Below are positions 1-64,000 of a stretch of 64,000 bases of DNA, piece by piece. The position numbers were made by a program, and so were the translations under genes. The number at the start of each line of letters is the position of its first letter. Position 1 is the stretch's first letter. Source of the DNA: Hyphomicrobiales bacterium (lineage in GTDB: Bacteria > Pseudomonadota > Alphaproteobacteria > Rhizobiales > Xanthobacteraceae); assembly GCA_017305715.1 (NCBI GenBank), contig JAFKKG010000009.1, positions 310,001-374,000 on the forward strand, in the 5' to 3' direction. The notes under the pieces were generated by a model that saw only the letters and a list, made by a program, of their open reading frames with translations, made no database searches and was not told the origin of the DNA.

Positions 1-104
1 TTTCGGCTGGAACTGCGTATAGTTCCGACACTGGGTTTCGGGAATCGGTGCACATGCACCCTTTCGAGCAGTCGGTTGCGACGCCAAAGATTGGGGATTT
101 GAAC

Positions 105-896
105 ATGAAGAAATTAGTGCTCGCTTTGGCCGCCGTTGCAGCGTTCGCCGCTCCGGCACTCGCGGCCGATATGGCCCCCCGTTATGCCAAGGCCCCGGCT
201 GTGGCTCCCGTGGCGGTTGCGAACTGGACCGGCTGCTACATCGGAGGTGGCGGCGGCTACGGCCTCTGGAACCAGGAAAATACCCTGTACGATGACACCA
301 CCGCACCACGCACCCGGGTGACCAATACGCAGACAGGCGGCGGCCGCGGCTACTTCGGTACGGTTGGCGGCGGTTGCGACTACCAATTCCCGGTCGGCAC
401 CTGGAATTTCGTGGTCGGCGCCTTCGGCGACTACGATTTCGCCGCCATCAAGGGCGATCCGAACTTCACGCTCGGCACCTACGGTCGCGAAAAGCTCGAC
501 TCGCAGTGGTCGGTCGGTGGCCGCGTCGGCCTGCTGGTGACCCCGCAATTGCTGACCTACTTCTCGGCCGGTTACACCGAAGCTCACTTCAACCAGGTCA
601 ACCTGCTCTCTGCCTTTGCTCCGGGCGGTCCCGCAGGCTTCTATTTCGGCGCGCGCAATTATAGCGGCTACTTCCTCGGCGCCGGCGACGAATACGCCCT
701 GAGCTTCCTGCCCGGCCTGTTCTGGAAGACCGAGTACCGGTTCTCGGACCTCGACACCCAGACCAACCCGCTCCGCTTCACCGCCGGCAACGCTCTGACC
801 GGTGCGTCGATCGACTCGCACAAGTACGTCCACACCGTCCGCAGCGAGCTGGTCTATCGCTTCAACTGGGGCAGCCCGGTCGTCGCCAAGTATTGA
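105..896 (+). CDS. Omp25/Omp31-type outer membrane beta-barrel protein
   Basis: The product is 263 aa if it starts at the ATG at 105, which gives a clean signal peptide (MKKLVLALAAVAAFAAPALA, cut before ADMAP). An upstream ATG at 48 would bury that signal peptide. The mature part opens with the family pattern Lys-Ala-Pro, then NWTGCYIGGGGG, followed by alternating Gly/aromatic strands, and ends in a strand-like LVYRFNW segment. This fits the 8-strand Omp25/Omp31 porin family of rhizobia, which are structural outer-membrane proteins. Two cysteines (in NWTGCY and GGGCDY) are unusual for the family and could form a disulfide. A strong terminator follows directly, so the gene is probably transcribed alone. 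Family call is firm; any specific substrate is unknown. Confidence 0.85.
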   Translation: MKKLVLALAAVAAFAAPALAADMAPRYAKAPAVAPVAVANWTGCYIGGGGGYGLWNQENTLYDDTTAPRTRVTNTQTGGGRGYFGTVGGGCDYQFPVGTWNFVVGAFGDYDFAAIKGDPNFTLGTYGREKLDSQWSVGGRVGLLVTPQLLTYFSAGYTEAHFNQVNLLSAFAPGGPAGFYFGARNYSGYFLGAGDEYALSFLPGLFWKTEYRFSDLDTQTNPLRFTAGNALTGASIDSHKYVHTVRSELVYRFNWGSPVVAKY

Positions 897-920
897 TCTC
901 CGCTAAATCAGCAGCTCAAA

Positions 921-947
921 AGCCCCGGCATCGCCCGGGGCTTTTTT
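921..947 (+). terminator. Rho-independent terminator of the first porin gene
   Basis: A perfect 8-bp stem, AGCCCCGG (921-928) and CCGGGGCT (935-942), encloses a 6-nt loop and runs into six T residues. It begins 24 bp after the stop codon. Confidence 0.85.
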
Positions 948-1114
948 GTGCCTTCGTTCTGTCAGCTCATGTGGTTACTCCCGGGTCCGCGCTGACCGGC
1001 CCCCCTTGCGGCCCCCGGCGGCATCGTATTCGATCGCAACCAGGGTCATCCGCGGCAACGGTCGCGCGGGCGGCCGCCAAGCCGCGCGCAGATCGGGCGA
1101 TAACGGGGTGGACC

Positions 1115-1306
1115 ATGGCCAGAGCATTCTTGATCGTTGGCTTCCTCGCGCTCGCAATCGGCCTGCTTTGGATCGGTCAGGGCACCGGTGCCGTCACCTG
1201 GCCGCGTTCGAGCTTCATGATCAACCAGTTGCAATGGGCGGGATACGGTGCGGTGCTCGGCGCCATCGGGCTGATGCTGATCTGGCAAAGCAAGGGTGGC
1301 CGCTAG
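1115..1306 (+). CDS. Small two-TM membrane protein, unknown function
   Basis: The product is 63 aa, starting MARAFLIVGF. It has two hydrophobic segments, at about residues 4-20 and 42-56, joined by a short loop containing TWPRSSFMINQ. It ends in a basic tail (QSKGGR), as expected of an inner-membrane hairpin protein. No RBS stands out. I do not recognise a named family. The stop codon lies 5 bp before a hairpin repeat (1312-1370), which separates it from the SDR gene. The clean hydrophobic pattern and in-frame start favour a real gene. Confidence 0.6.
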   Translation: MARAFLIVGFLALAIGLLWIGQGTGAVTWPRSSFMINQLQWAGYGAVLGAIGLMLIWQSKGGR

Positions 1307-1311
1307 ACAGG

Positions 1312-1370
1312 GCGTTTTCGAGCGAAGTGGATACCGGTTCGCGTCAGGAAAACGCGTCAAATCAAGAAAC
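1312..1370 (+). repeat. Dispersed hairpin repeat, family 1 (copy 1, first hairpin only)
   Basis: Outer arms GCGTTTTC and GAAAACGC enclose inner arms GCGAAG and a CGC-containing partner, and the unit ends GTCAAATCAA. Nearly the same sequence, in the same orientation, recurs at 52545-52606, and a decayed version lies at 56055-56110. This copy lacks the second hairpin seen in the other two. Confidence 0.75.
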
Positions 1371-1402
1371 GACATTCTCAACGCAACAAACGGACACCAA
1401 TC

Positions 1403-2173
1403 ATGAAAACAGGACTGTTCGACCTCAAAGGGAAAGTCGCCATCGTCACCGGAGGCAATGGCGGCATCGGGCTCGGCATGGCCCGGGGCCTCGCCGAAGC
1501 CGGCGCGGCGATCGCGGTCGTCGGACGCAACGAAGCCAAATCGATTGCCGCGGCGGCCGAACTCGAACGCGGCGGCGCCAAAGCGATTTCGGTGGTCGCT
1601 GACGTCACCGACAAAGCGGCCGTTGACGCCATGGTCGCCCGGACGCTGCGCCAACTCGGCCGGATCGATATCCTCGTCAACAATGCCGGCATCAGCATCC
1701 GCAAACCGCCGCACATCCTCGATCTCGCCGAATGGAACAGCGTGATCCAGACCAACCTCACCAGCGCCTTCCTGTGCTCGCAGGCGGCATACCCGGCGAT
1801 GAAGCAGGCCGGCGGCGGCAAGGTCATCAACATCGGTTCGATGATGTCGATCTTCGGCGCCAGCTTTGCCTCGGCCTACGCCGCGAGCAAAGGCGGTATC
1901 GTGCAGTTCACGCGCGCCTGCGCGGTGGCCTGGGCTCCCGACAACATCCAGGTCAACGCGGTGCTGCCGGGCTGGATCGACACCGACCTCACCCGCGGCG
2001 CACGCGCCCAGATCGATGGCCTGCACGACAAGGTGCTGGCGCGCACGCCGGCCGCGCGCTGGGGCGTGATCGACGATTTTGCCGGGATTGCGGTGTTTCT
2101 GTCTTCGGCCGCGTCCGATTTCACCACCGGGACCGCGATCCCCGTGGACGGCGGATTTTCGGTCATGGGCTAA
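1403..2173 (+). CDS. SDR family NAD(P)-dependent oxidoreductase
   Basis: A 256-aa classical short-chain dehydrogenase. The N-terminal Rossmann motif TGGNGGIG binds the nucleotide at about residues 17-24. NNAG lies near residue 92, a catalytic Ser in NIGSMMS near 143, and YAASK carries the catalytic Tyr and Lys near 158-162. The C-terminus PVDGGFSVMG is typical. The overall pattern resembles gluconate 5-dehydrogenase / KduD or FabG-like enzymes, but the substrate cannot be decided from sequence. It stands alone, after a hairpin repeat and before a convergent porin gene. Confidence 0.9.
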   Translation: MKTGLFDLKGKVAIVTGGNGGIGLGMARGLAEAGAAIAVVGRNEAKSIAAAAELERGGAKAISVVADVTDKAAVDAMVARTLRQLGRIDILVNNAGISIRKPPHILDLAEWNSVIQTNLTSAFLCSQAAYPAMKQAGGGKVINIGSMMSIFGASFASAYAASKGGIVQFTRACAVAWAPDNIQVNAVLPGWIDTDLTRGARAQIDGLHDKVLARTPAARWGVIDDFAGIAVFLSSAASDFTTGTAIPVDGGFSVMG

Positions 2174-2204
2174 CCCCGGCAGCGTTCGCAGACGCCTTCA
2201 CAAC

Positions 2205-2231
2205 GAAAAAGGCCCCGGACATGCCGGGGCC
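2205..2231 (-). terminator. Rho-independent terminator of the minus-strand porin gene
   Basis: A perfect 8-bp stem, GGCCCCGG (2211-2218) and CCGGGGCC (2224-2231), is followed on the minus strand by a T-tract (AAAAA on the plus strand at 2206-2210). It sits 20 bp past the stop of the porin at 2251. The plus strand has only a weak T-run, so it mainly serves the minus strand. Confidence 0.8.
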
Positions 2232-2250
2232 TTGGTTCGCGTAGCGACCC

Positions 2251-3027
2251 TCAGTATCGCGCGACCAGCGGAGCGCCGAACTTGTAGCTCAGGCGAACGA
2301 CGGCCGACTGAATGTCGCGGGGTTTGCTATCGAACGTGTAGGTGCCCGGCGCGTTGCCGGCAAGCTGATAGCTCTTCCGCTCGAAAGCCGCATAATCATA
2401 TTCAAGTCCGACGATCCAGTTCTGGGTAATGCCGTATTCCCAACCGGCGCCGACGGTCCAGCCATTGTGCCACTGGGTCTGCGAGCCCGAGCCTATCGCC
2501 GGAGGAAGCACGTCAGTCACCGACAAGCGGTTGTTGACGCCGGCATAGCCGCCCTTCACGTAGAACAGATTATTGTTGACGGCATAGCCGGCGCGACCGG
2601 TGATCGTCGCCATCCAATCGGTACGCCAGCTGAACCGGTCGTCGAGGCCCGCACCGAACAAATTGTTCAGCACGGTGCCGCGGTTACCGAGGCCGGAGAG
2701 CGTGCCCTCGAGACCGAACACGTAGTTGCTGGCCTGCCAGTTGTAGCCGATCTGGCCGCCGCCAAAAAAGCCAGATCCGCGCTGGCGAAAGCCCTGACCG
2801 GGCGACAAGTCACCGAACGGCGTGGTGTTGGCGGTGTTGATCCACTGCTCATTGGTCCAGGCGCCGCCGACATGACCGCCGACATAGAAGCCTGCCCAGT
2901 TGAAGATGGGATCGATGTAGGGAGCCTTGGTGTAAGGCCGTGCCGCAAGATCGGCAGCCGACGCAGCGCCGGCCGCGCCGAGCGCGGCGGTGAAGGCGAG
3001 CGAGGCAATCAGTTTTGACTTATTCAT
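2251..3027 (-). CDS. Omp25/Omp31-type outer membrane beta-barrel protein
   Basis: The product is 258 aa from the ATG at 3027, giving the signal peptide MNKSKLIASLAFTAALGAAG...ASA. A start at 3063 would add 12 residues ahead of the signal. The mature N-terminus (Thr-Lys-Ala-Pro, then FNWAGFYVGGHVGGAW) is the hallmark of this porin family, and the protein ends VRLSYKFGAPLVARY with the terminal aromatic residue expected of a barrel protein. It is a paralogue of the protein at 105-896 in the same neighbourhood, transcribed in the opposite direction, and has its own terminator. Confidence 0.9.
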   Translation of the reverse strand: MNKSKLIASLAFTAALGAAGAASAADLAARPYTKAPYIDPIFNWAGFYVGGHVGGAWTNEQWINTANTTPFGDLSPGQGFRQRGSGFFGGGQIGYNWQASNYVFGLEGTLSGLGNRGTVLNNLFGAGLDDRFSWRTDWMATITGRAGYAVNNNLFYVKGGYAGVNNRLSVTDVLPPAIGSGSQTQWHNGWTVGAGWEYGITQNWIVGLEYDYAAFERKSYQLAGNAPGTYTFDSKPRDIQSAVVRLSYKFGAPLVARY

Positions 3028-3225
3028 TTTTGCACCCGTGATGTTGATGGGCGCAACCTTCATCGAGAGAAACTTACCAATTCGAAATCGATATCGTTAA
3101 CGACATCGAATCCCGGCGAGCGATTTCAAATCGTCGGACGCTGTTGCATCAGCGCAACTCATTCACGCCCTTTTACCGCTTGTTATCCTTGATGAATGCC
3201 TGCATGCGCAAACATCCGCGCGTGC

Positions 3226-4479
3226 TCATGCGCGCAGCGGCGAATGCACATGCTCCGGGCGAACACCGAGCCCGACAAACCGCGCCGTGATGCCCTGCAA
3301 CCACGGCACCGCCGTGATCAGGCGCAAGACTAGCGGCACCTTCAGCGCTTCGCCGCCCGGCTTCAACGCCGCGCTGACGATGTTGTTCTGCGCCACGACC
3401 TGCATCCGCTGCGTCATCCGCACCGGAAACTCGCGGCGCCTGCGCACCGCATCCAGCTCCTCCTCGGCGGGACAACCATTCGCCAGCTTCGCGGCCAGCA
3501 GATTGGCGGTCGCGACCGCGTCCTGAACCGCAAGATTGACGCCGACGCCGCCGATCGGCGACATCGCATGCGCGGCATCGCCGATGCAGAGCAGACCCGG
3601 GCGCGTCCAGCGCGGAAGGCGATTGATGGCAACCGTCAGCAGCTTGACGTCATCCCAGTTCTTCACGTCGGCAAGGCCGGGTTTCAGGATCGGCGCCATG
3701 CGCGCGACGTCGTCGAGCAGCGCGGATAGCCCCCTCGCCTTGACCGCGTCGTACTGGCCCTTGGCGATGACATAGGCGCACTGCCAGTAATCGCCGCGAT
3801 CGAACGTCACCATCATGCTGCCGGGATCGACGCGGGCGAATACGCTCTCGGTTTCGTTCTGGCGCTTGCCCGCGCGAAACCACAACACATCCATCGGCGC
3901 GCCGATTTCCAGGGTCGCAAGACCGGCCCGCTCGCGCACCAGCGAGTGGCGGCCGTCGCAGGCGATGGTGAGATCGGCCTCGATATCGACCGCGCCTTCC
4001 GGGTTGTTCGCCCGCACGCCCGCGACGCGGCCGCCGTCCCGGATCAGGTCGATCGCTTCGGTGCTCATCATCACCTTGAGCGAGGCAAACCGCTTGCCGC
4101 TTTCGCGCAGGAAATTGAGGAAATCCCACTGCGGCATGAAGGCGATGAAGGGATATTTGACCTTGAGCCGGCTGAGATCGGCGATCCGCACCGGCGTGCC
4201 GCCGAACACGCCGTCCATCTTCTGCAACCGCTGATGCGGCAGCTTGAGAAATCCGTCGATCAATCCGAGCTCGTCCATCACCTGCAGGGTCGAGGGATGC
4301 ACGGTGTCGCCGCGAAAATCGCGGAAGAAGTCGGCGTGCTTTTCCAGCACCACGACGTCGATCCCGGCGCGGCCCAGGAGATATCCGAGCATCATGCCGG
4401 CAGGGCCGCCGCCGACGATGCAGCAGCGCACCTTGATGGTGCGCCCCCGCGGCTGCCGGGAAAAATCACCTGCGTCCAT
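3226..4479 (-). CDS. FAD-dependent monooxygenase (UbiH/PHBH class A family)
   Basis: The product is 417 aa. An N-terminal dinucleotide-binding motif (CIVGGGPAGMMLGYLLGRAG) starts near residue 20. The DG motif (DLTIACDGRHS, about 167-177) and the second FAD motif GD (LCIGDAAHAMSPIGGVG, about 297-313) follow in the usual order, so this is a single-component flavin aromatic hydroxylase or dehydrogenase-like enzyme. Its length fits UbiH/PobA-like proteins. Substrate unknown. It stands alone, 50 bp downstream of the end of the caspase-like gene on the same strand, so transcription from upstream is possible. Confidence 0.88.
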   Translation of the reverse strand: MDAGDFSRQPRGRTIKVRCCIVGGGPAGMMLGYLLGRAGIDVVVLEKHADFFRDFRGDTVHPSTLQVMDELGLIDGFLKLPHQRLQKMDGVFGGTPVRIADLSRLKVKYPFIAFMPQWDFLNFLRESGKRFASLKVMMSTEAIDLIRDGGRVAGVRANNPEGAVDIEADLTIACDGRHSLVRERAGLATLEIGAPMDVLWFRAGKRQNETESVFARVDPGSMMVTFDRGDYWQCAYVIAKGQYDAVKARGLSALLDDVARMAPILKPGLADVKNWDDVKLLTVAINRLPRWTRPGLLCIGDAAHAMSPIGGVGVNLAVQDAVATANLLAAKLANGCPAEEELDAVRRRREFPVRMTQRMQVVAQNNIVSAALKPGGEALKVPLVLRLITAVPWLQGITARFVGLGVRPEHVHSPLRA

Positions 4480-4529
4480 GATCGACCTCCGAGACTGAAC
4501 TCTAGCCCAATCAGAGGACGGTGGCGGGA

Positions 4530-6056
4530 TTATCGGCGGAAACTCTTGATCTCGGATACGCTGCCGTCGCGGTAAGTCAGCTCCACCGAGACCGACTTGG
4601 TCGCCGGCGCGAGCTTGAGATAGGGCTGCGCGTCATGCGGGATGACGCTGGGATCCCTGGGGTCGCAGGGCGGCATCTTCAGGACCTTGTCGGGCACCGC
4701 GCTGTCGATGCCGACGCGCACCTCGCGGATCGCGCAGCGGTACGACATCAGATGAGTGTAATAGACCAGCAGCCCGTTGAACTCGCGAAACGACAGCCAG
4801 CTCGTCGCGGTCATGTCGAGGATCTTGCGCTGGTCGCGGATCAGTGCGGCCTCGGGATCGAACCGGATCGGAAACGGCCCCTGCATTTCGCCATTGGCGT
4901 CGACATAGCGCACCTGGATGGTGGCCGCCGGCGCGTCGGCCGGAAGTTCGATCGACGGGTTCGGCATCCGCTTGCGGGTGCGTGGATCGAGCGCGTCGAT
5001 GAAACCGGTCTCGCGGAAATCGCCGGTCTCGCCCATCCGCCAGGAAATCCCGAGCGTCGGATCGGCGATTGAAAACACGACGGTCCAGCCGCCATTGTGG
5101 CGCGAGAACATCGCGATCGGCGCGTTGACGGAATCGCTCTGCGGCGGAAGCTTTTGTACCGGCGGCAGCGCGGCAAGCTTCTGCTGGGGCTCCGCGGGCT
5201 TGGCGGCGGCAATCTCGGGCGCCGCTTTGGCCACGCCGCTCAGGAAGACGTCGTCGACCATCTGGTCGAAATAGACCGGTATCTGCTTGTGCTTGACGGT
5301 TTCGGCCATCTCGGAGACCAGCCGCCGCGTGCGCTGCGCGACCTGCACGAGGTTGACGCCGGGCTGGGTCAATTCCCTGGCAAAGGTCCGCGTGAAGACC
5401 GAATTGGGATTGTCGTCATTGTTGGACAGCCGATCGAGCGCGGTCTGCCGGGGGCCGGCGGAGAATATCGAGAACACGCCTTCCGGCAATTGCGTCATCG
5501 GCGCGAGACCGCCACCGCCGGCAACGGCGCGGGTGCCGGAGCGTTCGAACGGATTGTTGCGGCAGGCGTCGAACACCAGAATGGCGGTGCGCACGCCCTT
5601 GTTCTGCAAGCGCTCGATGATGCGGTCGGCGAGGATGGACGCGTCACGCACCAGTTCTTCCTGGCCTTCGGTGGCCGCGGGCACATCGGTCGGCAGCAGA
5701 AAGTTCTGGCCGGCGATTTCAAACCCGTGGCCGGCATAGAAGAAGAACGCGGTGTCGCCCTTGTCGACCGCCTTGTCGAAGGCAAGCAGGCTCTGGCTGA
5801 AGGCCTGGCGGGTCTGGTTCTCCGCCACCATGACGGTGAAGCCGAGTTGCTTCAGCGTATCGCCCATGGTGCGGGCGTCGTTGACCGCCTTCTGCAGTTT
5901 GGGAACGTTCTTGTAATCATTGTTACCGATCACCAGCGCGACGCGCTTTTCGGCGTGCGCAGGCGCCGCGAATGCCAGCAGTGACGCGATAATGCCGAGC
6001 GCCAATCCGGATCGCAGGCCGCCCTTGAGGATGGGCGGTAACCAACTCGTCATCAT
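4530..6056 (-). CDS. Secreted caspase-like (peptidase C14, orthocaspase) protein
   Basis: The product is 508 aa from the ATG at 6056, which has GGGGAA just upstream; longer in-frame starts lack an RBS. A signal peptide ends at about residue 35 (AFAAPAHA, before EKRVALVIGNNDY). The p20 domain spans about residues 36-255, with the catalytic His in FFYAGHGFEI and the catalytic Cys in LVFDACRNNPF, so the dyad is intact. An Ala/Pro/Lys linker near residues 275-310 leads to a C-terminal domain of about 200 aa that I do not recognise. The protein is predicted periplasmic. It lies 120 bp downstream of the CadC-like regulator on the same strand and may be co-transcribed. Confidence 0.88.
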   Translation of the reverse strand: MMTSWLPPILKGGLRSGLALGIIASLLAFAAPAHAEKRVALVIGNNDYKNVPKLQKAVNDARTMGDTLKQLGFTVMVAENQTRQAFSQSLLAFDKAVDKGDTAFFFYAGHGFEIAGQNFLLPTDVPAATEGQEELVRDASILADRIIERLQNKGVRTAILVFDACRNNPFERSGTRAVAGGGGLAPMTQLPEGVFSIFSAGPRQTALDRLSNNDDNPNSVFTRTFARELTQPGVNLVQVAQRTRRLVSEMAETVKHKQIPVYFDQMVDDVFLSGVAKAAPEIAAAKPAEPQQKLAALPPVQKLPPQSDSVNAPIAMFSRHNGGWTVVFSIADPTLGISWRMGETGDFRETGFIDALDPRTRKRMPNPSIELPADAPAATIQVRYVDANGEMQGPFPIRFDPEAALIRDQRKILDMTATSWLSFREFNGLLVYYTHLMSYRCAIREVRVGIDSAVPDKVLKMPPCDPRDPSVIPHDAQPYLKLAPATKSVSVELTYRDGSVSEIKSFRR

Positions 6057-6176
6057 CCGTTCCCCGCATTGATCCCGCCGTCGCGCGGGAGCGCTTTTGT
6101 CGTAGTCGAAAGAGTCCCGCCGACGGTTCAATCAGGCCTTGTGGACGGGACCATCATAGCGGACACGGCAACGCTG

Positions 6177-8060
6177 CTACTTCGCCGGCACGTCCAGCGC
6201 CAGAAGGGCCTCCTCCACGCGTTTGGCGGCATTGTTGAAGAGAGGGCTGGCATTCTTGGGATCGAGCATAATGTTGGCTACCGTCGAGCCCGGCCGCAAC
6301 TCCATGGTCTTGGCGATGGCCGCCTTGGCCTCGTCGATGCGGCCCAGGCGATAGTAGGCGGTCGCCAACATCGCGTGCGATCGTCCGGTGGCGGGCGTGA
6401 TCGCAATCGACCTCGTCAGATACCGGATCGCCTCTTCGTTGCGGTCCATTACCACGAGCGTCAGTCCGGCGCCTAACAGCCAGGTCCAGCGCGCCGTTCG
6501 CGGCGTGTCGAACCGCTCGGCCTGACTGAACGTCGCCAGCGCATCCTCGAACCGCCCCAGCCGCAACTGCCCCAGGCCGAGATTGTAGATGGCCAGCCCG
6601 TCCCAGGGATCGAAGGTCAACACCCTGCCGCACGCCACGAGGCTTTCGACGAACTGGTTGGTGGTGTTGAGCAGGCGGCAATAGGCCTCCAGCACGGGGA
6701 CGTAGGTCGGCTTCACCCGCAAGGCGTGCTCGAGCAACGACTGCGCGGTACGCTGGGTTTCGGCGATATCGGCCTTGTTGTACCAGGTCATCTGGATCCC
6801 GCGCAGCAGGTGCGCGGCGAGCGCCGCTTCCAGATCGACATTGTCGGGATCGGCCGCCAGCGCCTTCTCCAGCATCGATTGCGCGGCCTTGAAGCGCTCC
6901 GGCGTCGTCTGGTTGATCGAGGCCATGGCCTGCTCGATCACCACCCTGGCGCTGCCGCCGGCCAGTTCACGATCGGTCGCTCCCGGTCCGGCATTGCTGA
7001 TCGCGTTGATGCGCAGCGCCAGCGGATGGCCGACGCCCGCGGCGAGCCGGGTCTGCTGAAGCGATAATTCGGCATTTTCGATACCCACCGAGATCGAGTC
7101 CGCCCACCGCACTTCGCCGGTGTCGCTGCTGCTCATGCGCGCCTGTATGGTCCAGGCGCCGCCCTCCATTCGCAATTCGCCGGTCACCACGAAATCCGCT
7201 TCGGCGCGCGCCACCAACTGGGGCGAAGCCGACGCGGTTTCCTGGCGCGGCGCGAGCACGCGCAATTTGTCGATCTTCGCCAGGCCGTCGGTGAGGCGGC
7301 CGGTCACCGCCGCCGCCATCTCGGTAACCTGCGGGCTATCGCCGAGGCCGGCGATCGGCATGACGGTGATCGACGGCGGCTTTTGCAAGGTCAGATCGGG
7401 CGCGACGGCCGGCGCGGCCGCCGCGACGCTGAAGGCCGTGGTGAGGCGGTCCGTCACGCTTGCCGCCAACTCGCCGAGTCTCTGGCCATCACCTGCGCCA
7501 GGGACTTGTTCTGCGACGGTTGCAGGCTTTCGCGCGAACAGATCCGGCGCGAAGATGGGCGTGGCGGCGGCAAGGACAACCACCGCACCGAGCCCGGCCG
7601 CCGTCGCAAGCGCAGCGCGCAAGCCGAACCGGAACCGGTTTCGCGTGGGCTCCGCCGTCCCCGGCGGCATGGCCGCGGCGCCCGGTCCCTCGTCCGCCGC
7701 AGCCGCGGCAGGTGGTGTGGCGCCAGCCGCGCCAGGCTGCGTCCGGAGGTCGCCCGCCCCGGCCGATACGTCGGCCTCGAACAGGTAGCCGCGGCCAGAC
7801 ACCAGCTTGATCAATTGACGCTGGTCGTCGCCAAGCGCGGCACGAATTTCGCGGATGCACTGGAAAAGGCTGTCGTCGCCGACATGAATGTTCGGCCAGA
7901 TCGCCTCGATCAGCTCCTGCTTGCTGAGAATGCGGCCGGAATTGGCCACGAACAGCTGCAGCATATCGAAGGCTTTCGGCCGGAGGCGGATCACTTCGCC
8001 GCCGGGTCCGCGCAACCTGGCGCGTTCCGTGTCGAGCTCAAATCCCGCGAAACAGAGCAC
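6177..8060 (-). CDS. CadC-like membrane regulator: winged helix, TM, FlgO/TolB-like domain, TPRs
   Basis: The product is 627 aa, starting at a GTG (8058-8060) with GGAGA about 5 nt upstream. Residues 1-100 are an OmpR-type winged helix (pattern RLRPKAFDMLQLF, SKQELIEAIWP, then VSGRGYLFEA). A Pro/Ala-rich linker leads to a transmembrane helix near residues 147-170, so the DNA-binding domain is cytoplasmic and the rest periplasmic. A FlgO/TolB-N-like domain (ITVMPIAGLGD, near residue 230) and TPR repeats from about residue 380 to the end follow. This matches ToxR/CadC-type one-component membrane regulators. The gene is divergent from an AraC regulator. Confidence 0.87.
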   Translation of the reverse strand: MLCFAGFELDTERARLRGPGGEVIRLRPKAFDMLQLFVANSGRILSKQELIEAIWPNIHVGDDSLFQCIREIRAALGDDQRQLIKLVSGRGYLFEADVSAGAGDLRTQPGAAGATPPAAAAADEGPGAAAMPPGTAEPTRNRFRFGLRAALATAAGLGAVVVLAAATPIFAPDLFARKPATVAEQVPGAGDGQRLGELAASVTDRLTTAFSVAAAAPAVAPDLTLQKPPSITVMPIAGLGDSPQVTEMAAAVTGRLTDGLAKIDKLRVLAPRQETASASPQLVARAEADFVVTGELRMEGGAWTIQARMSSSDTGEVRWADSISVGIENAELSLQQTRLAAGVGHPLALRINAISNAGPGATDRELAGGSARVVIEQAMASINQTTPERFKAAQSMLEKALAADPDNVDLEAALAAHLLRGIQMTWYNKADIAETQRTAQSLLEHALRVKPTYVPVLEAYCRLLNTTNQFVESLVACGRVLTFDPWDGLAIYNLGLGQLRLGRFEDALATFSQAERFDTPRTARWTWLLGAGLTLVVMDRNEEAIRYLTRSIAITPATGRSHAMLATAYYRLGRIDEAKAAIAKTMELRPGSTVANIMLDPKNASPLFNNAAKRVEEALLALDVPAK

Positions 8061-8224
8061 CTAGTCTCCGAAATCCCATAGGTTGCGTGCGCGGGATGCG
8101 AATATCAGAGAAATTTCAGAAAGTCACCGCCGCCCCATCAGGACCATAGCCACGGGCCATGCCATGATTCCCGGGCGATTTGCCGCATTTCCGGCACCAT
8201 AAATCCCAAAGAAGGAGCGCTGCG
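8061..8224. promoter_or_regulatory. Divergent promoter region between CadC-like and AraC regulators
   Basis: This 164-bp gap separates two divergently transcribed regulator genes, so both promoters must lie here. I could not assign hexamers with confidence. The useful sites are the RBS for the AraC gene (GAAGGAG at 8211-8217, 7 nt before GTG) and GGAGA before the minus-strand GTG at 8060. Confidence 0.5.
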
Positions 8225-9373
8225 GTGGCCATTTACGGGTTTGGAGCAACAGCTCTCTCATCTGCCAGCGCGACGGCTCCGGCGCTTACGGGCTCTTCCG
8301 AATTCAAATGGTCGACCGATCAGGTGGCCCAGAAGGACCGCTTCGATTACTGGCGCGCGGTCCGCGCCAGGGGGCTGTTCGGGGCGACCGCCGAGCTCGA
8401 ACGAGAACAGCGGCCGCAATTTTTCGGTGAATTCAGCCTTCGAAAAATCGGCTCCGCGAGCGTCGTCGAATTGCGGGCGTCGTCGTATCAGGTCGAACGC
8501 AGCGCAGCCGACATCGCCAACGCCCCCAGTAACAGCCTTTGCATTTATCAGCAGCTCGGTGGCGACGGCTGGTTCAGGCTCAACGATACCAACGACTTTA
8601 CCGTAGCCAACGGAGGCTTTGCGACGAGCCATTCCGACCTGCCCTACCGCACGGCCCCGCTCAACGCCGTCGGCTTCGATCTTCGAATCCTCAAGGTGCC
8701 GGTCGCCGATATCACCTTGCCGAACACCGGCCTGCGCGACCTCGTCCCAAAACCCTTTGGCGATCTCGCCTTTCTGACCCCGTTGCTGGAATCCTGCTTT
8801 TCCGATTTGAGCGAGATCGGTGACGGCGGCGATCCGGTGGCGGCCAAGACGCTGGTCCAGACGTTGACCCGGCTCGCACTGGTCGAGCGGGGTATCGTCG
8901 GTGCGAACAGCCGGGTTGCGCAATACGCGGTTCGGGCCGGCCGCCTCTCGCTGGCCAAGCGGCTCATCGCCCGCCACCTTGCAGAGCCGCGATTGTCGGC
9001 TTCGTTCGTGGCCGCACGGCTCGGGATTTCGGTTCGTCATCTGCATGTGTTGTTCGAAGAAGAAAGCATGAGCTTTTCGAGCCGCGTGACCACGCTGCGT
9101 ATCGCGCGAAGCCGCCGCCTGCTACGCGAGGCGCCAGCGATGAAGGTTGCCGCGATCGCCTTTGCCAGCGGTTTCGACAGCCTCGCGACGTTCTATCGGG
9201 TCTTCCGTGCGGCAGAGGGCATCACGCCCGGCGACTTCAGGATGGCCACGATCAGGCAGACCGCACACGCGTCGGGCGATCATTCGAACCATGCCGCGTC
9301 AGCGCTTAACGGCGCGCCGGAGGGCGAATTTTCCAGCGCACCTCGCATAAGCGCGCAACGGCCTGCCAGATGA
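8225..9373 (+). CDS. AraC-family transcriptional regulator
   Basis: The product is 382 aa. The GTG at 8225 is chosen because GAAGGAG lies 7 nt upstream; an in-frame TTG at 8180 has no RBS. The N-terminal part (about residues 30-200) resembles the AraC-binding-like ligand domain found in FeaR/NitR-type regulators (FKWSTDQVAQKDRFDYWRA near its start). The C-terminal AraC HTH (about residues 240-350) has the two helix-turn-helix units, with LGISVRHLHVLFEEE and IAFASGFDSLATFYRVFRAAEGITP as family signatures. A disordered tail follows. It is divergent from the CadC-like gene. Inducer and target are unknown. Confidence 0.88.
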   Translation: MAIYGFGATALSSASATAPALTGSSEFKWSTDQVAQKDRFDYWRAVRARGLFGATAELEREQRPQFFGEFSLRKIGSASVVELRASSYQVERSAADIANAPSNSLCIYQQLGGDGWFRLNDTNDFTVANGGFATSHSDLPYRTAPLNAVGFDLRILKVPVADITLPNTGLRDLVPKPFGDLAFLTPLLESCFSDLSEIGDGGDPVAAKTLVQTLTRLALVERGIVGANSRVAQYAVRAGRLSLAKRLIARHLAEPRLSASFVAARLGISVRHLHVLFEEESMSFSSRVTTLRIARSRRLLREAPAMKVAAIAFASGFDSLATFYRVFRAAEGITPGDFRMATIRQTAHASGDHSNHAASALNGAPEGEFSSAPRISAQRPAR

Positions 9374-9473
9374 CAGGCCCGCGGTCCCGGGCCATTTGAC
9401 CGCTAAATGACAGGTTTAGCCGTTATTTGTGCGAAAACATTAAGCTTTTTCGGCTGTTTGCGGGGTTCCCAGA

Positions 9474-9501
9474 TTGACTTTGGCCGTTTCGCGCCTATGT
9501 T
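9474..9501 (+). promoter_or_regulatory. Candidate sigma-70 promoter for the DEAD-box helicase
   Basis: TTGACT (9474-9479), 16 nt, TATGTT (9496-9501). It lies about 160 bp upstream of the helicase ATG, which would give a long 5' leader, a common arrangement for cold-induced helicase genes. The rest of the 287-bp gap (9374-9660) shows no gene. Confidence 0.45.
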
Positions 9502-9660
9502 CCGGCTCAACGCGGCCCTGGATCGACACGCGATTCCCCTGGGTTAGCCGCTCGTCTGCGTAAGTCAGAGCCCCCAGCTTTTTAAAGCGCGCCGTTTCGG
9601 GGTTGAACGCGACAGCCTTATTACCCTCGATTCCGAACGGCGGTGTCGACTAGAGGCTCA

Positions 9661-11181
9661 ATGTCTTTTTCCCATCTCGGTCTTTCCGACAAGGTTCTCG
9701 CCGCTGTTGCGGCCACCGGCTACACCACCCCTACCCCCATTCAGGAACAGGCGATCCCCCATGTTCTGGCGCGCCGCGACGTTCTCGGCATCGCCCAGAC
9801 CGGCACCGGCAAAACGGCCGCCTTCGTCCTGCCCATGCTCACCATGCTGGAAAAGGGCCGCGCCCGGGCGCGGATGCCCCGCACCCTGATCCTGGAGCCG
9901 ACCCGCGAACTCGCGGCCCAGGTCAAAGAGAATTTCGACAAGTACGGCGTCGGCCAGAAGCTCAACGTCGCGCTCCTGATCGGCGGCGTCTCGTTCGGCG
10001 ATCAGGACACCAAACTGACCCGCGGCGTCGACGTGCTGATCGCAACTCCGGGGCGGCTGCTCGACCACACCGAGCGCGGCGGATTGCTGCTCACCGGCGT
10101 TGAACTGCTGGTCATCGACGAAGCCGACCGCATGCTGGACATGGGCTTCATTCCCGACATCGAACGGGTCTGCAAGCTGGTCCCGTTCACCCGGCAGACC
10201 CTGTTCTTCACCGCAACGATGCCGCCGGAAATCAGCCGCATCAGCGAAGCCTTCCTGCACAATCCCGAACGCATCGAAGTTTCCAAGCCCGCGACTACCG
10301 CCACCGGCGTGTCGCAATTCCAGGTCCCCTGCGGACGCGAGGTGCACGAGAAGCGCGAGATCCTGCGCCGCCTGCTGCGCGAAGCCAAGGACCTGCAGAA
10401 CGCGATTATCTTCTGCAATCGCAAGCGTGAAGTCGCCGTCGTTGCCAAATCGCTTCAGAAGCACGGCTTCAGCGTCGGCGCCCTCCATGGCGACATGGAT
10501 CAGTCGGCCCGTACCGCCGCCCTCGAAGCATTCCGCAAGGGCGAAATCCCGTTGCTGGTGGCCTCCGACGTCGCCGCCCGCGGCCTCGATATTCCCGCCG
10601 TCAGCCACGTCTACAATTTCGACGTGCCGCATCATCCGGATGATTACGTCCACCGCGTCGGCCGCACCGGTCGCGCCGGACGCGCTGGCACCGCGATCTC
10701 GATCGTCACATCGCTCGACAACAAATCGATCGCCGCGATCGAACGTCTGATCGGAAAATCCATTCCGCGCGCCGAAGGCGACTATTCGGTGCGGTCGGAA
10801 GCATCCGATGATACCGATCAGCCGCGCGAGGCGCGCGGCAGAGAAGGTTCGCGCGGTCGCTCCCGGCACGGCGCCAGAGACGGCGCCAAAGAGCATTCGA
10901 AGGAAAATCCGCGGGAAGGTTCTCGCGAAAGTTCGCGCGGCGATCGCAAGCCGCGACGTGAGCGCGAGCCGCGCCACGCCAAAGGCGGTGACCGCAATTC
11001 CACCCCGCAGCCGCACGCGGCGAACGAGACCTTCACGCCGCCTGCCCCGCCAGCGGCCTCACGCGTGCCATCGATCGGCCGTCCCGAGCAGCGGCGCCCG
11101 CAACGCGAAGCCGATTCGGAGCCTGCCGATCATTCGCATCTTCCGGCGTTTCTGCTGCGTCCGGTTCGCGCCCGCGTCTGA
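9661..11181 (+). CDS. rhlE: DEAD-box ATP-dependent RNA helicase, RhlE-like
   Basis: The product is 506 aa from the ATG at 9661 (AGAGG upstream); a GTG at 9643 would only add six residues. Core motifs occur in order: Q motif (GYTTPTPIQEQAIP), Walker A AQTGTGKT, PTRELA, DEAD (VIDEADRMLDMGF), TAT in place of the usual SAT, and HRVGRTGRAGR. The core ends near residue 375. A tail of about 130 aa rich in Arg, Ser, Gly and Glu (repeated SRG/REGSR-type units) is typical of alphaproteobacterial RhlE proteins and is likely a disordered RNA-binding region. Role: ATP-driven RNA unwinding in ribosome assembly and mRNA decay. RhlE homologues can join RNase E degradosomes, and rne lies 38 kb away. Confidence 0.93.
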   Translation: MSFSHLGLSDKVLAAVAATGYTTPTPIQEQAIPHVLARRDVLGIAQTGTGKTAAFVLPMLTMLEKGRARARMPRTLILEPTRELAAQVKENFDKYGVGQKLNVALLIGGVSFGDQDTKLTRGVDVLIATPGRLLDHTERGGLLLTGVELLVIDEADRMLDMGFIPDIERVCKLVPFTRQTLFFTATMPPEISRISEAFLHNPERIEVSKPATTATGVSQFQVPCGREVHEKREILRRLLREAKDLQNAIIFCNRKREVAVVAKSLQKHGFSVGALHGDMDQSARTAALEAFRKGEIPLLVASDVAARGLDIPAVSHVYNFDVPHHPDDYVHRVGRTGRAGRAGTAISIVTSLDNKSIAAIERLIGKSIPRAEGDYSVRSEASDDTDQPREARGREGSRGRSRHGARDGAKEHSKENPREGSRESSRGDRKPRREREPRHAKGGDRNSTPQPHAANETFTPPAPPAASRVPSIGRPEQRRPQREADSEPADHSHLPAFLLRPVRARV

Positions 11182-11190
11182 TACGTGAGC

Positions 11191-11213
11191 CGGTTCTGAC
11201 TGAGTCAGAACCG
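11191..11213 (+). terminator. Perfect hairpin after the helicase gene, possible terminator
   Basis: CGGTTCTGAC (11191-11200) pairs perfectly with GTCAGAACCG (11204-11213) around TGA, starting 10 bp after the stop codon. There is no immediate T-run, so it may instead stabilise the 3' end of the mRNA. Confidence 0.45.
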
Positions 11214-11397
11214 ACGCTGCTAGAATGTTGTTTTGACGCGCTTATCCTCTTTGCTCGCGATGCCGGCAAGGTGGTGAATGGCGCATGGAACCCTGTTTAC
11301 CGGGCGTTCATTCTCCTCCCCTAACTTGACGGTGATAATTTTAGTCATTGCCGCACGGTAACGCGAAGCGTTGCTGATTATTGGGGACGGATCAGTG

Positions 11398-12462
<1,065 letters not shown>

Positions 12463-12483
12463 GGCCAGTATCTCGCCTTCAAC

Positions 12484-12526
12484 CATCGTTCGGGACGCGG
12501 CGAACGCGCCGCTGCTCAGGATGAGG
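12484..12526. repeat. Dispersed palindromic repeat, family 2 (copy 1), overlapping the stop of the TfoX-like gene
   Basis: The plus strand reads from ATCGTTCGGGACG to GCTCAGGATGAGG, closely matching the unit at 17279-17323. The minus-strand stop codon of the TfoX-like gene (TGA within TCCTGAG) lies inside it. Confidence 0.65.
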
Positions 12527-12977
12527 ACTTTTTGCGCGGTGCCTTCTTTTTCTGCTTGGCCGCCGGTTTCGCTTTGGTCGTCGGCTTCTTGGCTACAGGC
12601 TTTTTGACGGCCTTCTTTGCAGCCTTCTTCACCGGCTTGCGCGCCTTGGGCCGCTTGCGCAGCGCGGCGAGCCGCGCCGATGCCAGCGCCGCCCTCGCCC
12701 AGTCGCTCAGTTCTTCGGGATCATCGAACAGCCGCGCCGGCAATTGCCAGTACGAATTGACCGTCACGGTTTTGGTGCTGGTCTGGTACGAAAACGGCTG
12801 CGACCCCTCCGCCTCGAACAGCGGTATCGTCGTCTCATCCGCCCGGAAATAAAGCCCTGCGCGCAGCGCAAGCGCGAAATTGGTGCCGTCGGCGGAAATG
12901 CCGTAGCCGGAAAACATCCGGCGGATCGTCACCGGTCCAAAATCCGCAAACAGGTCGATCAGGAAATCGCGGTCCAT
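12516..12977 (-). CDS. TfoX N-terminal domain protein with a histone H1-like lysine/alanine tail
   Basis: The product is 153 aa. Residues 1-100 match the TfoX/Sxy N-terminal fold (FADFGPVTIRRMFSGYGIS, then LYFRADE and a YW motif in NSYWQLP). In enterobacteria this fold is part of the Sxy competence regulator; in alphaproteobacteria its role is unknown. Residues 108-153 are almost entirely Lys, Ala, Pro and Arg (units such as KKAAKKAVKKP), like the histone H1-type nucleoid proteins of this group, which suggests nucleic-acid binding. The gene starts 50 bp after sufA on the same strand and could be read through from the suf operon. Its last codons fall in a dispersed repeat. Confidence 0.82.
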   Translation of the reverse strand: MDRDFLIDLFADFGPVTIRRMFSGYGISADGTNFALALRAGLYFRADETTIPLFEAEGSQPFSYQTSTKTVTVNSYWQLPARLFDDPEELSDWARAALASARLAALRKRPKARKPVKKAAKKAVKKPVAKKPTTKAKPAAKQKKKAPRKKSSS

Positions 12978-13027
12978 GCTGGCGTCAACCTCGACGTTGG
13001 CCCCTCATGGCGAGGGCCGGTCAAGCA

Positions 13028-13426
13028 TTACACCTTCGCGGGCGTCAATTGCACCGACTCGCCACAACCGCAGGCCGAGACCTGGTTCGGGTTGTTGAAG
13101 ATGAACTGCGCCTGCATCTTGTCGGCCTTGTAGTCCATCTCGGTGCCGAGCAGGAACAGCACAGCCTTGGGATCGACGAGGATCTTGACGCCGCGATCCT
13201 CGACCACCTCGTCGGTGGGACGGACTTCGTGCGCGTATTCTACGGTGTAGGACTGCCCGGCGCAGCCGCCATTCTTGATTCCGACGCGCAGGCCGACGAT
13301 CTCGGAATCGGCGCGTTTGGTCAGTTCCGTGATGCGCTCTGCCGCCGCCTCGGTCAGTTTCATGACCTGCGGGCGCGGCCGCGGCTTCGGTTTGGATACG
13401 GGTGCTGTGGGCGTCATGTCATTCAT
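13028..13426 (-). CDS. sufA: SufA/IscA-type Fe-S carrier protein
   Basis: The product is 132 aa. After a Pro/Lys-rich N-terminal extension of about 21 residues, the HesB domain begins at VMKLTEAAAERI. The three cluster-binding cysteines are present: one in NGGCAGQSY and two in the C-terminal ACGCGES. A-type carriers accept Fe-S clusters from the SufBCD scaffold and pass them to apoproteins. It is the last core suf gene, 58 bp after sufT. The ATG at 13426 is used; ATGs at 13417 and 13363 are also in frame, and the latter would remove the extension. Confidence 0.93.
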   Translation of the reverse strand: MNDMTPTAPVSKPKPRPRPQVMKLTEAAAERITELTKRADSEIVGLRVGIKNGGCAGQSYTVEYAHEVRPTDEVVEDRGVKILVDPKAVLFLLGTEMDYKADKMQAQFIFNNPNQVSACGCGESVQLTPAKV

Positions 13427-13484
13427 GTGGTCAATCCCAGCGGCAAATCAATGCCGGTCATTTTCCCTTGGAGCTGTTAACGCA

Positions 13485-13856
13485 TCACCACATATTCAGG
13501 ACGAGGCGGGCCTCGTCGGACATCCGGTCCGGCGTCCAGGCCGGTTCCCACACCAGGTTGACATTGACGACGCCGACGCCGGGAACGCTGGCGACGGCGT
13601 TCTCGACCATGGTCGGCAGTTCGCCCGCCGCCGGGCAGTTCGGCGTGGTCAGCGTCATCATCACATCGACGCTGCGGTCGTCCTTGAAATCGACCTTGTA
13701 GATCAGGCCGAGTTCGTAGATGTCGGCCGGGATTTCCGGGTCGAACACCGTCTTGAGCGCGGCCACGATCTCGCCGCCGAGACGCTCGGTCTCCTCCGGC
13801 GGCAGCGCAGACTGGGTTTCCATGTTGGCGGTTTTGACTTCGGCTGTATCGGTCAT
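13485..13856 (-). CDS. sufT: SufT, DUF59/MIP18-family Fe-S maturation factor
   Basis: The product is 123 aa. The DUF59 core begins at about residue 29 (IVAALKTVFDPEIPADIYELGLIY), with the diagnostic DPE and YELGLIY segments and then TLTTPNCPAAGELP, which carries the conserved Cys. SufT proteins assist maturation of Fe-S proteins under high demand. The start codon overlaps the end of sufS by 4 nt (ATGA arrangement), so the two are translationally coupled. Confidence 0.92.
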   Translation of the reverse strand: MTDTAEVKTANMETQSALPPEETERLGGEIVAALKTVFDPEIPADIYELGLIYKVDFKDDRSVDVMMTLTTPNCPAAGELPTMVENAVASVPGVGVVNVNLVWEPAWTPDRMSDEARLVLNMW

Positions 13857-15100
13857 GCGAACAAATCCCGCGCCTTGATCAGCGCCTGCACCAGATGGTC
13901 GACTTCTTCTCTTGTATTATACATCCCAAATGACGCGCGGCAGGTGGCTGTGACATTGAACCGCTCTAAAAGCGGCATCACGCAATGGGTGCCGGCGCGC
14001 ACCGCAATGCCCTGGCGGTCGATCACGGTGGCGACATCGTGGGCATGGGCGCCCTTCATCTCGAACGAAATCACGCCGCCCTTGTCGCGAGCGGTGCCGA
14101 TCAGGCGCAGCGAATTGATCTCGCGCAGACGTTCCTGGGCATACACCGTCAGATCGCGCTCGTGCGCCGCAATGCGCTCCCTGCCGATCGAATTGACGTA
14201 GTCGATCGCAGCGCCCAATCCGATGGATTGAACGATCGCCGGCGTGCCGGCCTCGAATTTGTGCGGGGGGTCACCGTAGGTGACCAAATCCCTCGTCACC
14301 TCCCGGATCATCTCGCCGCCGCCATTATAGGGCCGCATCGCAACGAGGTGGTCGTATTTGGCGTAGAGCACGCCGATGCCGGTCGGGCCATACAGCTTGT
14401 GGCCGGTAAAAACGTAGAAATCGCAATCGATGTCCTGCACGTCGATGGCCAGATGCACGGCAGCCTGGCTGCCGTCGATCAGGACCGGAATGCCGCGCGC
14501 ATGTGCGATCCTCACCACGTCCTTCACCGGCACGATGGTGCCGAGCATGTTGGACATCTGGGTGATCGCGACCAGCTTGGTCCTTGGCGTCAGCAGCTTC
14601 TCGAATTCATCGATCAGGAAGTTGCCTTCGTCGTCAACCGGCGCCCATTTGATCACGGCGCCGTGACGCTCCCTGAGAAAATGCCACGGCACGATGTTGG
14701 AGTGGTGCTCCATGATCGAAATGACGATCTCGTCGCCTTCGCCGATATTCGGTTCGCCCCAGGAGGACGCCACCAAATTGATCGCCTCGGTCGCGCTGCG
14801 CGTGAAAACGATCTCCTCGTTGCGCCCGGCATTGAGGAATTTCGCCACCCGTTCGCGCCCGCCCTCATAGCCCTCGGTTGCGACGTTGGCGAGATAATGC
14901 AGACCGCGATGCACGTTGGCGTATTCGTACTTGTAGGCCTGCATCATGCGGTCGAGCACGGCATTCGGCTTCTGTGCCGATGCGGCGTTGTCGAGATAGA
15001 CCAGCGGCTTGCCATAGACCATCTGCGCCAGCGCCGGGAAATCCTCCCGCACCCGGGCGACATCATAGGTGCCATTCTTTACCGCTGGATGCATGGTCAA
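13853..15100 (-). CDS. sufS: SufS cysteine desulfurase
   Basis: A 415-aa class V aminotransferase-fold enzyme. The PLP lysine is in FTGHKLYGPTGIG (about residue 229), a PLP-contacting His in EHHSN, and the catalytic Cys in RAGTHCVMP (about 370), in the short lobe typical of group II desulfurases. It removes sulfur from L-cysteine as a persulfide for the SufBCD scaffold; group II enzymes usually need a SufE or SufU partner, and none is seen in this window. Start and stop overlap sufD and sufT by 4 nt each, indicating one transcript. Confidence 0.96.
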   Translation of the reverse strand: MTMHPAVKNGTYDVARVREDFPALAQMVYGKPLVYLDNAASAQKPNAVLDRMMQAYKYEYANVHRGLHYLANVATEGYEGGRERVAKFLNAGRNEEIVFTRSATEAINLVASSWGEPNIGEGDEIVISIMEHHSNIVPWHFLRERHGAVIKWAPVDDEGNFLIDEFEKLLTPRTKLVAITQMSNMLGTIVPVKDVVRIAHARGIPVLIDGSQAAVHLAIDVQDIDCDFYVFTGHKLYGPTGIGVLYAKYDHLVAMRPYNGGGEMIREVTRDLVTYGDPPHKFEAGTPAIVQSIGLGAAIDYVNSIGRERIAAHERDLTVYAQERLREINSLRLIGTARDKGGVISFEMKGAHAHDVATVIDRQGIAVRAGTHCVMPLLERFNVTATCRASFGMYNTREEVDHLVQALIKARDLFA

Positions 15101-16422
15101 CCCCTCGCCTCCAGCCAGCGTCGCGCGGCTGCAATCGCAAGCTCGCGGAGGCCGTCATTCACGATCGTCTCGATGGCCTCGCCGACGAAAGCCTGGATCA
15201 GGAGCGCCTGGGCTTCCTTCTCGGACAGGCCGCGCGCGCGCAGATAGAACAGCAGGCTCTCGTCGAGCGCGCCGGTGGTGGCGCCATGGCCGCAGGTGAC
15301 GTCGTCGGCAAAGATCTCGAGTTCCGGCTTGTTGTCGGCCTCGGCTTCGTCGGACAGCAGCAGCGCCCGCGTCATCATCTTGGCGTCGGTCTTCTGGGCA
15401 TGGGGGCGCACGATGATGCGGCCCTGGAACACCGAATGGGCGCGGTCGTCGACGACGGCGCGGAAGATTTCGCGGCTGGCGCCGTTCGGCACCGCGTGGT
15501 CCATGAACAGCGTGGTGTCGGCGTGCTGCTTGCCGTTCAGCAGGTTGACGCCGTTGGTCTCGACCTTGGAGCCCTCGCCGGCGATGGCGATGGTCGCCTG
15601 ATAGCGGCTGACGCCCGCGCCCGACATCATGCCAAACGTGTTGAAATGCGCGTGCGCGCCGAGGCTCACCACGGCCGAGGAGATGTTGAAGGCGTCACGG
15701 CCGTCCTCGTTGAGGCGGACATGGTCGAGCCGCGAATTGTTACCGATCGCGATGATCAGGGAGTCGTGGACCTGATAGGCCTTGGCACCCTCGGCTGCGA
15801 TATAGCTCTCCACCAGCGTTGCACCGGCGTTCTTACCGAGGCGCAGCAGCGAGCGCGTGAACATCGCCGCCGGCACATGCCCGCTGGCGATATGCACGAT
15901 TTGCAGCGGCTGGGTCAGCACGACGCCGTCCGCAATGTCGATCACCACGCCGTCGGTCATCATTGCGCTGTTGAGCGCGACCATCGGGTTGGCGTTGTCG
16001 GGTGCAAGCAACTGGGCCTGCAGCGCGGCATCGCCGGCTTCCAGCGCTTCCCGCAGGGTACGGACGCTGACGCCCTTCTCAAGGCCGCCGAGGTCGGAGA
16101 GCTGGGGGGCGAACACGCCATCGACCAGCACCAGCCGCCGCACGCCGTCGATGGCGTGCAGCTTCGCTGCCGCCGCAGCGCGCGTCAGTTCGGCGGCATC
16201 CGGAGCTGCCGCCAACGGCAGCACGTCGCGCATCAGCGCGCGCAAATCGGTATATTTCCAGTCCTCGATCCGGCGGTGCGGCAGGCCCGCTTGCGCATAG
16301 GCCGCGAACGCCGCCTCGCGCGCGCTGGCAACCTTACCGGAGCCGGGAAGACGGCCGCGCGCGAGCGCAAAGCTGTCGCTTAGCGCGCTTGCCGTTTCGT
16401 TCTTTACCAAAGCCACGTTCAT
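15097..16422 (-). CDS. sufD: SufD, Fe-S scaffold component
   Basis: A 441-aa SufBD-family protein with the right-handed beta-helix core from about residue 150 to 390 (SLIIAIGNNSRLDHVRL, then RDAFNISSAVVSLGAHAHFN) and a C-terminal helical part with VTCGHGATTGALDESLLFYL, the conserved Cys/His signature that faces SufB. Residues about 1-110 form the variable N-terminal helical domain. It works with SufB and SufC as the cluster-building complex in the cytosol. It starts 20 bp after sufC and overlaps sufS by 4 nt. Confidence 0.95.
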   Translation of the reverse strand: MNVALVKNETASALSDSFALARGRLPGSGKVASAREAAFAAYAQAGLPHRRIEDWKYTDLRALMRDVLPLAAAPDAAELTRAAAAAKLHAIDGVRRLVLVDGVFAPQLSDLGGLEKGVSVRTLREALEAGDAALQAQLLAPDNANPMVALNSAMMTDGVVIDIADGVVLTQPLQIVHIASGHVPAAMFTRSLLRLGKNAGATLVESYIAAEGAKAYQVHDSLIIAIGNNSRLDHVRLNEDGRDAFNISSAVVSLGAHAHFNTFGMMSGAGVSRYQATIAIAGEGSKVETNGVNLLNGKQHADTTLFMDHAVPNGASREIFRAVVDDRAHSVFQGRIIVRPHAQKTDAKMMTRALLLSDEAEADNKPELEIFADDVTCGHGATTGALDESLLFYLRARGLSEKEAQALLIQAFVGEAIETIVNDGLRELAIAAARRWLEARG

Positions 16423-16442
16423 ACCAGGATCCGTATCCGCCT

Positions 16443-17195
16443 TCAGGCCGCGTCTTCGAACTGGGCGTAGCCGGAAGCCTCGAGCTCCAGCGCCAGTTCC
16501 TTGCCGCCGCTTTTGACGACACGGCCCTTCGACATCACATGCACGAAATCAGGCACGATGTAGTTGAGCAGCCGCTGGTAGTGGGTGATGACGACCATGG
16601 CCCGATCCGGCGAACGCAGCGCGTTGACGCCGTCGGCCGCCACCCGCAGCGCATCGATGTCGAGGCCGGAATCCATTTCGTCGAGGATGCAGACGGCCGG
16701 CTCGAACAGCGCCATCTGCAAAATCTCGTTGCGCTTCTTCTCACCGCCGGAGAAGCCGACATTGACGCCGCGCTTGAGCATATCCATCGGAATGTTCAGC
16801 GAGGCCGCGACATTACGCACCTTCTTCAGGAAGTCCGGCACCAGAAACTCGGATTCGCCGCGCGCCCTGCGCTGCGCGTTCAGCGCGGTGCGCAGGAAAT
16901 TCATGGTGGTGACGCCCGGGATTTCGACCGGATACTGAAAGGCCAGGAACACGCCCTTTGCGGCGCGCTGGTCCGGCGACATCTCCAATAGGTCTTCACC
17001 CCTGAACAGGATCTCACCGCCGGTGACTTCATAGCCCGGCTTGCCCGCGATGACGTGCGACAGCGTCGATTTGCCGGAGCCGTTCGGCCCCATGATCGCG
17101 TGCACCTCGCCCGGGTTCACCGTCAGCGACAGCCCATGGAGAATCTCACGCTCCTCGACACGGACTTTCAGGTCTTTGACTTCGAGTAGTGACAT
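16443..17195 (-). CDS. sufC: SufC ABC-type ATPase of the SufBCD complex
   Basis: The product is 250 aa from the ATG at 17195 (GGAAGA upstream); the preceding in-frame codon is GTG. Walker A is GPNGSGKST (near residue 35), the ABC signature is VGFSGGEKKRNEI, and Walker B is AVCILDEMDSGLDID, all in the SufC-specific form. It hydrolyses ATP to drive conformational change of SufB-SufD during cluster assembly. It is separated from sufB by about 130 bp holding two inverted repeats, unlike the tight spacing of the rest of the operon. Confidence 0.96.
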   Translation of the reverse strand: MSLLEVKDLKVRVEEREILHGLSLTVNPGEVHAIMGPNGSGKSTLSHVIAGKPGYEVTGGEILFRGEDLLEMSPDQRAAKGVFLAFQYPVEIPGVTTMNFLRTALNAQRRARGESEFLVPDFLKKVRNVAASLNIPMDMLKRGVNVGFSGGEKKRNEILQMALFEPAVCILDEMDSGLDIDALRVAADGVNALRSPDRAMVVITHYQRLLNYIVPDFVHVMSKGRVVKSGGKELALELEASGYAQFEDAA

Positions 17196-17220
17196 CACAA
17201 TCTTCCGTTTTCTTTCGTTT

Positions 17221-17323
17221 CCCTCGTCCTGAGGAACGCCAAAGGCGCGTCTCGAAGGACGTGGCCCGCATCTTCCCGCTCATCCTTCGGGACGGCCGCT
17301 TGCGCGGCCTCCTCAGGATGAGG
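17221..17323. repeat. Two palindromic repeats, family 2, between sufB and sufC
   Basis: Unit A (17221-17262, CTCGTCCTGAGGA to CTCGAAGGACG) and unit B (17279-17323, CATCCTTCGGGACG to CCTCAGGATGAGG) are related units in opposite orientation. Each is an imperfect palindrome (for example CGTCCT at 17225-17230 with AGGACG at 17256-17261). Unit B closely matches the repeat at 12484-12526. As RNA the pair could also fold on each other inside the suf mRNA. Confidence 0.8.
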
Positions 17324-17327
17324 ACCG

Positions 17328-18809
17328 TTATCCAACCGATCCTTCGAGGCTGATCGAAATCAGCTTCTGCGCTTCCACCGCGAATTCCATCGGCAGTTGC
17401 TGCAGCACGTCCTTCACAAAACCGTTGACGACGAGGCCGACGGCTTCTTCCTGGCTGAGCCCGCGCTGCACGCAGTAGAACAGCACGTCTTCGGAAATCT
17501 TCGACGTGGTGGCTTCATGCTCGAACAGCGCCGAGGAGTTCTTGGCTTCGACGTAGGGCACGGTATGCGCACCGCATTTGTCGCCGATCAGCAGCGAGTC
17601 GCAGGCGGTGAAGTTGCGGGCACCGGTTGCCTTGCGATGGGCGGTGACGAGTCCGCGATAGGTGTTCTGCGAGACGCCGGCGGCGATTCCCTTGGAGATG
17701 ATCCTGGAGGTCGTGTTCTTGCCGAGATGAATCATCTTGGTGCCGCTATCGACCTGCTGGTGACCATTGGAGATCGCGATCGAATAGAACTCGCCACGCG
17801 AATTGTCGCCGCGCAGGATGCAGCTCGGGTACTTCCAGGTGATCGCGGAGCCGGTCTCGACCTGGGTCCAGGAGATCTTGGAATTGTTGCCGCGGCAGTC
17901 GCCACGCTTGGTGACGAAATTGTAGATGCCGCCCTTGCCCTCGGAATTGCCGGGGTACCAGTTCTGCACCGTCGAATATTTGATCTCGGCATCGTCATGC
18001 GTGACGAGTTCGACGACCGCGGCGTGCAACTGGTTCTCGTCGCGCTGCGGCGCGGTGCAGCCTTCGAGGTAGCTGACGTAAGCGCCCTTGTCGGCGATGA
18101 TCAGCGTGCGCTCGAACTGGCCGGTGTTGCGCTCGTTGATGCGGAAATAGGTCGACAGCTCCATCGGGCAGCGCACGCCCGGCGGCACGTAGACGAACGA
18201 GCCGTCGGAAAACACCGCCGAATTCAACGTCGCAAAATAATTGTCGGAGGTCGGCACCACCGTGCCGAGATATTTCTGCACGAGGTCAGGGTGCTCGCGG
18301 ATGGCTTCCGAGATCGGCATGAAAATCACGCCGGCGGCCTTGAGCTCCTTCTGGAACGTGGTCGCGACCGAGACCGAATCGAACACCGCGTCGACCGCGA
18401 TCTTGCGCTGGCCTTCGGGACGCACGACGCCTTCCAGCACCTCGACTTCGCGGAGCGGGATACCGAGCTTTTCGTAGGTCTTGAGGATTTCCGGGTCGAT
18501 CTCGTCGAGTGAGGACACCGTCTTCTTCGGCTTCGGGGCCGAATAATAATAGAGATCCTGGTAGTCGATCTTGGGGTAGTTGACGCGCGCCCATTGCGGC
18601 TCGGTCATGGTCAGCCAGCGGCGATAGGCCTCCAGCCGCCACTCCAGCATCCAGGCCGGCTCATTCTTCTTGGCGGAGATGAAGCGGACGGTATCCTCCG
18701 ACAGGCCCTTGGGGGCCTTGTCGGACTCGATAAGGGTCTCAAATCCATATCGATATTGGTCGACGTCGATCTGCCTGACGCGATCGACCGTCTCTTGTAC
18801 GGCTGGCAT
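17328..18809 (-). CDS. sufB: SufB, Fe-S scaffold component
   Basis: The product is 493 aa from the ATG at 18809, preceded by a strong GGAGG. A longer in-frame reading to 18920 adds 37 non-conserved residues that run into the end of the upstream desulfurase gene. Typical segments are [19 protein letters not shown] near the N-terminus, [15 protein letters not shown], and [20 protein letters not shown] in the beta-helix core. A conserved Cys ([20 protein letters not shown]) and a C-terminal helical domain follow. SufB is the scaffold subunit that receives sulfur and holds the nascent cluster with SufC and SufD. It is the second gene of the suf operon. Confidence 0.96.
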
Positions 18810-18916
18810 TCCATCCTCCGCTCGCGGTTTCAAGGACCGCGGTGGATCATCAAATCGGCTGGTCGGCAGCCTCACCGGTCCCCGATAGATTCGGGACCGG
18901 TATCGCTTAGAACCGT

Positions 18917-20071
18917 TCAACCTGTGTTTCGTCGGACCTTAAGTAAGGTATTGGCAAGCTTTCGCCAAGCCTTGAGGGTCAATTCAATGTCTGTCTGTGA
19001 GGTAGACCACCCCAGACTGAGCCGCACGGCTCCCTGAGCCAGTTCCCGGCCCTGTCCCATGGCGTCCAGGACATGCGACGGCTGCACCTTGCCCGACGAG
19101 CAGGCCGAGCCCGAGGATACCGCAATACCGGCGAGATCGAAGCCAATCACGGCGGTTTCGGCCTTGAGGCCGGGAACAGTGAACAGCGTGGTATTGGGTA
19201 ACCGCGGAGCTTCTTCCGCGAAAATGATCATCCCGGGCGTCTGCTTCAGGCCGTCCTCAAGGCTGTTCCTGAGATCCCGCAGGCGCACCACATCGCTGCC
19301 CAGGGCGGCCATCGCGGCCTTGGCGGCGGCGCCAAACGCCGAAATCCCCGCCACATTCTCCGTGCCGGCCCGCCGCCCGAGCTCCTGTCCGCCGCCGCGC
19401 AGCAGCGGCTCCAGTCCTTGCACGTCCTCGGCCAGCACCACCGCACCGACGCCTTTGGGACCGCCGATCTTGTGCGCCGAGAGCGTGACCAGATCGGCAC
19501 CCATTTCCTTGATATCGAATGGAATTTTTCCGAGTGCCTGAATCGCATCGACATGCACCAGGCCGCCGACCTCATGGACGATGCGGGCGGCTTCCCCCAC
19601 CGGCTGGATGGCGCCGGTCTCGTTGTTGGCCAGCATCACCGACACCAGCACCGGCGGGCCGGCGGCCACCAATGCGCGCAGATGATCAAGATCGATCAGG
19701 CCCGAGGCCGTGACCTTGATGGTCCCGATGGCATCAGGCGGAAACCGCCCTCCCGACAGCACCGAGGCATGTTCGATGGCCGAGACCAGAAGCCGCTGGA
19801 CCGGATGACCGACGCCCCTTCGCAAGCCCGGGGTCAGGGCGATCGCATTGGCCTCGGTTCCACCGGAGGCAAACACCACGTCCTGCGGCCGCGCCCCGAC
19901 CGCGGCGGCCACCGCGGCGCGGGCGTCCTCGACCAGCCGTCGCGCCTGGCGGCCCTCGGTGTGAACCGAGGATGGGTTGCCGGCGAATTCCCAGCCAGCG
20001 GCCATCGCCGCTTTCGCTTCGGGGCGCAGCGGCGTGGTCGCATTCCAGTCGAGATAAACCCGGTCGGCCAT
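18917..20071 (-). CDS. Cysteine desulfurase, IscS/NifS-like (group I)
   Basis: A 384-aa PLP enzyme. The N-terminus [11 protein letters not shown], the PLP lysine in [12 protein letters not shown], and the catalytic Cys in [17 protein letters not shown], on a longer flexible loop, are all signatures of group I desulfurases, unlike the group II SufS encoded four genes downstream. It leads the suf operon, 107 bp before sufB. A sulfur donor for Fe-S clusters and perhaps tRNA thiolation is inferred. The start ATG is 5 bp from a TATAAT hexamer on the minus strand. Confidence 0.93.
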
Positions 20072-20093
20072 TGACGTATTATATTACCTGCAA
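20071..20093 (-). promoter_or_regulatory. Candidate suf operon promoter/operator (TATAAT within a near-palindrome)
   Basis: On the minus strand TATAAT (20083-20078) lies 5-6 bp before the desulfurase ATG. It sits within GTATTATATTAC (20076-20087), a 12-bp sequence palindromic except for one pair, inside an AT-rich island. No good -35 was found at 16-18 bp. If this is the -10, the transcript would be nearly leaderless. Confidence 0.35.
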
Positions 20094-20112
20094 TTGGGAA
20101 CGAGGAGCCGTC

Positions 20113-20193
20113 ATGAAGCATCTCCGCGATTCCGCCGCCTTATCGCAGTTGGAGATCGCGGCGTCTGCAGACAATTGCAGGCTAACGCCTTGA
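20113..20193 (+). CDS. Possible 26-aa small ORF with a good RBS
   Basis: An ATG at 20113 follows GAGGAG (20102-20107) at 5 nt and opens 26 codons (MKHLRDSAALSQLEIAAS...) ending at TGA 20193. It lies in the 288-bp gap between the suf operon and the divergent hydrolase gene. It could be a leader peptide or a new small protein. Evidence is limited to the RBS and start. Confidence 0.3.
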   Translation: MKHLRDSAALSQLEIAASADNCRLTP

Positions 20194-20359
20194 ACGCGCT
20201 TCGAGATGTTCAAGATGCTTGCTTTTTGCCCCTCGCCTCATGCTAGAACGCGGCCGACAGTTCACGGAGCGCTCTTCCGCGCACCTCCCAACGACGTCTG
20301 ATTGCCGCTTTCTCCGCCGGATCAATTCCGTCGCCAAGGGACACTTCCAAGGATCAGCC

Positions 20360-21007
20360 ATGCCCGAAGTTATTTTCACCGGTCCCGCAGGCCGCCTCGA
20401 AGGCCGCTATCATCCGGCGAAGCAGAAGAACGCCCCGATCGCCATGATCCTGCATCCGCATCCGCAGTTTCACGGCACGATGAATCACCAGATCGTCTAC
20501 CAGTGCTACTACGCGTTCGCCCATCGCGGCTTTTCGGTGCTGCGTTTCAACTTCCGCGGCGTCGGCCGCAGCCAGGGCTCGTTCGATCATGGCACCGGCG
20601 AGTTGTCGGATGCGGCGTCGGCGCTCGACTGGGCGCAGACCATCAATCCCGAAGCGCGCGCCTGCTGGGTTGCGGGCTTTTCGTTCGGCGCCTGGATCGG
20701 CATGCAGCTCCTGATGCGCCGGCCCGAGGTCGAAGGGTTCATTTCGATCGCTCCGCCCGCCAACCTCTATGACTTCTCCTTCCTCGCGCCCTGCCCGTCG
20801 TCGGGCCTGATCGTGCATGGCGAAAAGGATGCGGTGGTGCCGCCCAAGGACGTCAACACGCTGGTCGAAAAGCTGAAGACCCAAAAGGGCATCGTGATCG
20901 ACCAGCAGATCATCCCCGGCGCCAACCATTTCTTCGACGGCAAATTGCAGCCGCTGATGGAAACGGTGACCGGCTATCTCGACATGCGGCTCGCCAACGT
21001 CCGGTAA
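20360..21007 (+). CDS. Alpha/beta hydrolase
   Basis: The product is 215 aa; the ATG at 20360 follows AAGGA. The nucleophile elbow is GFSFG (Ser near residue 104), LHPHPQFHGTMNH forms the oxyanion-side loop, and GANHFF supplies the catalytic His near residue 191; the acid is likely Asp in GEKDAVVP. Small single-domain esterase/peptidase-like hydrolase; substrate unknown. It is followed after 15 bp by the DUF1697 gene, probably in one transcript, and is divergent from the suf operon. Confidence 0.9.
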   Translation: MPEVIFTGPAGRLEGRYHPAKQKNAPIAMILHPHPQFHGTMNHQIVYQCYYAFAHRGFSVLRFNFRGVGRSQGSFDHGTGELSDAASALDWAQTINPEARACWVAGFSFGAWIGMQLLMRRPEVEGFISIAPPANLYDFSFLAPCPSSGLIVHGEKDAVVPPKDVNTLVEKLKTQKGIVIDQQIIPGANHFFDGKLQPLMETVTGYLDMRLANVR

Positions 21008-21022
21008 AGCGGGAGGGGCACG

Positions 21023-21535
21023 ATGACCGCCTTCGTCGCCCTGCTCCGCGCCGTCAATGTCGGCGGCACCGGCAAATTGCCGATGACCGAACTGAAGGCG
21101 ATGTGCGAGGCGCTTGGCTTTACGGGCGTCCGCACTTACATCGCCAGCGGCAATGTCGTGTTCAGCAGCCGCAAATCCGAATCCGCCGTGAAGAAGGCGC
21201 TGGAAGCGCGGCTGGAAGCCTATGCCGGCAAGGCGGTCGGCGTGATGGTGCGCGATGCCGCCGAAATGCAGGCCGTGCTGAAAGCCAATCCATTTCCCAA
21301 GGCGCCAGGCAACCGGACGGTTGCGATCTTTCTCGACGCCAAGCCGCCGGCGGACACGGTTGCATCCGTCAAGGGACGCAAGGACGAGGAAATCGGATTG
21401 GGTGCGCGCGAGATCTACGTCCATTACGGCGACGGCATGGGACAATCGAAACTGGTGATCCCTGCCGCCAAGCCAGGTACCGCGCGCAATATGAATACGA
21501 TCGCGACGCTCGCGAAGATGGCGGCGGAATTGTAA
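21023..21535 (+). CDS. DUF1697 family protein
   Basis: A 170-aa protein with the family opening FVALLRAVNVGGTGKLPMTEL, then TYIASGNVVFSS and a C-terminal RNMNTIATLAKMA. These small cytoplasmic proteins are widespread and have no assigned function. A strong RBS (GGGAGGGG) precedes the ATG, and spacing suggests co-expression with the hydrolase upstream. It converges with the SMR gene 6 bp away. Confidence 0.9.
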   Translation: MTAFVALLRAVNVGGTGKLPMTELKAMCEALGFTGVRTYIASGNVVFSSRKSESAVKKALEARLEAYAGKAVGVMVRDAAEMQAVLKANPFPKAPGNRTVAIFLDAKPPADTVASVKGRKDEEIGLGAREIYVHYGDGMGQSKLVIPAAKPGTARNMNTIATLAKMAAEL

Positions 21536-21541
21536 GACGAT

Positions 21542-21871
21542 CTACGCCGGCGCCAGCTTCAGCGCGACGATCCCGGTCATCACCAGCATGATGCCCGCGA
21601 TTTTCACGGGGTTGAGTGTCTCGCCGAACAGCAGCACCCCCATGGTCAGCGTGCCGACCGCGCCGATACCGGTCCACACCGTGTAGGCGACACCGATCTG
21701 CAGGACTTGCAGCGACCGCCCGAGCAGGAACACGAACGCCGCCAGCAGCACCAGCGAAGCGATACTCCAGCCGAGCTTGGTATAGCCGTCGGCATATTTC
21801 ATCGAGATCGCCCAGCCGACATCAAGAATGCCGGCCGTCACCAGCGCGATCCAGGCGACCTGCGGCGACAT
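21542..21871 (-). CDS. SMR-family small multidrug/guanidinium exporter
   Basis: A 109-aa, four-helix membrane protein of the SMR family (EmrE/Gdx-SugE). The first helix reads AGILDVGWAISMKYADGYTK: the absolutely conserved membrane Glu of the family (Glu14 in EmrE) is Asp here, with the GW.ISMK context typical of the SugE/Gdx branch. Helix 3 carries the AYTVWTGIGAVGT signature and helix 4 the LFGETLNPVK motif. It works as a dimer coupling proton influx to export. It begins 2 bp after the GST stop codon, so both are on one transcript. Confidence 0.9.
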   Translation of the reverse strand: MSPQVAWIALVTAGILDVGWAISMKYADGYTKLGWSIASLVLLAAFVFLLGRSLQVLQIGVAYTVWTGIGAVGTLTMGVLLFGETLNPVKIAGIMLVMTGIVALKLAPA

Positions 21872-21873
21872 CG

Positions 21874-22551
21874 CTATGCCGCCAGTTTCAGCATATGCGC
21901 GTTATGGCGAACCAGGAACGCGTGCAGCAATTGCGGGTAGTCGGCGCCGACGGCGGTGCGAACGCTGTCCCGTTTTGCCAGTTCCGTCCGCCACGCGCGC
22001 ACCTTTGGCGTCTCCGCGAAGATCGAAAGATCGATCAATTCATCGAACACATCGAAATAGCGGAAGATCGGCGCGAACACCGCCTCCACCAGGCTGAATT
22101 TTTCCCCGGCGAAGAATGGTCCCGAACCCAGCGCCTGCTCGACGCGGGCGAATTTCGCCGCCACCGCCACGCGCTTGGCTTCGAAGACCGCAGCATCACC
22201 TGTCGTTTCGAGGCCCCACAATTCGCTCAGGATCGTGGAGCCGAACTCCATCCAGGCGCGGTGCTGCGCGCGCAGCAAAGGATTTTCGAGATGCAGTTTG
22301 GCGCCGCCTTGCGTGTCCTCGATATATTCGCAGATCACGTTGCTCTCGAACAACGCCACCTCGTCCTCACCCTCGCGCACCAGCAGCAACGGCACCTTGC
22401 CGAGCGGCGACAGCTTCAGGAACCAGTCCGGCTTGCTCGCAAGGTCGATGTCGACGCGCTCGAACGGCACGCCCTTCTCGTTCAGCGCGATCACCGCGCG
22501 CTGCACATAGGGACAAAGCTTGTGGCTGATCAACGTCAGTTTTGCCGTCAT
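21874..22551 (-). CDS. Glutathione S-transferase family protein
   Basis: The product is 225 aa. An N-terminal thioredoxin-like domain (LTLISHKLCPYVQRAVIAL, then GKVPLLLV and the glutathione-contacting FESNVICEYIED) is joined to an all-helical C-terminal domain. The CPYVQR motif with a possible catalytic Cys places it near the omega/beta-type bacterial GSTs. It probably detoxifies electrophiles or handles glutathionyl conjugates. It is co-oriented and nearly contiguous with the SMR exporter. Three copies of one palindrome lie 35-97 bp upstream of its ATG. Confidence 0.9.
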   Translation of the reverse strand: MTAKLTLISHKLCPYVQRAVIALNEKGVPFERVDIDLASKPDWFLKLSPLGKVPLLLVREGEDEVALFESNVICEYIEDTQGGAKLHLENPLLRAQHRAWMEFGSTILSELWGLETTGDAAVFEAKRVAVAAKFARVEQALGSGPFFAGEKFSLVEAVFAPIFRYFDVFDELIDLSIFAETPKVRAWRTELAKRDSVRTAVGADYPQLLHAFLVRHNAHMLKLAA

Positions 22552-22585
22552 GACGACCTCCAGCGCGAGCCGAAAGGCGTCGCTT

Positions 22586-22648
22586 CATGCACCTGCATCA
22601 AAATTAGATGCACTTGCATGCAGTCGTCAAGGTCGATGCAATTGCATC
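22586..22648 (-). promoter_or_regulatory. Triple palindromic operator upstream of gst-SMR
   Basis: Three related sites with the core TGCA-NN-TGCA: CATGCACCTGCATC (22586-22599), GATGCACTTGCATG (22607-22620), and the perfect palindrome GATGCAATTGCATC (22635-22648). Centre spacings are 21 and 28 bp. They fill the 124-bp gap before gst and look like cooperative repressor sites. No regulator gene is adjacent. Confidence 0.7.
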
Positions 22649-22675
22649 AACAGATGGTGATCCGTTGGCCGGGAC

Positions 22676-23788
22676 TCACGGCCGGGCCATGATCCCCCCG
22701 GTCATCGGGATCGGCACGCCGGTGGTGGCCGGATAGCTCAGCGGCAGGCCCTTGAGGCCCCGCGCCGCCAGAAAGCCAAAAGCCTGCGCCTCGATCGCGT
22801 CCGAAGCCCAGCCGAGCCCATCCGCGGCCTCGACACTTGCCGGGGCAAGCCGGTCGCGCAGCATCCGCAGCAGGGTCAGGTTGCGGGCACCGCCACCGGC
22901 CACGATCCAGCTCTTCGGCACTTTCGGCAGCAGCGGCACGATCCGGGCGATCGAGGCGGCGGTGAACGCGGTCAAGGTCGCCGCGCCATCCGCGGGCGGC
23001 ATCCCCTCGACCTTCAGCGCGACAAAATCGTTGCGATCGAGCGATTTCGGCGGAGGCTTTGTAAAGAACGGCAGCGCCAGTCCGCGCGCGATCCAGGCCT
23101 CGTCGACCCTGCCTTGCGCGGCGGTTTGGCCTGACGTGTCGAAGCGCTGGTTGAAGACGCGGTTCATGTGGTCGTCGAGCAGCGCGTTGCCGGGGCCGGT
23201 GTCGCAGGCGATCAGCGTGTCCGTGCCGTCGATATAGGTGATGTTGGAGACCCCGCCGATATTGACCACGACGATCGGCCCCTCGCGCTGCAGCGACTGG
23301 GCCAGCGCCCGGTGGTAGACCGGCACGAATGGCGCGCCCTGCCCGCCCGCGGCGACGTCGGCGGCACGGAAATCATGCATCACGGGAATATGGATCGATT
23401 TGGCCAGGGCGGCGGCATCACCAATCTGCACCGTCAAACCGCGCTCCGGCCGGTGCAGCACGGTCTGGCCGTGAAAGCCGACGATGTCGATGTCCTCGGG
23501 GGCGATGCGGTGTTGCGCGGTAAAGGCGGCGACCGCCTCGGCATGGGCCAGGGTGACGGCCTGTTCGGCCTCCCGCAGGATACCCGGCCGCGCGTCACGC
23601 TGCGGCAGGTCGACTGCTTCGTACAGCGCCTGACGCAGCAGGCGGCGTTCCATTTCGCTGTACGGCCGGTATCCGGATGGGCCGAAGGCCCGAACTTGCC
23701 GGCCGTCGGTCTCGATCAAAGCAACATCGACCCCGTCGAGCGAGGTCCCGCTCATCAGACCGATTGCCGTCAACATCATTGTCGTCAT
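22676..23788 (-). CDS. anmK: Anhydro-N-acetylmuramic acid kinase
   Basis: The product is 370 aa from the ATG at 23788; an ATG at 23779 fits the upstream GAAGG at least as well. Typical AnmK segments are AIGLMSGTSLDGVDVALIE (ATP-binding strand), VGFHGQTVLHRP, VVNIGGVSNITYI, CDTGPGNALLDD and the catalytic Asp in this region, then IVAGGGARN. It converts anhydroMurNAc from recycled peptidoglycan to MurNAc-6-phosphate in the cytoplasm. The gene is divergent from tyrS, as commonly seen in this group, but here with a PEP-CTERM gene between them. Confidence 0.95.
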   Translation of the reverse strand: MTTMMLTAIGLMSGTSLDGVDVALIETDGRQVRAFGPSGYRPYSEMERRLLRQALYEAVDLPQRDARPGILREAEQAVTLAHAEAVAAFTAQHRIAPEDIDIVGFHGQTVLHRPERGLTVQIGDAAALAKSIHIPVMHDFRAADVAAGGQGAPFVPVYHRALAQSLQREGPIVVVNIGGVSNITYIDGTDTLIACDTGPGNALLDDHMNRVFNQRFDTSGQTAAQGRVDEAWIARGLALPFFTKPPPKSLDRNDFVALKVEGMPPADGAATLTAFTAASIARIVPLLPKVPKSWIVAGGGARNLTLLRMLRDRLAPASVEAADGLGWASDAIEAQAFGFLAARGLKGLPLSYPATTGVPIPMTGGIMARP

Positions 23789-24037
23789 GCCTTCGCGACG
23801 TCTTTCCAAGTCCCCGGACGCCCGGCTTCCTTCAAATAAAGCTGCTTTGGTATCGTGTTCGACCTTAAAAAACCTAATGAAATCTTGGTTTCTGAACGAT
23901 TTGGCCCCTTCGGTACGGGAGCAAGACAGAATAGCCGGGTATCACTACCAATCGATTTACAGGCCGCAGGAGATTTCACCCCTGGCCGTCCGGCGGCCTT
24001 GCGACGATTCGTTACCGCACAGCGACCGCCGTACACG
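23789..24037. other. Gene-free spacer upstream of anmK
   Basis: It contains no reading frame with coding character. It should hold the anmK promoter; it is AT-richer than its surroundings (AT-rich block near 23830-23900), but no hexamer pair could be chosen. Confidence 0.5.
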
Positions 24038-24078
24038 CAAAAAAAGACCGCCAAATGGCGGCCCAAATGGCGGTCTTT
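24038..24078 (-). terminator. Terminator of the PEP-CTERM gene
   Basis: An 11-bp perfect stem, AAAGACCGCCA (24043-24053) and TGGCGGTCTTT (24068-24078), runs on the minus strand into seven T residues (plus-strand A-run 24039-24045). It starts 22 bp after the PEP-CTERM stop codon. Confidence 0.85.
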
Positions 24079-24100
24079 GCCGTTTCGATTTGGCGTTTGA

Positions 24101-24784
24101 TCAGGCTGCGAGCGTCGTGGCTGTGCGGCGGCGATACGTCACCGCTCCGATACCGGCGAAGCCAAGGATGATCATCGCCCAAGTCGAAGGCTCGGGGACG
24201 GCGGCCACGACATTGCCTTCCACAAACAGACGAACACCGTCGGCGTTCAGCACCTTCCAGTTGGGCGAAGCGACCTGCTGGAAGTCGAAGAAGTTCGGCG
24301 AACCAACCGTGGCATTGCCGTCGCCCAGCCCGGCAAAGCCGCTCGCACCAAACAGCCCGGAGCCGAAGATGATGCCGTAGGTACCGGGATCGAGCGTCAC
24401 CGACAGCGGCTGGAGAACATCGTGGATCCCGCCGGCGACGGCGAACACGACGTCACCAAGGCTGATGCTTTCCAATTGGCTCGGCGCGCCGGCGGGCAGT
24501 GCCGTCAGCGACGCCAGCGGGACGATCGCGCCGAAGACCGTACCGCTGGGAAAGCCGCCAAATTGAGCGCCGATCCCGGTGACATCCGTACGCTGGCTGA
24601 TCGTGAACGAGGCACCGACGAAGCGCGTGAAATTCGGCGTCGACTGGATGATGAACTCACCGTTGTCTACCCCGGTATAGGTCGCGGTTTGGAAAATGGT
24701 ATCCGCCCTGGCGGGCACGACAATCGCTGTCAGCAGGCTAATGGCGATCAACATCGATCGCCGCATTCGAGTCTTGTTTTGCAT
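24101..24784 (-). CDS. PEP-CTERM sorting domain protein
   Basis: The product is 227 aa with an RBS (AAAGGAAAAA) before the ATG. A signal peptide ends around residue 28 (IVVPARA before DTIFQT). A beta-rich extracellular domain of about 165 residues of unknown function follows. The C-terminal tripartite sorting signal has VPEPSTW, a TM helix (AMIILGFAGIGAV) and basic YRRR. Such proteins are processed by exosortase, usually in exopolysaccharide-producing bacteria. No exosortase or polysaccharide gene is in this window, so the processing enzyme must be elsewhere. A monocistronic gene with its own terminator. Confidence 0.9.
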   Translation of the reverse strand: MQNKTRMRRSMLIAISLLTAIVVPARADTIFQTATYTGVDNGEFIIQSTPNFTRFVGASFTISQRTDVTGIGAQFGGFPSGTVFGAIVPLASLTALPAGAPSQLESISLGDVVFAVAGGIHDVLQPLSVTLDPGTYGIIFGSGLFGASGFAGLGDGNATVGSPNFFDFQQVASPNWKVLNADGVRLFVEGNVVAAVPEPSTWAMIILGFAGIGAVTYRRRTATTLAA

Positions 24785-25144
24785 CCGCTTTTTCCTTTGG
24801 TTGAGCGGAAGTCAAATTAAAGAGCTCGTGCGACGCATACATGAAACGGGATCGGCCCTGCTCTCGCACCTGTTCGACGATAGCGCTGCGCCGCTGGTGC
24901 AGTCCGCCGGAGCGCTAGCCAGGGCCTGGTCGCCAGAACCCGCGTTGTCCCCGGCAGACGGCGGCCGCAAGCCAAATACGCGGGAAATAGCAAGCGCTTG
25001 CCGGGGGTCGACAATGCCATGAGCACCTTGTTTCTCACGGACACATCTTATAATGCCACAGCGCACCCGCTTCGGCGCCCGGGTCTGTTATGGTTCCCCT
25101 GCCCGATAAAATTACCGTGAAAATAGCATCAGAGTCGCAAACCA
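24785..25144. other. 360-bp spacer between the PEP-CTERM gene and tyrS
   Basis: Divergent promoters for both genes must lie here. Short frames on the minus strand (for example 24817-25044) lack an RBS and resemble no known protein. No repeat or RNA structure was recognised. Confidence 0.5.
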
Positions 25145-26398
25145 ATGACGGCATTTAAATCGGACTTCCTGAATATTTTGCAGGAGCGCGGCTTCATCCA
25201 TCAATGCTCCGATTTTGATGGCCTCGACGCACTGGCCGCGAAGGGTCAGGCGACCGCCTATGTCGGTTACGACTGCACCGCGCCGTCGCTGCATATCGGC
25301 AACTACCTCACCATGATGATGCTGTACTGGCTGCAGCAGAGCGGCAACAAGCCGATCACCCTGATGGGCGGCGGCACCACGATGGTCGGTGATCCCTCCG
25401 GCAAGGACGAATCGCGCGCGATCCGCTCCATCGCGGAAATCGAGGCCAACAAGGCTTCGATCCGCGGCGTATTTTCAAAAGTGCTGCGCTACGGCAACGG
25501 CGACAGCGACGCCATCATGCTCGACAATGCCGAATGGCTGACCAAGCTGAACTGGATCGAGATGCTGCGCGACATCGGCCGGCATTTCTCGGTCAACCGC
25601 ATGCTGACGATGGACTCGGTGCGCCTGCGGCTGGAACGCGAGCAGGAGATGAGCTTCATCGAGTTCAATTACATGGTCTGCCAGGCCTACGATTTCGTCG
25701 AACTGGCGCGGCGCACCGGCTGCCGGCTGCAGATGGGCGGCTCCGACCAGTGGGGCAACATCGTCAACGGCGTCGATCTCGGCCGCCGCATGGGCACGGA
25801 GCAATTGTTTGCGCTGACCACGCCGCTGCTCACGACCGCCTCGGGCGCCAAGATGGGCAAGACCGCGCAAGGCGCGGTGTGGCTCAATGCCGACCAGTTC
25901 TCGCCGTATGATTTCTGGCAATACTGGCGCAACGTCGAGGACGCCGACGTCGTCAAGTTTTTAAAACTGTTCACGATCCTGCCGATGAGCGAGATCGCAA
26001 AATTGGCCGCGCTGCAGGGCGGCGAGATCAACGAGGCCAAGAAAGTGCTGGCGACCGAAGCAACCGCCCTGCTGCACGGCCGCGATGCCGCCAACACGTC
26101 AGCCGAAACCGCAAGGCAGACGTTCGAGGAAGGCGCGGTCGCGGAAAGCCTGCCCACGGTGGAAATTCCGCGTGGCGAACTCGATGCCGGCATCGGCGTT
26201 CTGGCTGGCTTCGTCAAGGCCGGCCTCGTCGCCTCGAACGGCGAGGCGCGGCGTCAGATCAAGGGCGGCGGCCTTCGCGTCAATGATGCGGCTGTGACCG
26301 ACGAGAAGATGGTCCTGAATGCGGGTCATCTGACGCCGGAAGGCGTCATCAAGCTCTCGATGGGCAAGAAGAAGCACGTCCTGCTCAGGCCTGCATAG
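25145..26398 (+). CDS. tyrS: Tyrosyl-tRNA synthetase
   Basis: A 417-aa class I synthetase. The HIGH-type motif is in [14 protein letters not shown] (about residues 40-53), the tyrosine-binding segment is YDF...GGSDQWGNI, and the KMSKS-type loop reads [13 protein letters not shown], the normal form in bacterial TyrRS of this subclass. A C-terminal S4 RNA-binding domain (about 350-417, with [15 protein letters not shown]) contacts tRNA. It attaches tyrosine to tRNA-Tyr. No T-box or other leader element was seen upstream. Confidence 0.97.
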
Positions 26399-26453
26399 CC
26401 GCATTCGGTTTTGACGCTTGCAGGCCCCCGCGGAAACGCGCTCCCTGCCTGCC

Positions 26454-27701
26454 ATGGATGACAGGACGCCAGGGCAAGACGCGTTAGCGAAGCCGGCACA
26501 ATCTGCGCACACGGCGCTCAGCGTGCTCGGGCTGTGCTTCGTGCTGGCGATGATCGGCCGCGGCCTCGGCGACAGTTTCACGGTTTTCCTCAAACCGATC
26601 GCGGAGAGTTTCGCCTGGGACCGCGCCGACGTCGTCTCGGTCTTTTCGTTGAGCTGGCTCGCCGGCGGGCTGATGGCCCCCTTCGTCGGCCGGCTGTTCG
26701 ACCGCTCCGGGCCGCGGCTCGTCTATTCGCTCGGGCTGTTGCTGCTCGGTGGCTCGTTCCTGGTCGCCTCGCGCGCGCAGGCGCTCTGGCAATTGCAACT
26801 CTCGACCGGGCTGTGTGTCGGCGTCGGCATCTCGCTGGTCGGCGTTGTCCCGAATTCGATCCTGCTCGGCCGCTGGTTCGGGCCGAGATTGCCGACCGCA
26901 ATGGCGATCCTTTATTCCGCGACCGGCGCGGGCATCCTGATCATGTTGCCGGCCTCGCAGCTCTTGATCGACCGGATCGGCTGGCGCGACGCCTATCAAT
27001 GGTTCGGCATCGCGGCGCTGTGCCTGCTGGCGCCGCTGCTCCTGATGCCATGGCGATTATTGGCGACCGGCGCCCCGCATGTCGTCAAGCGGACCGACGC
27101 CGGTTTCGTCGATGATGGCTGGACGCTGAAGAGCGCGATCCTGCACCACACGTTCTGGGCGCTGTTCTCGACCTTCTTTTTCACCGCGGTGGCGATGTAC
27201 GCGATCACGGCGCAGATCGTGGCCTATCTGATCGATGCCGGCTTCCCTCCCCTGGAGGCCGCCACCGCCTGGGGTTTTTCCGGTGTGGTGCTGCTGTTCG
27301 GCATGCTCGGGATCTCGACGCTGGACGGCATTATCGGCCGCCGGCCCTCGGTGCTGTTCAGTTACGGCGTCTCGATCGTCGGCATCATCCTGCTCTGGAT
27401 GATTCAATATTATCCAAACTACTGGCTGCTGACCGGCTTCATCATCTCCTTCGGCAGCATGATCGGATCGCGCGGGCCCTTGATCACGGCGACCGCGCTC
27501 AACATTTTCCGCGGCAAACGGGTCGGCACCATCTTCGGCACCATCTCGATCGGCAGCGGTCTCGGCTCGGGGCTGGGGTCCTGGGCCGGCGGCCTGATCC
27601 ATGACTGGACCCACAGTTACAACGCGTTGTTCGTGTTCGCGTTGGTCAACGTGGTTTTGGGATTGATTCCGTTCCTGGTCGTGCCGGCGCTGCGGCGCTG
27701 A
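26454..27701 (+). CDS. MFS transporter
   Basis: The product is 415 aa from the ATG at 26454; a TTG at 26418 would extend it by 12 residues. Twelve hydrophobic segments and the loop 2-3 signature GRLFDRSGPRL (the usual G-x-x-x-D-R) identify a major facilitator. The pattern resembles the oxalate/formate or monocarboxylate antiporter-like branch. Substrate unknown. It starts 55 bp after tyrS in the same direction and converges with the AsmA-like gene. Confidence 0.88.
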   Translation: MDDRTPGQDALAKPAQSAHTALSVLGLCFVLAMIGRGLGDSFTVFLKPIAESFAWDRADVVSVFSLSWLAGGLMAPFVGRLFDRSGPRLVYSLGLLLLGGSFLVASRAQALWQLQLSTGLCVGVGISLVGVVPNSILLGRWFGPRLPTAMAILYSATGAGILIMLPASQLLIDRIGWRDAYQWFGIAALCLLAPLLLMPWRLLATGAPHVVKRTDAGFVDDGWTLKSAILHHTFWALFSTFFFTAVAMYAITAQIVAYLIDAGFPPLEAATAWGFSGVVLLFGMLGISTLDGIIGRRPSVLFSYGVSIVGIILLWMIQYYPNYWLLTGFIISFGSMIGSRGPLITATALNIFRGKRVGTIFGTISIGSGLGSGLGSWAGGLIHDWTHSYNALFVFALVNVVLGLIPFLVVPALRR

Positions 27702-27753
27702 CGCACAGGGGGTTACCCAACTTGCCACACGCGTTGATCGTCGGACTCACACC

Positions 27754-30700
27754 CTAATTGGGCTGCGGGAATTCGACCGGGTTGTTTTGTTTGCCGGTGT
27801 TGAACTCCATGATCTTTCGCGTCACGCCCGGAAAGAAAGCCGAAATCGGATTGACGCGCAGCACCGGCGCGCCCGGCGTACCCACGACCTCGTAGGTCAC
27901 GCCGAGCAGGCCTTCATTGTTGCCGTTGCCGAGGAACAGCCCGATCACGGGAAGCTGGCCGAACATGTTGTTGAGCCCGTACATCGGAACGAAGGTGCCG
28001 CTCATCCGAACCGCGTTGCCGATATAGTCGAGGCTGCCTTCGATGGTGGCTCCGATGGTCGGGCCCTTCACGACGCCGTCCCGGATCGTGAGTTGTCCGC
28101 TCTGCCGGGTGAATTCGGCGCGCAGGCCGGAGAAGGCAATACCGTTCTGAGTGCCGACCGGTCCGCCCGCCACGGCGCGCTCGAGCGCCGCTTCGCCCTT
28201 GATGGTGAAGTCGCGAACGTTGATCAGGCCTTCCTTCGCGGAGGGCTCGACCGTCGGCGGCTCCATCGCGAGCGAGAGCTGGCCGCCGATCATCTTGGAA
28301 TAGCTGTCGGTGAAACGGAACAACGCGCCGGCATCGTTGGTCTGAAGGATGATCAGGTCGCGGCCCTGCCCCTGCGTGCGGCCGCGCAAATCCGCGGTCA
28401 CCGGCGTATCGCGCCCGACCTTGCCGGTCAGTGCAAACGCCTTGATGACGCCGTTGCGCCGGGACATCTTGGCATCGACGCTGCGCAGCAATTCGCCATT
28501 GGCGCCCGCGACGGCGCCGAGCTTGAGATCGATATCCAGATCGATGTTCTTGGTCTTGCTCTTGGCATCGGCTTCCCTGCCCGAAATTGCCGATTTGAGG
28601 AAACCGCGGCCATCGAACACGTCGCCGCGCATCGTCACCTTCACGACGCCATCGGCACTGCGCTCGGCCTTCAGCGACGTCTTGTCGCCTTCCGACGGCG
28701 AATAGGTCGGGAAGTTCGCGCTCATCAGGTCGCCATTGGCGTCGACCTCCAGCGAGCCCTTGATCGAGACACCGCCGCCGTCGACGACGATGTCCTGGAA
28801 CAGCGTCGATTGATCCTTCTTCACGACGTTGAACGTCGCCTTGCCGGACTTGCCGGGCACCTTGACCCAGCCCGGCAGGATGTTGTCGAGCCGCAGCGAA
28901 GTCAGATCGGCCTCGATGCCGACACGGCTGTCGTGTTCGCCGATCTTGCCGATCACCTTGATCGGGATCGCGCCGCTGACGGCCGGTCCGAGATCGAGCC
29001 CAAGCCGAGCGCGGCTGGCGTCATCCAGCGTCGCCGTCAGCTTGATATCGGCATCCCCCTCGTTCGGTTTGCGGTAATCCAGCGAAGCCGGCTGGCCGTT
29101 GATCTTGACGTCGCCCTTGACCTGGTACCCGTTGTTGTTGGCGACGACCTTCAGGATATTGGCTTCCAGTTTCTGGTTCATCACCAGCTTGTCGATGGAG
29201 ACCCCGCCGAGATCGGCGGCCACGGAATAGGTGGTGTCGGCCTTGGTCAGGACGCCCTTGACCGGCATGCCGAGCATGATGGTCGCCGTTACCGTTCCCT
29301 TGCTCGCATTCGGATCGACGAAGCTGGCGGAGACGTCGCTCAGGCGATCGGATGCCAGGATCTCGGCCGCCGCCGCAATGGTGCCGTCGATCCGGAATTT
29401 GACCTTCGATGGCGACGGCTTCGGCGCCATGTCCGGCACCTCGAAGGTGAAATCCGAAATGGTGACCTTGCGGCCGGCCGGCGTATCCGCAATGCCTTGC
29501 CCGATGTTGACGGTCGCGGTGCGGCCCGTCACCCGCGCCTTGAGGTCGGCGTCGCGCACGACCGGCATGTTGTCGACCGGTCGCACGGTGACGCCCGACG
29601 CCGTGATATTGACGGCCAGGCCGTCGTCCGGAATCGGCGGGCCCTTGCGCGACAGATTGCGTACCGGCGAATTGACGCCGACCTCGATGCGCTGGAGCGT
29701 GCCGCGTTCGATCCGCTCGATCACCCATTCGCGCACTTCCGGCACGATCAGGATCGGCCACATCCGCTTCAGCGCGGAGGCCGGCATCGGCGTGCCGGCA
29801 AAGCCAAGCTGCAGCCGCGCCTCGCCGGCATAATCGACGCTGCCGGTTCCGGCGATGCCGATTTCGCCGTTGCTGATATCGGCTTGCGTCAATAGCACGC
29901 GCTTCCTGTCGGTATCGAACCGCAGGCCGATCGCGATGCGGTTGAAGATCAGCGGCTGTTCGCCGTCATTGCCGGCCAGCACGATGGTGCCGCCGCTCAG
30001 GCCGGCCTGCCACTCGGTGGTGTTGCCATTGGGCGGCTCGAGATGGCCGAGCAGCGTGACCCGGTTGGGGCCGGAAATGATCTTGAACGGGGCGACCAGC
30101 ACGCGCCGTCCGGAATCCCATTCGACGTTCATTTCCGCCGAATCGATCGCCATCGGATAGTCAGGCGTATCGCTGTCGATGATGTGGCCGGCGCCGGCGG
30201 TCACCTTGCCGCGGAAATAGGTCGGCAGGCCATCGCGGCCGAGTTCGCCTTTCAGTTCGCCCGACAGCGGCAAGTCCGCGCTGTAGGTGAGATCCTTCAC
30301 CCGCATCGCCAGCAGGATATTGGCCGCCGGTACCTTGTCTGCGCGCAGATCGACCGAGCGCACGCCGTTGGCCGGCGGCCCGATCACCGCCCGCAGCGAC
30401 CACGGCCGGGCGCCCTCCTCGCCAACGCTCAGCGCCACGCCACCGGAGCTCGGCCGGCGAAGGCTCAGGCTGATGTTGTCGAAGGTCCATTTATTGCCGC
30501 GCTGCTGGTCGTCGACGACCAGATTGCCGTTCTTCAAGCCGATCTCGTTGAGGTTTTGTCCGTCGAGACCGGTCAGGCTCAGGCTGTCGAGCCAGTCGAG
30601 GCCGGCCAGCAATCCGTTTTGCGCCGTGTCGGGTGCCGGCGTCCCGGCCGGCGGCGCCGGCCGCGGGAATGTTGGCGCAAGGCCTGCGTCGCGCTTCGAC

Positions 30701-31380
30701 GCCACGCCGGTCGCCAATGGCTTTGCGGTGTCGCCGGCGGATACCGTCACCTGCCCGTCCGGCGTGATTCGCACCGCAAGTTCGGCGTCGACGAGGTTGA
30801 GGCTCTCGGCGCGCAGCCGGCCCATCAGCAGCGCGGTACCCGACAGTCTCACCTCGGCTTTCGGGGCGCTGGCGACAATGGCGTGGTCGCGGTCCCTGAC
30901 CACGATGTCGCGGATACGCACCGCGATTCGAATCTTGCCGGCGCGCTCGATCTGCGTGCCGCCGACCTCCACGGTATTGCCGTGCCCGATATTGTCCTCG
31001 ATTGCGGCCGCGAGCCAGGGCGTCGCGAGGTCGAGGTTGATCGGCCCGGCACCGAGCCGCAACCAGAGCCCGCCGAAACAGCCGGCAAAGATCACAGCCA
31101 ATACGACGAGCACGACCGCCAGGCGCTTGACCCAGCGTTCGCCACTCACCCATCGGTTCAGTGCGGAGAAATTGTCGCTCAGCCGGTGAAAACGGGAATT
31201 GGAACGGGACAACAGCCGCCGTGCGCGGTGGCGAGCCGCCTCGTCCTGGTCGGCATCCCAGTCAGCCTCGTCCCATTGCGATACCTGGGCTTCCGCGCGC
31301 AGATGCGACCCTTGGTGCCCAGAACCATGAGGTCCAGAACCTTGGGTCCGAGGAAGTTGGGGCGAACTATTCCTTGCCAT
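27754..31380 (-). CDS. Large AsmA/YhdP-like inner-membrane-anchored protein
   Basis: The product is 1208 aa from the ATG at 31380 (GAGAGG upstream); the frame continues to 31593 but without an RBS or conserved character. It has a disordered, charged cytoplasmic N-terminus of about 85 residues, then one TM helix (LAVVLVVLAVIFAGCFGGLW), then about 1100 residues of repetitive beta-strand sequence with DUF3971/AsmA-C character, ending near a GLLGVTYEVVGTPGAPVLRVNP motif typical of the family. YhdP-like AsmA proteins bridge the periplasm and are linked to phospholipid transport to the outer membrane. It is divergent from the Bcp-like gene. Confidence 0.85.
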   Translation of the reverse strand: MARNSSPQLPRTQGSGPHGSGHQGSHLRAEAQVSQWDEADWDADQDEAARHRARRLLSRSNSRFHRLSDNFSALNRWVSGERWVKRLAVVLVVLAVIFAGCFGGLWLRLGAGPINLDLATPWLAAAIEDNIGHGNTVEVGGTQIERAGKIRIAVRIRDIVVRDRDHAIVASAPKAEVRLSGTALLMGRLRAESLNLVDAELAVRITPDGQVTVSAGDTAKPLATGVASKRDAGLAPTFPRPAPPAGTPAPDTAQNGLLAGLDWLDSLSLTGLDGQNLNEIGLKNGNLVVDDQQRGNKWTFDNISLSLRRPSSGGVALSVGEEGARPWSLRAVIGPPANGVRSVDLRADKVPAANILLAMRVKDLTYSADLPLSGELKGELGRDGLPTYFRGKVTAGAGHIIDSDTPDYPMAIDSAEMNVEWDSGRRVLVAPFKIISGPNRVTLLGHLEPPNGNTTEWQAGLSGGTIVLAGNDGEQPLIFNRIAIGLRFDTDRKRVLLTQADISNGEIGIAGTGSVDYAGEARLQLGFAGTPMPASALKRMWPILIVPEVREWVIERIERGTLQRIEVGVNSPVRNLSRKGPPIPDDGLAVNITASGVTVRPVDNMPVVRDADLKARVTGRTATVNIGQGIADTPAGRKVTISDFTFEVPDMAPKPSPSKVKFRIDGTIAAAAEILASDRLSDVSASFVDPNASKGTVTATIMLGMPVKGVLTKADTTYSVAADLGGVSIDKLVMNQKLEANILKVVANNNGYQVKGDVKINGQPASLDYRKPNEGDADIKLTATLDDASRARLGLDLGPAVSGAIPIKVIGKIGEHDSRVGIEADLTSLRLDNILPGWVKVPGKSGKATFNVVKKDQSTLFQDIVVDGGGVSIKGSLEVDANGDLMSANFPTYSPSEGDKTSLKAERSADGVVKVTMRGDVFDGRGFLKSAISGREADAKSKTKNIDLDIDLKLGAVAGANGELLRSVDAKMSRRNGVIKAFALTGKVGRDTPVTADLRGRTQGQGRDLIILQTNDAGALFRFTDSYSKMIGGQLSLAMEPPTVEPSAKEGLINVRDFTIKGEAALERAVAGGPVGTQNGIAFSGLRAEFTRQSGQLTIRDGVVKGPTIGATIEGSLDYIGNAVRMSGTFVPMYGLNNMFGQLPVIGLFLGNGNNEGLLGVTYEVVGTPGAPVLRVNPISAFFPGVTRKIMEFNTGKQNNPVEFPQPN

Positions 31381-31686
31381 TGCCTCTCGGTGCTGGCGTT
31401 GAGGTTGATCGCCGCCGCAGGCGCGCCCATCGATTTCTATCGAGCGCCCCTGTGCCGGCATCGCTGCCAATCCTCGATTAATACTGTTACTCGTAGCCGT
31501 GCCCAACAACTCAATAACGGACTTGATCAAACGGGCCTTCAACGAGCGGACGGATGCGTCGAATTCCTTGTAACCATACTCCGAGGTCATCAAACTTGCC
31601 CAGCGGCCGGAGCGAATCCGATAGGCCGGGACGAGACCCGCAATACCCTACTGGTTGATCCGCCGAAAGCGACGAAAGGAAGGCGT
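31381..31686. other. 306-bp divergent spacer between the AsmA-like and Bcp-like genes
   Basis: It must contain both promoters. The minus-strand reading frame of the AsmA-like gene stays open through most of it but shows no coding signature. No repeats or RNA genes were recognised. Confidence 0.45.
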
Positions 31687-32487
31687 ATGTCCAAGAAAAC
31701 GCGTAAGAAATCCTCCAAGGGATCCTCCGGTCCATCTGTCAAGACACCTGCAAAGCAATCCGCTCGAAAAACCACCACCGCAAAGCCGGCCCGAAAAGCC
31801 GCGGTCAAAACCCCCGTTGCCAAGGTCCGCAAGGCGGCCGCCAAGAAAGGCGCGACCAAATCAGGCAAAGCTGCCAAAAGCGCTTTGGCCCAAGAATCCC
31901 ACAAGCCGGCGTCGAAATCGTTAAAATCCAACCTATCGGCGCCGCCGAAATCCGATTCCAAGCCAACTCCCAAGCCCACTACCAAGCCGGCCGCAAAGCC
32001 GGATACCAGGCCGGGCCCGGTCTCGGGTCGGGTTGAAGGCGCCAAAGCCCCCGATTTCCGCTTGCCCCGCGATGGCGGCGACAGCGTCTCCCTTGCCGAT
32101 TATGCCGGCCAGAAGCTGGTGCTGTTTTTTTATCCGCGCGCCGACACCCCCGGCTGCACCCGGGAAGCGATCGACTTCACCCGCCTCAAGGATGCGTTCG
32201 CCGAAAGCGGAACGGCCGTGCTCGGCGTCTCCGCCGACACCGTAAAGGCCCAGGAGTCCTTTCGGAACAAGCACCAGCTCTCGATTCCTCTGATCTCGGA
32301 TGAGAAACATGAGATGCTGGAGGCGTATGGTGCCTGGGGCGAAAAATCCATGTATGGCAGGACCTTCCTTGGGATTCTTCGCACCACTGTTCTGATCGAC
32401 AGGGGCGGCAAAATCGCCAAAATCTGGCGCAATGTCCGGGTCGACGGTCACGCTGACGAGGTTCTGGCCGCCGCACAGGCAATCTAG
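31687..32487 (+). CDS. bcp: Bcp/AhpC-type peroxiredoxin with a histone H1-like N-terminal tail
   Basis: The product is 266 aa with RBS AAGGAAGG before the ATG. Residues 1-112 are Lys, Ala, Pro, Ser and Thr in units such as KKSSKG, TAKPARKAA and KPTPKPTTKP, like histone H1-type nucleoid proteins, with no acidic patches. Residues 115-266 are a thioredoxin-fold peroxiredoxin of the Bcp/PrxQ family, with the peroxidatic Cys in PRADTPGCTREAIDF. The second Cys found five residues later in E. coli Bcp is absent, so it should be a one-Cys type or use another resolving thiol. The tail suggests a nucleoid-associated peroxidase. Confidence 0.9.
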   Translation: MSKKTRKKSSKGSSGPSVKTPAKQSARKTTTAKPARKAAVKTPVAKVRKAAAKKGATKSGKAAKSALAQESHKPASKSLKSNLSAPPKSDSKPTPKPTTKPAAKPDTRPGPVSGRVEGAKAPDFRLPRDGGDSVSLADYAGQKLVLFFYPRADTPGCTREAIDFTRLKDAFAESGTAVLGVSADTVKAQESFRNKHQLSIPLISDEKHEMLEAYGAWGEKSMYGRTFLGILRTTVLIDRGGKIAKIWRNVRVDGHADEVLAAAQAI

Positions 32488-32521
32488 ACGTCTTAATGGA
32501 CGGGTTTCTGGACCCTAACCG

Positions 32522-32543
32522 GGAGCCGCCTCGCTCGAAAACG
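32522..32543 (-). repeat. Possible remnant of family 1 hairpin repeat (5' arm only)
   Basis: On the minus strand GCGTTTTCGAGCGA matches the 5' arm of the repeat at 1312 exactly over 14 nt, then diverges. The remainder of the unit is missing. Confidence 0.3.
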
Positions 32544-32650
32544 CAAAGCTTTTCCCGGTTCCATTTCCCAAAAATTAACCATGAGAGGGTCAAATCGGCC
32601 TCGCAAAATAAGCCGTGCGGAACCCCTGTCCGACCGGCGCGGGAGTGCCG

Positions 32651-33991
32651 ATGTCGTATCGTTCCGGTCATCACCAGCAACACCACCATCCCCATGAGAG
32701 CCGGGCGCGACGTCCCGTGGCCCAGGCCGCGGCACTGCCCCCGGCCCATGACGGCTATGCCATCGTCCATGCCGGCAAGCAGGTGCGGTTCGGGCCCGTC
32801 GTCTTCTGGATCGTCGTCGGCACCATCGTGGTTCTCGGCATGTGGTCGGCGGCGACCGCCACCTATTTCGCCTTTCGCGACGACGTCCTGACCCGGCTGA
32901 TCGCCCGCCAGGCCGAGATGCAATACGCCTATGAAGACCGCATCGCCGAATTGCGCGCCAAGGTCGACCGCACCACCAGCCGGCAATTGCTCGACCAGGA
33001 ACAGTTCGACCAGAAGCTCGACCAGATCATGAAGCGCCAGACGGCGCTGGAAGCACGCGCTACCGCGCTCGGCTCGATTCCGGACAGCATGGCGACCGGA
33101 TCGATCCGGCCGCCGGCCCGCGGTGCCGCCGCCGATTCCCCCGCTTCGGGGAACCCAAAGCCGAGCCCGATCAGCGACACCGTGATCTTCGTCGCGCCGC
33201 CGGACCGTGAGGCGCGTCTCGAATCGCGCACGCCGGTCACCGCCAAGGCACAGCCAAACCAGTTCGCCAAGGTTCAGGGCGTCGACAATGTGCTGGTCCG
33301 CCTGCAGACCTCGCTCGACCAGGTCGAACGGCGCCAGATGGCGGCGCTGAGCTCGGTCGAAGACGGCATGGAATCGCGCGTTCGCCGGATGCGCGGCGTG
33401 TTTACCGATCTCGGCCTCGACATGGCGCAGCTCGAAGCGGCGACGCCGCGTTCGGGCGTCGGCGGTCCCTTCGTTCCGGTGAAGCTGTCAGCCGATGCCG
33501 GCCCGTTCGAACGCCAGCTCAACCGGATCATCGCCACCCGCGCCCAGGTCGAACGGCTGAACCGGACGCTGGCGCTGGTGCCCTACCGCAAGCCCGTGAT
33601 CGGCGAGGTCGAGTTCACGTCCGGCTTCGGCGTCCGCAGCGATCCCTTCCTCGGCCGTCCGGCGATGCACACCGGTCTCGATTTTCGCGCCGCGACTGGT
33701 GATCCCGTGCGCGCGACCGCCAACGGCAAGGTGACGTCATCGGGATGGATGGGCGGCTATGGCCGCATGGTGGAGATCGACCACGGCAATGGATTGTCGA
33801 CCCGCTACGGCCATCTGTCGGAAATCCACGTCAGGGTCGGCGACGTCATCAAGATCGGACAGGTGATCGGCGCCGTCGGCTCGACTGGCCGCTCCACCGG
33901 TCCGCACCTGCATTATGAAACGCGGATCGACGGCGACGCGGTCGATCCGCAGAAGTTCCTGCGCGCCGGCGTGCGGCTCAGCTCCGGCTAG
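32651..33991 (+). CDS. M23-family (LytM) peptidoglycan metallopeptidase, membrane anchored
   Basis: The product is 446 aa from the ATG at 32651 (GGGAG upstream). The first 15 residues are His-rich (GHHQQHHHPHES). A TM helix at about residues 57-80 (VFWIVVGTIVVLGMWSA) is followed by a coiled-coil stretch (about 85-140 and 215-260). The C-terminal M23 domain (about 320-440) has the zinc ligands and catalytic residues in place: His and Asp in MHTGLDF, then HLHYE. It should be an active endopeptidase cleaving peptide cross-links, or an EnvC/NlpD-like amidase activator with retained catalytic residues. AmiC is encoded in the same window. Convergent with the FMO gene. Confidence 0.9.
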   Translation: MSYRSGHHQQHHHPHESRARRPVAQAAALPPAHDGYAIVHAGKQVRFGPVVFWIVVGTIVVLGMWSAATATYFAFRDDVLTRLIARQAEMQYAYEDRIAELRAKVDRTTSRQLLDQEQFDQKLDQIMKRQTALEARATALGSIPDSMATGSIRPPARGAAADSPASGNPKPSPISDTVIFVAPPDREARLESRTPVTAKAQPNQFAKVQGVDNVLVRLQTSLDQVERRQMAALSSVEDGMESRVRRMRGVFTDLGLDMAQLEAATPRSGVGGPFVPVKLSADAGPFERQLNRIIATRAQVERLNRTLALVPYRKPVIGEVEFTSGFGVRSDPFLGRPAMHTGLDFRAATGDPVRATANGKVTSSGWMGGYGRMVEIDHGNGLSTRYGHLSEIHVRVGDVIKIGQVIGAVGSTGRSTGPHLHYETRIDGDAVDPQKFLRAGVRLSSG

Positions 33992-34038
33992 CCTCCCGGC
34001 GCGCCGGCCGTCTGTCCACGTTTCGAATCGGTGCGACG

Positions 34039-35529
34039 TCAGGCCGCTGCCTTGTAGTCCGGCGCGGTGGCAAGAAATCGCGCATACGCATCGGCGTCCG
34101 GCGGCGTGAATTTCTCCGCCAGCGAACCGCGCCGGCGCGTTGTGGCCCCGATATCGGCCAGCAATTCGTCGAAATGCTTGAAGTGGTAGGGCGCCACGCA
34201 CAGCCCGCCATAGACTCCGGCTGCCGGCCGCTCCACGCGTTTGAAATGCAGCATCATGTCGATGTTGTCGCGCATCTCGGCGGCGCTCGGCTGGTGCGCA
34301 AGCTGGCCGTCGGCATAACGCACCAGCCAGTTTGCCGCCATGTCGGCGCATAGCACCGTGCAGAAGCTGGAGTTGAAGCCGACAAAGCCCATGTCCGGCA
34401 GGTCCGGATTGGCGATCAACCGGTAGAGCCTGTACTGGCCGTCGGGGTCCACCAGCCGGTCGCGAAGCATCTTCGGCAGGAACGGCACACCGAGCTTGTA
34501 GCCGATCGCGAGGATCGCGAGGTCGGCGGCCACCCGCTCGCCACCGGTCATCACGATGCTGTCGCCGTCATAGTGATCGAAGCTGCCGCGGATCGCCTTG
34601 ATCCGGCCATCGGCCACCATCGGAAAGAAATCCGGCGTGGCGATCGGCACCGAACAATTGACGCCGTCCTCGATGCGCTGCGCCGGAACCATGTCGCACT
34701 GCTTCAACTTGAGCTGCAGCTTGAGCATGCTCTCCAGGCCGCGCCAGTTGGCCCAGATAAACGGCTTGGCTACCGCGTGCTTGAACCGCGACAGCGCCCC
34801 GATGCCCCAGCTTTTGAACATCTCCTCCTGCGCGCGGATGTAGAGGATGCGCTTGAAATTGATCAGGCCGCCGATGAAGTAGGGAATCCGCCACACCGGC
34901 TCGCGATACACCAGGGTAACCTCGCTGGCGCCGGAATTGACCGCGTTGACGGCGATGTCGGTGGCCGATTTCGAGCCGCCCAGCACGACGACCTTCTTTC
35001 CTCTGGCGAGGCCGGCATCACCATATTGCGAGGAGTGCAGGATGCGGCCGCCCTGGGCCTCGAACGCCTCCTCGCCGCGGAGATGGAGGGTCCGCGGATC
35101 GTTGAATTGCCCGGTACAGACCGCAACGAAGTCAAAATCTTCCTGAGTGTCGCCGCCGGGGCCGCGAAGACCGAGCCGCCAGCCAGGTCTGGAATCCGGG
35201 CGGTGATCGACCTGCACAACCTCGGTGTTGAAGCGCATCCATCGATCGAGGCCGTGATCGCGGGCATATTCGGCGAGATAGGCATGGACCTGCGGACCCT
35301 TCGGCCATTCCGGGTAGGATGCCGGCATGGCCTTGTCGGTGTAGCGATAAAGCTCCTTCGGGCTCTGGGTCTGCACGTCGGGATAGGATCTGGCCGGGTC
35401 CCACACGCCACCGAGATCGCCGCTGCGCTCAACAATGGTGACGCGATGCCCCCGCGACGAGAACGCTTTGGCCGCGGCGAGCCCGGACACGCCGGCGCCG
35501 ATGATGCAAACCTGCTTCTGCTTGACCAT
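34039..35529 (-). CDS. Flavin-containing monooxygenase (FMO/BVMO-like)
   Basis: The product is 496 aa. The FAD motif GAGVSGLAAAK (residues 11-21) is at the N-terminus and the NADPH motif LGGSKSATDIA near residue 182. The intervening segment does not show the classic Baeyer-Villiger fingerprint clearly, so the exact reaction (N/S-oxygenation or Baeyer-Villiger type) is open. It follows the cupin gene by 55 bp, with a good RBS (GGAG), and both are divergent from an AraC regulator that could control them. Confidence 0.87.
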   Translation of the reverse strand: MVKQKQVCIIGAGVSGLAAAKAFSSRGHRVTIVERSGDLGGVWDPARSYPDVQTQSPKELYRYTDKAMPASYPEWPKGPQVHAYLAEYARDHGLDRWMRFNTEVVQVDHRPDSRPGWRLGLRGPGGDTQEDFDFVAVCTGQFNDPRTLHLRGEEAFEAQGGRILHSSQYGDAGLARGKKVVVLGGSKSATDIAVNAVNSGASEVTLVYREPVWRIPYFIGGLINFKRILYIRAQEEMFKSWGIGALSRFKHAVAKPFIWANWRGLESMLKLQLKLKQCDMVPAQRIEDGVNCSVPIATPDFFPMVADGRIKAIRGSFDHYDGDSIVMTGGERVAADLAILAIGYKLGVPFLPKMLRDRLVDPDGQYRLYRLIANPDLPDMGFVGFNSSFCTVLCADMAANWLVRYADGQLAHQPSAAEMRDNIDMMLHFKRVERPAAGVYGGLCVAPYHFKHFDELLADIGATTRRRGSLAEKFTPPDADAYARFLATAPDYKAAA

Positions 35530-35584
35530 GGAGTCGTCTCCGTCCCGGGCGTGAATGCGTCGCTGGCGTTGCCTGAATGGGAGA

Positions 35585-36034
35585 CTAGTCGTTGGCTTCC
35601 GGCGGCAGAAAATCCACCTCGTGCTCGGCGGAGACCCGGACCACCTCCGCGGGGTCGGTCATGTTGTGCAGCCGGTTGAACAGCGCTTCGAGCTTCTGCA
35701 TCGGCGAGACCCAGAACAGCGCGCGCGCCGGCTTGTCGGACTTGTTGAAGTAGCCGTGCGGAATGCCGCGCGGCAGGCGCACCAGATCGCCGGCCTTTGC
35801 CTTCACCCAGGCGCCGTCGAGCTTGAGATCGAGTTCACCCTCCTGGACCAGGATGAATTCGTCCTGGGTCGGATGAATATGCACCGGCACGAACTGGCCG
35901 GGCTCGCTGTTGGTCTCGAAGGCGAAGGTGGAATCCGTTACCGCCTTCGGGAAATAGACCTGTCCAAGGATATTCCAGGTCACGCCGCCGTAGCCGGTGC
36001 CGTTTGCGGTGATGCCTTTTTCGAGCGCTGCCAT
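35585..36034 (-). CDS. Cupin-domain protein
   Basis: The product is 149 aa from the ATG at 36034 (AGGAG upstream); the frame continues to 36283 without coding features. Cupin motif 1 is PVHIHPTQDEFILVQEG (two His and one Glu as metal ligands) and motif 2 has GDLVRLPRGIPHGYFN with the fourth ligand His. It could be a small metal-dependent dioxygenase/isomerase or a sensor. First gene of a two-gene unit with the FMO. Confidence 0.88.
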   Translation of the reverse strand: MAALEKGITANGTGYGGVTWNILGQVYFPKAVTDSTFAFETNSEPGQFVPVHIHPTQDEFILVQEGELDLKLDGAWVKAKAGDLVRLPRGIPHGYFNKSDKPARALFWVSPMQKLEALFNRLHNMTDPAEVVRVSAEHEVDFLPPEAND

Positions 36035-36309
36035 GTGCCGTCTCCTGTTGGATGGCTTGTCCATCGGGATCATCTGCCTTGCCGGCACAGGCTGCGGCGC
36101 TCCCGCACAGCCGTCTAGCCGCAAAACGAATCCGGCGCCGGCGATGCAATAAATTTCCGGGCGGAGAACGGTCGTTGTTGCGGCGCATGATCGCTCGGCA
36201 TCACGCACTGCGCAGCGATCAGGCAGCGTATCCCGCCCAACCGCCTTCCCAACCAGCCGTCGCGAAGATATTATAGGGTTCAAATAAACCCGGAAGGCCG
36301 TGAGGGGCG
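36035..36309. promoter_or_regulatory. Divergent control region for cupin-FMO and AraC genes
   Basis: This 275-bp intergenic region lies between divergently transcribed genes; both promoters and the AraC binding sites are expected here. No confident hexamers or direct repeats could be assigned by eye. Confidence 0.4.
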
Positions 36310-37323
36310 ATGGGCGCAGCCGTTGCGGACAGGCACCGAGACGTCAGGCTGGCGGCGTTCGGCCGCGTCGCGACCGACAGTGTCGATGCCGCGGCCGAGG
36401 CGATCGGGCGCATCTTCTGCCCCCACGAGCTGAAGCCTGTTCGCCGATCGGCGCCCGATTTTTGCGCCTTGCACAATTGCGCCGCCTTCGACGGCTTCTC
36501 GATCAATTACGTCGCCTATGGCGGATCGGTGTCGATCGATCCCGGCTGCCTCGAACGATTTTTCCTGCTGCAGATTCCGCTTCGCGGATCGGCACGGATC
36601 GCGACCGCGGCCCGCGAGGTCGAAAGCAGCCCGGACGCCCTCGCCTCGCTGCTGTCGCCGACGATCCCGACGCGGATGACATGGGACGGCGATTGCGCCC
36701 AGTTGATCCTCCTGGTGGATCGGCGACTGGTCGAACAGCGGGCCGCCGCCTTGTCCGGCAAGCCGATCGGCGCCGTCGAGTTTGCCCCGGCGATTGATCT
36801 CAACCATGCCTGCGGGCGCGAACTGCGGGCGCAAACGTCGCATCTGGTCGATCTGGCCGAACATCTCGGACCGCAGCGCCGCCTGGCGCCGGTCGCGGCG
36901 GCCGAACTGCGCGAAGCCCTGCTCGGCGCCCTGCTCCATGGCCAACGCCACACGCGGAGCGAAGCGATGCAGGTGTTCGGCGGCCATGCCGAAACCCTGC
37001 CGCGGCCGTTGCAGCGGGCGCGGGATTGCCTGCATGCCCATGCGGCGGAGCCGCTCGACCTGGCTCAACTCGCCGAAGTCACCGGCATCGGCATCCGCGC
37101 GCTACAGCTCGGGTTCCGGCGCCATTTCGGCACCTCCATCTCACAGATGCTGCTCGAGATCCGGCTGGCGCATCTCAACGCCCGGCTCGGCAACGCCCGC
37201 CCCGGCGAGCACGTCATCGATATCGCGTTCGAACTCGGCTTCACGCATCTCAGCCGGATGGCGCGCGCCTACAGCCGGAAATTCGGCGAAACACCGTCAG
37301 CGACGCTGCGCCGGACGAGCTGA
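36310..37323 (+). CDS. AraC-family regulator with AraC-binding-like domain
   Basis: The product is 337 aa with GAGGGG just before the ATG. An N-terminal AraC-binding-like domain (FSINYVAYGGSVSIDPG near residue 60; RFFLLQIPLRGSARI) is followed by a C-terminal AraC DNA-binding domain (about 235-335), where LAQLAEVTGIGIRALQLGFRR and IAFELGFTHLSRMARAYSRKFGETPS are the two HTH signatures. Orientation and position suggest it governs the divergent cupin-FMO genes. It is convergent with the binding-protein gene. Confidence 0.9.
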   Translation: MGAAVADRHRDVRLAAFGRVATDSVDAAAEAIGRIFCPHELKPVRRSAPDFCALHNCAAFDGFSINYVAYGGSVSIDPGCLERFFLLQIPLRGSARIATAAREVESSPDALASLLSPTIPTRMTWDGDCAQLILLVDRRLVEQRAAALSGKPIGAVEFAPAIDLNHACGRELRAQTSHLVDLAEHLGPQRRLAPVAAAELREALLGALLHGQRHTRSEAMQVFGGHAETLPRPLQRARDCLHAHAAEPLDLAQLAEVTGIGIRALQLGFRRHFGTSISQMLLEIRLAHLNARLGNARPGEHVIDIAFELGFTHLSRMARAYSRKFGETPSATLRRTS

Positions 37324-37388
37324 AGCGGCCGGGCGGCGCTGCGGCCCATCTCTTCACGCGAACCGCTTCCATTTCGCTGGATAACGCC

Positions 37389-38603
37389 TTAGTGGCCGAC
37401 CTCGCCGTTGATGACATCGCCGAACAATTCCCAGGCTTCGCCGTTGAACCTCATCAACTGCATCTGCTCGATCGGAAAGAAGTCGTCCGGCGACGTGTTG
37501 ACGTTGATGCCGGGCAACATCATGTCGGTATGGAAGTCCTTCAGGTTTGCGGCCTGCTTCATGATGTTTTCGCGCGTGAGATTGTCCCCGCACTGCTTCA
37601 ACACCTGCACCATCGCCTGTGCCTGCACGTAGCCATAGGCGTTGTTGGCATTGGCCTTGTCGCCATCGGGATAGTACTTGTCCATAAAGGCGAGCCAGGC
37701 CTTCACGCCGGCGTCGTCCTTCCACGCCGGATCGGTCGGGTCTTTCAGATACGCCGTCGAGATGATGCCCTTGGTATATTGAAGGCCGGCGGGTTTCAGT
37801 ACCGACGCCACTGACGTGGCGGTATTGGCAAGGAAGAATTTCGGCTTCCAGCCGAGTTCGCCGACCTTGCGGATGGCCTGCGCCGACCCCTTGGGCGCAG
37901 CCCAGGAAAAGAAGATATCGGCCCCCGAATCGTGCAGGGCTACGATCTGCGAATCGATCGTGGGGTCGCTCACCTCGTAGGATTTTTCGGCGATGATCAT
38001 GCTCGCCCTGCTGCCGAGCCCGTCACGCAAGCCCTTGACCTGGTCCTTTCCGGCATCGTCGTTCTGCCAGAACACGGCGATCTTGCTGTTGGGAAAGTGA
38101 TCCAGGATGTACTTGGCGTAGATTCGTCCTTCGCTCTGGTAGTTGGGCTGGAAGCCCATCGTCCATGGAAAATTCTTCGGATCTCCCCATTTGGTGGCGC
38201 CGGACGCGACGAAAAGCTGAGGCACCTTTTTCGCATTCATGTACTTCTGGATCGCCGAATTCGACGGCGTTCCGAGCGCCTGGAAGATCAGCAGCACCTC
38301 GTCGCTCTCGACCAATTTCCGGGCCTGCTCGATGGCTTTTGGCGGGCTGTAGCCGTCGTCATAGGAGATGAAATTGATCTTGCGGCCGTTGATGCCGCCT
38401 TGCGCGTTGATCATGTTGAAATAGGCCGCCTCGGTCTTGCCGATGACGCCATAGGATGACGCCGGGCCGCTATAGGGCATGATGTTGCCGATCTTGATTT
38501 CGGTATCCGACGCGCCAGGATCGTATTTCTTCTGCGCGTGAGCGGTGGTTGCCGTGATCGCGGCAAGCGCCGTCAGGGCAACAAGAGTTCGTATCGGCAT
38601 CAT
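37389..38603 (-). CDS. Periplasmic substrate-binding protein of branched-chain amino acid type (LivK-like)
   Basis: The product is 404 aa from the ATG at 38603 (GGGAG upstream). A signal peptide is cut after TTAHA (near residue 23), before QKKYDPG. The type 1 periplasmic-binding fold is clear (IKIGNIMPYSGPASSYG, then RKINFISYDDGYSPPKAIEQ). Such proteins feed ABC importers for amino acids, aromatic acids or other organics. No permease or ATPase gene is adjacent, so it is an orphan component. The ligand may relate to the neighbouring FMO, but that is only inferred from position. Confidence 0.9.
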   Translation of the reverse strand: MMPIRTLVALTALAAITATTAHAQKKYDPGASDTEIKIGNIMPYSGPASSYGVIGKTEAAYFNMINAQGGINGRKINFISYDDGYSPPKAIEQARKLVESDEVLLIFQALGTPSNSAIQKYMNAKKVPQLFVASGATKWGDPKNFPWTMGFQPNYQSEGRIYAKYILDHFPNSKIAVFWQNDDAGKDQVKGLRDGLGSRASMIIAEKSYEVSDPTIDSQIVALHDSGADIFFSWAAPKGSAQAIRKVGELGWKPKFFLANTATSVASVLKPAGLQYTKGIISTAYLKDPTDPAWKDDAGVKAWLAFMDKYYPDGDKANANNAYGYVQAQAMVQVLKQCGDNLTRENIMKQAANLKDFHTDMMLPGINVNTSPDDFFPIEQMQLMRFNGEAWELFGDVINGEVGH

Positions 38604-38770
38604 CGTTCGCTCCCACTGGTATTTTTTTTTGCAGTGTCGCAAGCCATTCGCGGGCTGGCAAGCCGCCGCTTATTCCGCTAGACGAAACCATGCAATTGCT
38701 CGTCGCCAAGTATTTCAGCATGTTCTAATCGTACCGCAGCTCCCTTTGCCTTAACGACAAGGCCCACCGC

Positions 38771-40918
38771 TTGGACCTGAGAAAACGCACTGGCCCACGA
38801 CATCCCCGGCTCGCCGCCGCGGGCTTTCACCTCGCGCGCTGGCTGGCGCGGCGGGCGATGAGCAGGAATGCCTTCCATCAGCTCGGCTCCGGTTTCGCCG
38901 ACGCCCGCCTCGCGCAGGTGCGCGAAAAGCTTCGCCGCGGCGACACCGTGTTTCTCGCCGGCATCGCGCTTCCCGGCACGCATAATTCGGGCGTCGCGCT
39001 GGTCGAGGTGACGCAGGCCCGCGGTCCGCGGCTGATCGTCAACAACGAGGAAGAGCGCTTTTCCGGCAACAAGCACACGACGGAATATCCGCGTGCGTCG
39101 ATCGACGCGATGATTGCAACCCTGCGCGGCATGGGACGCGATATCGGCGACATCGACGCCTGGCTGACGAGCTGGGATTATCCGACGCTGGCTGGAACCT
39201 TGGCGCGTTCGGTCCTGGAAGAAGCGCCGCAGAGCCTGAAGCTGCTGGGCGTCGCCGACGCCACGGCGTTCGACAAGCGCCGCCTCGACCAGATGCGGCG
39301 CTCACCGAAGATCCTGGCGCGGCAGCTCGGGCTGACCGAACGCGTGCCGCTGATCTGCATGCCGCATCATGGCAATCACGCCTGGTTCTCCTACGCAGCA
39401 TCGCCGTTTGCCGACGATGGCGCGCCGGTCGCGGTCGCCGTTCTGGACGGCACCGGCGATGTCGGCTCGGTCTCGCTCTATGTCGTCGAACACGGCGAGA
39501 TGCGCCAGCTCCACAGCAACGACAGCATGTTCGATTCCATCGGCATGTTCTACAGCGTGATTTCATCGACGCAGGGGGGCTGGACCTGGCTCTCCAGCGA
39601 GGGCCGTTACATGGGCGCCGCGGCCTGGGGCGACATGAACCGGGCCAGCAACCGTTATTACGCGCGATTGAGACAGGTGCTGGATTTCGGCAGCAACGGT
39701 GATGTGCGGCTCAATCGCGCGATGGCGAATTGGTGCTGCGAGCCTTCCACCAACCCCTACAAGGGCGCGCTGGTCGACATCCTCGGACCCCCGCTCAGGC
39801 CCGACCAGCTCTGGAATCCGGACGCGGTGCTGCGCGTCGAGGACATCCATCACCGCCCCGACACCAAGGATCGCCTCGACAAGGCGGCCGCCACGCAATT
39901 GGTGTTCGAGGACGCCATGATCCACATTGTCGATCATCTGCTGCGCATGACGGGCGCGAGCCGGCTGGTATTGACCGGCGGCGTGGCGCTGAATGCGATC
40001 GGCAATATGCGGCTGCTGGAACATTTCGATGAGGCCTGGTTTGCCGAAGCGCAACAACGCAAGGCGCGGCTGCATCTGTGGGTGCCGCCGGTGCCCGGCG
40101 ATCCCGGCGTCACCATCGGCGCCGCCTGGATGTTCGCGCATCTGGCGGGCGCCCCGCGCGGCGGGCCGATGACACATGCGTTCTATTGCGGCCTGCCGCC
40201 GTCCGGCGCCGACATCGCGCGCGCGCTCGAGGCCGACGATATCGCCTCGCAGCGCATCGGCGATATCTCGACCACCGATGGCCGCGATGCGGTCGCCGAC
40301 CTGATGGCGTTCATGGTCGCGCAGAACGGCGTGATCGCGCTGTATCAGGGCGCCGCCGAGACCGGACCGCGCGCGCTCGGTCATCGCTCGATCCTCGCCA
40401 ACCCCTGCAATCCCGAGGCGCGGGAGCGGCTCAACGAACGCGTCAAATACCGCGAGGCGATCCGCCCCCTGGCGCCAATGGCGACGCTCGAAGCTGCCCG
40501 GCAATATTTCGAGCTGCTGCCGGGCGCTTCCGACGCCGACTACAACGCCTACAATTACATGGTGCTGACGGCACAATCGAAGCCGGGCGCCCGCGACAAA
40601 ATCCCGGCGGTGATTCATGCCGACGGCACCGGCCGGATTCAGATCGTCGATGCGGATAACGATCCCCTCACCTACGCCTATCTGAAGGCGCTTGGCCGTC
40701 ATATCGGCGTCGAGATATCGGTCAACACATCCTTCAATGTCGCAGGGCCAATCGCCCAGACCCCGCAGCAGGCCATCGATACGCTGCGCCGCTCCAAGGG
40801 CCTCGATGCGGTGGTGCTGGTCGCCGACGACGGGACCGTGCATGCGGCCTGGCATGGCGGCGAACGCGACAGCGGAAGATTTTCCGGCTGGTTCAGGCAA
40901 TGGAACGCGCGCCGGTAA
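38771..40918 (+). CDS. NodU/CmcH-family O-carbamoyltransferase
   Basis: The product is 715 aa from the TTG at 38771; an in-frame ATG at 38858 is an alternative. The N-terminal Kae1-like domain has GTHNSGVALVE, EERFSGNKHTTEYPR, PHHGNHAWFSYAASPF (metal-binding His residues) and VLDGTGDVGS. GGVALNAIGNMRLLE, the conserved GPRALGHRSILANP and the C-terminal VNTSFNVAGPIAQTP complete the family pattern. These enzymes transfer a carbamoyl group from carbamoyl phosphate to a hydroxyl of a sugar or natural product. It lacks nod or antibiotic genes nearby and stands alone, divergent from the binding protein. Acceptor unknown. Confidence 0.9.
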   Translation: MDLRKRTGPRHPRLAAAGFHLARWLARRAMSRNAFHQLGSGFADARLAQVREKLRRGDTVFLAGIALPGTHNSGVALVEVTQARGPRLIVNNEEERFSGNKHTTEYPRASIDAMIATLRGMGRDIGDIDAWLTSWDYPTLAGTLARSVLEEAPQSLKLLGVADATAFDKRRLDQMRRSPKILARQLGLTERVPLICMPHHGNHAWFSYAASPFADDGAPVAVAVLDGTGDVGSVSLYVVEHGEMRQLHSNDSMFDSIGMFYSVISSTQGGWTWLSSEGRYMGAAAWGDMNRASNRYYARLRQVLDFGSNGDVRLNRAMANWCCEPSTNPYKGALVDILGPPLRPDQLWNPDAVLRVEDIHHRPDTKDRLDKAAATQLVFEDAMIHIVDHLLRMTGASRLVLTGGVALNAIGNMRLLEHFDEAWFAEAQQRKARLHLWVPPVPGDPGVTIGAAWMFAHLAGAPRGGPMTHAFYCGLPPSGADIARALEADDIASQRIGDISTTDGRDAVADLMAFMVAQNGVIALYQGAAETGPRALGHRSILANPCNPEARERLNERVKYREAIRPLAPMATLEAARQYFELLPGASDADYNAYNYMVLTAQSKPGARDKIPAVIHADGTGRIQIVDADNDPLTYAYLKALGRHIGVEISVNTSFNVAGPIAQTPQQAIDTLRRSKGLDAVVLVADDGTVHAAWHGGERDSGRFSGWFRQWNARR

Positions 40919-41070
40919 GGTTGACCGGTTAGCTTAACGAGCGACGGCAATTGCGCGGCGCGCGCTGCGGGCTATCGTGAAGCAGCCGGATGATTGGACC
41001 GGCCCCCTGTGAACAGCGCCGTCGCGCAATCATCTTCAACCCGGCGGCCGCGTTGGATCGTGAGCGCGCC

Positions 41071-41277
41071 ATGCATGCCGAAAGCCAATCGGAAAGCCAA
41101 GAGCGACTGCGAATATTGAGCCTCAGTCCGAAGCCCGCCTGGGCCGAAGTCTGGCACTTGCGGAAAATTCTCATTCCGCGGCGATCCATCACCGGTCGAT
41201 TGCTGACCGGCCAGGTCTGGCGGCGTCATGACGGCAGGCGCTGGATCTACAAGAAATTCACCGAGTACAACGGCTAG
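41071..41277 (+). CDS. Small basic protein, unknown function
   Basis: A 68-aa protein starting MHAESQSESQERL. It is strongly basic and aromatic in the C-terminal half (WHLRKILIPRRS, VWRRHDGRRWIYKK). The sequence composition looks like a real small protein of this group rather than noise, but I recognise no domain. No clear RBS. Its stop overlaps the end of the convergent EamA transporter by 4 bp. Confidence 0.5.
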   Translation: MHAESQSESQERLRILSLSPKPAWAEVWHLRKILIPRRSITGRLLTGQVWRRHDGRRWIYKKFTEYNG

Positions 41278-42206
41278 CGCCGAACCACGGCCGGCCGTCG
41301 AAACAACTCCAGCACGCGGCCGTCGATCAGCAACAGCGCACTGCCGATCACCAGCGCGCCGGCGATCTCGCGCAGTGAAATCTGCTCACCCAGCACGAGA
41401 TGGCCGAGCACGATGGCGGTGACCGGAATTAGCAGCGTCACCAGCATGACATTGGTGGCGCCGGAGCGGCGCAGAATCTGGAAGAACATGATATAGGCCA
41501 GCGCCGTCGATAGCGCCGCCAGACCGATCACCGCGAGCCACGTCGTGACGCCAGGCATCGGCAATTGCCAGGGGCGCTCGACGAAGCCGGCCACAAAAAT
41601 CATCATGACGCTCGAAGCCAGCAACTGGAACGTCGCCGTTCCCAGCGGCGGCGAGTCGGGCAGCAGCCGCCGCGCCAGCAGCGCCGCCAGGCCATAACTG
41701 AACGCGCCTGCGAGGCAGAGCAGGATGCCGATGCCCTGCCCGCTCCAAAATCCCTCGCCGCCAAAATTCCAGCCGCGCAAGATCACGACGCCGATCAGCC
41801 CGGTGATGACGCCCGCGATCCGCCGCGCCTGCAACTTCTCCTCACCGGCCGCCGCCATCACTACGACGGTGAACAGCGGTGTGGTGGCGTTGAGGATCGA
41901 GGCGAGCCCGCTCGGGATCGTCATCTGTCCCGCCACGATCAACGAGAACGGCAAGACGTTGTTGAACAGCCCGATCGCGAAAAACGGCTTCCAGCCCGAA
42001 ATCCCTTTGGGAAACTGAACCCGGCAGACCCACAGCAGCGGCAGCAGGATGATCGCGGCCAGCGCGACGCGCAGCAGCACCAATGTCAGCGGCGGCAATT
42101 CGCGCAACGCCACGCCGTTGAAGAAAAACGAGCCGCCCCACAGCACCGAAAGCAGGCCGAGCAGCGACCAGTCGCGGGCGTCGATGCGGTTGTCGTGGGC
42201 GGTCAT
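41274..42206 (-). CDS. EamA/DMT-family transporter
   Basis: A 310-aa protein with ten predicted TM helices in two EamA halves (first half with SVLWGGSFFFNG, second with GAFSYGLAALLARR and a final LGEQISLREIAGALVI motif). Drug/metabolite exporter superfamily of the inner membrane; substrate unknown. It lies 73 bp after the HIBADH-like gene on the same strand. Confidence 0.88.
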   Translation of the reverse strand: MTAHDNRIDARDWSLLGLLSVLWGGSFFFNGVALRELPPLTLVLLRVALAAIILLPLLWVCRVQFPKGISGWKPFFAIGLFNNVLPFSLIVAGQMTIPSGLASILNATTPLFTVVVMAAAGEEKLQARRIAGVITGLIGVVILRGWNFGGEGFWSGQGIGILLCLAGAFSYGLAALLARRLLPDSPPLGTATFQLLASSVMMIFVAGFVERPWQLPMPGVTTWLAVIGLAALSTALAYIMFFQILRRSGATNVMLVTLLIPVTAIVLGHLVLGEQISLREIAGALVIGSALLLIDGRVLELFRRPAVVRR

Positions 42207-42279
42207 TGCGGCTCATATCTGCGTTTGACGCAGATCTATCCGGACGAGCGCCCCCTTCCCACCCGATTCCCGAACGGGC

Positions 42280-43152
42280 CTATTTCGGCCGCGATATGAT
42301 TTCGATCATCCTGCCTTCGTCGTCGTCAGGCATTTCAGCCTTCGCCCGCGCATAGGCTTCGACCGCGGCGCGGCTGACCAGCGGCGTGCCGGCCAGCAGG
42401 CCTTCGGCCAATTTCACCGCATAGGCCGCGTCCTTGTGGCGGAGCGCCGTCGTGAACGATACGCCGGAGAAATCGCGCGCCACCATGCGCTTCGAATGGC
42501 GGATCACCTGCGGGCTCGCCACCGCGCCGGTCGCCAGCGCTTCCACCACGAGATCCATATCGAGCCCGGCTTGCTCGGCCATCGCAACGCCCTCGGCGAG
42601 GCTGGCAATCTGCACGGCCCCCATCAGATTGTTGATCAGCTTGAAGACGGTACCGGTGCCGACGGCGCCGAAATACCTGACGACGTTGCCGATCGGCGCG
42701 AGATAGGGTTTTGCGCGATCGAGATCGGCGGGCTCTGCGCCGACCAGCAAGGTCAGCTTGCCGGCGGCCGCCGCTTCCGGCAGGCCGGTGACGGGGCAGT
42801 CGATATAGACAAAACCGCGACCGCGCAGATCGCGCGCCATGTCGAGCGCGTGCTGGTGCGACACGGTCGAACATTCGATCGCGAGCGCGCCCGGCTTCAT
42901 CTTGATGGCGGCGCCATCCTTGCCGAGCCACACCGCGCGGGACGCGTCATCATCGGCGACCATGGTGACGACGGCGTCGGCGCCGTCGGCGGCATCCGCC
43001 GGCGAAGCCGCCCAGCGCGCGCCGCGCGCGATCAGGTCCTCGGCTTTGGCCTTGCTGCGATTCCAGACCGCCACGCCAAAGCCGGCATCGAGATAGCGGG
43101 CCGCCATGCCATGGCCCATACGGCCAAGGCCGATGAAAGCGACTGTCGTCAT
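42280..43152 (-). CDS. 3-hydroxyisobutyrate dehydrogenase-family oxidoreductase
   Basis: The product is 290 aa. The N-terminal Rossmann motif GLGRMGHGMAARYLDAG and the family pattern YIDCPVTGLPEAAAAGKLTLLVG are clear. The catalytic Lys is in GTVFKLINNLM (about residue 168). Beta-hydroxyacid dehydrogenase family (HIBADH, tartronate semialdehyde reductase and relatives); substrate not decided. It starts 3 bp after the prfB stop codon, so it is probably co-transcribed with it. Confidence 0.9.
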   Translation of the reverse strand: MTTVAFIGLGRMGHGMAARYLDAGFGVAVWNRSKAKAEDLIARGARWAASPADAADGADAVVTMVADDDASRAVWLGKDGAAIKMKPGALAIECSTVSHQHALDMARDLRGRGFVYIDCPVTGLPEAAAAGKLTLLVGAEPADLDRAKPYLAPIGNVVRYFGAVGTGTVFKLINNLMGAVQIASLAEGVAMAEQAGLDMDLVVEALATGAVASPQVIRHSKRMVARDFSGVSFTTALRHKDAAYAVKLAEGLLAGTPLVSRAAVEAYARAKAEMPDDDEGRMIEIISRPK

Positions 43153-43155
43153 GGG

Positions 43156-44287
43156 CTAATCCACATCCTCGACCGAGCCGGGCGTGGTGCCGAATGCACG
43201 CTGCGCCAGCGTTGCGGCCATGAATTCATCGAGATCGCCGTCGAGCACGCCTGACGTGTCCGAGGTCTGCACGCCGGTGCGGAGATCCTTGACCATCTGG
43301 TAGGGCTGCAGCACGTAGGAGCGGATCTGGTGGCCCCAGCCGATATCGGTCTTGGCGGCCTGATCGGCGGCGGCCTGCTCCTCGCGCTTCTTCAGTTCGA
43401 TTTCATAGAGTCGCGCGCGCAGCATGTCCCAGGCCTGCGCGCGATTCTTGTGCTGCGAACGGCCGGCCTGACAGACCACCGCGACGCCGGTCGGAATGTG
43501 CGTCAGGCGCACCGCGGACTCGGTCTTGTTGACGTGCTGACCACCGGCGCCGCCCGAGCGCATGGTGTCGGTGCGCACGTCGGACTCGGCGATGTCGATC
43601 TTGATGCTGTTATCGACCACGGGAAAGATCGCGACCGACGAGAATGACGTGTGCCGGCGCGCGTTGGAATCGTAGGGCGATATCCGCACCAGGCGGTGCA
43701 CGCCGGCCTCGGTCTTGAGCCAGCCATAGGCGTTGTGGCCGGAGATCTGGATGGTGGCGGATTTGATGCCGGCTTCTTCGCCCTGGGTTTCTTCCAGATA
43801 TTCGACCTTGAAGCCGTGCTTCTCGGCCCAGCGCGTATACATGCGCAGCAGCATCTCGGCCCAGTCCTGGCTTTCGGTGCCGCCGGCGCCGGCATGGACT
43901 TCCAGATAGGAATCGAACCGGTCGGCCTCGCCTGACAGCAGCGCTTCCAACTCGCGGCGGGCGACTTCCTTTTTCAGGGCTTTGAGCGCGTTCTCGGCTT
44001 CGGTGACGACGCCGGCATCGTTCTCGGCTTCGCCAAGTTCGATCATCTCGACATTGTCGCTGAGTTCGCGCTCGACCTTGCCGATGCCGGCAAGCGCATC
44101 CTCCAGCGAGGTGCGCTCCTGCATCAGTTTCTGGGCCTTCTGCGGATCGTTCCAGAGATTGGGATCTTCGGCGAGCTTGTTCAGCTCGGCGAGCCGCGCC
44201 GTGGACTGTTCGACGTCAAAGATGCCTCCTCAGCAGCCCGACTGACTGCTTGATCTCTTCAACGAGGCGTTCGACTTCAGCGCGCAT
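43156..44287 (-). CDS. prfB: Peptide chain release factor 2, with programmed +1 frameshift
   Basis: Starts at the ATG at 44287 and reads 23 codons to an in-frame TGA (44218-44216). Just before it is AGGAGG, then CAT, CTT, TGA, C: the classical RF2 site. A +1 shift after CTT (44221-44219) continues as GAC GTC GAA through to 43156, giving 376 aa. [10 protein letters not shown] is the catalytic GGQ; the codon-recognition segment is [11 protein letters not shown], so SPY replaces the SPF of E. coli. RF2 ends translation at UGA and UAA, and the UGA inside its own gene gives autoregulation. Gene-finders that ignore the shift would call only 43156-44124. Confidence 0.95.
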
Positions 44288-44367
44288 GGGTGTCTCTGAT
44301 CTGCGGTGCAAACCGTCAATGACGGGTGTTGCGAGGGATGTAGCGGCGTCCGCCACAAAGCGCAATC

Positions 44368-44390
44368 CGCCTGGGTCTGGTCCCAGGCGG
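44368..44390 (-). terminator. Hairpin between ponA and prfB, possible terminator
   Basis: A perfect 9-bp stem (44368-44376 with 44382-44390; CCGCCTGGG and its complement) lies just past the ponA stop. The T-rich side (TTTCTT) is on the plus strand, so for minus-strand transcripts it is more likely an mRNA-stabilising or weak stop signal. Confidence 0.4.
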
Positions 44391-44408
44391 TTTCTTCGCC
44401 CAGCGAAA

Positions 44409-46937
44409 CTAGTACAGCCCGCCCGGCCGCATGATATTGCCGGCGTCAGGCTGCTGATATCCCTGCGGATATCCGCCTTGCTGATAGCCCTGCTGATACC
44501 CTTGCGGGGTGCGCCCATCCGCATCCGCCACGCCAATGACGGAGTAATTGTCCGGCGGTGCGGTGCCCGGCTTGAAGGCTTCCAGGATGGTCCGGCCACC
44601 CTCGCCGGGACCGGCGCGCATGCCGCTCTTGGCATCGACACGGACCAGCTTGATTCCGGCGGGCACCTTGAACGGGATCGCGGCCTTGTCGGCCAGCGCG
44701 AGCTTGAGGAAGTCGCGGGCAATCGGCGCGGCCAGCGCGCCGCCGGTCGCCTTGCCGCCGAGCGTACGCGGCTTGTCATAGCCGAGATAGATGCCGACCA
44801 CGAGATCCGGCGAGAAGCCGATGAACCAGGCATCCTTGGCGTCGTTCGTGGTTCCGGTCTTGCCGGCGATCGGCTTGCCGACTTCCTTGACGACGGTCGC
44901 GGTGCCGGCCTGCACGACATATTCCATCATCGAGGTGATCTGATACGCCGTCATCGGATCGAGCACCTGCTCGCGGCGATCGACCAGTTGCGGCTCGGGC
45001 TGGTTCTTCCAGCCGCCGGGCGCGTCGCAACCGCGGCACTCGCGCGCGTCATGCTTGAAGATGGTGTGGCCGTAACGGTCCTGGATGCGATCGATCAGGG
45101 TCGGCTTCACGCGACGGCCGCCATTGGCGAACATCGAATAGGCCGTGACCATGCGCATGACCGTGGTTTCACCGGCGCCGAGCGAATAGGACAGGAAGTT
45201 CGGCAGTTCGTCGTAGACCCCGAAGCGCCGCGCATATTCGCCGATCAGCGGCATGCCGATGTCCTGCGCCAGCCGCACCGTCACCGTGTTGAGCGATTGC
45301 CGCAGCGCGTTGCGCAGCGTCACCGCGCCCTGGTATTTGCCGGACGAGTAGTTTTCCGGACGCCAGACGCCGGCACCCTGCCCCTGATCGATTTCGATCG
45401 GCGCGTCGATCACGACCGTCGACGGCGTATAGCCGTTGTCCATCGCCGCCGAATAGACCAGCGGCTTGAACGAGGAGCCCGGCTGCCGATAGGCCTGCGT
45501 CGCACGGTTGAACTGGCTCTGGTCGAACGAGAAGCCGCCGACCATCGCGAGCACGCGGCCGGTCCACGGGTCCATCGCCACCATCGCGCCCGACACCTCA
45601 GGCAATTGACGCAGCCGGTACTGGCCCTCGACGGGTTTGCTGTCCTTGTCAAACAGCGGGTCGGCATAGATCACGTCGCCGGGCGCCAGCACCTGCGCGA
45701 CCGATGTCGGCGTACGGCCCTTGCTCGGGCCTGACGCCGCCTTCGCCCATCTCACGCCTTCCAGCGTGATCAGGCCGGTTTGCCGCTGCTTGGAGACCGC
45801 ACCGCCGAGTTCGCGGCCCGGCTGGAAACCGATCCGCGCCGACTGCTCGCTGGTCTCCAGCACCACGGCCATCCGCCACGGCGCGATATCGCCCAGCGAT
45901 TTCGTGTCGGCGAGCTTGACGCCCCAATCGCCGGTGATGTCGAGCTTGCCGACGGGTCCCCGCCAGCCTTGCGCCTCGTCATACCTGACGAGACCGGCCA
46001 CCATGGTCTTGCGCGCCATCACCTGCATCTTCGGATCGAGCGTGGCGCGGACCGAGAGGCCGCCTTCATAAAGTTTCTTTTCGCCGTAGCGTTCGAAGAT
46101 GTCGCGGCGGACCTCCTCGGCGAAATACTCGCCGGCGAAGATGTGCGCCCCGGTGCCGCGGCTGGTGACGTTGAGCCCGTCCTTGCGCGCCTTGTCGCCG
46201 TCGGCCTGCTTGATCCAGCCGTTTTCCACCAGGCGATCGATCACGTAATTGCGCCGCTCGATCGCGCGGTCACGATTCTTCACCGGATGCAGGGATGACG
46301 GAGCTTTGGGCAGCGCTGCCAGATAGGAGGCTTCCGCAATCGTGAGTTCGTTCACCGATTTGTCGAAATAGACCAGCGATGCGGCCGCGATGCCGTAAGC
46401 GCCGAGGCCCAGATAGATCTCGTTGAGATAGAGTTCGAGAATGCGATCCTTCGAATAGGCGCGCTCAATGCGCATCGCCAGCAGGGCTTCCTTGATCTTG
46501 CGGGCGAAGGAGACCTCGTTGGTCAGCAGGAAGTTCTTGGCGACCTGCTGGGTGATCGTCGAAGCGCCCTGCGGACGGCGGTTGGAACCTAAATTCTGGG
46601 CGTACAGCACGCCGGCACGCGCCATGCCGGTGAAGTCGATGCCGCCATGTTCGTAGAAATTCTTGTCTTCGGCGGCGAGGAACGCGTTGATCACGAGCTT
46701 CGGAACCGCCTGGATCGGCAGATAGAGCCGGCGCTCCTTGGAATATTCGCCGAGCAGCGCGCCGTCGGAGGCGTGCACGCGCGTCATCACGGGCGGTTCA
46801 TAATCCTGAAGCTGCGAATAGTCCGGCAAGTCTTTGGAAAAATGCCAGATCGCGCCGGCGACGGCGGCGACGCCGACCAGGAACACCACAGTCCCCGCAG
46901 CAAACAAGAAACCCAAAAACCGCACCAGCAAGCGCAT
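44409..46937 (-). CDS. mrcA: Penicillin-binding protein 1A (class A, bifunctional)
   Basis: The product is 842 aa from the ATG at 46937, directly before one TM helix (FLGFLFAAGTVVFLVGVAAVAG). The glycosyltransferase GT51 domain has the catalytic Glu in AAEDKNFYEHGGID and QGASTITQQVAKN. The transpeptidase has SxxK in PGSSFKPLVYS, SxN in RQSLNTVT and KTG in AGKTGTTNDAKDAWF. The C-terminus has a QGYQQ-rich repeat tail (four units) not needed for catalysis. It polymerises and cross-links peptidoglycan in the periplasm. It belongs to the conserved amiC-ponA-prfB gene string. Confidence 0.95.
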   Translation of the reverse strand: MRLLVRFLGFLFAAGTVVFLVGVAAVAGAIWHFSKDLPDYSQLQDYEPPVMTRVHASDGALLGEYSKERRLYLPIQAVPKLVINAFLAAEDKNFYEHGGIDFTGMARAGVLYAQNLGSNRRPQGASTITQQVAKNFLLTNEVSFARKIKEALLAMRIERAYSKDRILELYLNEIYLGLGAYGIAAASLVYFDKSVNELTIAEASYLAALPKAPSSLHPVKNRDRAIERRNYVIDRLVENGWIKQADGDKARKDGLNVTSRGTGAHIFAGEYFAEEVRRDIFERYGEKKLYEGGLSVRATLDPKMQVMARKTMVAGLVRYDEAQGWRGPVGKLDITGDWGVKLADTKSLGDIAPWRMAVVLETSEQSARIGFQPGRELGGAVSKQRQTGLITLEGVRWAKAASGPSKGRTPTSVAQVLAPGDVIYADPLFDKDSKPVEGQYRLRQLPEVSGAMVAMDPWTGRVLAMVGGFSFDQSQFNRATQAYRQPGSSFKPLVYSAAMDNGYTPSTVVIDAPIEIDQGQGAGVWRPENYSSGKYQGAVTLRNALRQSLNTVTVRLAQDIGMPLIGEYARRFGVYDELPNFLSYSLGAGETTVMRMVTAYSMFANGGRRVKPTLIDRIQDRYGHTIFKHDARECRGCDAPGGWKNQPEPQLVDRREQVLDPMTAYQITSMMEYVVQAGTATVVKEVGKPIAGKTGTTNDAKDAWFIGFSPDLVVGIYLGYDKPRTLGGKATGGALAAPIARDFLKLALADKAAIPFKVPAGIKLVRVDAKSGMRAGPGEGGRTILEAFKPGTAPPDNYSVIGVADADGRTPQGYQQGYQQGGYPQGYQQPDAGNIMRPGGLY

Positions 46938-47190
46938 GATCGAAGTTCCGTTCCAACCCTTGCGCCGCACTTTCGGCGCCCGCCTTGCCAATCCAAGCGA
47001 AAAATTCGAGCTCTTTAAGCCCCCACCCAACGGGACCGCCGTTGTGCGGACGAATAATGTAGGGGCCGGCGGACAATATTGGCCGATTCCGAAGACCCTG
47101 CGGTCGTTTTCTATACCGTTGCCGCTGTGGCCAAACTAGGGCTTCCGCCACCGGGCTGCGTGCATTTCGTGTGCAGTTTCATGTGGCTGT

Positions 47191-48573
47191 TCATTTGTCC
47201 GCTCCCGCGGTCGCCAGCCTCTTGGCAAAAAAAGCATCGATTGCCTGGGTCATTGAAGCGACCGTCTTGTTCCGCCAGTTTTCCGACACCAGGAGCTGGA
47301 GGTCGCCCTTGTTAGAGACATAGCCGAGTTCGACCAGCACCGAGGGCACATCGGGCGCCTTCAGCACCCGGAAGCCGGCGGATTTCAGCGGGTGCTTGTG
47401 CATCCGCACCGTGGTCTTCATCTCGGCCATCAACAGGCGGGCAAACCGGTTTGAAAACGTTTTGGTTTCCCGCTGCGCCAGATCAATCAGGATGTCGGCG
47501 ACTTCGGTTGGCTCATCCGTCAGATTGACACCACCGATCGCGTCCGACTTGTTCTCGGCCTCCGCCAGCCGCTCGGCCTCGGCGTCGGAAGCCTTGTCGG
47601 ACAGCGTGTAGATGGTGGCGCCCTGGGCGTCACCCTCCCGCTTCGGCAGCGCGTCGGCATGGATCGAGACGAACAGCGCAGCCGACAGGGTGCGCGCGAC
47701 CTTCACCCGATCGTTCAACGGGATGAACGTGTCGTCGGTCCGGGTCATGACGACGCGGTATTTGCCTGATTTCTCGATGCGATCGCGCAGCGCCAGGCCG
47801 AATCCCAGCACCAGATTCTTTTCCATTTCGCCGTGGGCCTGGGTGCCGTTGTCGATGCCGCCATGGCCGGGATCGATCACGATCAGGGGGCGCGTATCCG
47901 GCGCCTGCGTCGGCTTGGCCGACGCCTCGACCGGTCCAACGGCAGCATTGGCGTCCGCGATCGCGGGACGCAGTTCGGGGCGATTCTCCGGCGCCAGCAA
48001 CTGCACGAAGGCGGTCCGGTCCACCTCTTCCAGTTCAAGCACCAGCCGGGGCGGCTGACCGTTCGCCGCCTCCAGCACATAGGATTTGGCGACCTTGGCC
48101 GGCCCGGTCAGGTCGAACACGATTCGCGAACCGCCGGGCATCACGAGGCCATAGCGGAATGCCTTGACCAGCCCGCGTCCCGCCGTCCCGGTGCCGGCAG
48201 CCAGCTTGAAGCTGACCTGGGGAATATCGACCACCACCCGATAGGGGTCGGCCAGCGCAAAGGCGCGAAACTGGATCGGCCTGTCGAGGTCGAGGATGAA
48301 CCGGGTCTGCTTGCCGTCGCCAGCCAGGCGGGCATCGGAGGCGACCGGAAAATTCGGCGCGGCGACCGTGCCTACAATGGAAAGGTCAGGCGTGGCAGGA
48401 GCGGACGTCGCCGGACTGGACGCAACTGGATTCGCCGTCACCGGATTGGAAATGGCCGGGTTACGCGCGGGCGTCTCCGCGACGCTCGGCACGATGGTTC
48501 TGGCGCACAGCAATGCTGCGGCGCACAATAGCCCACATCCCAGCAAAACACGGTGATTTGCGCGGTTCGCCAA
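47191..48573 (-). CDS. amiC: N-acetylmuramoyl-L-alanine amidase with AMIN domain (AmiC-type)
   Basis: The product is 460 aa. A signal sequence is at residues 1-32, a Pro/Ala/Asn-rich repeat (NP-V/A units) at about 35-62, an AMIN targeting domain (FILDLDRPIQFRAFALADPYRVVVDI) at about 85-185, and an Amidase_3 catalytic domain at about 230-450. Zinc ligands are the His in DPGHGG, the Glu in GEMEKNLVLGF and the His in SIHADAL; the catalytic Glu is in VLVELGYVSN. It splits the amide bond between MurNAc and the stem peptide during cell separation. Upstream of ponA on the same strand and divergent from rne. Confidence 0.95.
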   Translation of the reverse strand: MANRANHRVLLGCGLLCAAALLCARTIVPSVAETPARNPAISNPVTANPVASSPATSAPATPDLSIVGTVAAPNFPVASDARLAGDGKQTRFILDLDRPIQFRAFALADPYRVVVDIPQVSFKLAAGTGTAGRGLVKAFRYGLVMPGGSRIVFDLTGPAKVAKSYVLEAANGQPPRLVLELEEVDRTAFVQLLAPENRPELRPAIADANAAVGPVEASAKPTQAPDTRPLIVIDPGHGGIDNGTQAHGEMEKNLVLGFGLALRDRIEKSGKYRVVMTRTDDTFIPLNDRVKVARTLSAALFVSIHADALPKREGDAQGATIYTLSDKASDAEAERLAEAENKSDAIGGVNLTDEPTEVADILIDLAQRETKTFSNRFARLLMAEMKTTVRMHKHPLKSAGFRVLKAPDVPSVLVELGYVSNKGDLQLLVSENWRNKTVASMTQAIDAFFAKRLATAGADK

Positions 48574-49298
48574 CGATTCGATGCCTCCGAGCGAGCCTTC
48601 ATTACCGGATTAAAACCACAGGGTTAATCGAAGCTTAAGGACTCGAAGGCAAAAAGGGCCGAGTGTTGCCGTGCTGCGACGCTCCCCTGATGCTTCCCTT
48701 GCACCGGGCCGGCAATCCACGTATGTACCAAGTGCTGACGGCTAATACTCCCGGTTGTGTCGCGTTCAGCCTCCCGGTGCAGCGCCGGAACCTTCCAAAT
48801 CGAAGGGACCTGCGTCTTTCCCGATCCCTCCCCAGCCAGCGCTGCGCGCGGCTGACACGGAGAGGCGGTTTCGAGCCCGAGCGGCGTGCGGTCCCAGGTA
48901 TTGCAAGGTACTATCTTGCTCCAGGGATGGTTTAAGACACGACAGAACCGATTATCCGGACCCCAAACGGTCCGATATGCGATGGCCGGCGAGCGCGAAT
49001 GCGCCGCGCCGGGCCTTCAGCGATAGACACGGCGGTCAATTTTGCCGCCAACATGTTCAGACGGGCCGACGCTTGATGCGCCAGACTGTGTTGCCGACCA
49101 AGATCCACGGAATGATCGCGCCGACGCGAAGCGAAAGCTCCGCGCGTCGTTTCGCTCCGGTGGGTTCCCGTTCGGCGCGGCGCCAAGGTTTGCGTTTTGG
49201 CCTTCCCCTCACCCCCGAATCAGGTGGACCGTCGCGTCACCGGGCCGCGCAATATGCGCGCGCCTTGCACCGCGCCCGCCGCCGTCAAGAGCCCCAAA
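48574..49298. other. 725-bp gene-free region upstream of rne (long 5' leader expected)
   Basis: No credible gene lies between the divergent amiC and rne starts. Frames here are short, without RBS and unlike known proteins. It must contain both promoters. RNase E genes usually have long, structured 5' leaders used for autoregulation, and the length here fits that, but no structured element could be proven by eye. Confidence 0.55.
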
Positions 49299-52200
49299 AT
49301 GCCCAACAAGATGTTGATCGATGCCACCCACCCGGAAGAGACCCGGGTCGTTGTGGTCCGCGGCAATCGCGTCGAAGAATTTGATTTCGAGACCGCCCAG
49401 CGCAAACAGCTACGCGGCAATATCTACCTCGCCAAGGTCACGCGCGTAGAGCCGTCACTGCAGGCGGCCTTCATCGAATATGGCGGCAACCGCCACGGCT
49501 TCCTCGCCTTCAGCGAAATCCATCCCGACTATTACCAAATCCCGGTTGCCGACCGTCAGGCGCTGATCGAGGCCGACGAGCGTGCCCATCGCGAGGCCGA
49601 GGAAGAGAACGAGAACCGCTCCTCCAACCGCCACCGCGGCCGGTCGCGCCACCGCAACGCCCGCCGCCGCGGCCATGGCGAACGGGTCCAGAGCGACGTC
49701 GTCGAGAATGCCGCGATCGATCCCGCGCACGCCGCCCAACCCTATGAAGGCGAGGCGCAACGCCTGCATGAAGGCGTGCACCCCGACGAAACCCACGCCC
49801 ACGAGGCAGTTCATCACGATCATGAACATGGTCTCGAACACGGCCATGAGGCGCATGATCATGATCATGATCATGTCCATGACCATGAACACGCGCCTGA
49901 CCATTCCCATGACCACGATCACGAGCCGCATCATGACCACGGTCATCCCCATGACCACGGTCATTCCCATGAGCATGATCACCACCATGCCGATCACGGC
50001 CATGATCACGCCCCGACCGAAGCGGCGGCCGTGCCGCAGCCGGCGGACGCCGCACCGACCGAGGCCGTCGCGCCTGCTCCGGAAGCACCGGAAAGCCACG
50101 CCGAGCACGCGCACGACGTGCGGCACGATGAGGAACACGCGCTCGAAAACGCCGCCCATGCCGATGATGCCCACCGGGCCGAGCACGCCGGTGAAGAATA
50201 CGCCGCCGCCCCTACCCAAGACCGCGGCCCGGCGCCGGAAGGCGACGAGCACGATGATGATGACGACGATGGCGACGATGCCGAAGAGGAAGTCGTTGAA
50301 TCCGTCGGCGGCGACGACGTGCTGGAGGAAGTGCCCGAGCGCGCCTTCCGTCCGCGCCGCCAGTACAAGATCCAGGAAGTCATCAAGCGCCGCCAGGTCA
50401 TGCTGGTCCAGGTCGTCAAGGAAGAGCGCGGCAACAAGGGCGCGGCGCTGACCACCTATCTGTCGCTGGCCGGCCGCTATGCCGTGCTGATGCCCAACAC
50501 CGCGCGCGGCGGCGGCATCAGCCGCAAGATCACCTCTGCCCAGGACCGTTCGCGGCTCAAGGAAGTGGTGCAGGATCTCGACGTGCCGGAGGGCATGGGC
50601 ATCATCCTGCGCACCGCCGGCGCCTCGCGCACCAAGCCCGAAATCAAGCGCGACTTCGAATATCTGATCCGCATGTGGGAAACCGTGCGCGACATGACGC
50701 TGAAGTCGCAGGCTCCGACGCTGGTCTACGAGGAAGGCTCGCTGATCAAGCGTTCGCTGCGCGACCTCTACAACAAGGAAATCGACGAGATTCAGGTCGC
50801 CGGTCAGGCCGGCTATGACGAAGCCCGCGACTTCATGAAGATGCTGATGCCCTCGAATGTGCGGGCGGTCCGGCAGTATCGCGACGGCCAGCCGCTGTTC
50901 TCGCGGATGGGTGTCGAAAGCCAGCTCGACGCGATGTTCTCGCCGACGGTGCAACTGCGCTCCGGCGGCTACATCGTGATCAACCAGACCGAAGCTCTGG
51001 TCTCGATCGACGTCAACTCCGGACGTTCGACCCGCGAGCACCATATCGAGGACACCGCGCTCAAGACCAATCTCGAGGCGGCCGAGGAAGTCGCGCGGCA
51101 GCTCCGCCTGCGCGATCTCGCCGGCCTGATCGTGATCGACTTCATCGACATGGACGAGAAGCGCAACAACCGCGCGGTCGAACGCAAGCTTTCGGACTGC
51201 CTGCGACAGGACCGCGCCCGTATCCAGGTCGGCCGCATCTCGCATTTCGGCCTGTTGGAAATGTCGCGCCAGCGCATCCGCGCCAGCGTGCTGGAGAGCT
51301 CGACCGAGCCCTGCCCGCATTGCGGCGGCAGTGGACATGTCCGCTCGGTGTCCTCGGTGGCGCTGCAATTGCTGCGCGGCATCGAAGAAATCCTGATGAA
51401 GGGCGCGACCCACAATCTGGTGGTGCGCACCCGCACCGACGTCGCGCTCTACGTCCTCAATCACAAGCGCGGCCATCTGCGCGATCTCGAAAACGCCTTC
51501 AAGGTCACGCTTGCGGTGGTCGCCGATGCCACCGTCGCCGGCCAGCAATCGTTCATTATCGATCGCGGCGAACAGGTCCACACGCTGGAAGCCGCCAAGG
51601 CGCTGCTCGCGGCGCAGGCCGCCGCCTCTCCGTCCCAGACCGAGGAGGTCTATGACGACGAAGAGCCCTTCGATATCGAAGGCGAGATCGAGACCGAGGA
51701 AACCGAAGGCCTGGCCGAGGAAGCCGCCGGCACCGAGGAAGCGGCCAGCGAGGGCGAAGGCGATGGCCACCGCCGCAAGCGGCGTCGCCGTCGGCGCGGC
51801 CGTGGCGAGCCGCGTGAAGGCGGCGCCCCGCGCGATGATCATGACGCCATGCGTGCGGCCCCCGAAGCCGTCGAGGGCGTGGTTGCCGACGATGGTGAAG
51901 GCGATGAAGACGAGGGCGACGAACAGCCCGGCGTTGCGCGCGCCGAACAGGACCCGAAAGGCGAGCGGCGCCCGCGGCGCCGCGGTCGTCGCGGCGGACG
52001 CCGCCGGCGCGGCAACGGCCCGGAAGATGGTCTCGCCGGTTCAATCGCGGACGAACTCGGGCCGACCCCGGCTCCGGAAGTAACCAGCGCCGTCGCCGAT
52101 TTCGACGGCGGCTCGCATGAGCCCGCGCCGACATTGGTCGAACCCGAACCGGTCTCGCCGCCGCAACCGCAATGGCAGCCTGCGGAACATCAGGCTGCGC

Positions 52201-52466
52201 CGGTGACCGTCAGTAGCGCCCCCAGCGCAGAGGAAACCGCGCATGAGGCCGACCGGGCCGCCGCACGGCGGCGTTCGACCGTGCGCGAAAAAGTCTCGTT
52301 CATGACCAGCGCCCCATCCGAACCGGCGCCGGCCGTCAGCCACGCCGTACCCGAGGCGGTGACGCCTCCCGCTCCCGCACCCGTCGAACCGGCGCCTGTC
52401 GCCGCCAGCGAAGCTGCGCCGCGCAAGGCCGGCTGGTGGTCGCGGCGTTTCGGCAACGGCGAATAG
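49299..52466 (+). CDS. rne: Ribonuclease E with large histidine-rich insertion in the S1 domain
   Basis: The product is 1055 aa starting MPNKMLID, the conserved start of alphaproteobacterial RNase E; frames 5' of 49299 are not conserved. The S1 domain begins near residue 36 and is interrupted from about residue 100 to 350 by low-complexity sequence: a basic patch, a His-rich run (166-238, about 34 His of 73), an Ala/Pro/Glu part and an acidic DDDDDD block. The fold resumes at QYKIQEVIKRRQVMLVQVVK. The catalytic DNase I-like domain follows, with catalytic Asp residues in SIDVNSGR and VIDFIDMDEKRN, then the zinc-link PCPHCGGSGH. The C-terminal scaffold has Arg-rich RNA-binding ([12 protein letters not shown]) and ends with a GWW motif (52431-52439). 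It processes rRNA, tRNA and mRNA on the membrane or in condensates. Confidence 0.93.
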   Translation: MPNKMLIDATHPEETRVVVVRGNRVEEFDFETAQRKQLRGNIYLAKVTRVEPSLQAAFIEYGGNRHGFLAFSEIHPDYYQIPVADRQALIEADERAHREAEEENENRSSNRHRGRSRHRNARRRGHGERVQSDVVENAAIDPAHAAQPYEGEAQRLHEGVHPDETHAHEAVHHDHEHGLEHGHEAHDHDHDHVHDHEHAPDHSHDHDHEPHHDHGHPHDHGHSHEHDHHHADHGHDHAPTEAAAVPQPADAAPTEAVAPAPEAPESHAEHAHDVRHDEEHALENAAHADDAHRAEHAGEEYAAAPTQDRGPAPEGDEHDDDDDDGDDAEEEVVESVGGDDVLEEVPERAFRPRRQYKIQEVIKRRQVMLVQVVKEERGNKGAALTTYLSLAGRYAVLMPNTARGGGISRKITSAQDRSRLKEVVQDLDVPEGMGIILRTAGASRTKPEIKRDFEYLIRMWETVRDMTLKSQAPTLVYEEGSLIKRSLRDLYNKEIDEIQVAGQAGYDEARDFMKMLMPSNVRAVRQYRDGQPLFSRMGVESQLDAMFSPTVQLRSGGYIVINQTEALVSIDVNSGRSTREHHIEDTALKTNLEAAEEVARQLRLRDLAGLIVIDFIDMDEKRNNRAVERKLSDCLRQDRARIQVGRISHFGLLEMSRQRIRASVLESSTEPCPHCGGSGHVRSVSSVALQLLRGIEEILMKGATHNLVVRTRTDVALYVLNHKRGHLRDLENAFKVTLAVVADATVAGQQSFIIDRGEQVHTLEAAKALLAAQAAASPSQTEEVYDDEEPFDIEGEIETEETEGLAEEAAGTEEAASEGEGDGHRRKRRRRRRGRGEPREGGAPRDDHDAMRAAPEAVEGVVADDGEGDEDEGDEQPGVARAEQDPKGERRPRRRGRRGGRRRRGNGPEDGLAGSIADELGPTPAPEVTSAVADFDGGSHEPAPTLVEPEPVSPPQPQWQPAEHQAAPVTVSSAPSAEETAHEADRAAARRRSTVREKVSFMTSAPSEPAPAVSHAVPEAVTPPAPAPVEPAPVAASEAAPRKAGWWSRRFGNGE
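49794..50012 (+). repeat. Histidine/aspartate-coding tandem-like repeat inside rne
   Basis: A stretch dominated by CAT/CAC and GAT/GAC/GAG codons with HD, HDH and DHGH repeats. Part of it (49854-49875) is a near-perfect CATGAT hexamer repeat, so copy number may vary by slippage in multiples of 3 or 6 nt without breaking the frame. Confidence 0.8.
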
Positions 52467-52490
52467 AAGCGAACTGAATTCGACAAGAAA

Positions 52491-52520
52491 AAACCGCCCG
52501 GCAAAACCGGGCGGTTTTTT
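52491..52520 (+). terminator. Rho-independent terminator of rne
   Basis: A perfect 11-bp stem, AAACCGCCCGG (52491-52501) and CCGGGCGGTTT (52507-52517), and six T residues, 24 bp after the rne stop. Confidence 0.9.
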
Positions 52521-52544
52521 ATTGCAGCAGCGCGATCTTCAACA

Positions 52545-52639
52545 GAGCGTTTTCCAGCGAAGTGGTCACCGCTTCGCGTCAAGAAAACGCGTCAAATCAA
52601 AGAACCTTGGAGCCCCGTTCCGATTCCATCGCAACGGGG
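52545..52639 (+). repeat. Dispersed hairpin repeat, family 1 (copy 2, both hairpins)
   Basis: First hairpin: GCGTTTTC...GAAAACGC with inner GCGAAG/CTTCGC. Second hairpin: CCCCGTT (52613-52619) paired with AACGGGG (52633-52639). Between them runs GTCAAATCAAAGAACC. It lies between the rne terminator and the end of dctA and could act as the 3' structure of the dctA transcript. Confidence 0.8.
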
Positions 52640-52651
52640 ATCCTACGATCG

Positions 52652-53980
52652 TCAGTTGGTGGTCAGGGCCGTCTCCATGTCGGCCGGGTCGATCTGCTTG
52701 TTGAGATTGGCGTGCAGCTTGTCCCTGTCGAGTTCGCCCTCCCACCATGACACGACCACGCAGGCGACACCGTTGCCGCAAAGATTGGTCAGCGCGCGGC
52801 ATTCGCTCATGAACTTGTCGATCCCAAGCACGATCGCCATGCCCGGCACCAGCCGCGGATCGACCACAGCCAGGGTCGCCGCCAGCGTGATGAAGCCCGC
52901 GCCGGTGATGCCCGAGGCGCCCTTCGAGGTCAGCATCGCCACCAGAAGGATGGTGATCTGCTGGCCCATCGTGAGATCGAAACCGAGCGCCTGCGCGATG
53001 AACAGGGTTGCCAGCGTCATATAGATATTGGTGCCGTCGAGATTGAATGAATATCCGGTCGGCACCACGAGGCCGACGACCGACTTGGAACAGCCCAGCC
53101 GCTCGAGCTTTTCCATCAGGGATGGCAGCGCGCTTTCCGAAGATGACGTGCCGAGCACGATCAGCAATTCGTCCTTGATGTAGGCCAGGAATTTGAAGAT
53201 CGAGAATCCGACGATTTTCGCGATGATGCCGAGCACGACCAGCACGAACAGCGCTGCCGTGACATAGAAGGTCGCGATCAGGCCGACCAGATTGAGGATG
53301 GCGCCGGTGCCGAACTTGCCGATGGTGTAGGCCATGGCGCCGAACGCCCCGATCGGCGCCGCCCGCATCACGATCGAGATCACGCCGAAAACCGCATGCG
53401 CCGCATCGTCGATGAAGGATCGGATGGTGTGCGCGCGCTCGCCAAGTCCCATCAGCGCAAAGCCGAACAGGATCGAGAACAGCAGGACCTGGAGGATTTC
53501 GCCCTGCGCGAAGGCGCCGACGACGGTGTCGGGAATGATGTGCAGGAAGAAGTCGACGCTCTTCTGGGCCTCGGCCTGTTTGGCGAAGCCGGCCACCTTG
53601 CTGGCATCGGCCATCGCGCCGCCGAAGCCGGCGCCCGGCTTGGCGATGTTGCCGACCAGCAGACCGATCACCAGCGCGAAGGTCGAGACGACTTCGAAAT
53701 AGACCAGCGCCTTGACGCCGATGCGGCCGACCTTCTTGGCGTCCTGAATATGCGATATGCCGGACACCACGGTGCAGAAGATGATCGGCGCGATCACCAT
53801 CTTGATCAGCTTGATGAAGCCGTCGCCGAGCGCCTTGATCCAGTCGTTGGTCGCGAACGCCGGCCACAGCCAGCCGACCAGCGCACCGAGCACGATCGCG
53901 ATCAGCACCTGAACGTAGAGTACCTTGTACCACGGCCTGGCCGCACGTGCCGGTGCTTCAACTGCAATCGTTGCCGCCAT
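52652..53980 (-). CDS. dctA: C4-dicarboxylate:cation symporter DctA
   Basis: The product is 442 aa from the ATG at 53980, preceded by GGGGAG; an upstream in-frame GTG would add 7 residues. It is a DAACS-family (glutamate/C4-dicarboxylate) transporter: [20 protein letters not shown] is the conserved substrate/cation-binding motif, the SSSE re-entrant loop signature is in [16 protein letters not shown], and [25 protein letters not shown] is typical of the last helix and C-terminus. Imports succinate, malate and fumarate with protons or sodium; in rhizobia it fuels symbiotic nitrogen fixation. No dctBD sensor/regulator pair is adjacent. Confidence 0.94.
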
Positions 53981-54096
53981 GACGCTCACTCCCCTCGACA
54001 CCGCGCGGCGTTCTGCCGCACCTGATGCCCGCTAGCACAGCCAAATTATTTCGGCCAGCGGAAATCAGGGGATAGCTGCGATGTCCAGCGGTTTGG

Positions 54097-54702
54097 TCAG
54101 CGTCGGTCGAGCAAGCGCCGGAACGCCGGGACGAGCGTTGCGCCGAGCGCGTTCTTGACCAGCGACGCTGCGATGAAGGGCGCGACACCCACCAGCCAGG
54201 CCTTATCGACACCGAGTTTCATGCCAAATGCCAGCCAGCCAAATCCGGCGGCCAGAATGATCAGGTGTCCAAATCCCATCGCGATGAACAGCAGCGGCAC
54301 CGACCGGTCCCAGCCACGCTCGCTCAACCATCCCGTGACCAAGGCCGCCGCGACGAAGCCGTAGAGATATCCGGCCGTCGGCCCGAGCAATGGGGCAAGA
54401 CCGCCGACCGGGCTTGCGAAGACCGGCAATCCGAGCGCGCCTTCGGCGAGGTAGGCGACGATGGTCAGGCCGCCGAGGCGCCAGCCATAGGCCGCGCCGA
54501 TCACCAGCACGACCAGCGTCTGCAGCGTCATCGGCACATAGGGCAACGGCAGATTGACCTTCGCCGACAAGGTCAGCAATGCGGTTCCGAGTGCCACCAG
54601 GATCACGCTGCGCAGGAGGCCCGAGCGATTGGTGGTGTGCGGCCACAGAACGGCTGCGAGCGGAAAATGCGGGACGGCGACGGGCTGAGAGGCGTTGGAC
54701 AA
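54097..54702 (-). CDS. bioY: BioY, biotin transporter S component
   Basis: The product is 201 aa from a TTG at 54702 with GGGGA six nt upstream; the enclosing frame runs much further upstream but only because of GC-rich codon bias. Six hydrophobic helices with the family signatures LPYVPMTLQTLVVLVIGAAYG, GLPVFASPVGGLAPLLGPTAGYLYGF and a late KNALGATLVPA segment. It binds biotin in the inner membrane, alone or with an ECF energising module. It ends near dctA and begins 62 bp after the aminotransferase on the same strand; a link to biotin-dependent AccB in the same window is functional only. Confidence 0.9.
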   Translation of the reverse strand: MSNASQPVAVPHFPLAAVLWPHTTNRSGLLRSVILVALGTALLTLSAKVNLPLPYVPMTLQTLVVLVIGAAYGWRLGGLTIVAYLAEGALGLPVFASPVGGLAPLLGPTAGYLYGFVAAALVTGWLSERGWDRSVPLLFIAMGFGHLIILAAGFGWLAFGMKLGVDKAWLVGVAPFIAASLVKNALGATLVPAFRRLLDRR

Positions 54703-54764
54703 GATGGTTCCCCGATTCAAGTGGCAGGCATGGAAAGAAATGGTGGTGAGTGAGTGAGGCCGCC

Positions 54765-55952
54765 TTATCCGAGCCAGCGCGCGATGCGCGCCACGGCTTC
54801 GCGCATCTCGTCGGCCGAGCGCGCGTAGGAGAAACGGACGAAGGCACGGCCATGGACCGGATCGAAATCGACACCGGGCGTCGCCGCGACATGGGCCTTT
54901 TCCAGCATCCGGCTGGCGAATTCGAAACTGTCGGACGTGAATGGCGAGACGTCGGCGTAAAGATAGAAGGCGCCGTCGGCCGGCAGGAACCGGGCCAGGC
55001 CGGCCTTCGGCAATCCGTCGATCAGGATGCGGCGGTTCTCCTGGTAGCCGTGCTTGATCGCTTCCATCTCGTCGCGGCCTTCGAAGGCGGCTTCGGCCGC
55101 GATCTGCGACAGCGTCGGCACCGAGATCGACAGGTTCTGCTGGAGCCGCTCGATCGGCCGCACCAGCGGTTCCGGCACCACCATCCAGCCGACCCGCCAT
55201 CCGGTCATGCAGAAATATTTCGAGAACGAGTTGATCACCAGCGCCTGCGGCGACAGTTCGGCGGCGGACACCGCTGGAAACGCATAATCGAGGCCGTGAT
55301 AGATCTCGTCGGAGATGAAGCGGATGCCGGCGCTCTCCGCCGCCGCCATCAGGCTGGTCAGCGCCTCGCGCGACATCATCGTCCCCGTCGGATTGGCGGG
55401 GCTGCCGACCAGCACGCCCTTCAACGGCGTCTTGCGGTGCGCCGCCAGCAGGGCTTCGCCGGTCAGCGCATGGCGCGTCTCGCTCGAAGTCTCGATCAGG
55501 ACCGGCTCGCAGCCGAGCGCGGTGAGGATATGCCGGTACGGCGGATAGCCGGGCACGGTGACCGCAACGCGGTCGCCGGGTTCGAACATCGCAAGGAATG
55601 CCAGGATGAAGCCGCCCGACGAGCCGGTGGTGACCACGATCCGTTCGGGGTCGACCGCGCAGCCGTAAGTATCGCGGTAGTGCCGGGCGATGCGCCCGCG
55701 CAGCGAGGGGATGCCGAGCGCCGAGGTATAGTCGATGCGGCCGTCGCCGAGGGCTGCCCGCGCGGCGGCGAGCGCGGTCCGCGGGGCCGGTGCGGCGGGC
55801 TGGCCGACTTCCATGTGAATGACGTGGCCGCCGGCCGCCTCGATGCGGGCGGCTGCCGCCATCACGTCCATCACCATGAAAGGCGGAACATCGCTTCGTC
55901 CCGAGGCCGTCAGCAGGGTCTTCGCACGGTCGCCAAGTGTCGATTCGAGCAT
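54765..55952 (-). CDS. Class I/II PLP-dependent aminotransferase
   Basis: A 395-aa fold type I enzyme. The PLP Lys is in NSFSKYFCMTGWRVGW (about residue 240), the aspartate contact is in SDEIYHGLDY, and VGSPANPTGTMM holds the conserved Asn. The pattern is that of aspartate/aromatic or related aminotransferases of unknown specificity. It lies directly upstream of bioY on the same strand, but nothing in the sequence links it to biotin synthesis. Confidence 0.92.
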   Translation of the reverse strand: MLESTLGDRAKTLLTASGRSDVPPFMVMDVMAAAARIEAAGGHVIHMEVGQPAAPAPRTALAAARAALGDGRIDYTSALGIPSLRGRIARHYRDTYGCAVDPERIVVTTGSSGGFILAFLAMFEPGDRVAVTVPGYPPYRHILTALGCEPVLIETSSETRHALTGEALLAAHRKTPLKGVLVGSPANPTGTMMSREALTSLMAAAESAGIRFISDEIYHGLDYAFPAVSAAELSPQALVINSFSKYFCMTGWRVGWMVVPEPLVRPIERLQQNLSISVPTLSQIAAEAAFEGRDEMEAIKHGYQENRRILIDGLPKAGLARFLPADGAFYLYADVSPFTSDSFEFASRMLEKAHVAATPGVDFDPVHGRAFVRFSYARSADEMREAVARIARWLG

Positions 55953-56054
55953 CGCTATCCGCTATTTGAATCCATGTGTCGATTTGCAAGGCCGATTTCG
56001 GGTTCCGGCACCGGTTACCGCCCCAGACTGGCCGTATTCGGTGGCTCCTTATAG

Positions 56055-56162
56055 CGTTTTCAGCCGACGTGAATACGCCTTCGCGTGGGGAAAATCGCGA
56101 AGAAATAAAGTGCCAAAACCAGAGACTGGCGCCCGGTTCTGATCTAATCAGGGCCGCCCGCC
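56055..56162 (+). repeat. Dispersed hairpin repeat, family 1 (copy 3, decayed)
   Basis: GCGTTTTC..., CTTCGCGTG and GGAAAATCGCG recall the first hairpin of the copy at 52545, and CGCCCGGTTCTGAT...ATCAGGGCCG at 56131-56158 recalls the second. Many substitutions show an older copy. It fills most of the spacer upstream of the M48 gene. Confidence 0.55.
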
Positions 56163-56202
56163 CTGACCGCCCGTTCCGCCGCCAACGCCCATAGATCGCT
56201 TC

Positions 56203-57603
56203 ATGTTGCCCCGAATCGCCCTTCGCAAAACCACGCTGAAACTGACCGCCCTCACCACCGCGGTCGCGCTTGCCATTACGCCGACGCTGGCCGCCGCCCA
56301 GCAGAAGGGCCCCCCGACCCTGCGCGACACCGAATCGGAACAGTTGCTGCGCGATTACACCAGGCCGATCCTGCGCGCCGCCGGCATGGAGAAGCAGAAC
56401 ATCCAGATGGTCATCATCAACGAGAGCGTCTTCAACGCTTTCGTCGCCGACGGCCGCCGCATCTTCGTCAATTACGGCGCGATGATGCAGTCGGAGACGC
56501 CGAACCAGATCATCGGGGTGCTCGCACACGAGACCGGCCATCTGGCCGGCGGCCATCTCGCCAAACTTCGCGAACGGCTGGCAGAGGCGCAGACCCAGAT
56601 GATCATCGCCATGCTGCTCGGCGCCGGCGCGGTGGTGGCGGGCTCGCGCAGCGGCAGCGGCAGCGGCCTGACCCAGGCGGGCGCCGCCGCGATGTCGGCA
56701 CCCGGCGAGGTGATCAAGCGGACCCTGCTCTCCTATGTGCGGCAGCAGGAGGAAAACGCCGACAAGGCCGGGGTGAAATTCCTCAATGCCACCGGTCAAT
56801 CCGCCAAGGGCATGTACGAGACCTTCAAGCGCTTCACCGATGAAAGCCTGTTCGCGGCGCGCGGCGCCGACCCTTACGTGCAGTCCCATCCGATGCCGGC
56901 CGAGCGCGTCCGCGCGCTGGAGGAACTGGCGCGCTCCAGCCCCTATTGGGACAAGAAGGACGACCCGGCCCTGCAACTGCGCCACGACATGGTGCGCGCA
57001 AAGATCTCCGCCTTCATGGAACGGCAGGACACCGTGTACCGGCGCTATCCGCTGGCGAACACCAGCCTGCCCGCCCGCTACGCGCATGCCATCACCACCT
57101 ATCTGCACGGCGATCTGCGCAGCGCGCTGGCCCAGATCGACGGCCTGATCCAGCTGCAACCCGCCAATCCCTATTTCTACGAGGTACGCGGCCAGGCCCT
57201 GCTGGAGGGCGGCCGGCCACAGGAAGCCATCGCACCGCTGCGCAAGGCGGTGCAGCTCTCCAACGGCGCTCCGCTCATCGCGATGCTGCTTGGGCAGGCG
57301 CTGGTGGCGAGCAACAACAACGCCTACACCGACGAGGCGATCGCCATCCTGCGCTCGGCGACGGCGCGCGAGAGCGAGGCGCCGCTCGGCTACATGCAAC
57401 TCGCCATGGCCTATGGCCGCAAGGGCGACTACGCGCAGGCCGATCTGGCGTCGGCGCAGGCCGCCTTCCTGCGCGGCGACAACAAGACCGCGCGCGATCT
57501 GGCCTCGCGGGCCAAGACCCGTTTCGCGATCGGGACACCGGGTTGGGTGAAAGCTGACGATATTGTGAGCGCCAAACCGCTTCCCGGCCAGAAAAGCAAC
57601 TAG
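56203..57603 (+). CDS. M48-family periplasmic metalloprotease with TPRs (BepA-like)
   Basis: The product is 466 aa. A signal peptide ends near residue 32 (ATPTLAAAQ). The M48 domain has the zinc motif HETGH in GVLAHETGHLAGGH (about residue 108-112) and the third ligand Glu in QQEENADKAGVKFL (about residue 183). A hydrophobic stretch (MIIAMLLGAGAVVAGS) near 128 is typical of the family's lid region. TPR repeats occupy about 300-440 (SALAQIDGLIQLQPANPYFYEVRG). BepA/YfgC-like enzymes check outer-membrane protein and LPS assembly in the periplasm. It is followed after 115 bp by a DsbA-type gene. Confidence 0.92.
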   Translation: MLPRIALRKTTLKLTALTTAVALAITPTLAAAQQKGPPTLRDTESEQLLRDYTRPILRAAGMEKQNIQMVIINESVFNAFVADGRRIFVNYGAMMQSETPNQIIGVLAHETGHLAGGHLAKLRERLAEAQTQMIIAMLLGAGAVVAGSRSGSGSGLTQAGAAAMSAPGEVIKRTLLSYVRQQEENADKAGVKFLNATGQSAKGMYETFKRFTDESLFAARGADPYVQSHPMPAERVRALEELARSSPYWDKKDDPALQLRHDMVRAKISAFMERQDTVYRRYPLANTSLPARYAHAITTYLHGDLRSALAQIDGLIQLQPANPYFYEVRGQALLEGGRPQEAIAPLRKAVQLSNGAPLIAMLLGQALVASNNNAYTDEAIAILRSATARESEAPLGYMQLAMAYGRKGDYAQADLASAQAAFLRGDNKTARDLASRAKTRFAIGTPGWVKADDIVSAKPLPGQKSN

Positions 57604-57718
57604 AATTGCAACCGCAAATAAACTGAATTGAACTAGAAACGAAGCCAGATACCGAACGTATTCCAAGAGTCGGCCTTCATGTGAACGGCCTGGGAACTCA
57701 CCACCTGAGGATTTACCG

Positions 57719-58486
57719 ATGCCTTCACTCCGTCAGCTTGCTTCCGCCCTGTTTGGGATCGTGCTCTGCGGCATATCGCTGCCGGCTTCCGCGCAGAGCT
57801 TCTCCGATGCCCAGCGCGGTGACATCGAGGCCATCGTCCGCAATTACCTGATCGCCCACCCCGAGGTGCTCGAAGAGGCCATGGCCGAACTGACCAAGCG
57901 CCAGTCCGCCGCCGAAGCCGAGAAGCATCAGGCCGGCATCGCCAAGCATGCCGACGAGATCTTCAACTCGCCGCGCAACGTGACGCTCGGCAACAAGGAT
58001 GGCGACGTCACCTTCGTCGAGTTCTTCGACTACAATTGCGGTTACTGCAAACGCGCGATGCTCGACATGATGGAATTGATCAAGGGCGATCCCAAGCTGA
58101 AGGTCGTGCTCAAGGAATTCCCGGTGCTGAGCGCCGGCTCGGTCGAAGCCGCACAAGTCGGCGTCGCCGTGCGCATGCAGGATCCGACCGGCAAGAAATA
58201 TCTCGACTTCCACCAGAAGCTGCTCGGCGGCCGCGGCGCCGCGGACAAGGCGCGCGCGCTGGCCGTCGCCAAGGAAGTCGGCCTCGACATGGCCAGGCTC
58301 GAAAAGGATCTGGCGAGCCCCGAGGTGCGCAACACGCTCGAGGAGAACATGAAGCTCGCCGAAGCGATGGGCATGAACGGCACCCCGAGCTATGTGATCG
58401 GCAAGCAGGTCGTGGTCGGCGCGGTCGGCGTCGAGAACCTCAAGGAAAAGATCGGCATCGCCCGCTGCGGCAAGGCGACCTGCTGA
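57719..58486 (+). CDS. DsbA-family periplasmic thiol oxidoreductase
   Basis: The product is 255 aa with GAGGA before the ATG. A signal peptide ends near residue 22 (LPASA before QSFSDAQRGD). The N-terminal helical extension (FSDAQRGDIEAIVRNYLIAHPEVLEEAM) is typical of the BdbD/ScsC-like group. The thioredoxin fold follows, with the active site CGYC in FDYNCGYCKRAM and the cis-Pro loop GTPSYVIG. It introduces or isomerises disulfides in exported proteins. Two Cys near the C-terminus (RCGKATC) may form a further disulfide. Followed by a strong terminator. Confidence 0.93.
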   Translation: MPSLRQLASALFGIVLCGISLPASAQSFSDAQRGDIEAIVRNYLIAHPEVLEEAMAELTKRQSAAEAEKHQAGIAKHADEIFNSPRNVTLGNKDGDVTFVEFFDYNCGYCKRAMLDMMELIKGDPKLKVVLKEFPVLSAGSVEAAQVGVAVRMQDPTGKKYLDFHQKLLGGRGAADKARALAVAKEVGLDMARLEKDLASPEVRNTLEENMKLAEAMGMNGTPSYVIGKQVVVGAVGVENLKEKIGIARCGKATC

Positions 58487-58510
58487 TCCCGGCCAACGGC
58501 ATCTGACCGG

Positions 58511-58541
58511 AAAATCCGGCTGCCTCGCAGCCGGATTTTTT
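58511..58541 (+). terminator. Rho-independent terminator of the DsbA-type gene
   Basis: A 13-bp perfect stem, AAAATCCGGCTGC (58511-58523) and GCAGCCGGATTTT (58527-58539), ending in T residues, 24 bp after the stop. Confidence 0.9.
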
Positions 58542-58730
58542 ATTGGCGGGCCGAAGCGGATGCGTCATGGAGCGCAACATGGGTGGTGTCGAGATCGTCC
58601 CTTGTGATCCTCGCTGACCGCTTACGTCCAGACCGCGATGCGGAAGGCCGTGACGTAGCGACAGCCTTCGGCCCGGTTTCAAATTCACCGCAGGTTCATC
58701 AAAGAAAACTGATGGAACCGCAAATTGTCA

Positions 58731-58755
58731 GGAACATCACACATCTCCTCCCGTT
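58731..58755 (+). promoter_or_regulatory. EcfG-type (general stress response) promoter for the DUF1236 gene
   Basis: GGAAC (58731-58735), exactly 16 nt, CGTT (58752-58755) matches the alphaproteobacterial EcfG consensus GGAAC-N16/17-CGTT. The gene start is 38 bp beyond, with GAGGAG at 58781-58786. The rest of the spacer (58542-58730) shows no gene. Confidence 0.75.
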
Positions 58756-58792
58756 GTCGGTGCGGGCAATGCATCCATGTGAGGAGAAACGT

Positions 58793-59551
58793 ATGACCAA
58801 TCGCTTTTTGATTTCGGCGGCCGTGGCCGCGCTGATCGCCGGTAGCGGTTTTGCAAATGCGCAAGGCACCGGCAATCCGGGCATGAGCCGCGAGGCCCCG
58901 TCGGCGGGTTCGACGGCCCAGCCAAGCGCGCCGTCGTCCGACCGCGGCGGAGCCGCCTCGGGCACCATGCACCGCGACAACGGCAGCAATTCCAACATGA
59001 AGGGCGCCGAGTCCACCGACAGCAAGCGTCCGGATTCATCGGGCATGAAGGCGTCCGAGTCGAACGAGAAGATGCCGTCCAGCAAGAGCGCGCAGGACAC
59101 CAAGCAAGACACCAAATCGCCCGCCGGTGAAAAGTCGAAGAGCATGAGTTCGGAGACCCAGACCAAGGGCGGCAAGGACATGAAGGCCGAGGGCCGCGAC
59201 TCCAGGAGCGGCATGGACTCCAAGAGCGCCTCCGACAGCAAGGGCGCAGCCGACGGCAAGTCGCAGACCACGGGCAACGCCGCCACCTCGGCGACCGCGG
59301 CCCCGCCGGCCGAGAAGCGCAGCCAGATCGTCTCCGCCATCAAGACGGAGAAGATCGAGGAGACCACCAACGTCAACTTCAACATTGCGGTCGGCGCGGT
59401 GGTGCCTTCCACGGTGCGCTTCCACCCGCTGCCGTCCCGGATCGTCGAGATCTATCCGGAATGGCGCGGCTACGAAGTGATCCTGGTCAACGGCCGCTAT
59501 GTCATCGTGCGTCCGCGGACGCATGAGATCGTCTACATCATCGAGGGCTAA
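58793..59551 (+). CDS. Secreted DUF1236-domain protein with low-complexity stress-like linker
   Basis: The product is 252 aa from the ATG at 58793 (GAGGAG at 7 nt). A signal peptide (MTNRFLISAAVAALIAGS...ANA) is followed by about 150 residues rich in Ser, Lys, Gly, Asp and Thr, hydrophilic and likely disordered. The C-terminal DUF1236 domain (about 175-252) repeats as VNFNIAVGAVVPSTVRFHPLPSRIVEIYPEW and ends RPRTHEIVYIIEG. The function of DUF1236 is unknown. Synthesis under an EcfG promoter and the disordered region point to a stress protein of the periplasm or cell surface. A terminator follows at once. Confidence 0.88.
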   Translation: MTNRFLISAAVAALIAGSGFANAQGTGNPGMSREAPSAGSTAQPSAPSSDRGGAASGTMHRDNGSNSNMKGAESTDSKRPDSSGMKASESNEKMPSSKSAQDTKQDTKSPAGEKSKSMSSETQTKGGKDMKAEGRDSRSGMDSKSASDSKGAADGKSQTTGNAATSATAAPPAEKRSQIVSAIKTEKIEETTNVNFNIAVGAVVPSTVRFHPLPSRIVEIYPEWRGYEVILVNGRYVIVRPRTHEIVYIIEG

Positions 59552-59573
59552 CGGCTTCGCTGATCTGCCAAGC

Positions 59574-59603
59574 AACCCCCGCCGAAATGCCGGCGGGGGT
59601 TTT
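59574..59603 (+). terminator. Rho-independent terminator of the DUF1236 gene
   Basis: An 11-bp stem, AACCCCCGCCG (59574-59584) and CGGCGGGGGTT (59591-59601), then TT, starting 22 bp after the stop. Confidence 0.8.
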
Positions 59604-59642
59604 CGCTTGGGCGGCTTCGCCGGACGCGCGGGTGTGACGTAA

Positions 59643-59668
59643 GCTCAATCTGCTCCCGCAGATTGAGC
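59643..59668 (+). other. Perfect 11-bp inverted repeat at the edge of a gene fragment
   Basis: GCTCAATCTGC (59643-59653), loop TCCC, GCAGATTGAGC (59658-59668), without a T-run. It ends 10 bp before the fragment at 59679. Confidence 0.6.
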
Positions 59669-59678
59669 CAACGGCATC

Positions 59679-59897
59679 ATGCGGATGGCGGGCTTCTTTC
59701 CCTCGGTGCCAACGCAGGTCAATTTCGAACTGGCCTACGCGCCGGTGAACGGTCAGTGGCGGCTGTTCGGCCTTTCGGTCAACCTCGGTTCCTCCGCCCC
59801 CGTGCCTCCGCCGGCGCCGCCACCCCGTGCAGCCCCGGCCCCATCGGCGAAAAGCGGTGGACCCGCAGCGGCACCGAAAGCCGCGCCGCCCAGGTAG
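59679..59897 (+). pseudogene. Fragment resembling the C-terminus of a larger protein
   Basis: A 72-aa frame with an aromatic strand-like core (QVNFELAYAPVNGQWRLFGLSV) and a Pro/Ala-rich tail. It looks like the last domain of a longer hypothetical protein of this group, with the 5' part missing. In-frame stop codons (59640 and 59664) lie just upstream, and there is no RBS. It could instead be a genuine small protein. Confidence 0.4.
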
Positions 59898-60118
59898 CGC
59901 ACGTCGGTCCCGCCCGACCGGGGGAAAAGCCCTGAGCGGGCATTCCCCGAGGTTTTGCATACCGGGTTGGTTAACGTGCAGAATCAGTAGGTTCCATAAG
60001 CCTTTTTTCAAACTGGATGAGGCGTTCTGGGCCCTGCGCCGGACGCCAGAAGGCTTCCCCTTGGCCCCGTTGTTACCTATAACCCCGCGACCACCCCGCC
60101 CCTTTTGCTGGAATCCGG

Positions 60119-60586
60119 ATGGCCCAGGCCACAACTCCGACAATCCTTGTGCTCAACGGCCCGAACCTCAATCTGTTGGGGACTCGGGAGCCGGAGACCT
60201 ATGGCCATGCCACGCTCGCCGACGTCGAAAAACTGTGCGCGGACACGGCGGCGCAATTCGGCCTGACGGCCGATTGCCGGCAGTCCAACCGCGAAGGCGA
60301 GCTGATCGATTTCATCCACGAGGCCCGCGCGAAGGAAATGGCAGGCATCATCATCAATGCCGGCGGCTATTCCCACACCTCGATCGCGCTGCATGACGCG
60401 CTGGTCGGGGTCAAGATTCCGACCGTGGAAGTGCACATCAGCAATATTCACGCCCGCGAGAGTTTTCGGCATCAATCGTTCACGGCCAAAGCCGCCTTCG
60501 CTTCCCTGTGCGGCTTCGGCATCGACGGCTACCGGCTCGCGATCAACGGCCTCGCCGCCAAAATCGGCGCCAAGGCCAAATCCTGA
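60119..60586 (+). CDS. aroQ: Type II 3-dehydroquinate dehydratase
   Basis: A 155-aa enzyme of the small dodecameric type. The N-terminal [20 protein letters not shown] carries the catalytic Arg and Tyr; [16 protein letters not shown], and [18 protein letters not shown] with the catalytic His, complete the site. It dehydrates 3-dehydroquinate in the shikimate pathway. It is followed by accB and accC, the usual gene order in this group (56 bp spacing), so one operon is likely. Confidence 0.97.
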
Positions 60587-60641
60587 CAACAAAAGCCTGA
60601 CGCCTCAGCCGTCATCACCCAGAGCATTTCGGACCCCGCAT

Positions 60642-61133
60642 ATGGCGAGCAAGCCTGACACCAAATCAGCCGCAAATTCCAAGAGCGACGACAGTGCGCT
60701 GATCCGCGAACTGGCGTTGCTGCTGGACGAGACCAGCCTCACTGAAATCGAGATCGAGCGCGCCGGCCTGCGGGTGCGCGTGGCGCGCAACATCAGCATC
60801 GCGGCCGCCATGCCGGCGAGCTACCAGCCGGCCCCGCCGGCCCACACCGCACCGGCCGCGAATGTGACGCCGGCGGCCGTTGCCGATCTCGCCAAACATC
60901 CCGGTGCCGTCCCCTCGCCGATGGTCGGCACCGCCTATTTGGCATCGGAGCCCGGCGCCAAGCCCTTCATCGAAGTCGGCACCAAGGTGTCGGCCGGACA
61001 GACTCTGTTGATCATCGAAGCGATGAAGACGATGAACCAGATTCCGTCGCCGCGCGCCGGCACCGTGACACAGATTCTCGTCGAGGATGGCCAGCCGGTC
61101 GAATTCGGCGAGCCGCTGGCGATCATTGAATAG
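60642..61133 (+). CDS. accB: Biotin carboxyl carrier protein of acetyl-CoA carboxylase
   Basis: The product is 163 aa. A charged N-terminus is followed by a helical part ([24 protein letters not shown]), an Ala/Pro linker, and the biotinyl domain (about 85-163). EAMKTMNQI holds the biotinylated Lys, near residue 127. It shuttles carboxyl groups between AccC and the AccAD carboxyltransferase in fatty acid synthesis. accC starts 24 bp downstream. Confidence 0.96.
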
Positions 61134-61157
61134 AAATCGGCAAATTCAGGCGCAGCG

Positions 61158-62519
61158 ATGTTCGACAAGATCCTGATAGCCAACCGCGGTGAGATCGCGC
61201 TGCGCGTGCTGCGTGCGTGCAAGGAGCTCGGCATCTCCACCGTTGCCGTTCACTCCACTGCCGACGCCGACGCGATGCATGTGCGCCTTGCCGACGAGAG
61301 CGTCTGCATCGGGCCGCCGCCGTCCAAGGACAGCTATCTCAACATTCCCTCGCTGCTCGCGGCCTGCGAGATCACCGGCGCCGATGCCGTGCATCCCGGC
61401 TACGGCTTCCTGTCCGAGAACGCCCGCTTCGCCGAAATCCTCGCCGAGCACAATCTGCATTTCATCGGCCCGAAGGCCGAGCACATCCGCCTGATGGGCG
61501 ACAAAATCGAAGCCAAGAAGACCGCCAAGAAGCTCGGCATCCCCGTGGTGCCCGGCTCCGATGGCGCGGTCGGGCCCGAAGACGACGCGATGGCGATCGG
61601 CAAGGCAATCGGCTTCCCGGTGCTGGTGAAGGCGGCCGCCGGCGGCGGCGGGCGCGGCATGAAGGTCGCGCACACGGCCGATGAATTGTTGATGGCGCTG
61701 TCGACCGCCTCCAACGAAGCCAAATCCGCCTTCGGCGACGCTTCCGTCTATCTCGAGAAATACCTGACCAAGCCGCGCCACATCGAAATCCAGGTCCTGG
61801 GCGACGGCCGCGGCGGCGCCATCCATCTCGGCGAGCGCGATTGCTCGCTGCAGCGGCGCCACCAGAAGGTCTGGGAAGAAGGCCCCTCGCCGGTGCTCGC
61901 TGCCGCTGCCCGCGCCAAGATCGGCGCGACCTGCGCCAAGGCGATGCAGGACATGAAATATCTCGGTGTCGGCACCATCGAGTTTCTGTACGAGGACGGC
62001 GAGTTCTATTTCATCGAAATGAACACCCGCATCCAGGTCGAGCACCCCGTCACCGAGATGATCACCGATATCGATCTCGTGCTGGAGCAGATCCGCATCG
62101 CCGCCGGCGGCGACCTGCCGGCGACGCAGGACGAGATCGCCATCATCGGCCATGCCATCGAGTGCCGCATCAACGCGGAAAATCCGCAGACGTTTCGCCC
62201 CTCGCCCGGCAAGATCACGCAATTCCATCCGCCCGGCGGCCTCGGGGTGCGGATCGATTCGGCCGTCTATCAGGGCTATGTGATTCCGCCTTATTACGAT
62301 TCGCTGGTCGGCAAACTGATCGTCCATGGCAAGACCCGCGGCGAATGCCTGATGCGGCTGCGCCGCGCGCTGGACGAGATGGTGGTCGAAGGTATCGAGA
62401 CCACGCTGCCGCTGTTCCGCGCGCTCGTGCGGGAGCCCGGCATTATCGACGGCGACTACCATATCCACTGGCTCGAGCAGTACCTTGCCGGCCAGGCGGC
62501 GGAGACCAGGTCCTCCTGA
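61158..62519 (+). CDS. accC: Acetyl-CoA carboxylase biotin carboxylase subunit
   Basis: A 453-aa ATP-grasp enzyme. [17 protein letters not shown] at the N-terminus, the glycine-rich loop [24 protein letters not shown], and catalytic-site residues [16 protein letters not shown] are all present. Carboxylates the biotin of AccB using bicarbonate and ATP. Full length, last gene of aroQ-accB-accC as seen here. Confidence 0.97.
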
Positions 62520-62630
62520 AAAGGCCCCGGTGGCCTGCGGAACCAATGGTCCAGACCGGCGTTAGGCAGCATTGGGGGCTCTTTCTTTCAGGGGCGGCTT
62601 GTTTCCTTTGGTTCATGAAGCGAGATCATT

Positions 62631-64000
62631 GTGACGGCTGACGCCCAGCGTCGCCGCGCTCTGGGGCAAATCCTGCTGCTTGCGGCGGGGTTTCTGGTGC
62701 TGGTCGCGATCAGCGCGAGTTCCGTTGTGCTGGTCAACAAGGCCAGGGATGCCAGCAGCCTGGTGGTCCACACTGTCGAGGTCGAGAGCCAGATATCCAA
62801 TTTGCTGCTCGAAATCCGCCGCGCCGAAAGCGCCACCCGCGCTTATCTGCTCACCTCGGCGCCGCAATTTCTGACCGAGTATCAAGCCGCGGCGGCCAAC
62901 ATCGTTCCCGCAGCCGACCAGCTGGCCAAAGCCACCAGCGACAACCCGGTCCAGGTTGAAAACTATGCCAGGCTGCGCAAGGCGATCGATCAACGCCTGA
63001 GCGAATTTTCGCGTGGCATCGATCGCATCAGGGACAATGACGTCGCCACCAGCGTCACCGTGTTGCGCAACGGCACCTCTACCGAAGCGGTGCAGGCGAT
63101 CGCCGATGCCGGACGCGCCATGCGCGCCGAAGAGGATCGATTGTTTGCGATGCGCACCGCAGCTGCCGACCGGGCGCAGGTCCTCGCCTCCTCCGTAACC
63201 ATCGCAGGCTCGGGGCTCGTGATTGCGCTTGCCGGCCTATCGATCTTCCTGGTGCGCCGCTCCGCCCGCGCCCGCGATCACGCCGAGACCCAATTGCGCG
63301 ACAACAACGTCAATCTCGAAGCCACGGTCGACGAGCGCACCGCCGATCTGCGCGAAGCCAATGACGAAATCCAGCGCTTCGCCTATATCGTCAGCCACGA
63401 TCTGCGCTCGCCGCTGGTGAACATCATGGGCTTCACCAGCGAGCTCGAGGAATTGCGCGGCGACATCTTCAGGCGGATCGCGTCACTGGCGCGCGCGCAA
63501 TCGGCGGCCCCGGTGACGGCCGACAATGCCACCGATACCGCCGAGCCCGCGCTGGAAGGTCCCGACAAGCAGCTCTCGGAAGATTTCACCGAGGCGCTGG
63601 GCTTCATCAAATCGTCGATCGGCAAGATGGACCGCCTGATTTCGGCGATCCTTAACCTCACCCGCGAGGGGCGCCGAGAGTTCGAGCCGGTGCGGATCGA
63701 CACAAGCGAGCTGATCGAAGGTATCGTTGCCACCATGGCGCATCAGGCACTGGAAGCGCAGGCCCAGATCCGGATCGAGCCGCTGCCTGCCATCGTCAGC
63801 GACCGCCTTGCGCTGGAGCAGATTTTCTCAAATCTGATCGACAATGCGCTGAAATATCTCAAGGAGGGGGTTCCCGGCGACATCCGGGTTCGCGGCCGTA
63901 CCAAACTCGGTTTTGCCATCTTCGAGATAAGCGACAATGGCCGCGGCATCGATCCCAAGGACCATCAGCGTATTTTCGACCTGTTCCGCCGCGCCGGAAC
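62631..64000 (+). CDS. Sensor histidine kinase, CHASE3-type (3' end cut by window)
   Basis: Starts at a GTG (62631) and stays open to the window edge, so at least 456 residues are seen. TM1 is at about residues 12-33 (ILLLAAGFLVLVAI), followed by a CHASE3-like sensory domain (about 35-185) with SNLLLEIRRAESATRAYLLT, then TM2 (about 187-210). The dimerisation helix has the H-box SHDLRSPLVNIMGF, with an unusually long, Ala/Asp-rich insertion after it (about 285-320). The N-box IFSNLIDNALKYL and G1 box EISDNGRGID follow. A phosphorelay kinase, partner not visible. The GTG start is the best available, with a weak RBS. Confidence 0.88.
   Translation, partial: MTADAQRRRALGQILLLAAGFLVLVAISASSVVLVNKARDASSLVVHTVEVESQISNLLLEIRRAESATRAYLLTSAPQFLTEYQAAAANIVPAADQLAKATSDNPVQVENYARLRKAIDQRLSEFSRGIDRIRDNDVATSVTVLRNGTSTEAVQAIADAGRAMRAEEDRLFAMRTAAADRAQVLASSVTIAGSGLVIALAGLSIFLVRRSARARDHAETQLRDNNVNLEATVDERTADLREANDEIQRFAYIVSHDLRSPLVNIMGFTSELEELRGDIFRRIASLARAQSAAPVTADNATDTAEPALEGPDKQLSEDFTEALGFIKSSIGKMDRLISAILNLTREGRREFEPVRIDTSELIEGIVATMAHQALEAQAQIRIEPLPAIVSDRLALEQIFSNLIDNALKYLKEGVPGDIRVRGRTKLGFAIFEISDNGRGIDPKDHQRIFDLFRRAG

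Follow-up and report, generated by a model that had tools for sequence, protein, structure and literature searches.

The RNase E gene and its domains

The window, meaning the whole 64,000-nucleotide stretch that was analysed, carries the gene rne on its forward strand (Table 1). RNase E is the principal RNA-degrading enzyme in Bradyrhizobium and related genera and is considered the initiator of much mRNA decay in these bacteria. The identification of the product as RNase E, already made in an earlier note on this DNA, is confirmed by several matches. Pfam finds the RNase_E_G catalytic domain (PF10150; 336.7 bits, E = 1.3e-100) and a thioredoxin-like domain (PF20833; 92 bits, E = 2.6e-26), NCBIfam TIGR00757 is matched at 518.7 bits (cut-off, 325.95), and the structure of E. 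coli RNase E (2vmk) matches at E = 8.9e-124. The product also has a long, variable C-terminal tail and a CPHC motif that corresponds to the CxxC Zn-link of RNase E, a name taken from section 8 of PMC12510024. None of the neighbours of rne resembles a metal gene when their translations are read by eye, and Rfam gave no match at gathering scores anywhere in the window. A 795-aa open frame runs antisense to rne and spans the insert described below (49455-51842, - strand). We did not take it as a gene, as such frames are common in high-GC coding DNA.

Table 1. Features of the rne gene and its product (positions are those of the window)
Feature	Position	Strand	Basis
rne, RNase E, 1055 aa	49299..52466	+	ATG start at 49299, stop at 52466
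S1-domain insert, residues 79-355, 277 aa, 50 His	49533..50363	+	Anchors in alignment
Conserved insert start with predicted helix, residues 83-109	49545..49625	+	AlphaFold; near-identical in six close sequences
Arg-rich patch, residues 107-129	49617..49685	+	Sequence
His/Asp block, residues 166-238, 34 His of 73	49794..50012	+	Translation in the rne frame
18-bp tandem repeat within the His block, 2.3 copies, 95% match	49932..49972	+	TRF
Second, weaker His cluster, residues 267-318	50097..50252	+	His positions, alignment
Poly-acidic run, residues 319-331	50253..50291	+	Sequence
Conserved insert end, returning into S1, residues 332-355	50292..50363	+	Within the stretch aligned to 4OXP
Zn-link CPHC, residues 672-675	51312..51323	+	Both Cys (C672, C675) unchanged across an alignment of 54 sequences

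An enlarged insert in the S1 domain

Aligned with E. coli RNase E (2vmk), the product matches up to residue 80 and again from residue 356. The E. coli protein spans only 79 to 88 there, ~8 residues against the 277 of the insert. Caulobacter RNase E (4OXP) aligns on both flanks of the insert, to residues 1-94 and 317-467, and the matched stretches of its chain (21-114 and 128-276) lie 13 residues apart where their counterparts here are separated by 222. Because 4OXP aligns on both sides, the insert, which parts S1 into two halves and is flanked on each side by sequence homologous to 4OXP, is the known alphaproteobacterial S1 insert, much enlarged. Both alignments thus support the earlier proposal that an insert splits the S1 fold, but its extent, given then as about residues 100-350, is larger.

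That S1 insertions occur in alphaproteobacterial RNase E, as the note had also stated, is documented in passages of PMC4245959, which describe them as ~50-150 aa long, charged and predicted to be disordered. The insert of rne shares its place in S1, its homologous flanks and its charge with the Caulobacter insert. However, it is longer than the published range, and no His block is aligned in 4OXP. We found no description of a His-rich S1 insert of RNase E in the literature searched, which comprised listings and passages of open-licence PMC papers.

The two ends of the insert differ little among close species, and the variable middle holds the His block and the weaker His cluster. AlphaFold predicts the helix at the insert start with pLDDT values of 58, 78 and 69 in blocks of 10 residues, in a model that is of low confidence overall. 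Residues 110-365 have no secondary structure and a pLDDT mostly below 50, in a model that is poor as a whole (mean pLDDT 58.1, pTM 0.37) and in which the S1 core itself falls below 50; it is too weak to locate the insert. The insert may be disordered. Pfam gave one match on the insert, under its cut-off (E = 0.036), and a PDB search with the insert gave no match at E 10.

Composition of the His/Asp block

The earlier count of about 34 His in residues 166-238 is exact in the rne frame. The 73 residues comprise 34 His, 13 Asp, 7 Glu, 6 Ala and 5 Gly, for a make-up of 47% His, 18% Asp and 10% Glu. No other 73-residue stretch of the product exceeds the block in His, and 165-237 ties with it. Among all stop-to-stop frames of at least 100 aa in the window, the next richest stretches contain 16 His (opposite strand, same place) and 13. 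When the window's own genome was searched with the His segment, rne and its opposite strand were the sole matches, a weak negative because of composition filters. With tblastn against plasmids (41 records), none of the matches listed, the best 20 of 41, covers 80% of the query.

The 34 block His codons are 21 CAT and 13 CAC. In the TRF output, a 12-bp unit matches at 62%, alongside the 18-bp unit listed in Table 1, whose high match probably reflects recent repeat growth. A clean (CATGAT)n core, as had been suggested earlier, is therefore not present, with the 12-bp unit matching at 62% and CAT and CAC mixed; the variation that the note thought possible between strains is seen in the block between close species. 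The opposite strand at 49786-50016 (- strand) is also His/Asp-rich, with 16 His in 73 residues of a 233-aa open frame. This run is most likely a by-product, since a CATGAT-type repeat is near-palindromic.

Distribution of His-rich inserts

We extracted 287 rne sequences, the window included. The genus draw had 116 genomes with a match, of which 70 were fetched and 69 extracted. The family draw had 99 genomes, from which 69 loci were extracted besides that of the own genome, and the class draw had 139, with 69 loci fetched besides the own and 68 extracted. The genus of the draw appears to be Bradyrhizobium, because the core of the named Bradyrhizobium locus L002 is 98% identical and L124 and L132 equal named Bradyrhizobium loci. 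Rows L127 and L243 were left out, as the anchor was not found. L153, L156 and L159 were left out of the group counts as same-genus rows in the family draw; the genomes of L153 and L159 had already been fetched, whereas L156 (41 His) is no such repeat, so that one His-rich genus sequence is omitted. Six duplicates were removed for the 116/119, 24/160 and 76/76 counts and for the codon-change shares over 52 and 14 pairs given below. They are still included in the per-group His counts, the comparison by HypB, dN/dS, the codon shuffles, the tree and the comparison of 142 tails.

At least 10 insert His are present in 116 of the 119 distinct sequences of Bradyrhizobium and its sister genera (named Bradyrhizobium, Afipia and relatives added), against 24 of 160 from other Alphaproteobacteria. 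An assembly error that left close relatives without the His run, a possibility raised in the note, is ruled out as the source of the block by this clade-wide presence. Counting His across relatives, as the note proposed, gave 21-53 insert His in all 69 sequences of the genus draw (median 32), and L002, outside that draw, has 19. The number then declines with distance. Sister genera (core identity at least 88%) have at least 10 insert His in 23 of 26 cases with a median of 21, more distant family members (core identity 76-82%) in 12 of 40 with a median of 6, and other families of the class in 7 of 68 with a median of 1. Across the clade the range is 5 to 53.

On a tree of 283 rows, the His-rich label, defined as at least 10 His in some 73-residue stretch, changes 23 times, compared with ~75 times when labels are shuffled. 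The starred branches force at least 5 changes, on a quick FastTree tree of weak support in which 100 of 192 inner branches fall below 80. The His-rich insert is thus a clade character that is also found elsewhere, for example in L187, L210, L233, L247 and L266.

Three family members with 88-91% core identity (L178, L180 and L181) have just 5-8 insert His and may mark a point of gain or loss of the His block. In L247, L266 and L233, from other alphaproteobacterial families, similar His/Asp runs lie at a different place in the insert and are possibly independent gains. Additionally, the metagenome-assembled genome titled Rhodopseudomonas (L035) has 80% core identity to the window, compared with 93% for the Rhodopseudomonas locus L007, and may be misnamed.

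Constraint and signs of repeat growth in the insert

His richness is restricted to the S1 insert and is not a general bias of the gene. In all 76 distinct clade sequences with the tail in hand (77 of 77 with duplicates included), the insert surpasses the tail in His when the richest 73 residues of each are compared, and the median His fraction in the clade is 0.108 for the insert and 0.007 for the C-terminal tail. None of 142 tails reaches 10 His per 73 residues, the highest having 7. The difference is slight in 65 more distant sequences, where insert His lies above the tail in 39 and below it in 9.

Over 53 pairs, duplicates included, dN/dS is 0.27 for the insert, 0.29 for the His-poor tail and 0.02 for the start of the catalytic core, and the gap fraction is 0.084 for the insert and 0.057 for the tail. 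As the dN/dS values of insert and tail are equal, constraint as such is not peculiar to the insert. For His codons in the block, synonymous changes make up 0.49 (0.42-0.56) of all changes across 52 pairs, and 0.55 (0.39-0.69) when the 14 pairs with at least 80% block identity are taken, against a neutral expectation of 0.11-0.22 for transition/transversion ratios of 1-4. In the same 14 best-aligned pairs, the share is 0.53 for Asp, 0.62 for Glu and 0.41 for Gln. Over the 52 pairs, Asn (0.16) and Gln (0.17), both rarer in the block, are near neutral, and alignment bias may add to these low values. One gapless pair points in the opposite direction, with 8 non-synonymous and 0 synonymous changes at His codons. 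We also considered whether His is more strongly constrained than Asp and Glu. Such a difference is seen over all pairs and in 16 pairs of 60-80% block identity but not in the 14 pairs of at least 80%, and the His edge in the wider sets may be alignment bias. Because Asp and Glu are likewise kept in those 14 pairs, what selection maintains seems to be the mixture of His and acidic residues, with no priority for His.

The block is remodelled rapidly. Two loci whose cores are 99% identical to that of the window (L082 and L083) have 33 and 29 insert His against the window's 50, and the window block has additional HDH units relative to both. In 27 of 121 sequences the DNA is more repetitive than its codon shuffles (p <= 0.05); in the window the repetition is borderline, with 16 of 200 shuffles reaching it. 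A pure microsatellite is weakened as an explanation, since the codons are mixed and shuffles match the repetition in 94 of the 121 sequences, and some slippage in the block is likely. Across the 69 genus sequences, HxH occurs 1.39 times as often as expected and HH only 0.52 times. The window insert has a stronger HxH excess, with 24 observed against 15 expected. His spacing at i+5 is also enriched (1.34), and the HxH excess is not clear in 5 of 11 His-rich inserts tested outside the clade (L187, L197, L205, L210 and L221). HxH spacing may be a product of repeat growth.

Likeness to metal-binding proteins and to Caulobacter RNase E

In composition, the block resembles metal-binding segments, as the note had supposed. 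Its His/Asp/Glu make-up is like that of the prokaryotic metal-binding His-rich low-complexity regions in PMC6821194, where 82 such regions of cobalamin-biosynthesis proteins average 53% His, 23% Asp and 9% Glu. A table in the passages covered lists ribonuclease E activity as an enriched category, and a His-rich RNase E is not described there. The block also forms a His/Asp-rich HxH array of the HypB type. B. japonicum HypB (PMC7055735) has 24 His and binds 9 Ni per monomer with a Kd of 2.3 uM, and its His-rich region is similar in composition. The His stretches of HypB in the genus resemble the block in the three loci that could be read, of four fetched. With the metal chaperones HypB, UreG and COG0523 the block has in common an HxH-rich stretch with Asp and Gly. 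However, it is internal and lies in a nuclease, not in a G3E GTPase, and a link to HypB was not found. The HypB family (TIGR00073) is absent among the 5 NCBIfam matches of the rne product at E 0.001.

The nearest functional comparison is the Caulobacter BR-body system, with which the common element is RNase E. There, as described in PMC12510024, RNase E(451-898) coordinates Cu2+ by His at a ratio of about one His for each Cu and does not bind Zn in vitro, and RNase E condensates keep PNPase active under Cu, in what its authors call a protective microenvironment. That fragment excludes the S1 insert, whereas the protein described here has a dense His array in its N-terminal half as a candidate metal ligand. 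The Caulobacter copper binding, which the earlier note did not cite, provides a precedent for the idea of metal and condensate acting together.

Possible functions of the His block

The His feature of RNase E is real, conserved in the clade and constrained in its make-up, and it plausibly binds metal. The reading we favour, to which we give about an even chance, is that the block is a low-specificity metal buffer on the degradosome that shields its enzymes from the wrong metals. The block would be a flexible ligand with many sites for transition metals, anchored within the S1 domain. In a tetramer, expected by homology, four inserts would bring ~200 His near the RNA-binding cleft and, if scaled from B. 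japonicum HypB, could hold tens of metal ions with micromolar affinity and little specificity. In degradosome condensates, the block would act locally to prevent Cu, Zn, Ni or Co from reaching the catalytic Mg sites and would likewise guard the CPHC Zn-link as well as partners like PNPase; rising metal might stiffen the condensate through it. This clade would then have equipped the S1 insert of a Caulobacter-type RNase E scaffold with a far larger array of ligands.

We count in favour of the metal buffer the density of His, Asp and Glu, the likeness to the His-rich regions of cobalamin-biosynthesis proteins and to HypB, the clade-wide presence, the restriction to the insert and the synonymous share at His codons, together with the HxH excess, the occurrence of at least 10 His in 7 of 68 inserts of other families and the Caulobacter Cu precedent. 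Against it we count that His is no more constrained than Asp and Glu in the 14 pairs, the gapless pair, the similar dN/dS of insert and tail, the wide His range, the signs of repeat growth, the i+5 spacing, the HxH-poor inserts outside the clade and the neighbours of rne without an apparent metal gene. The Caulobacter copper work counts on this side too: its fragment lacks the S1 insert, has about one His for each Cu and did not bind Zn in vitro.

The best rival to the metal buffer is a pH-tuned charge switch, although we consider it rather unlikely. An acidified cytoplasm would neutralise the insert, with its 50 His and 75 acidic residues, and so alter RNA access or condensation. By computation, the insert has a net charge of -51 at pH 7.5, -20 at pH 6 and -8 at pH 5.5, assuming a His pKa of 6.3. 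Furthermore, the acidic S1 insert of Caulobacter has a helix that reaches into the predicted RNA site, where its acidic residues may mimic RNA (PMC4245959). However, a charge switch alone does not predict the HxH excess and the HH deficit, and the cytoplasm would have to be much more acidic than pH 7. Acidity in nodules would not be a sufficient explanation by itself, because the trait is also present in loci titled Afipia and Rhodopseudomonas, which are not known to nodulate.

The block may instead be tolerated low-complexity growth, a spacer in which slipping CAY/GAY repeats are weakly purged and His has no specific job. We doubt that this is the explanation. It would account for an insert that evolves much like the tail in dN/dS and gaps, for the remodelling between species with 99% identical cores, for the repetition above codon shuffles in some sequences and for the 18-bp repeat inside the block. 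On the other hand, at least 21 His are kept in every genus-draw sequence, the equally variable tail remains His-poor, and the repetition in the window is borderline. The synonymous share for His is also well above neutral while those of Asn and Gln are near it over 52 pairs, a comparison open to alignment bias and to the higher Gln value in the 14 best pairs.

A bolder form of the metal reading makes the RNase E of this clade a metal-responsive switch. Metal on the His array would alter cleavage or condensation, and free Cu, Zn or Ni would set global mRNA turnover without a transcription factor. We regard this as improbable.

The insert could also be a protein dock or an RNA gate, recruiting a partner or shielding the RNA cleft with His as a mild polar residue. 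The well conserved insert ends agree with such a role, but they could suffice for it without the His block, and the block, judged from the alignment of close species, varies too fast for a sequence-specific dock. We think this very unlikely. The HypB-type nickel role implied by the note is not supported, and a nickel store for hydrogenase can be dismissed almost entirely, since for all the likeness of the block to the HypB His stretches of the genus, the window's own genome has no HypB over the cut-off (best 84 bits against 121.2), and insert His does not differ among the 69 genus genomes between the 37 with and the 32 without HypB (medians 31 and 32.5, p 0.42, kinship ignored).

The block has the look of a metal sponge within the enzyme, and such a sponge would couple the turnover of RNA to the handling of metals. 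In the literature searched, a link from metal through condensates to RNA turnover was found shown only for copper in Caulobacter (PMC12510024). If RNase E carries a conserved metal-ligand array, a link between metal status, condensates and RNA turnover becomes testable in this clade, where the His feature is large and could be deleted without touching the catalytic core. The native RNase E of these bacteria may also stick to nickel resins and carry metal of its own.
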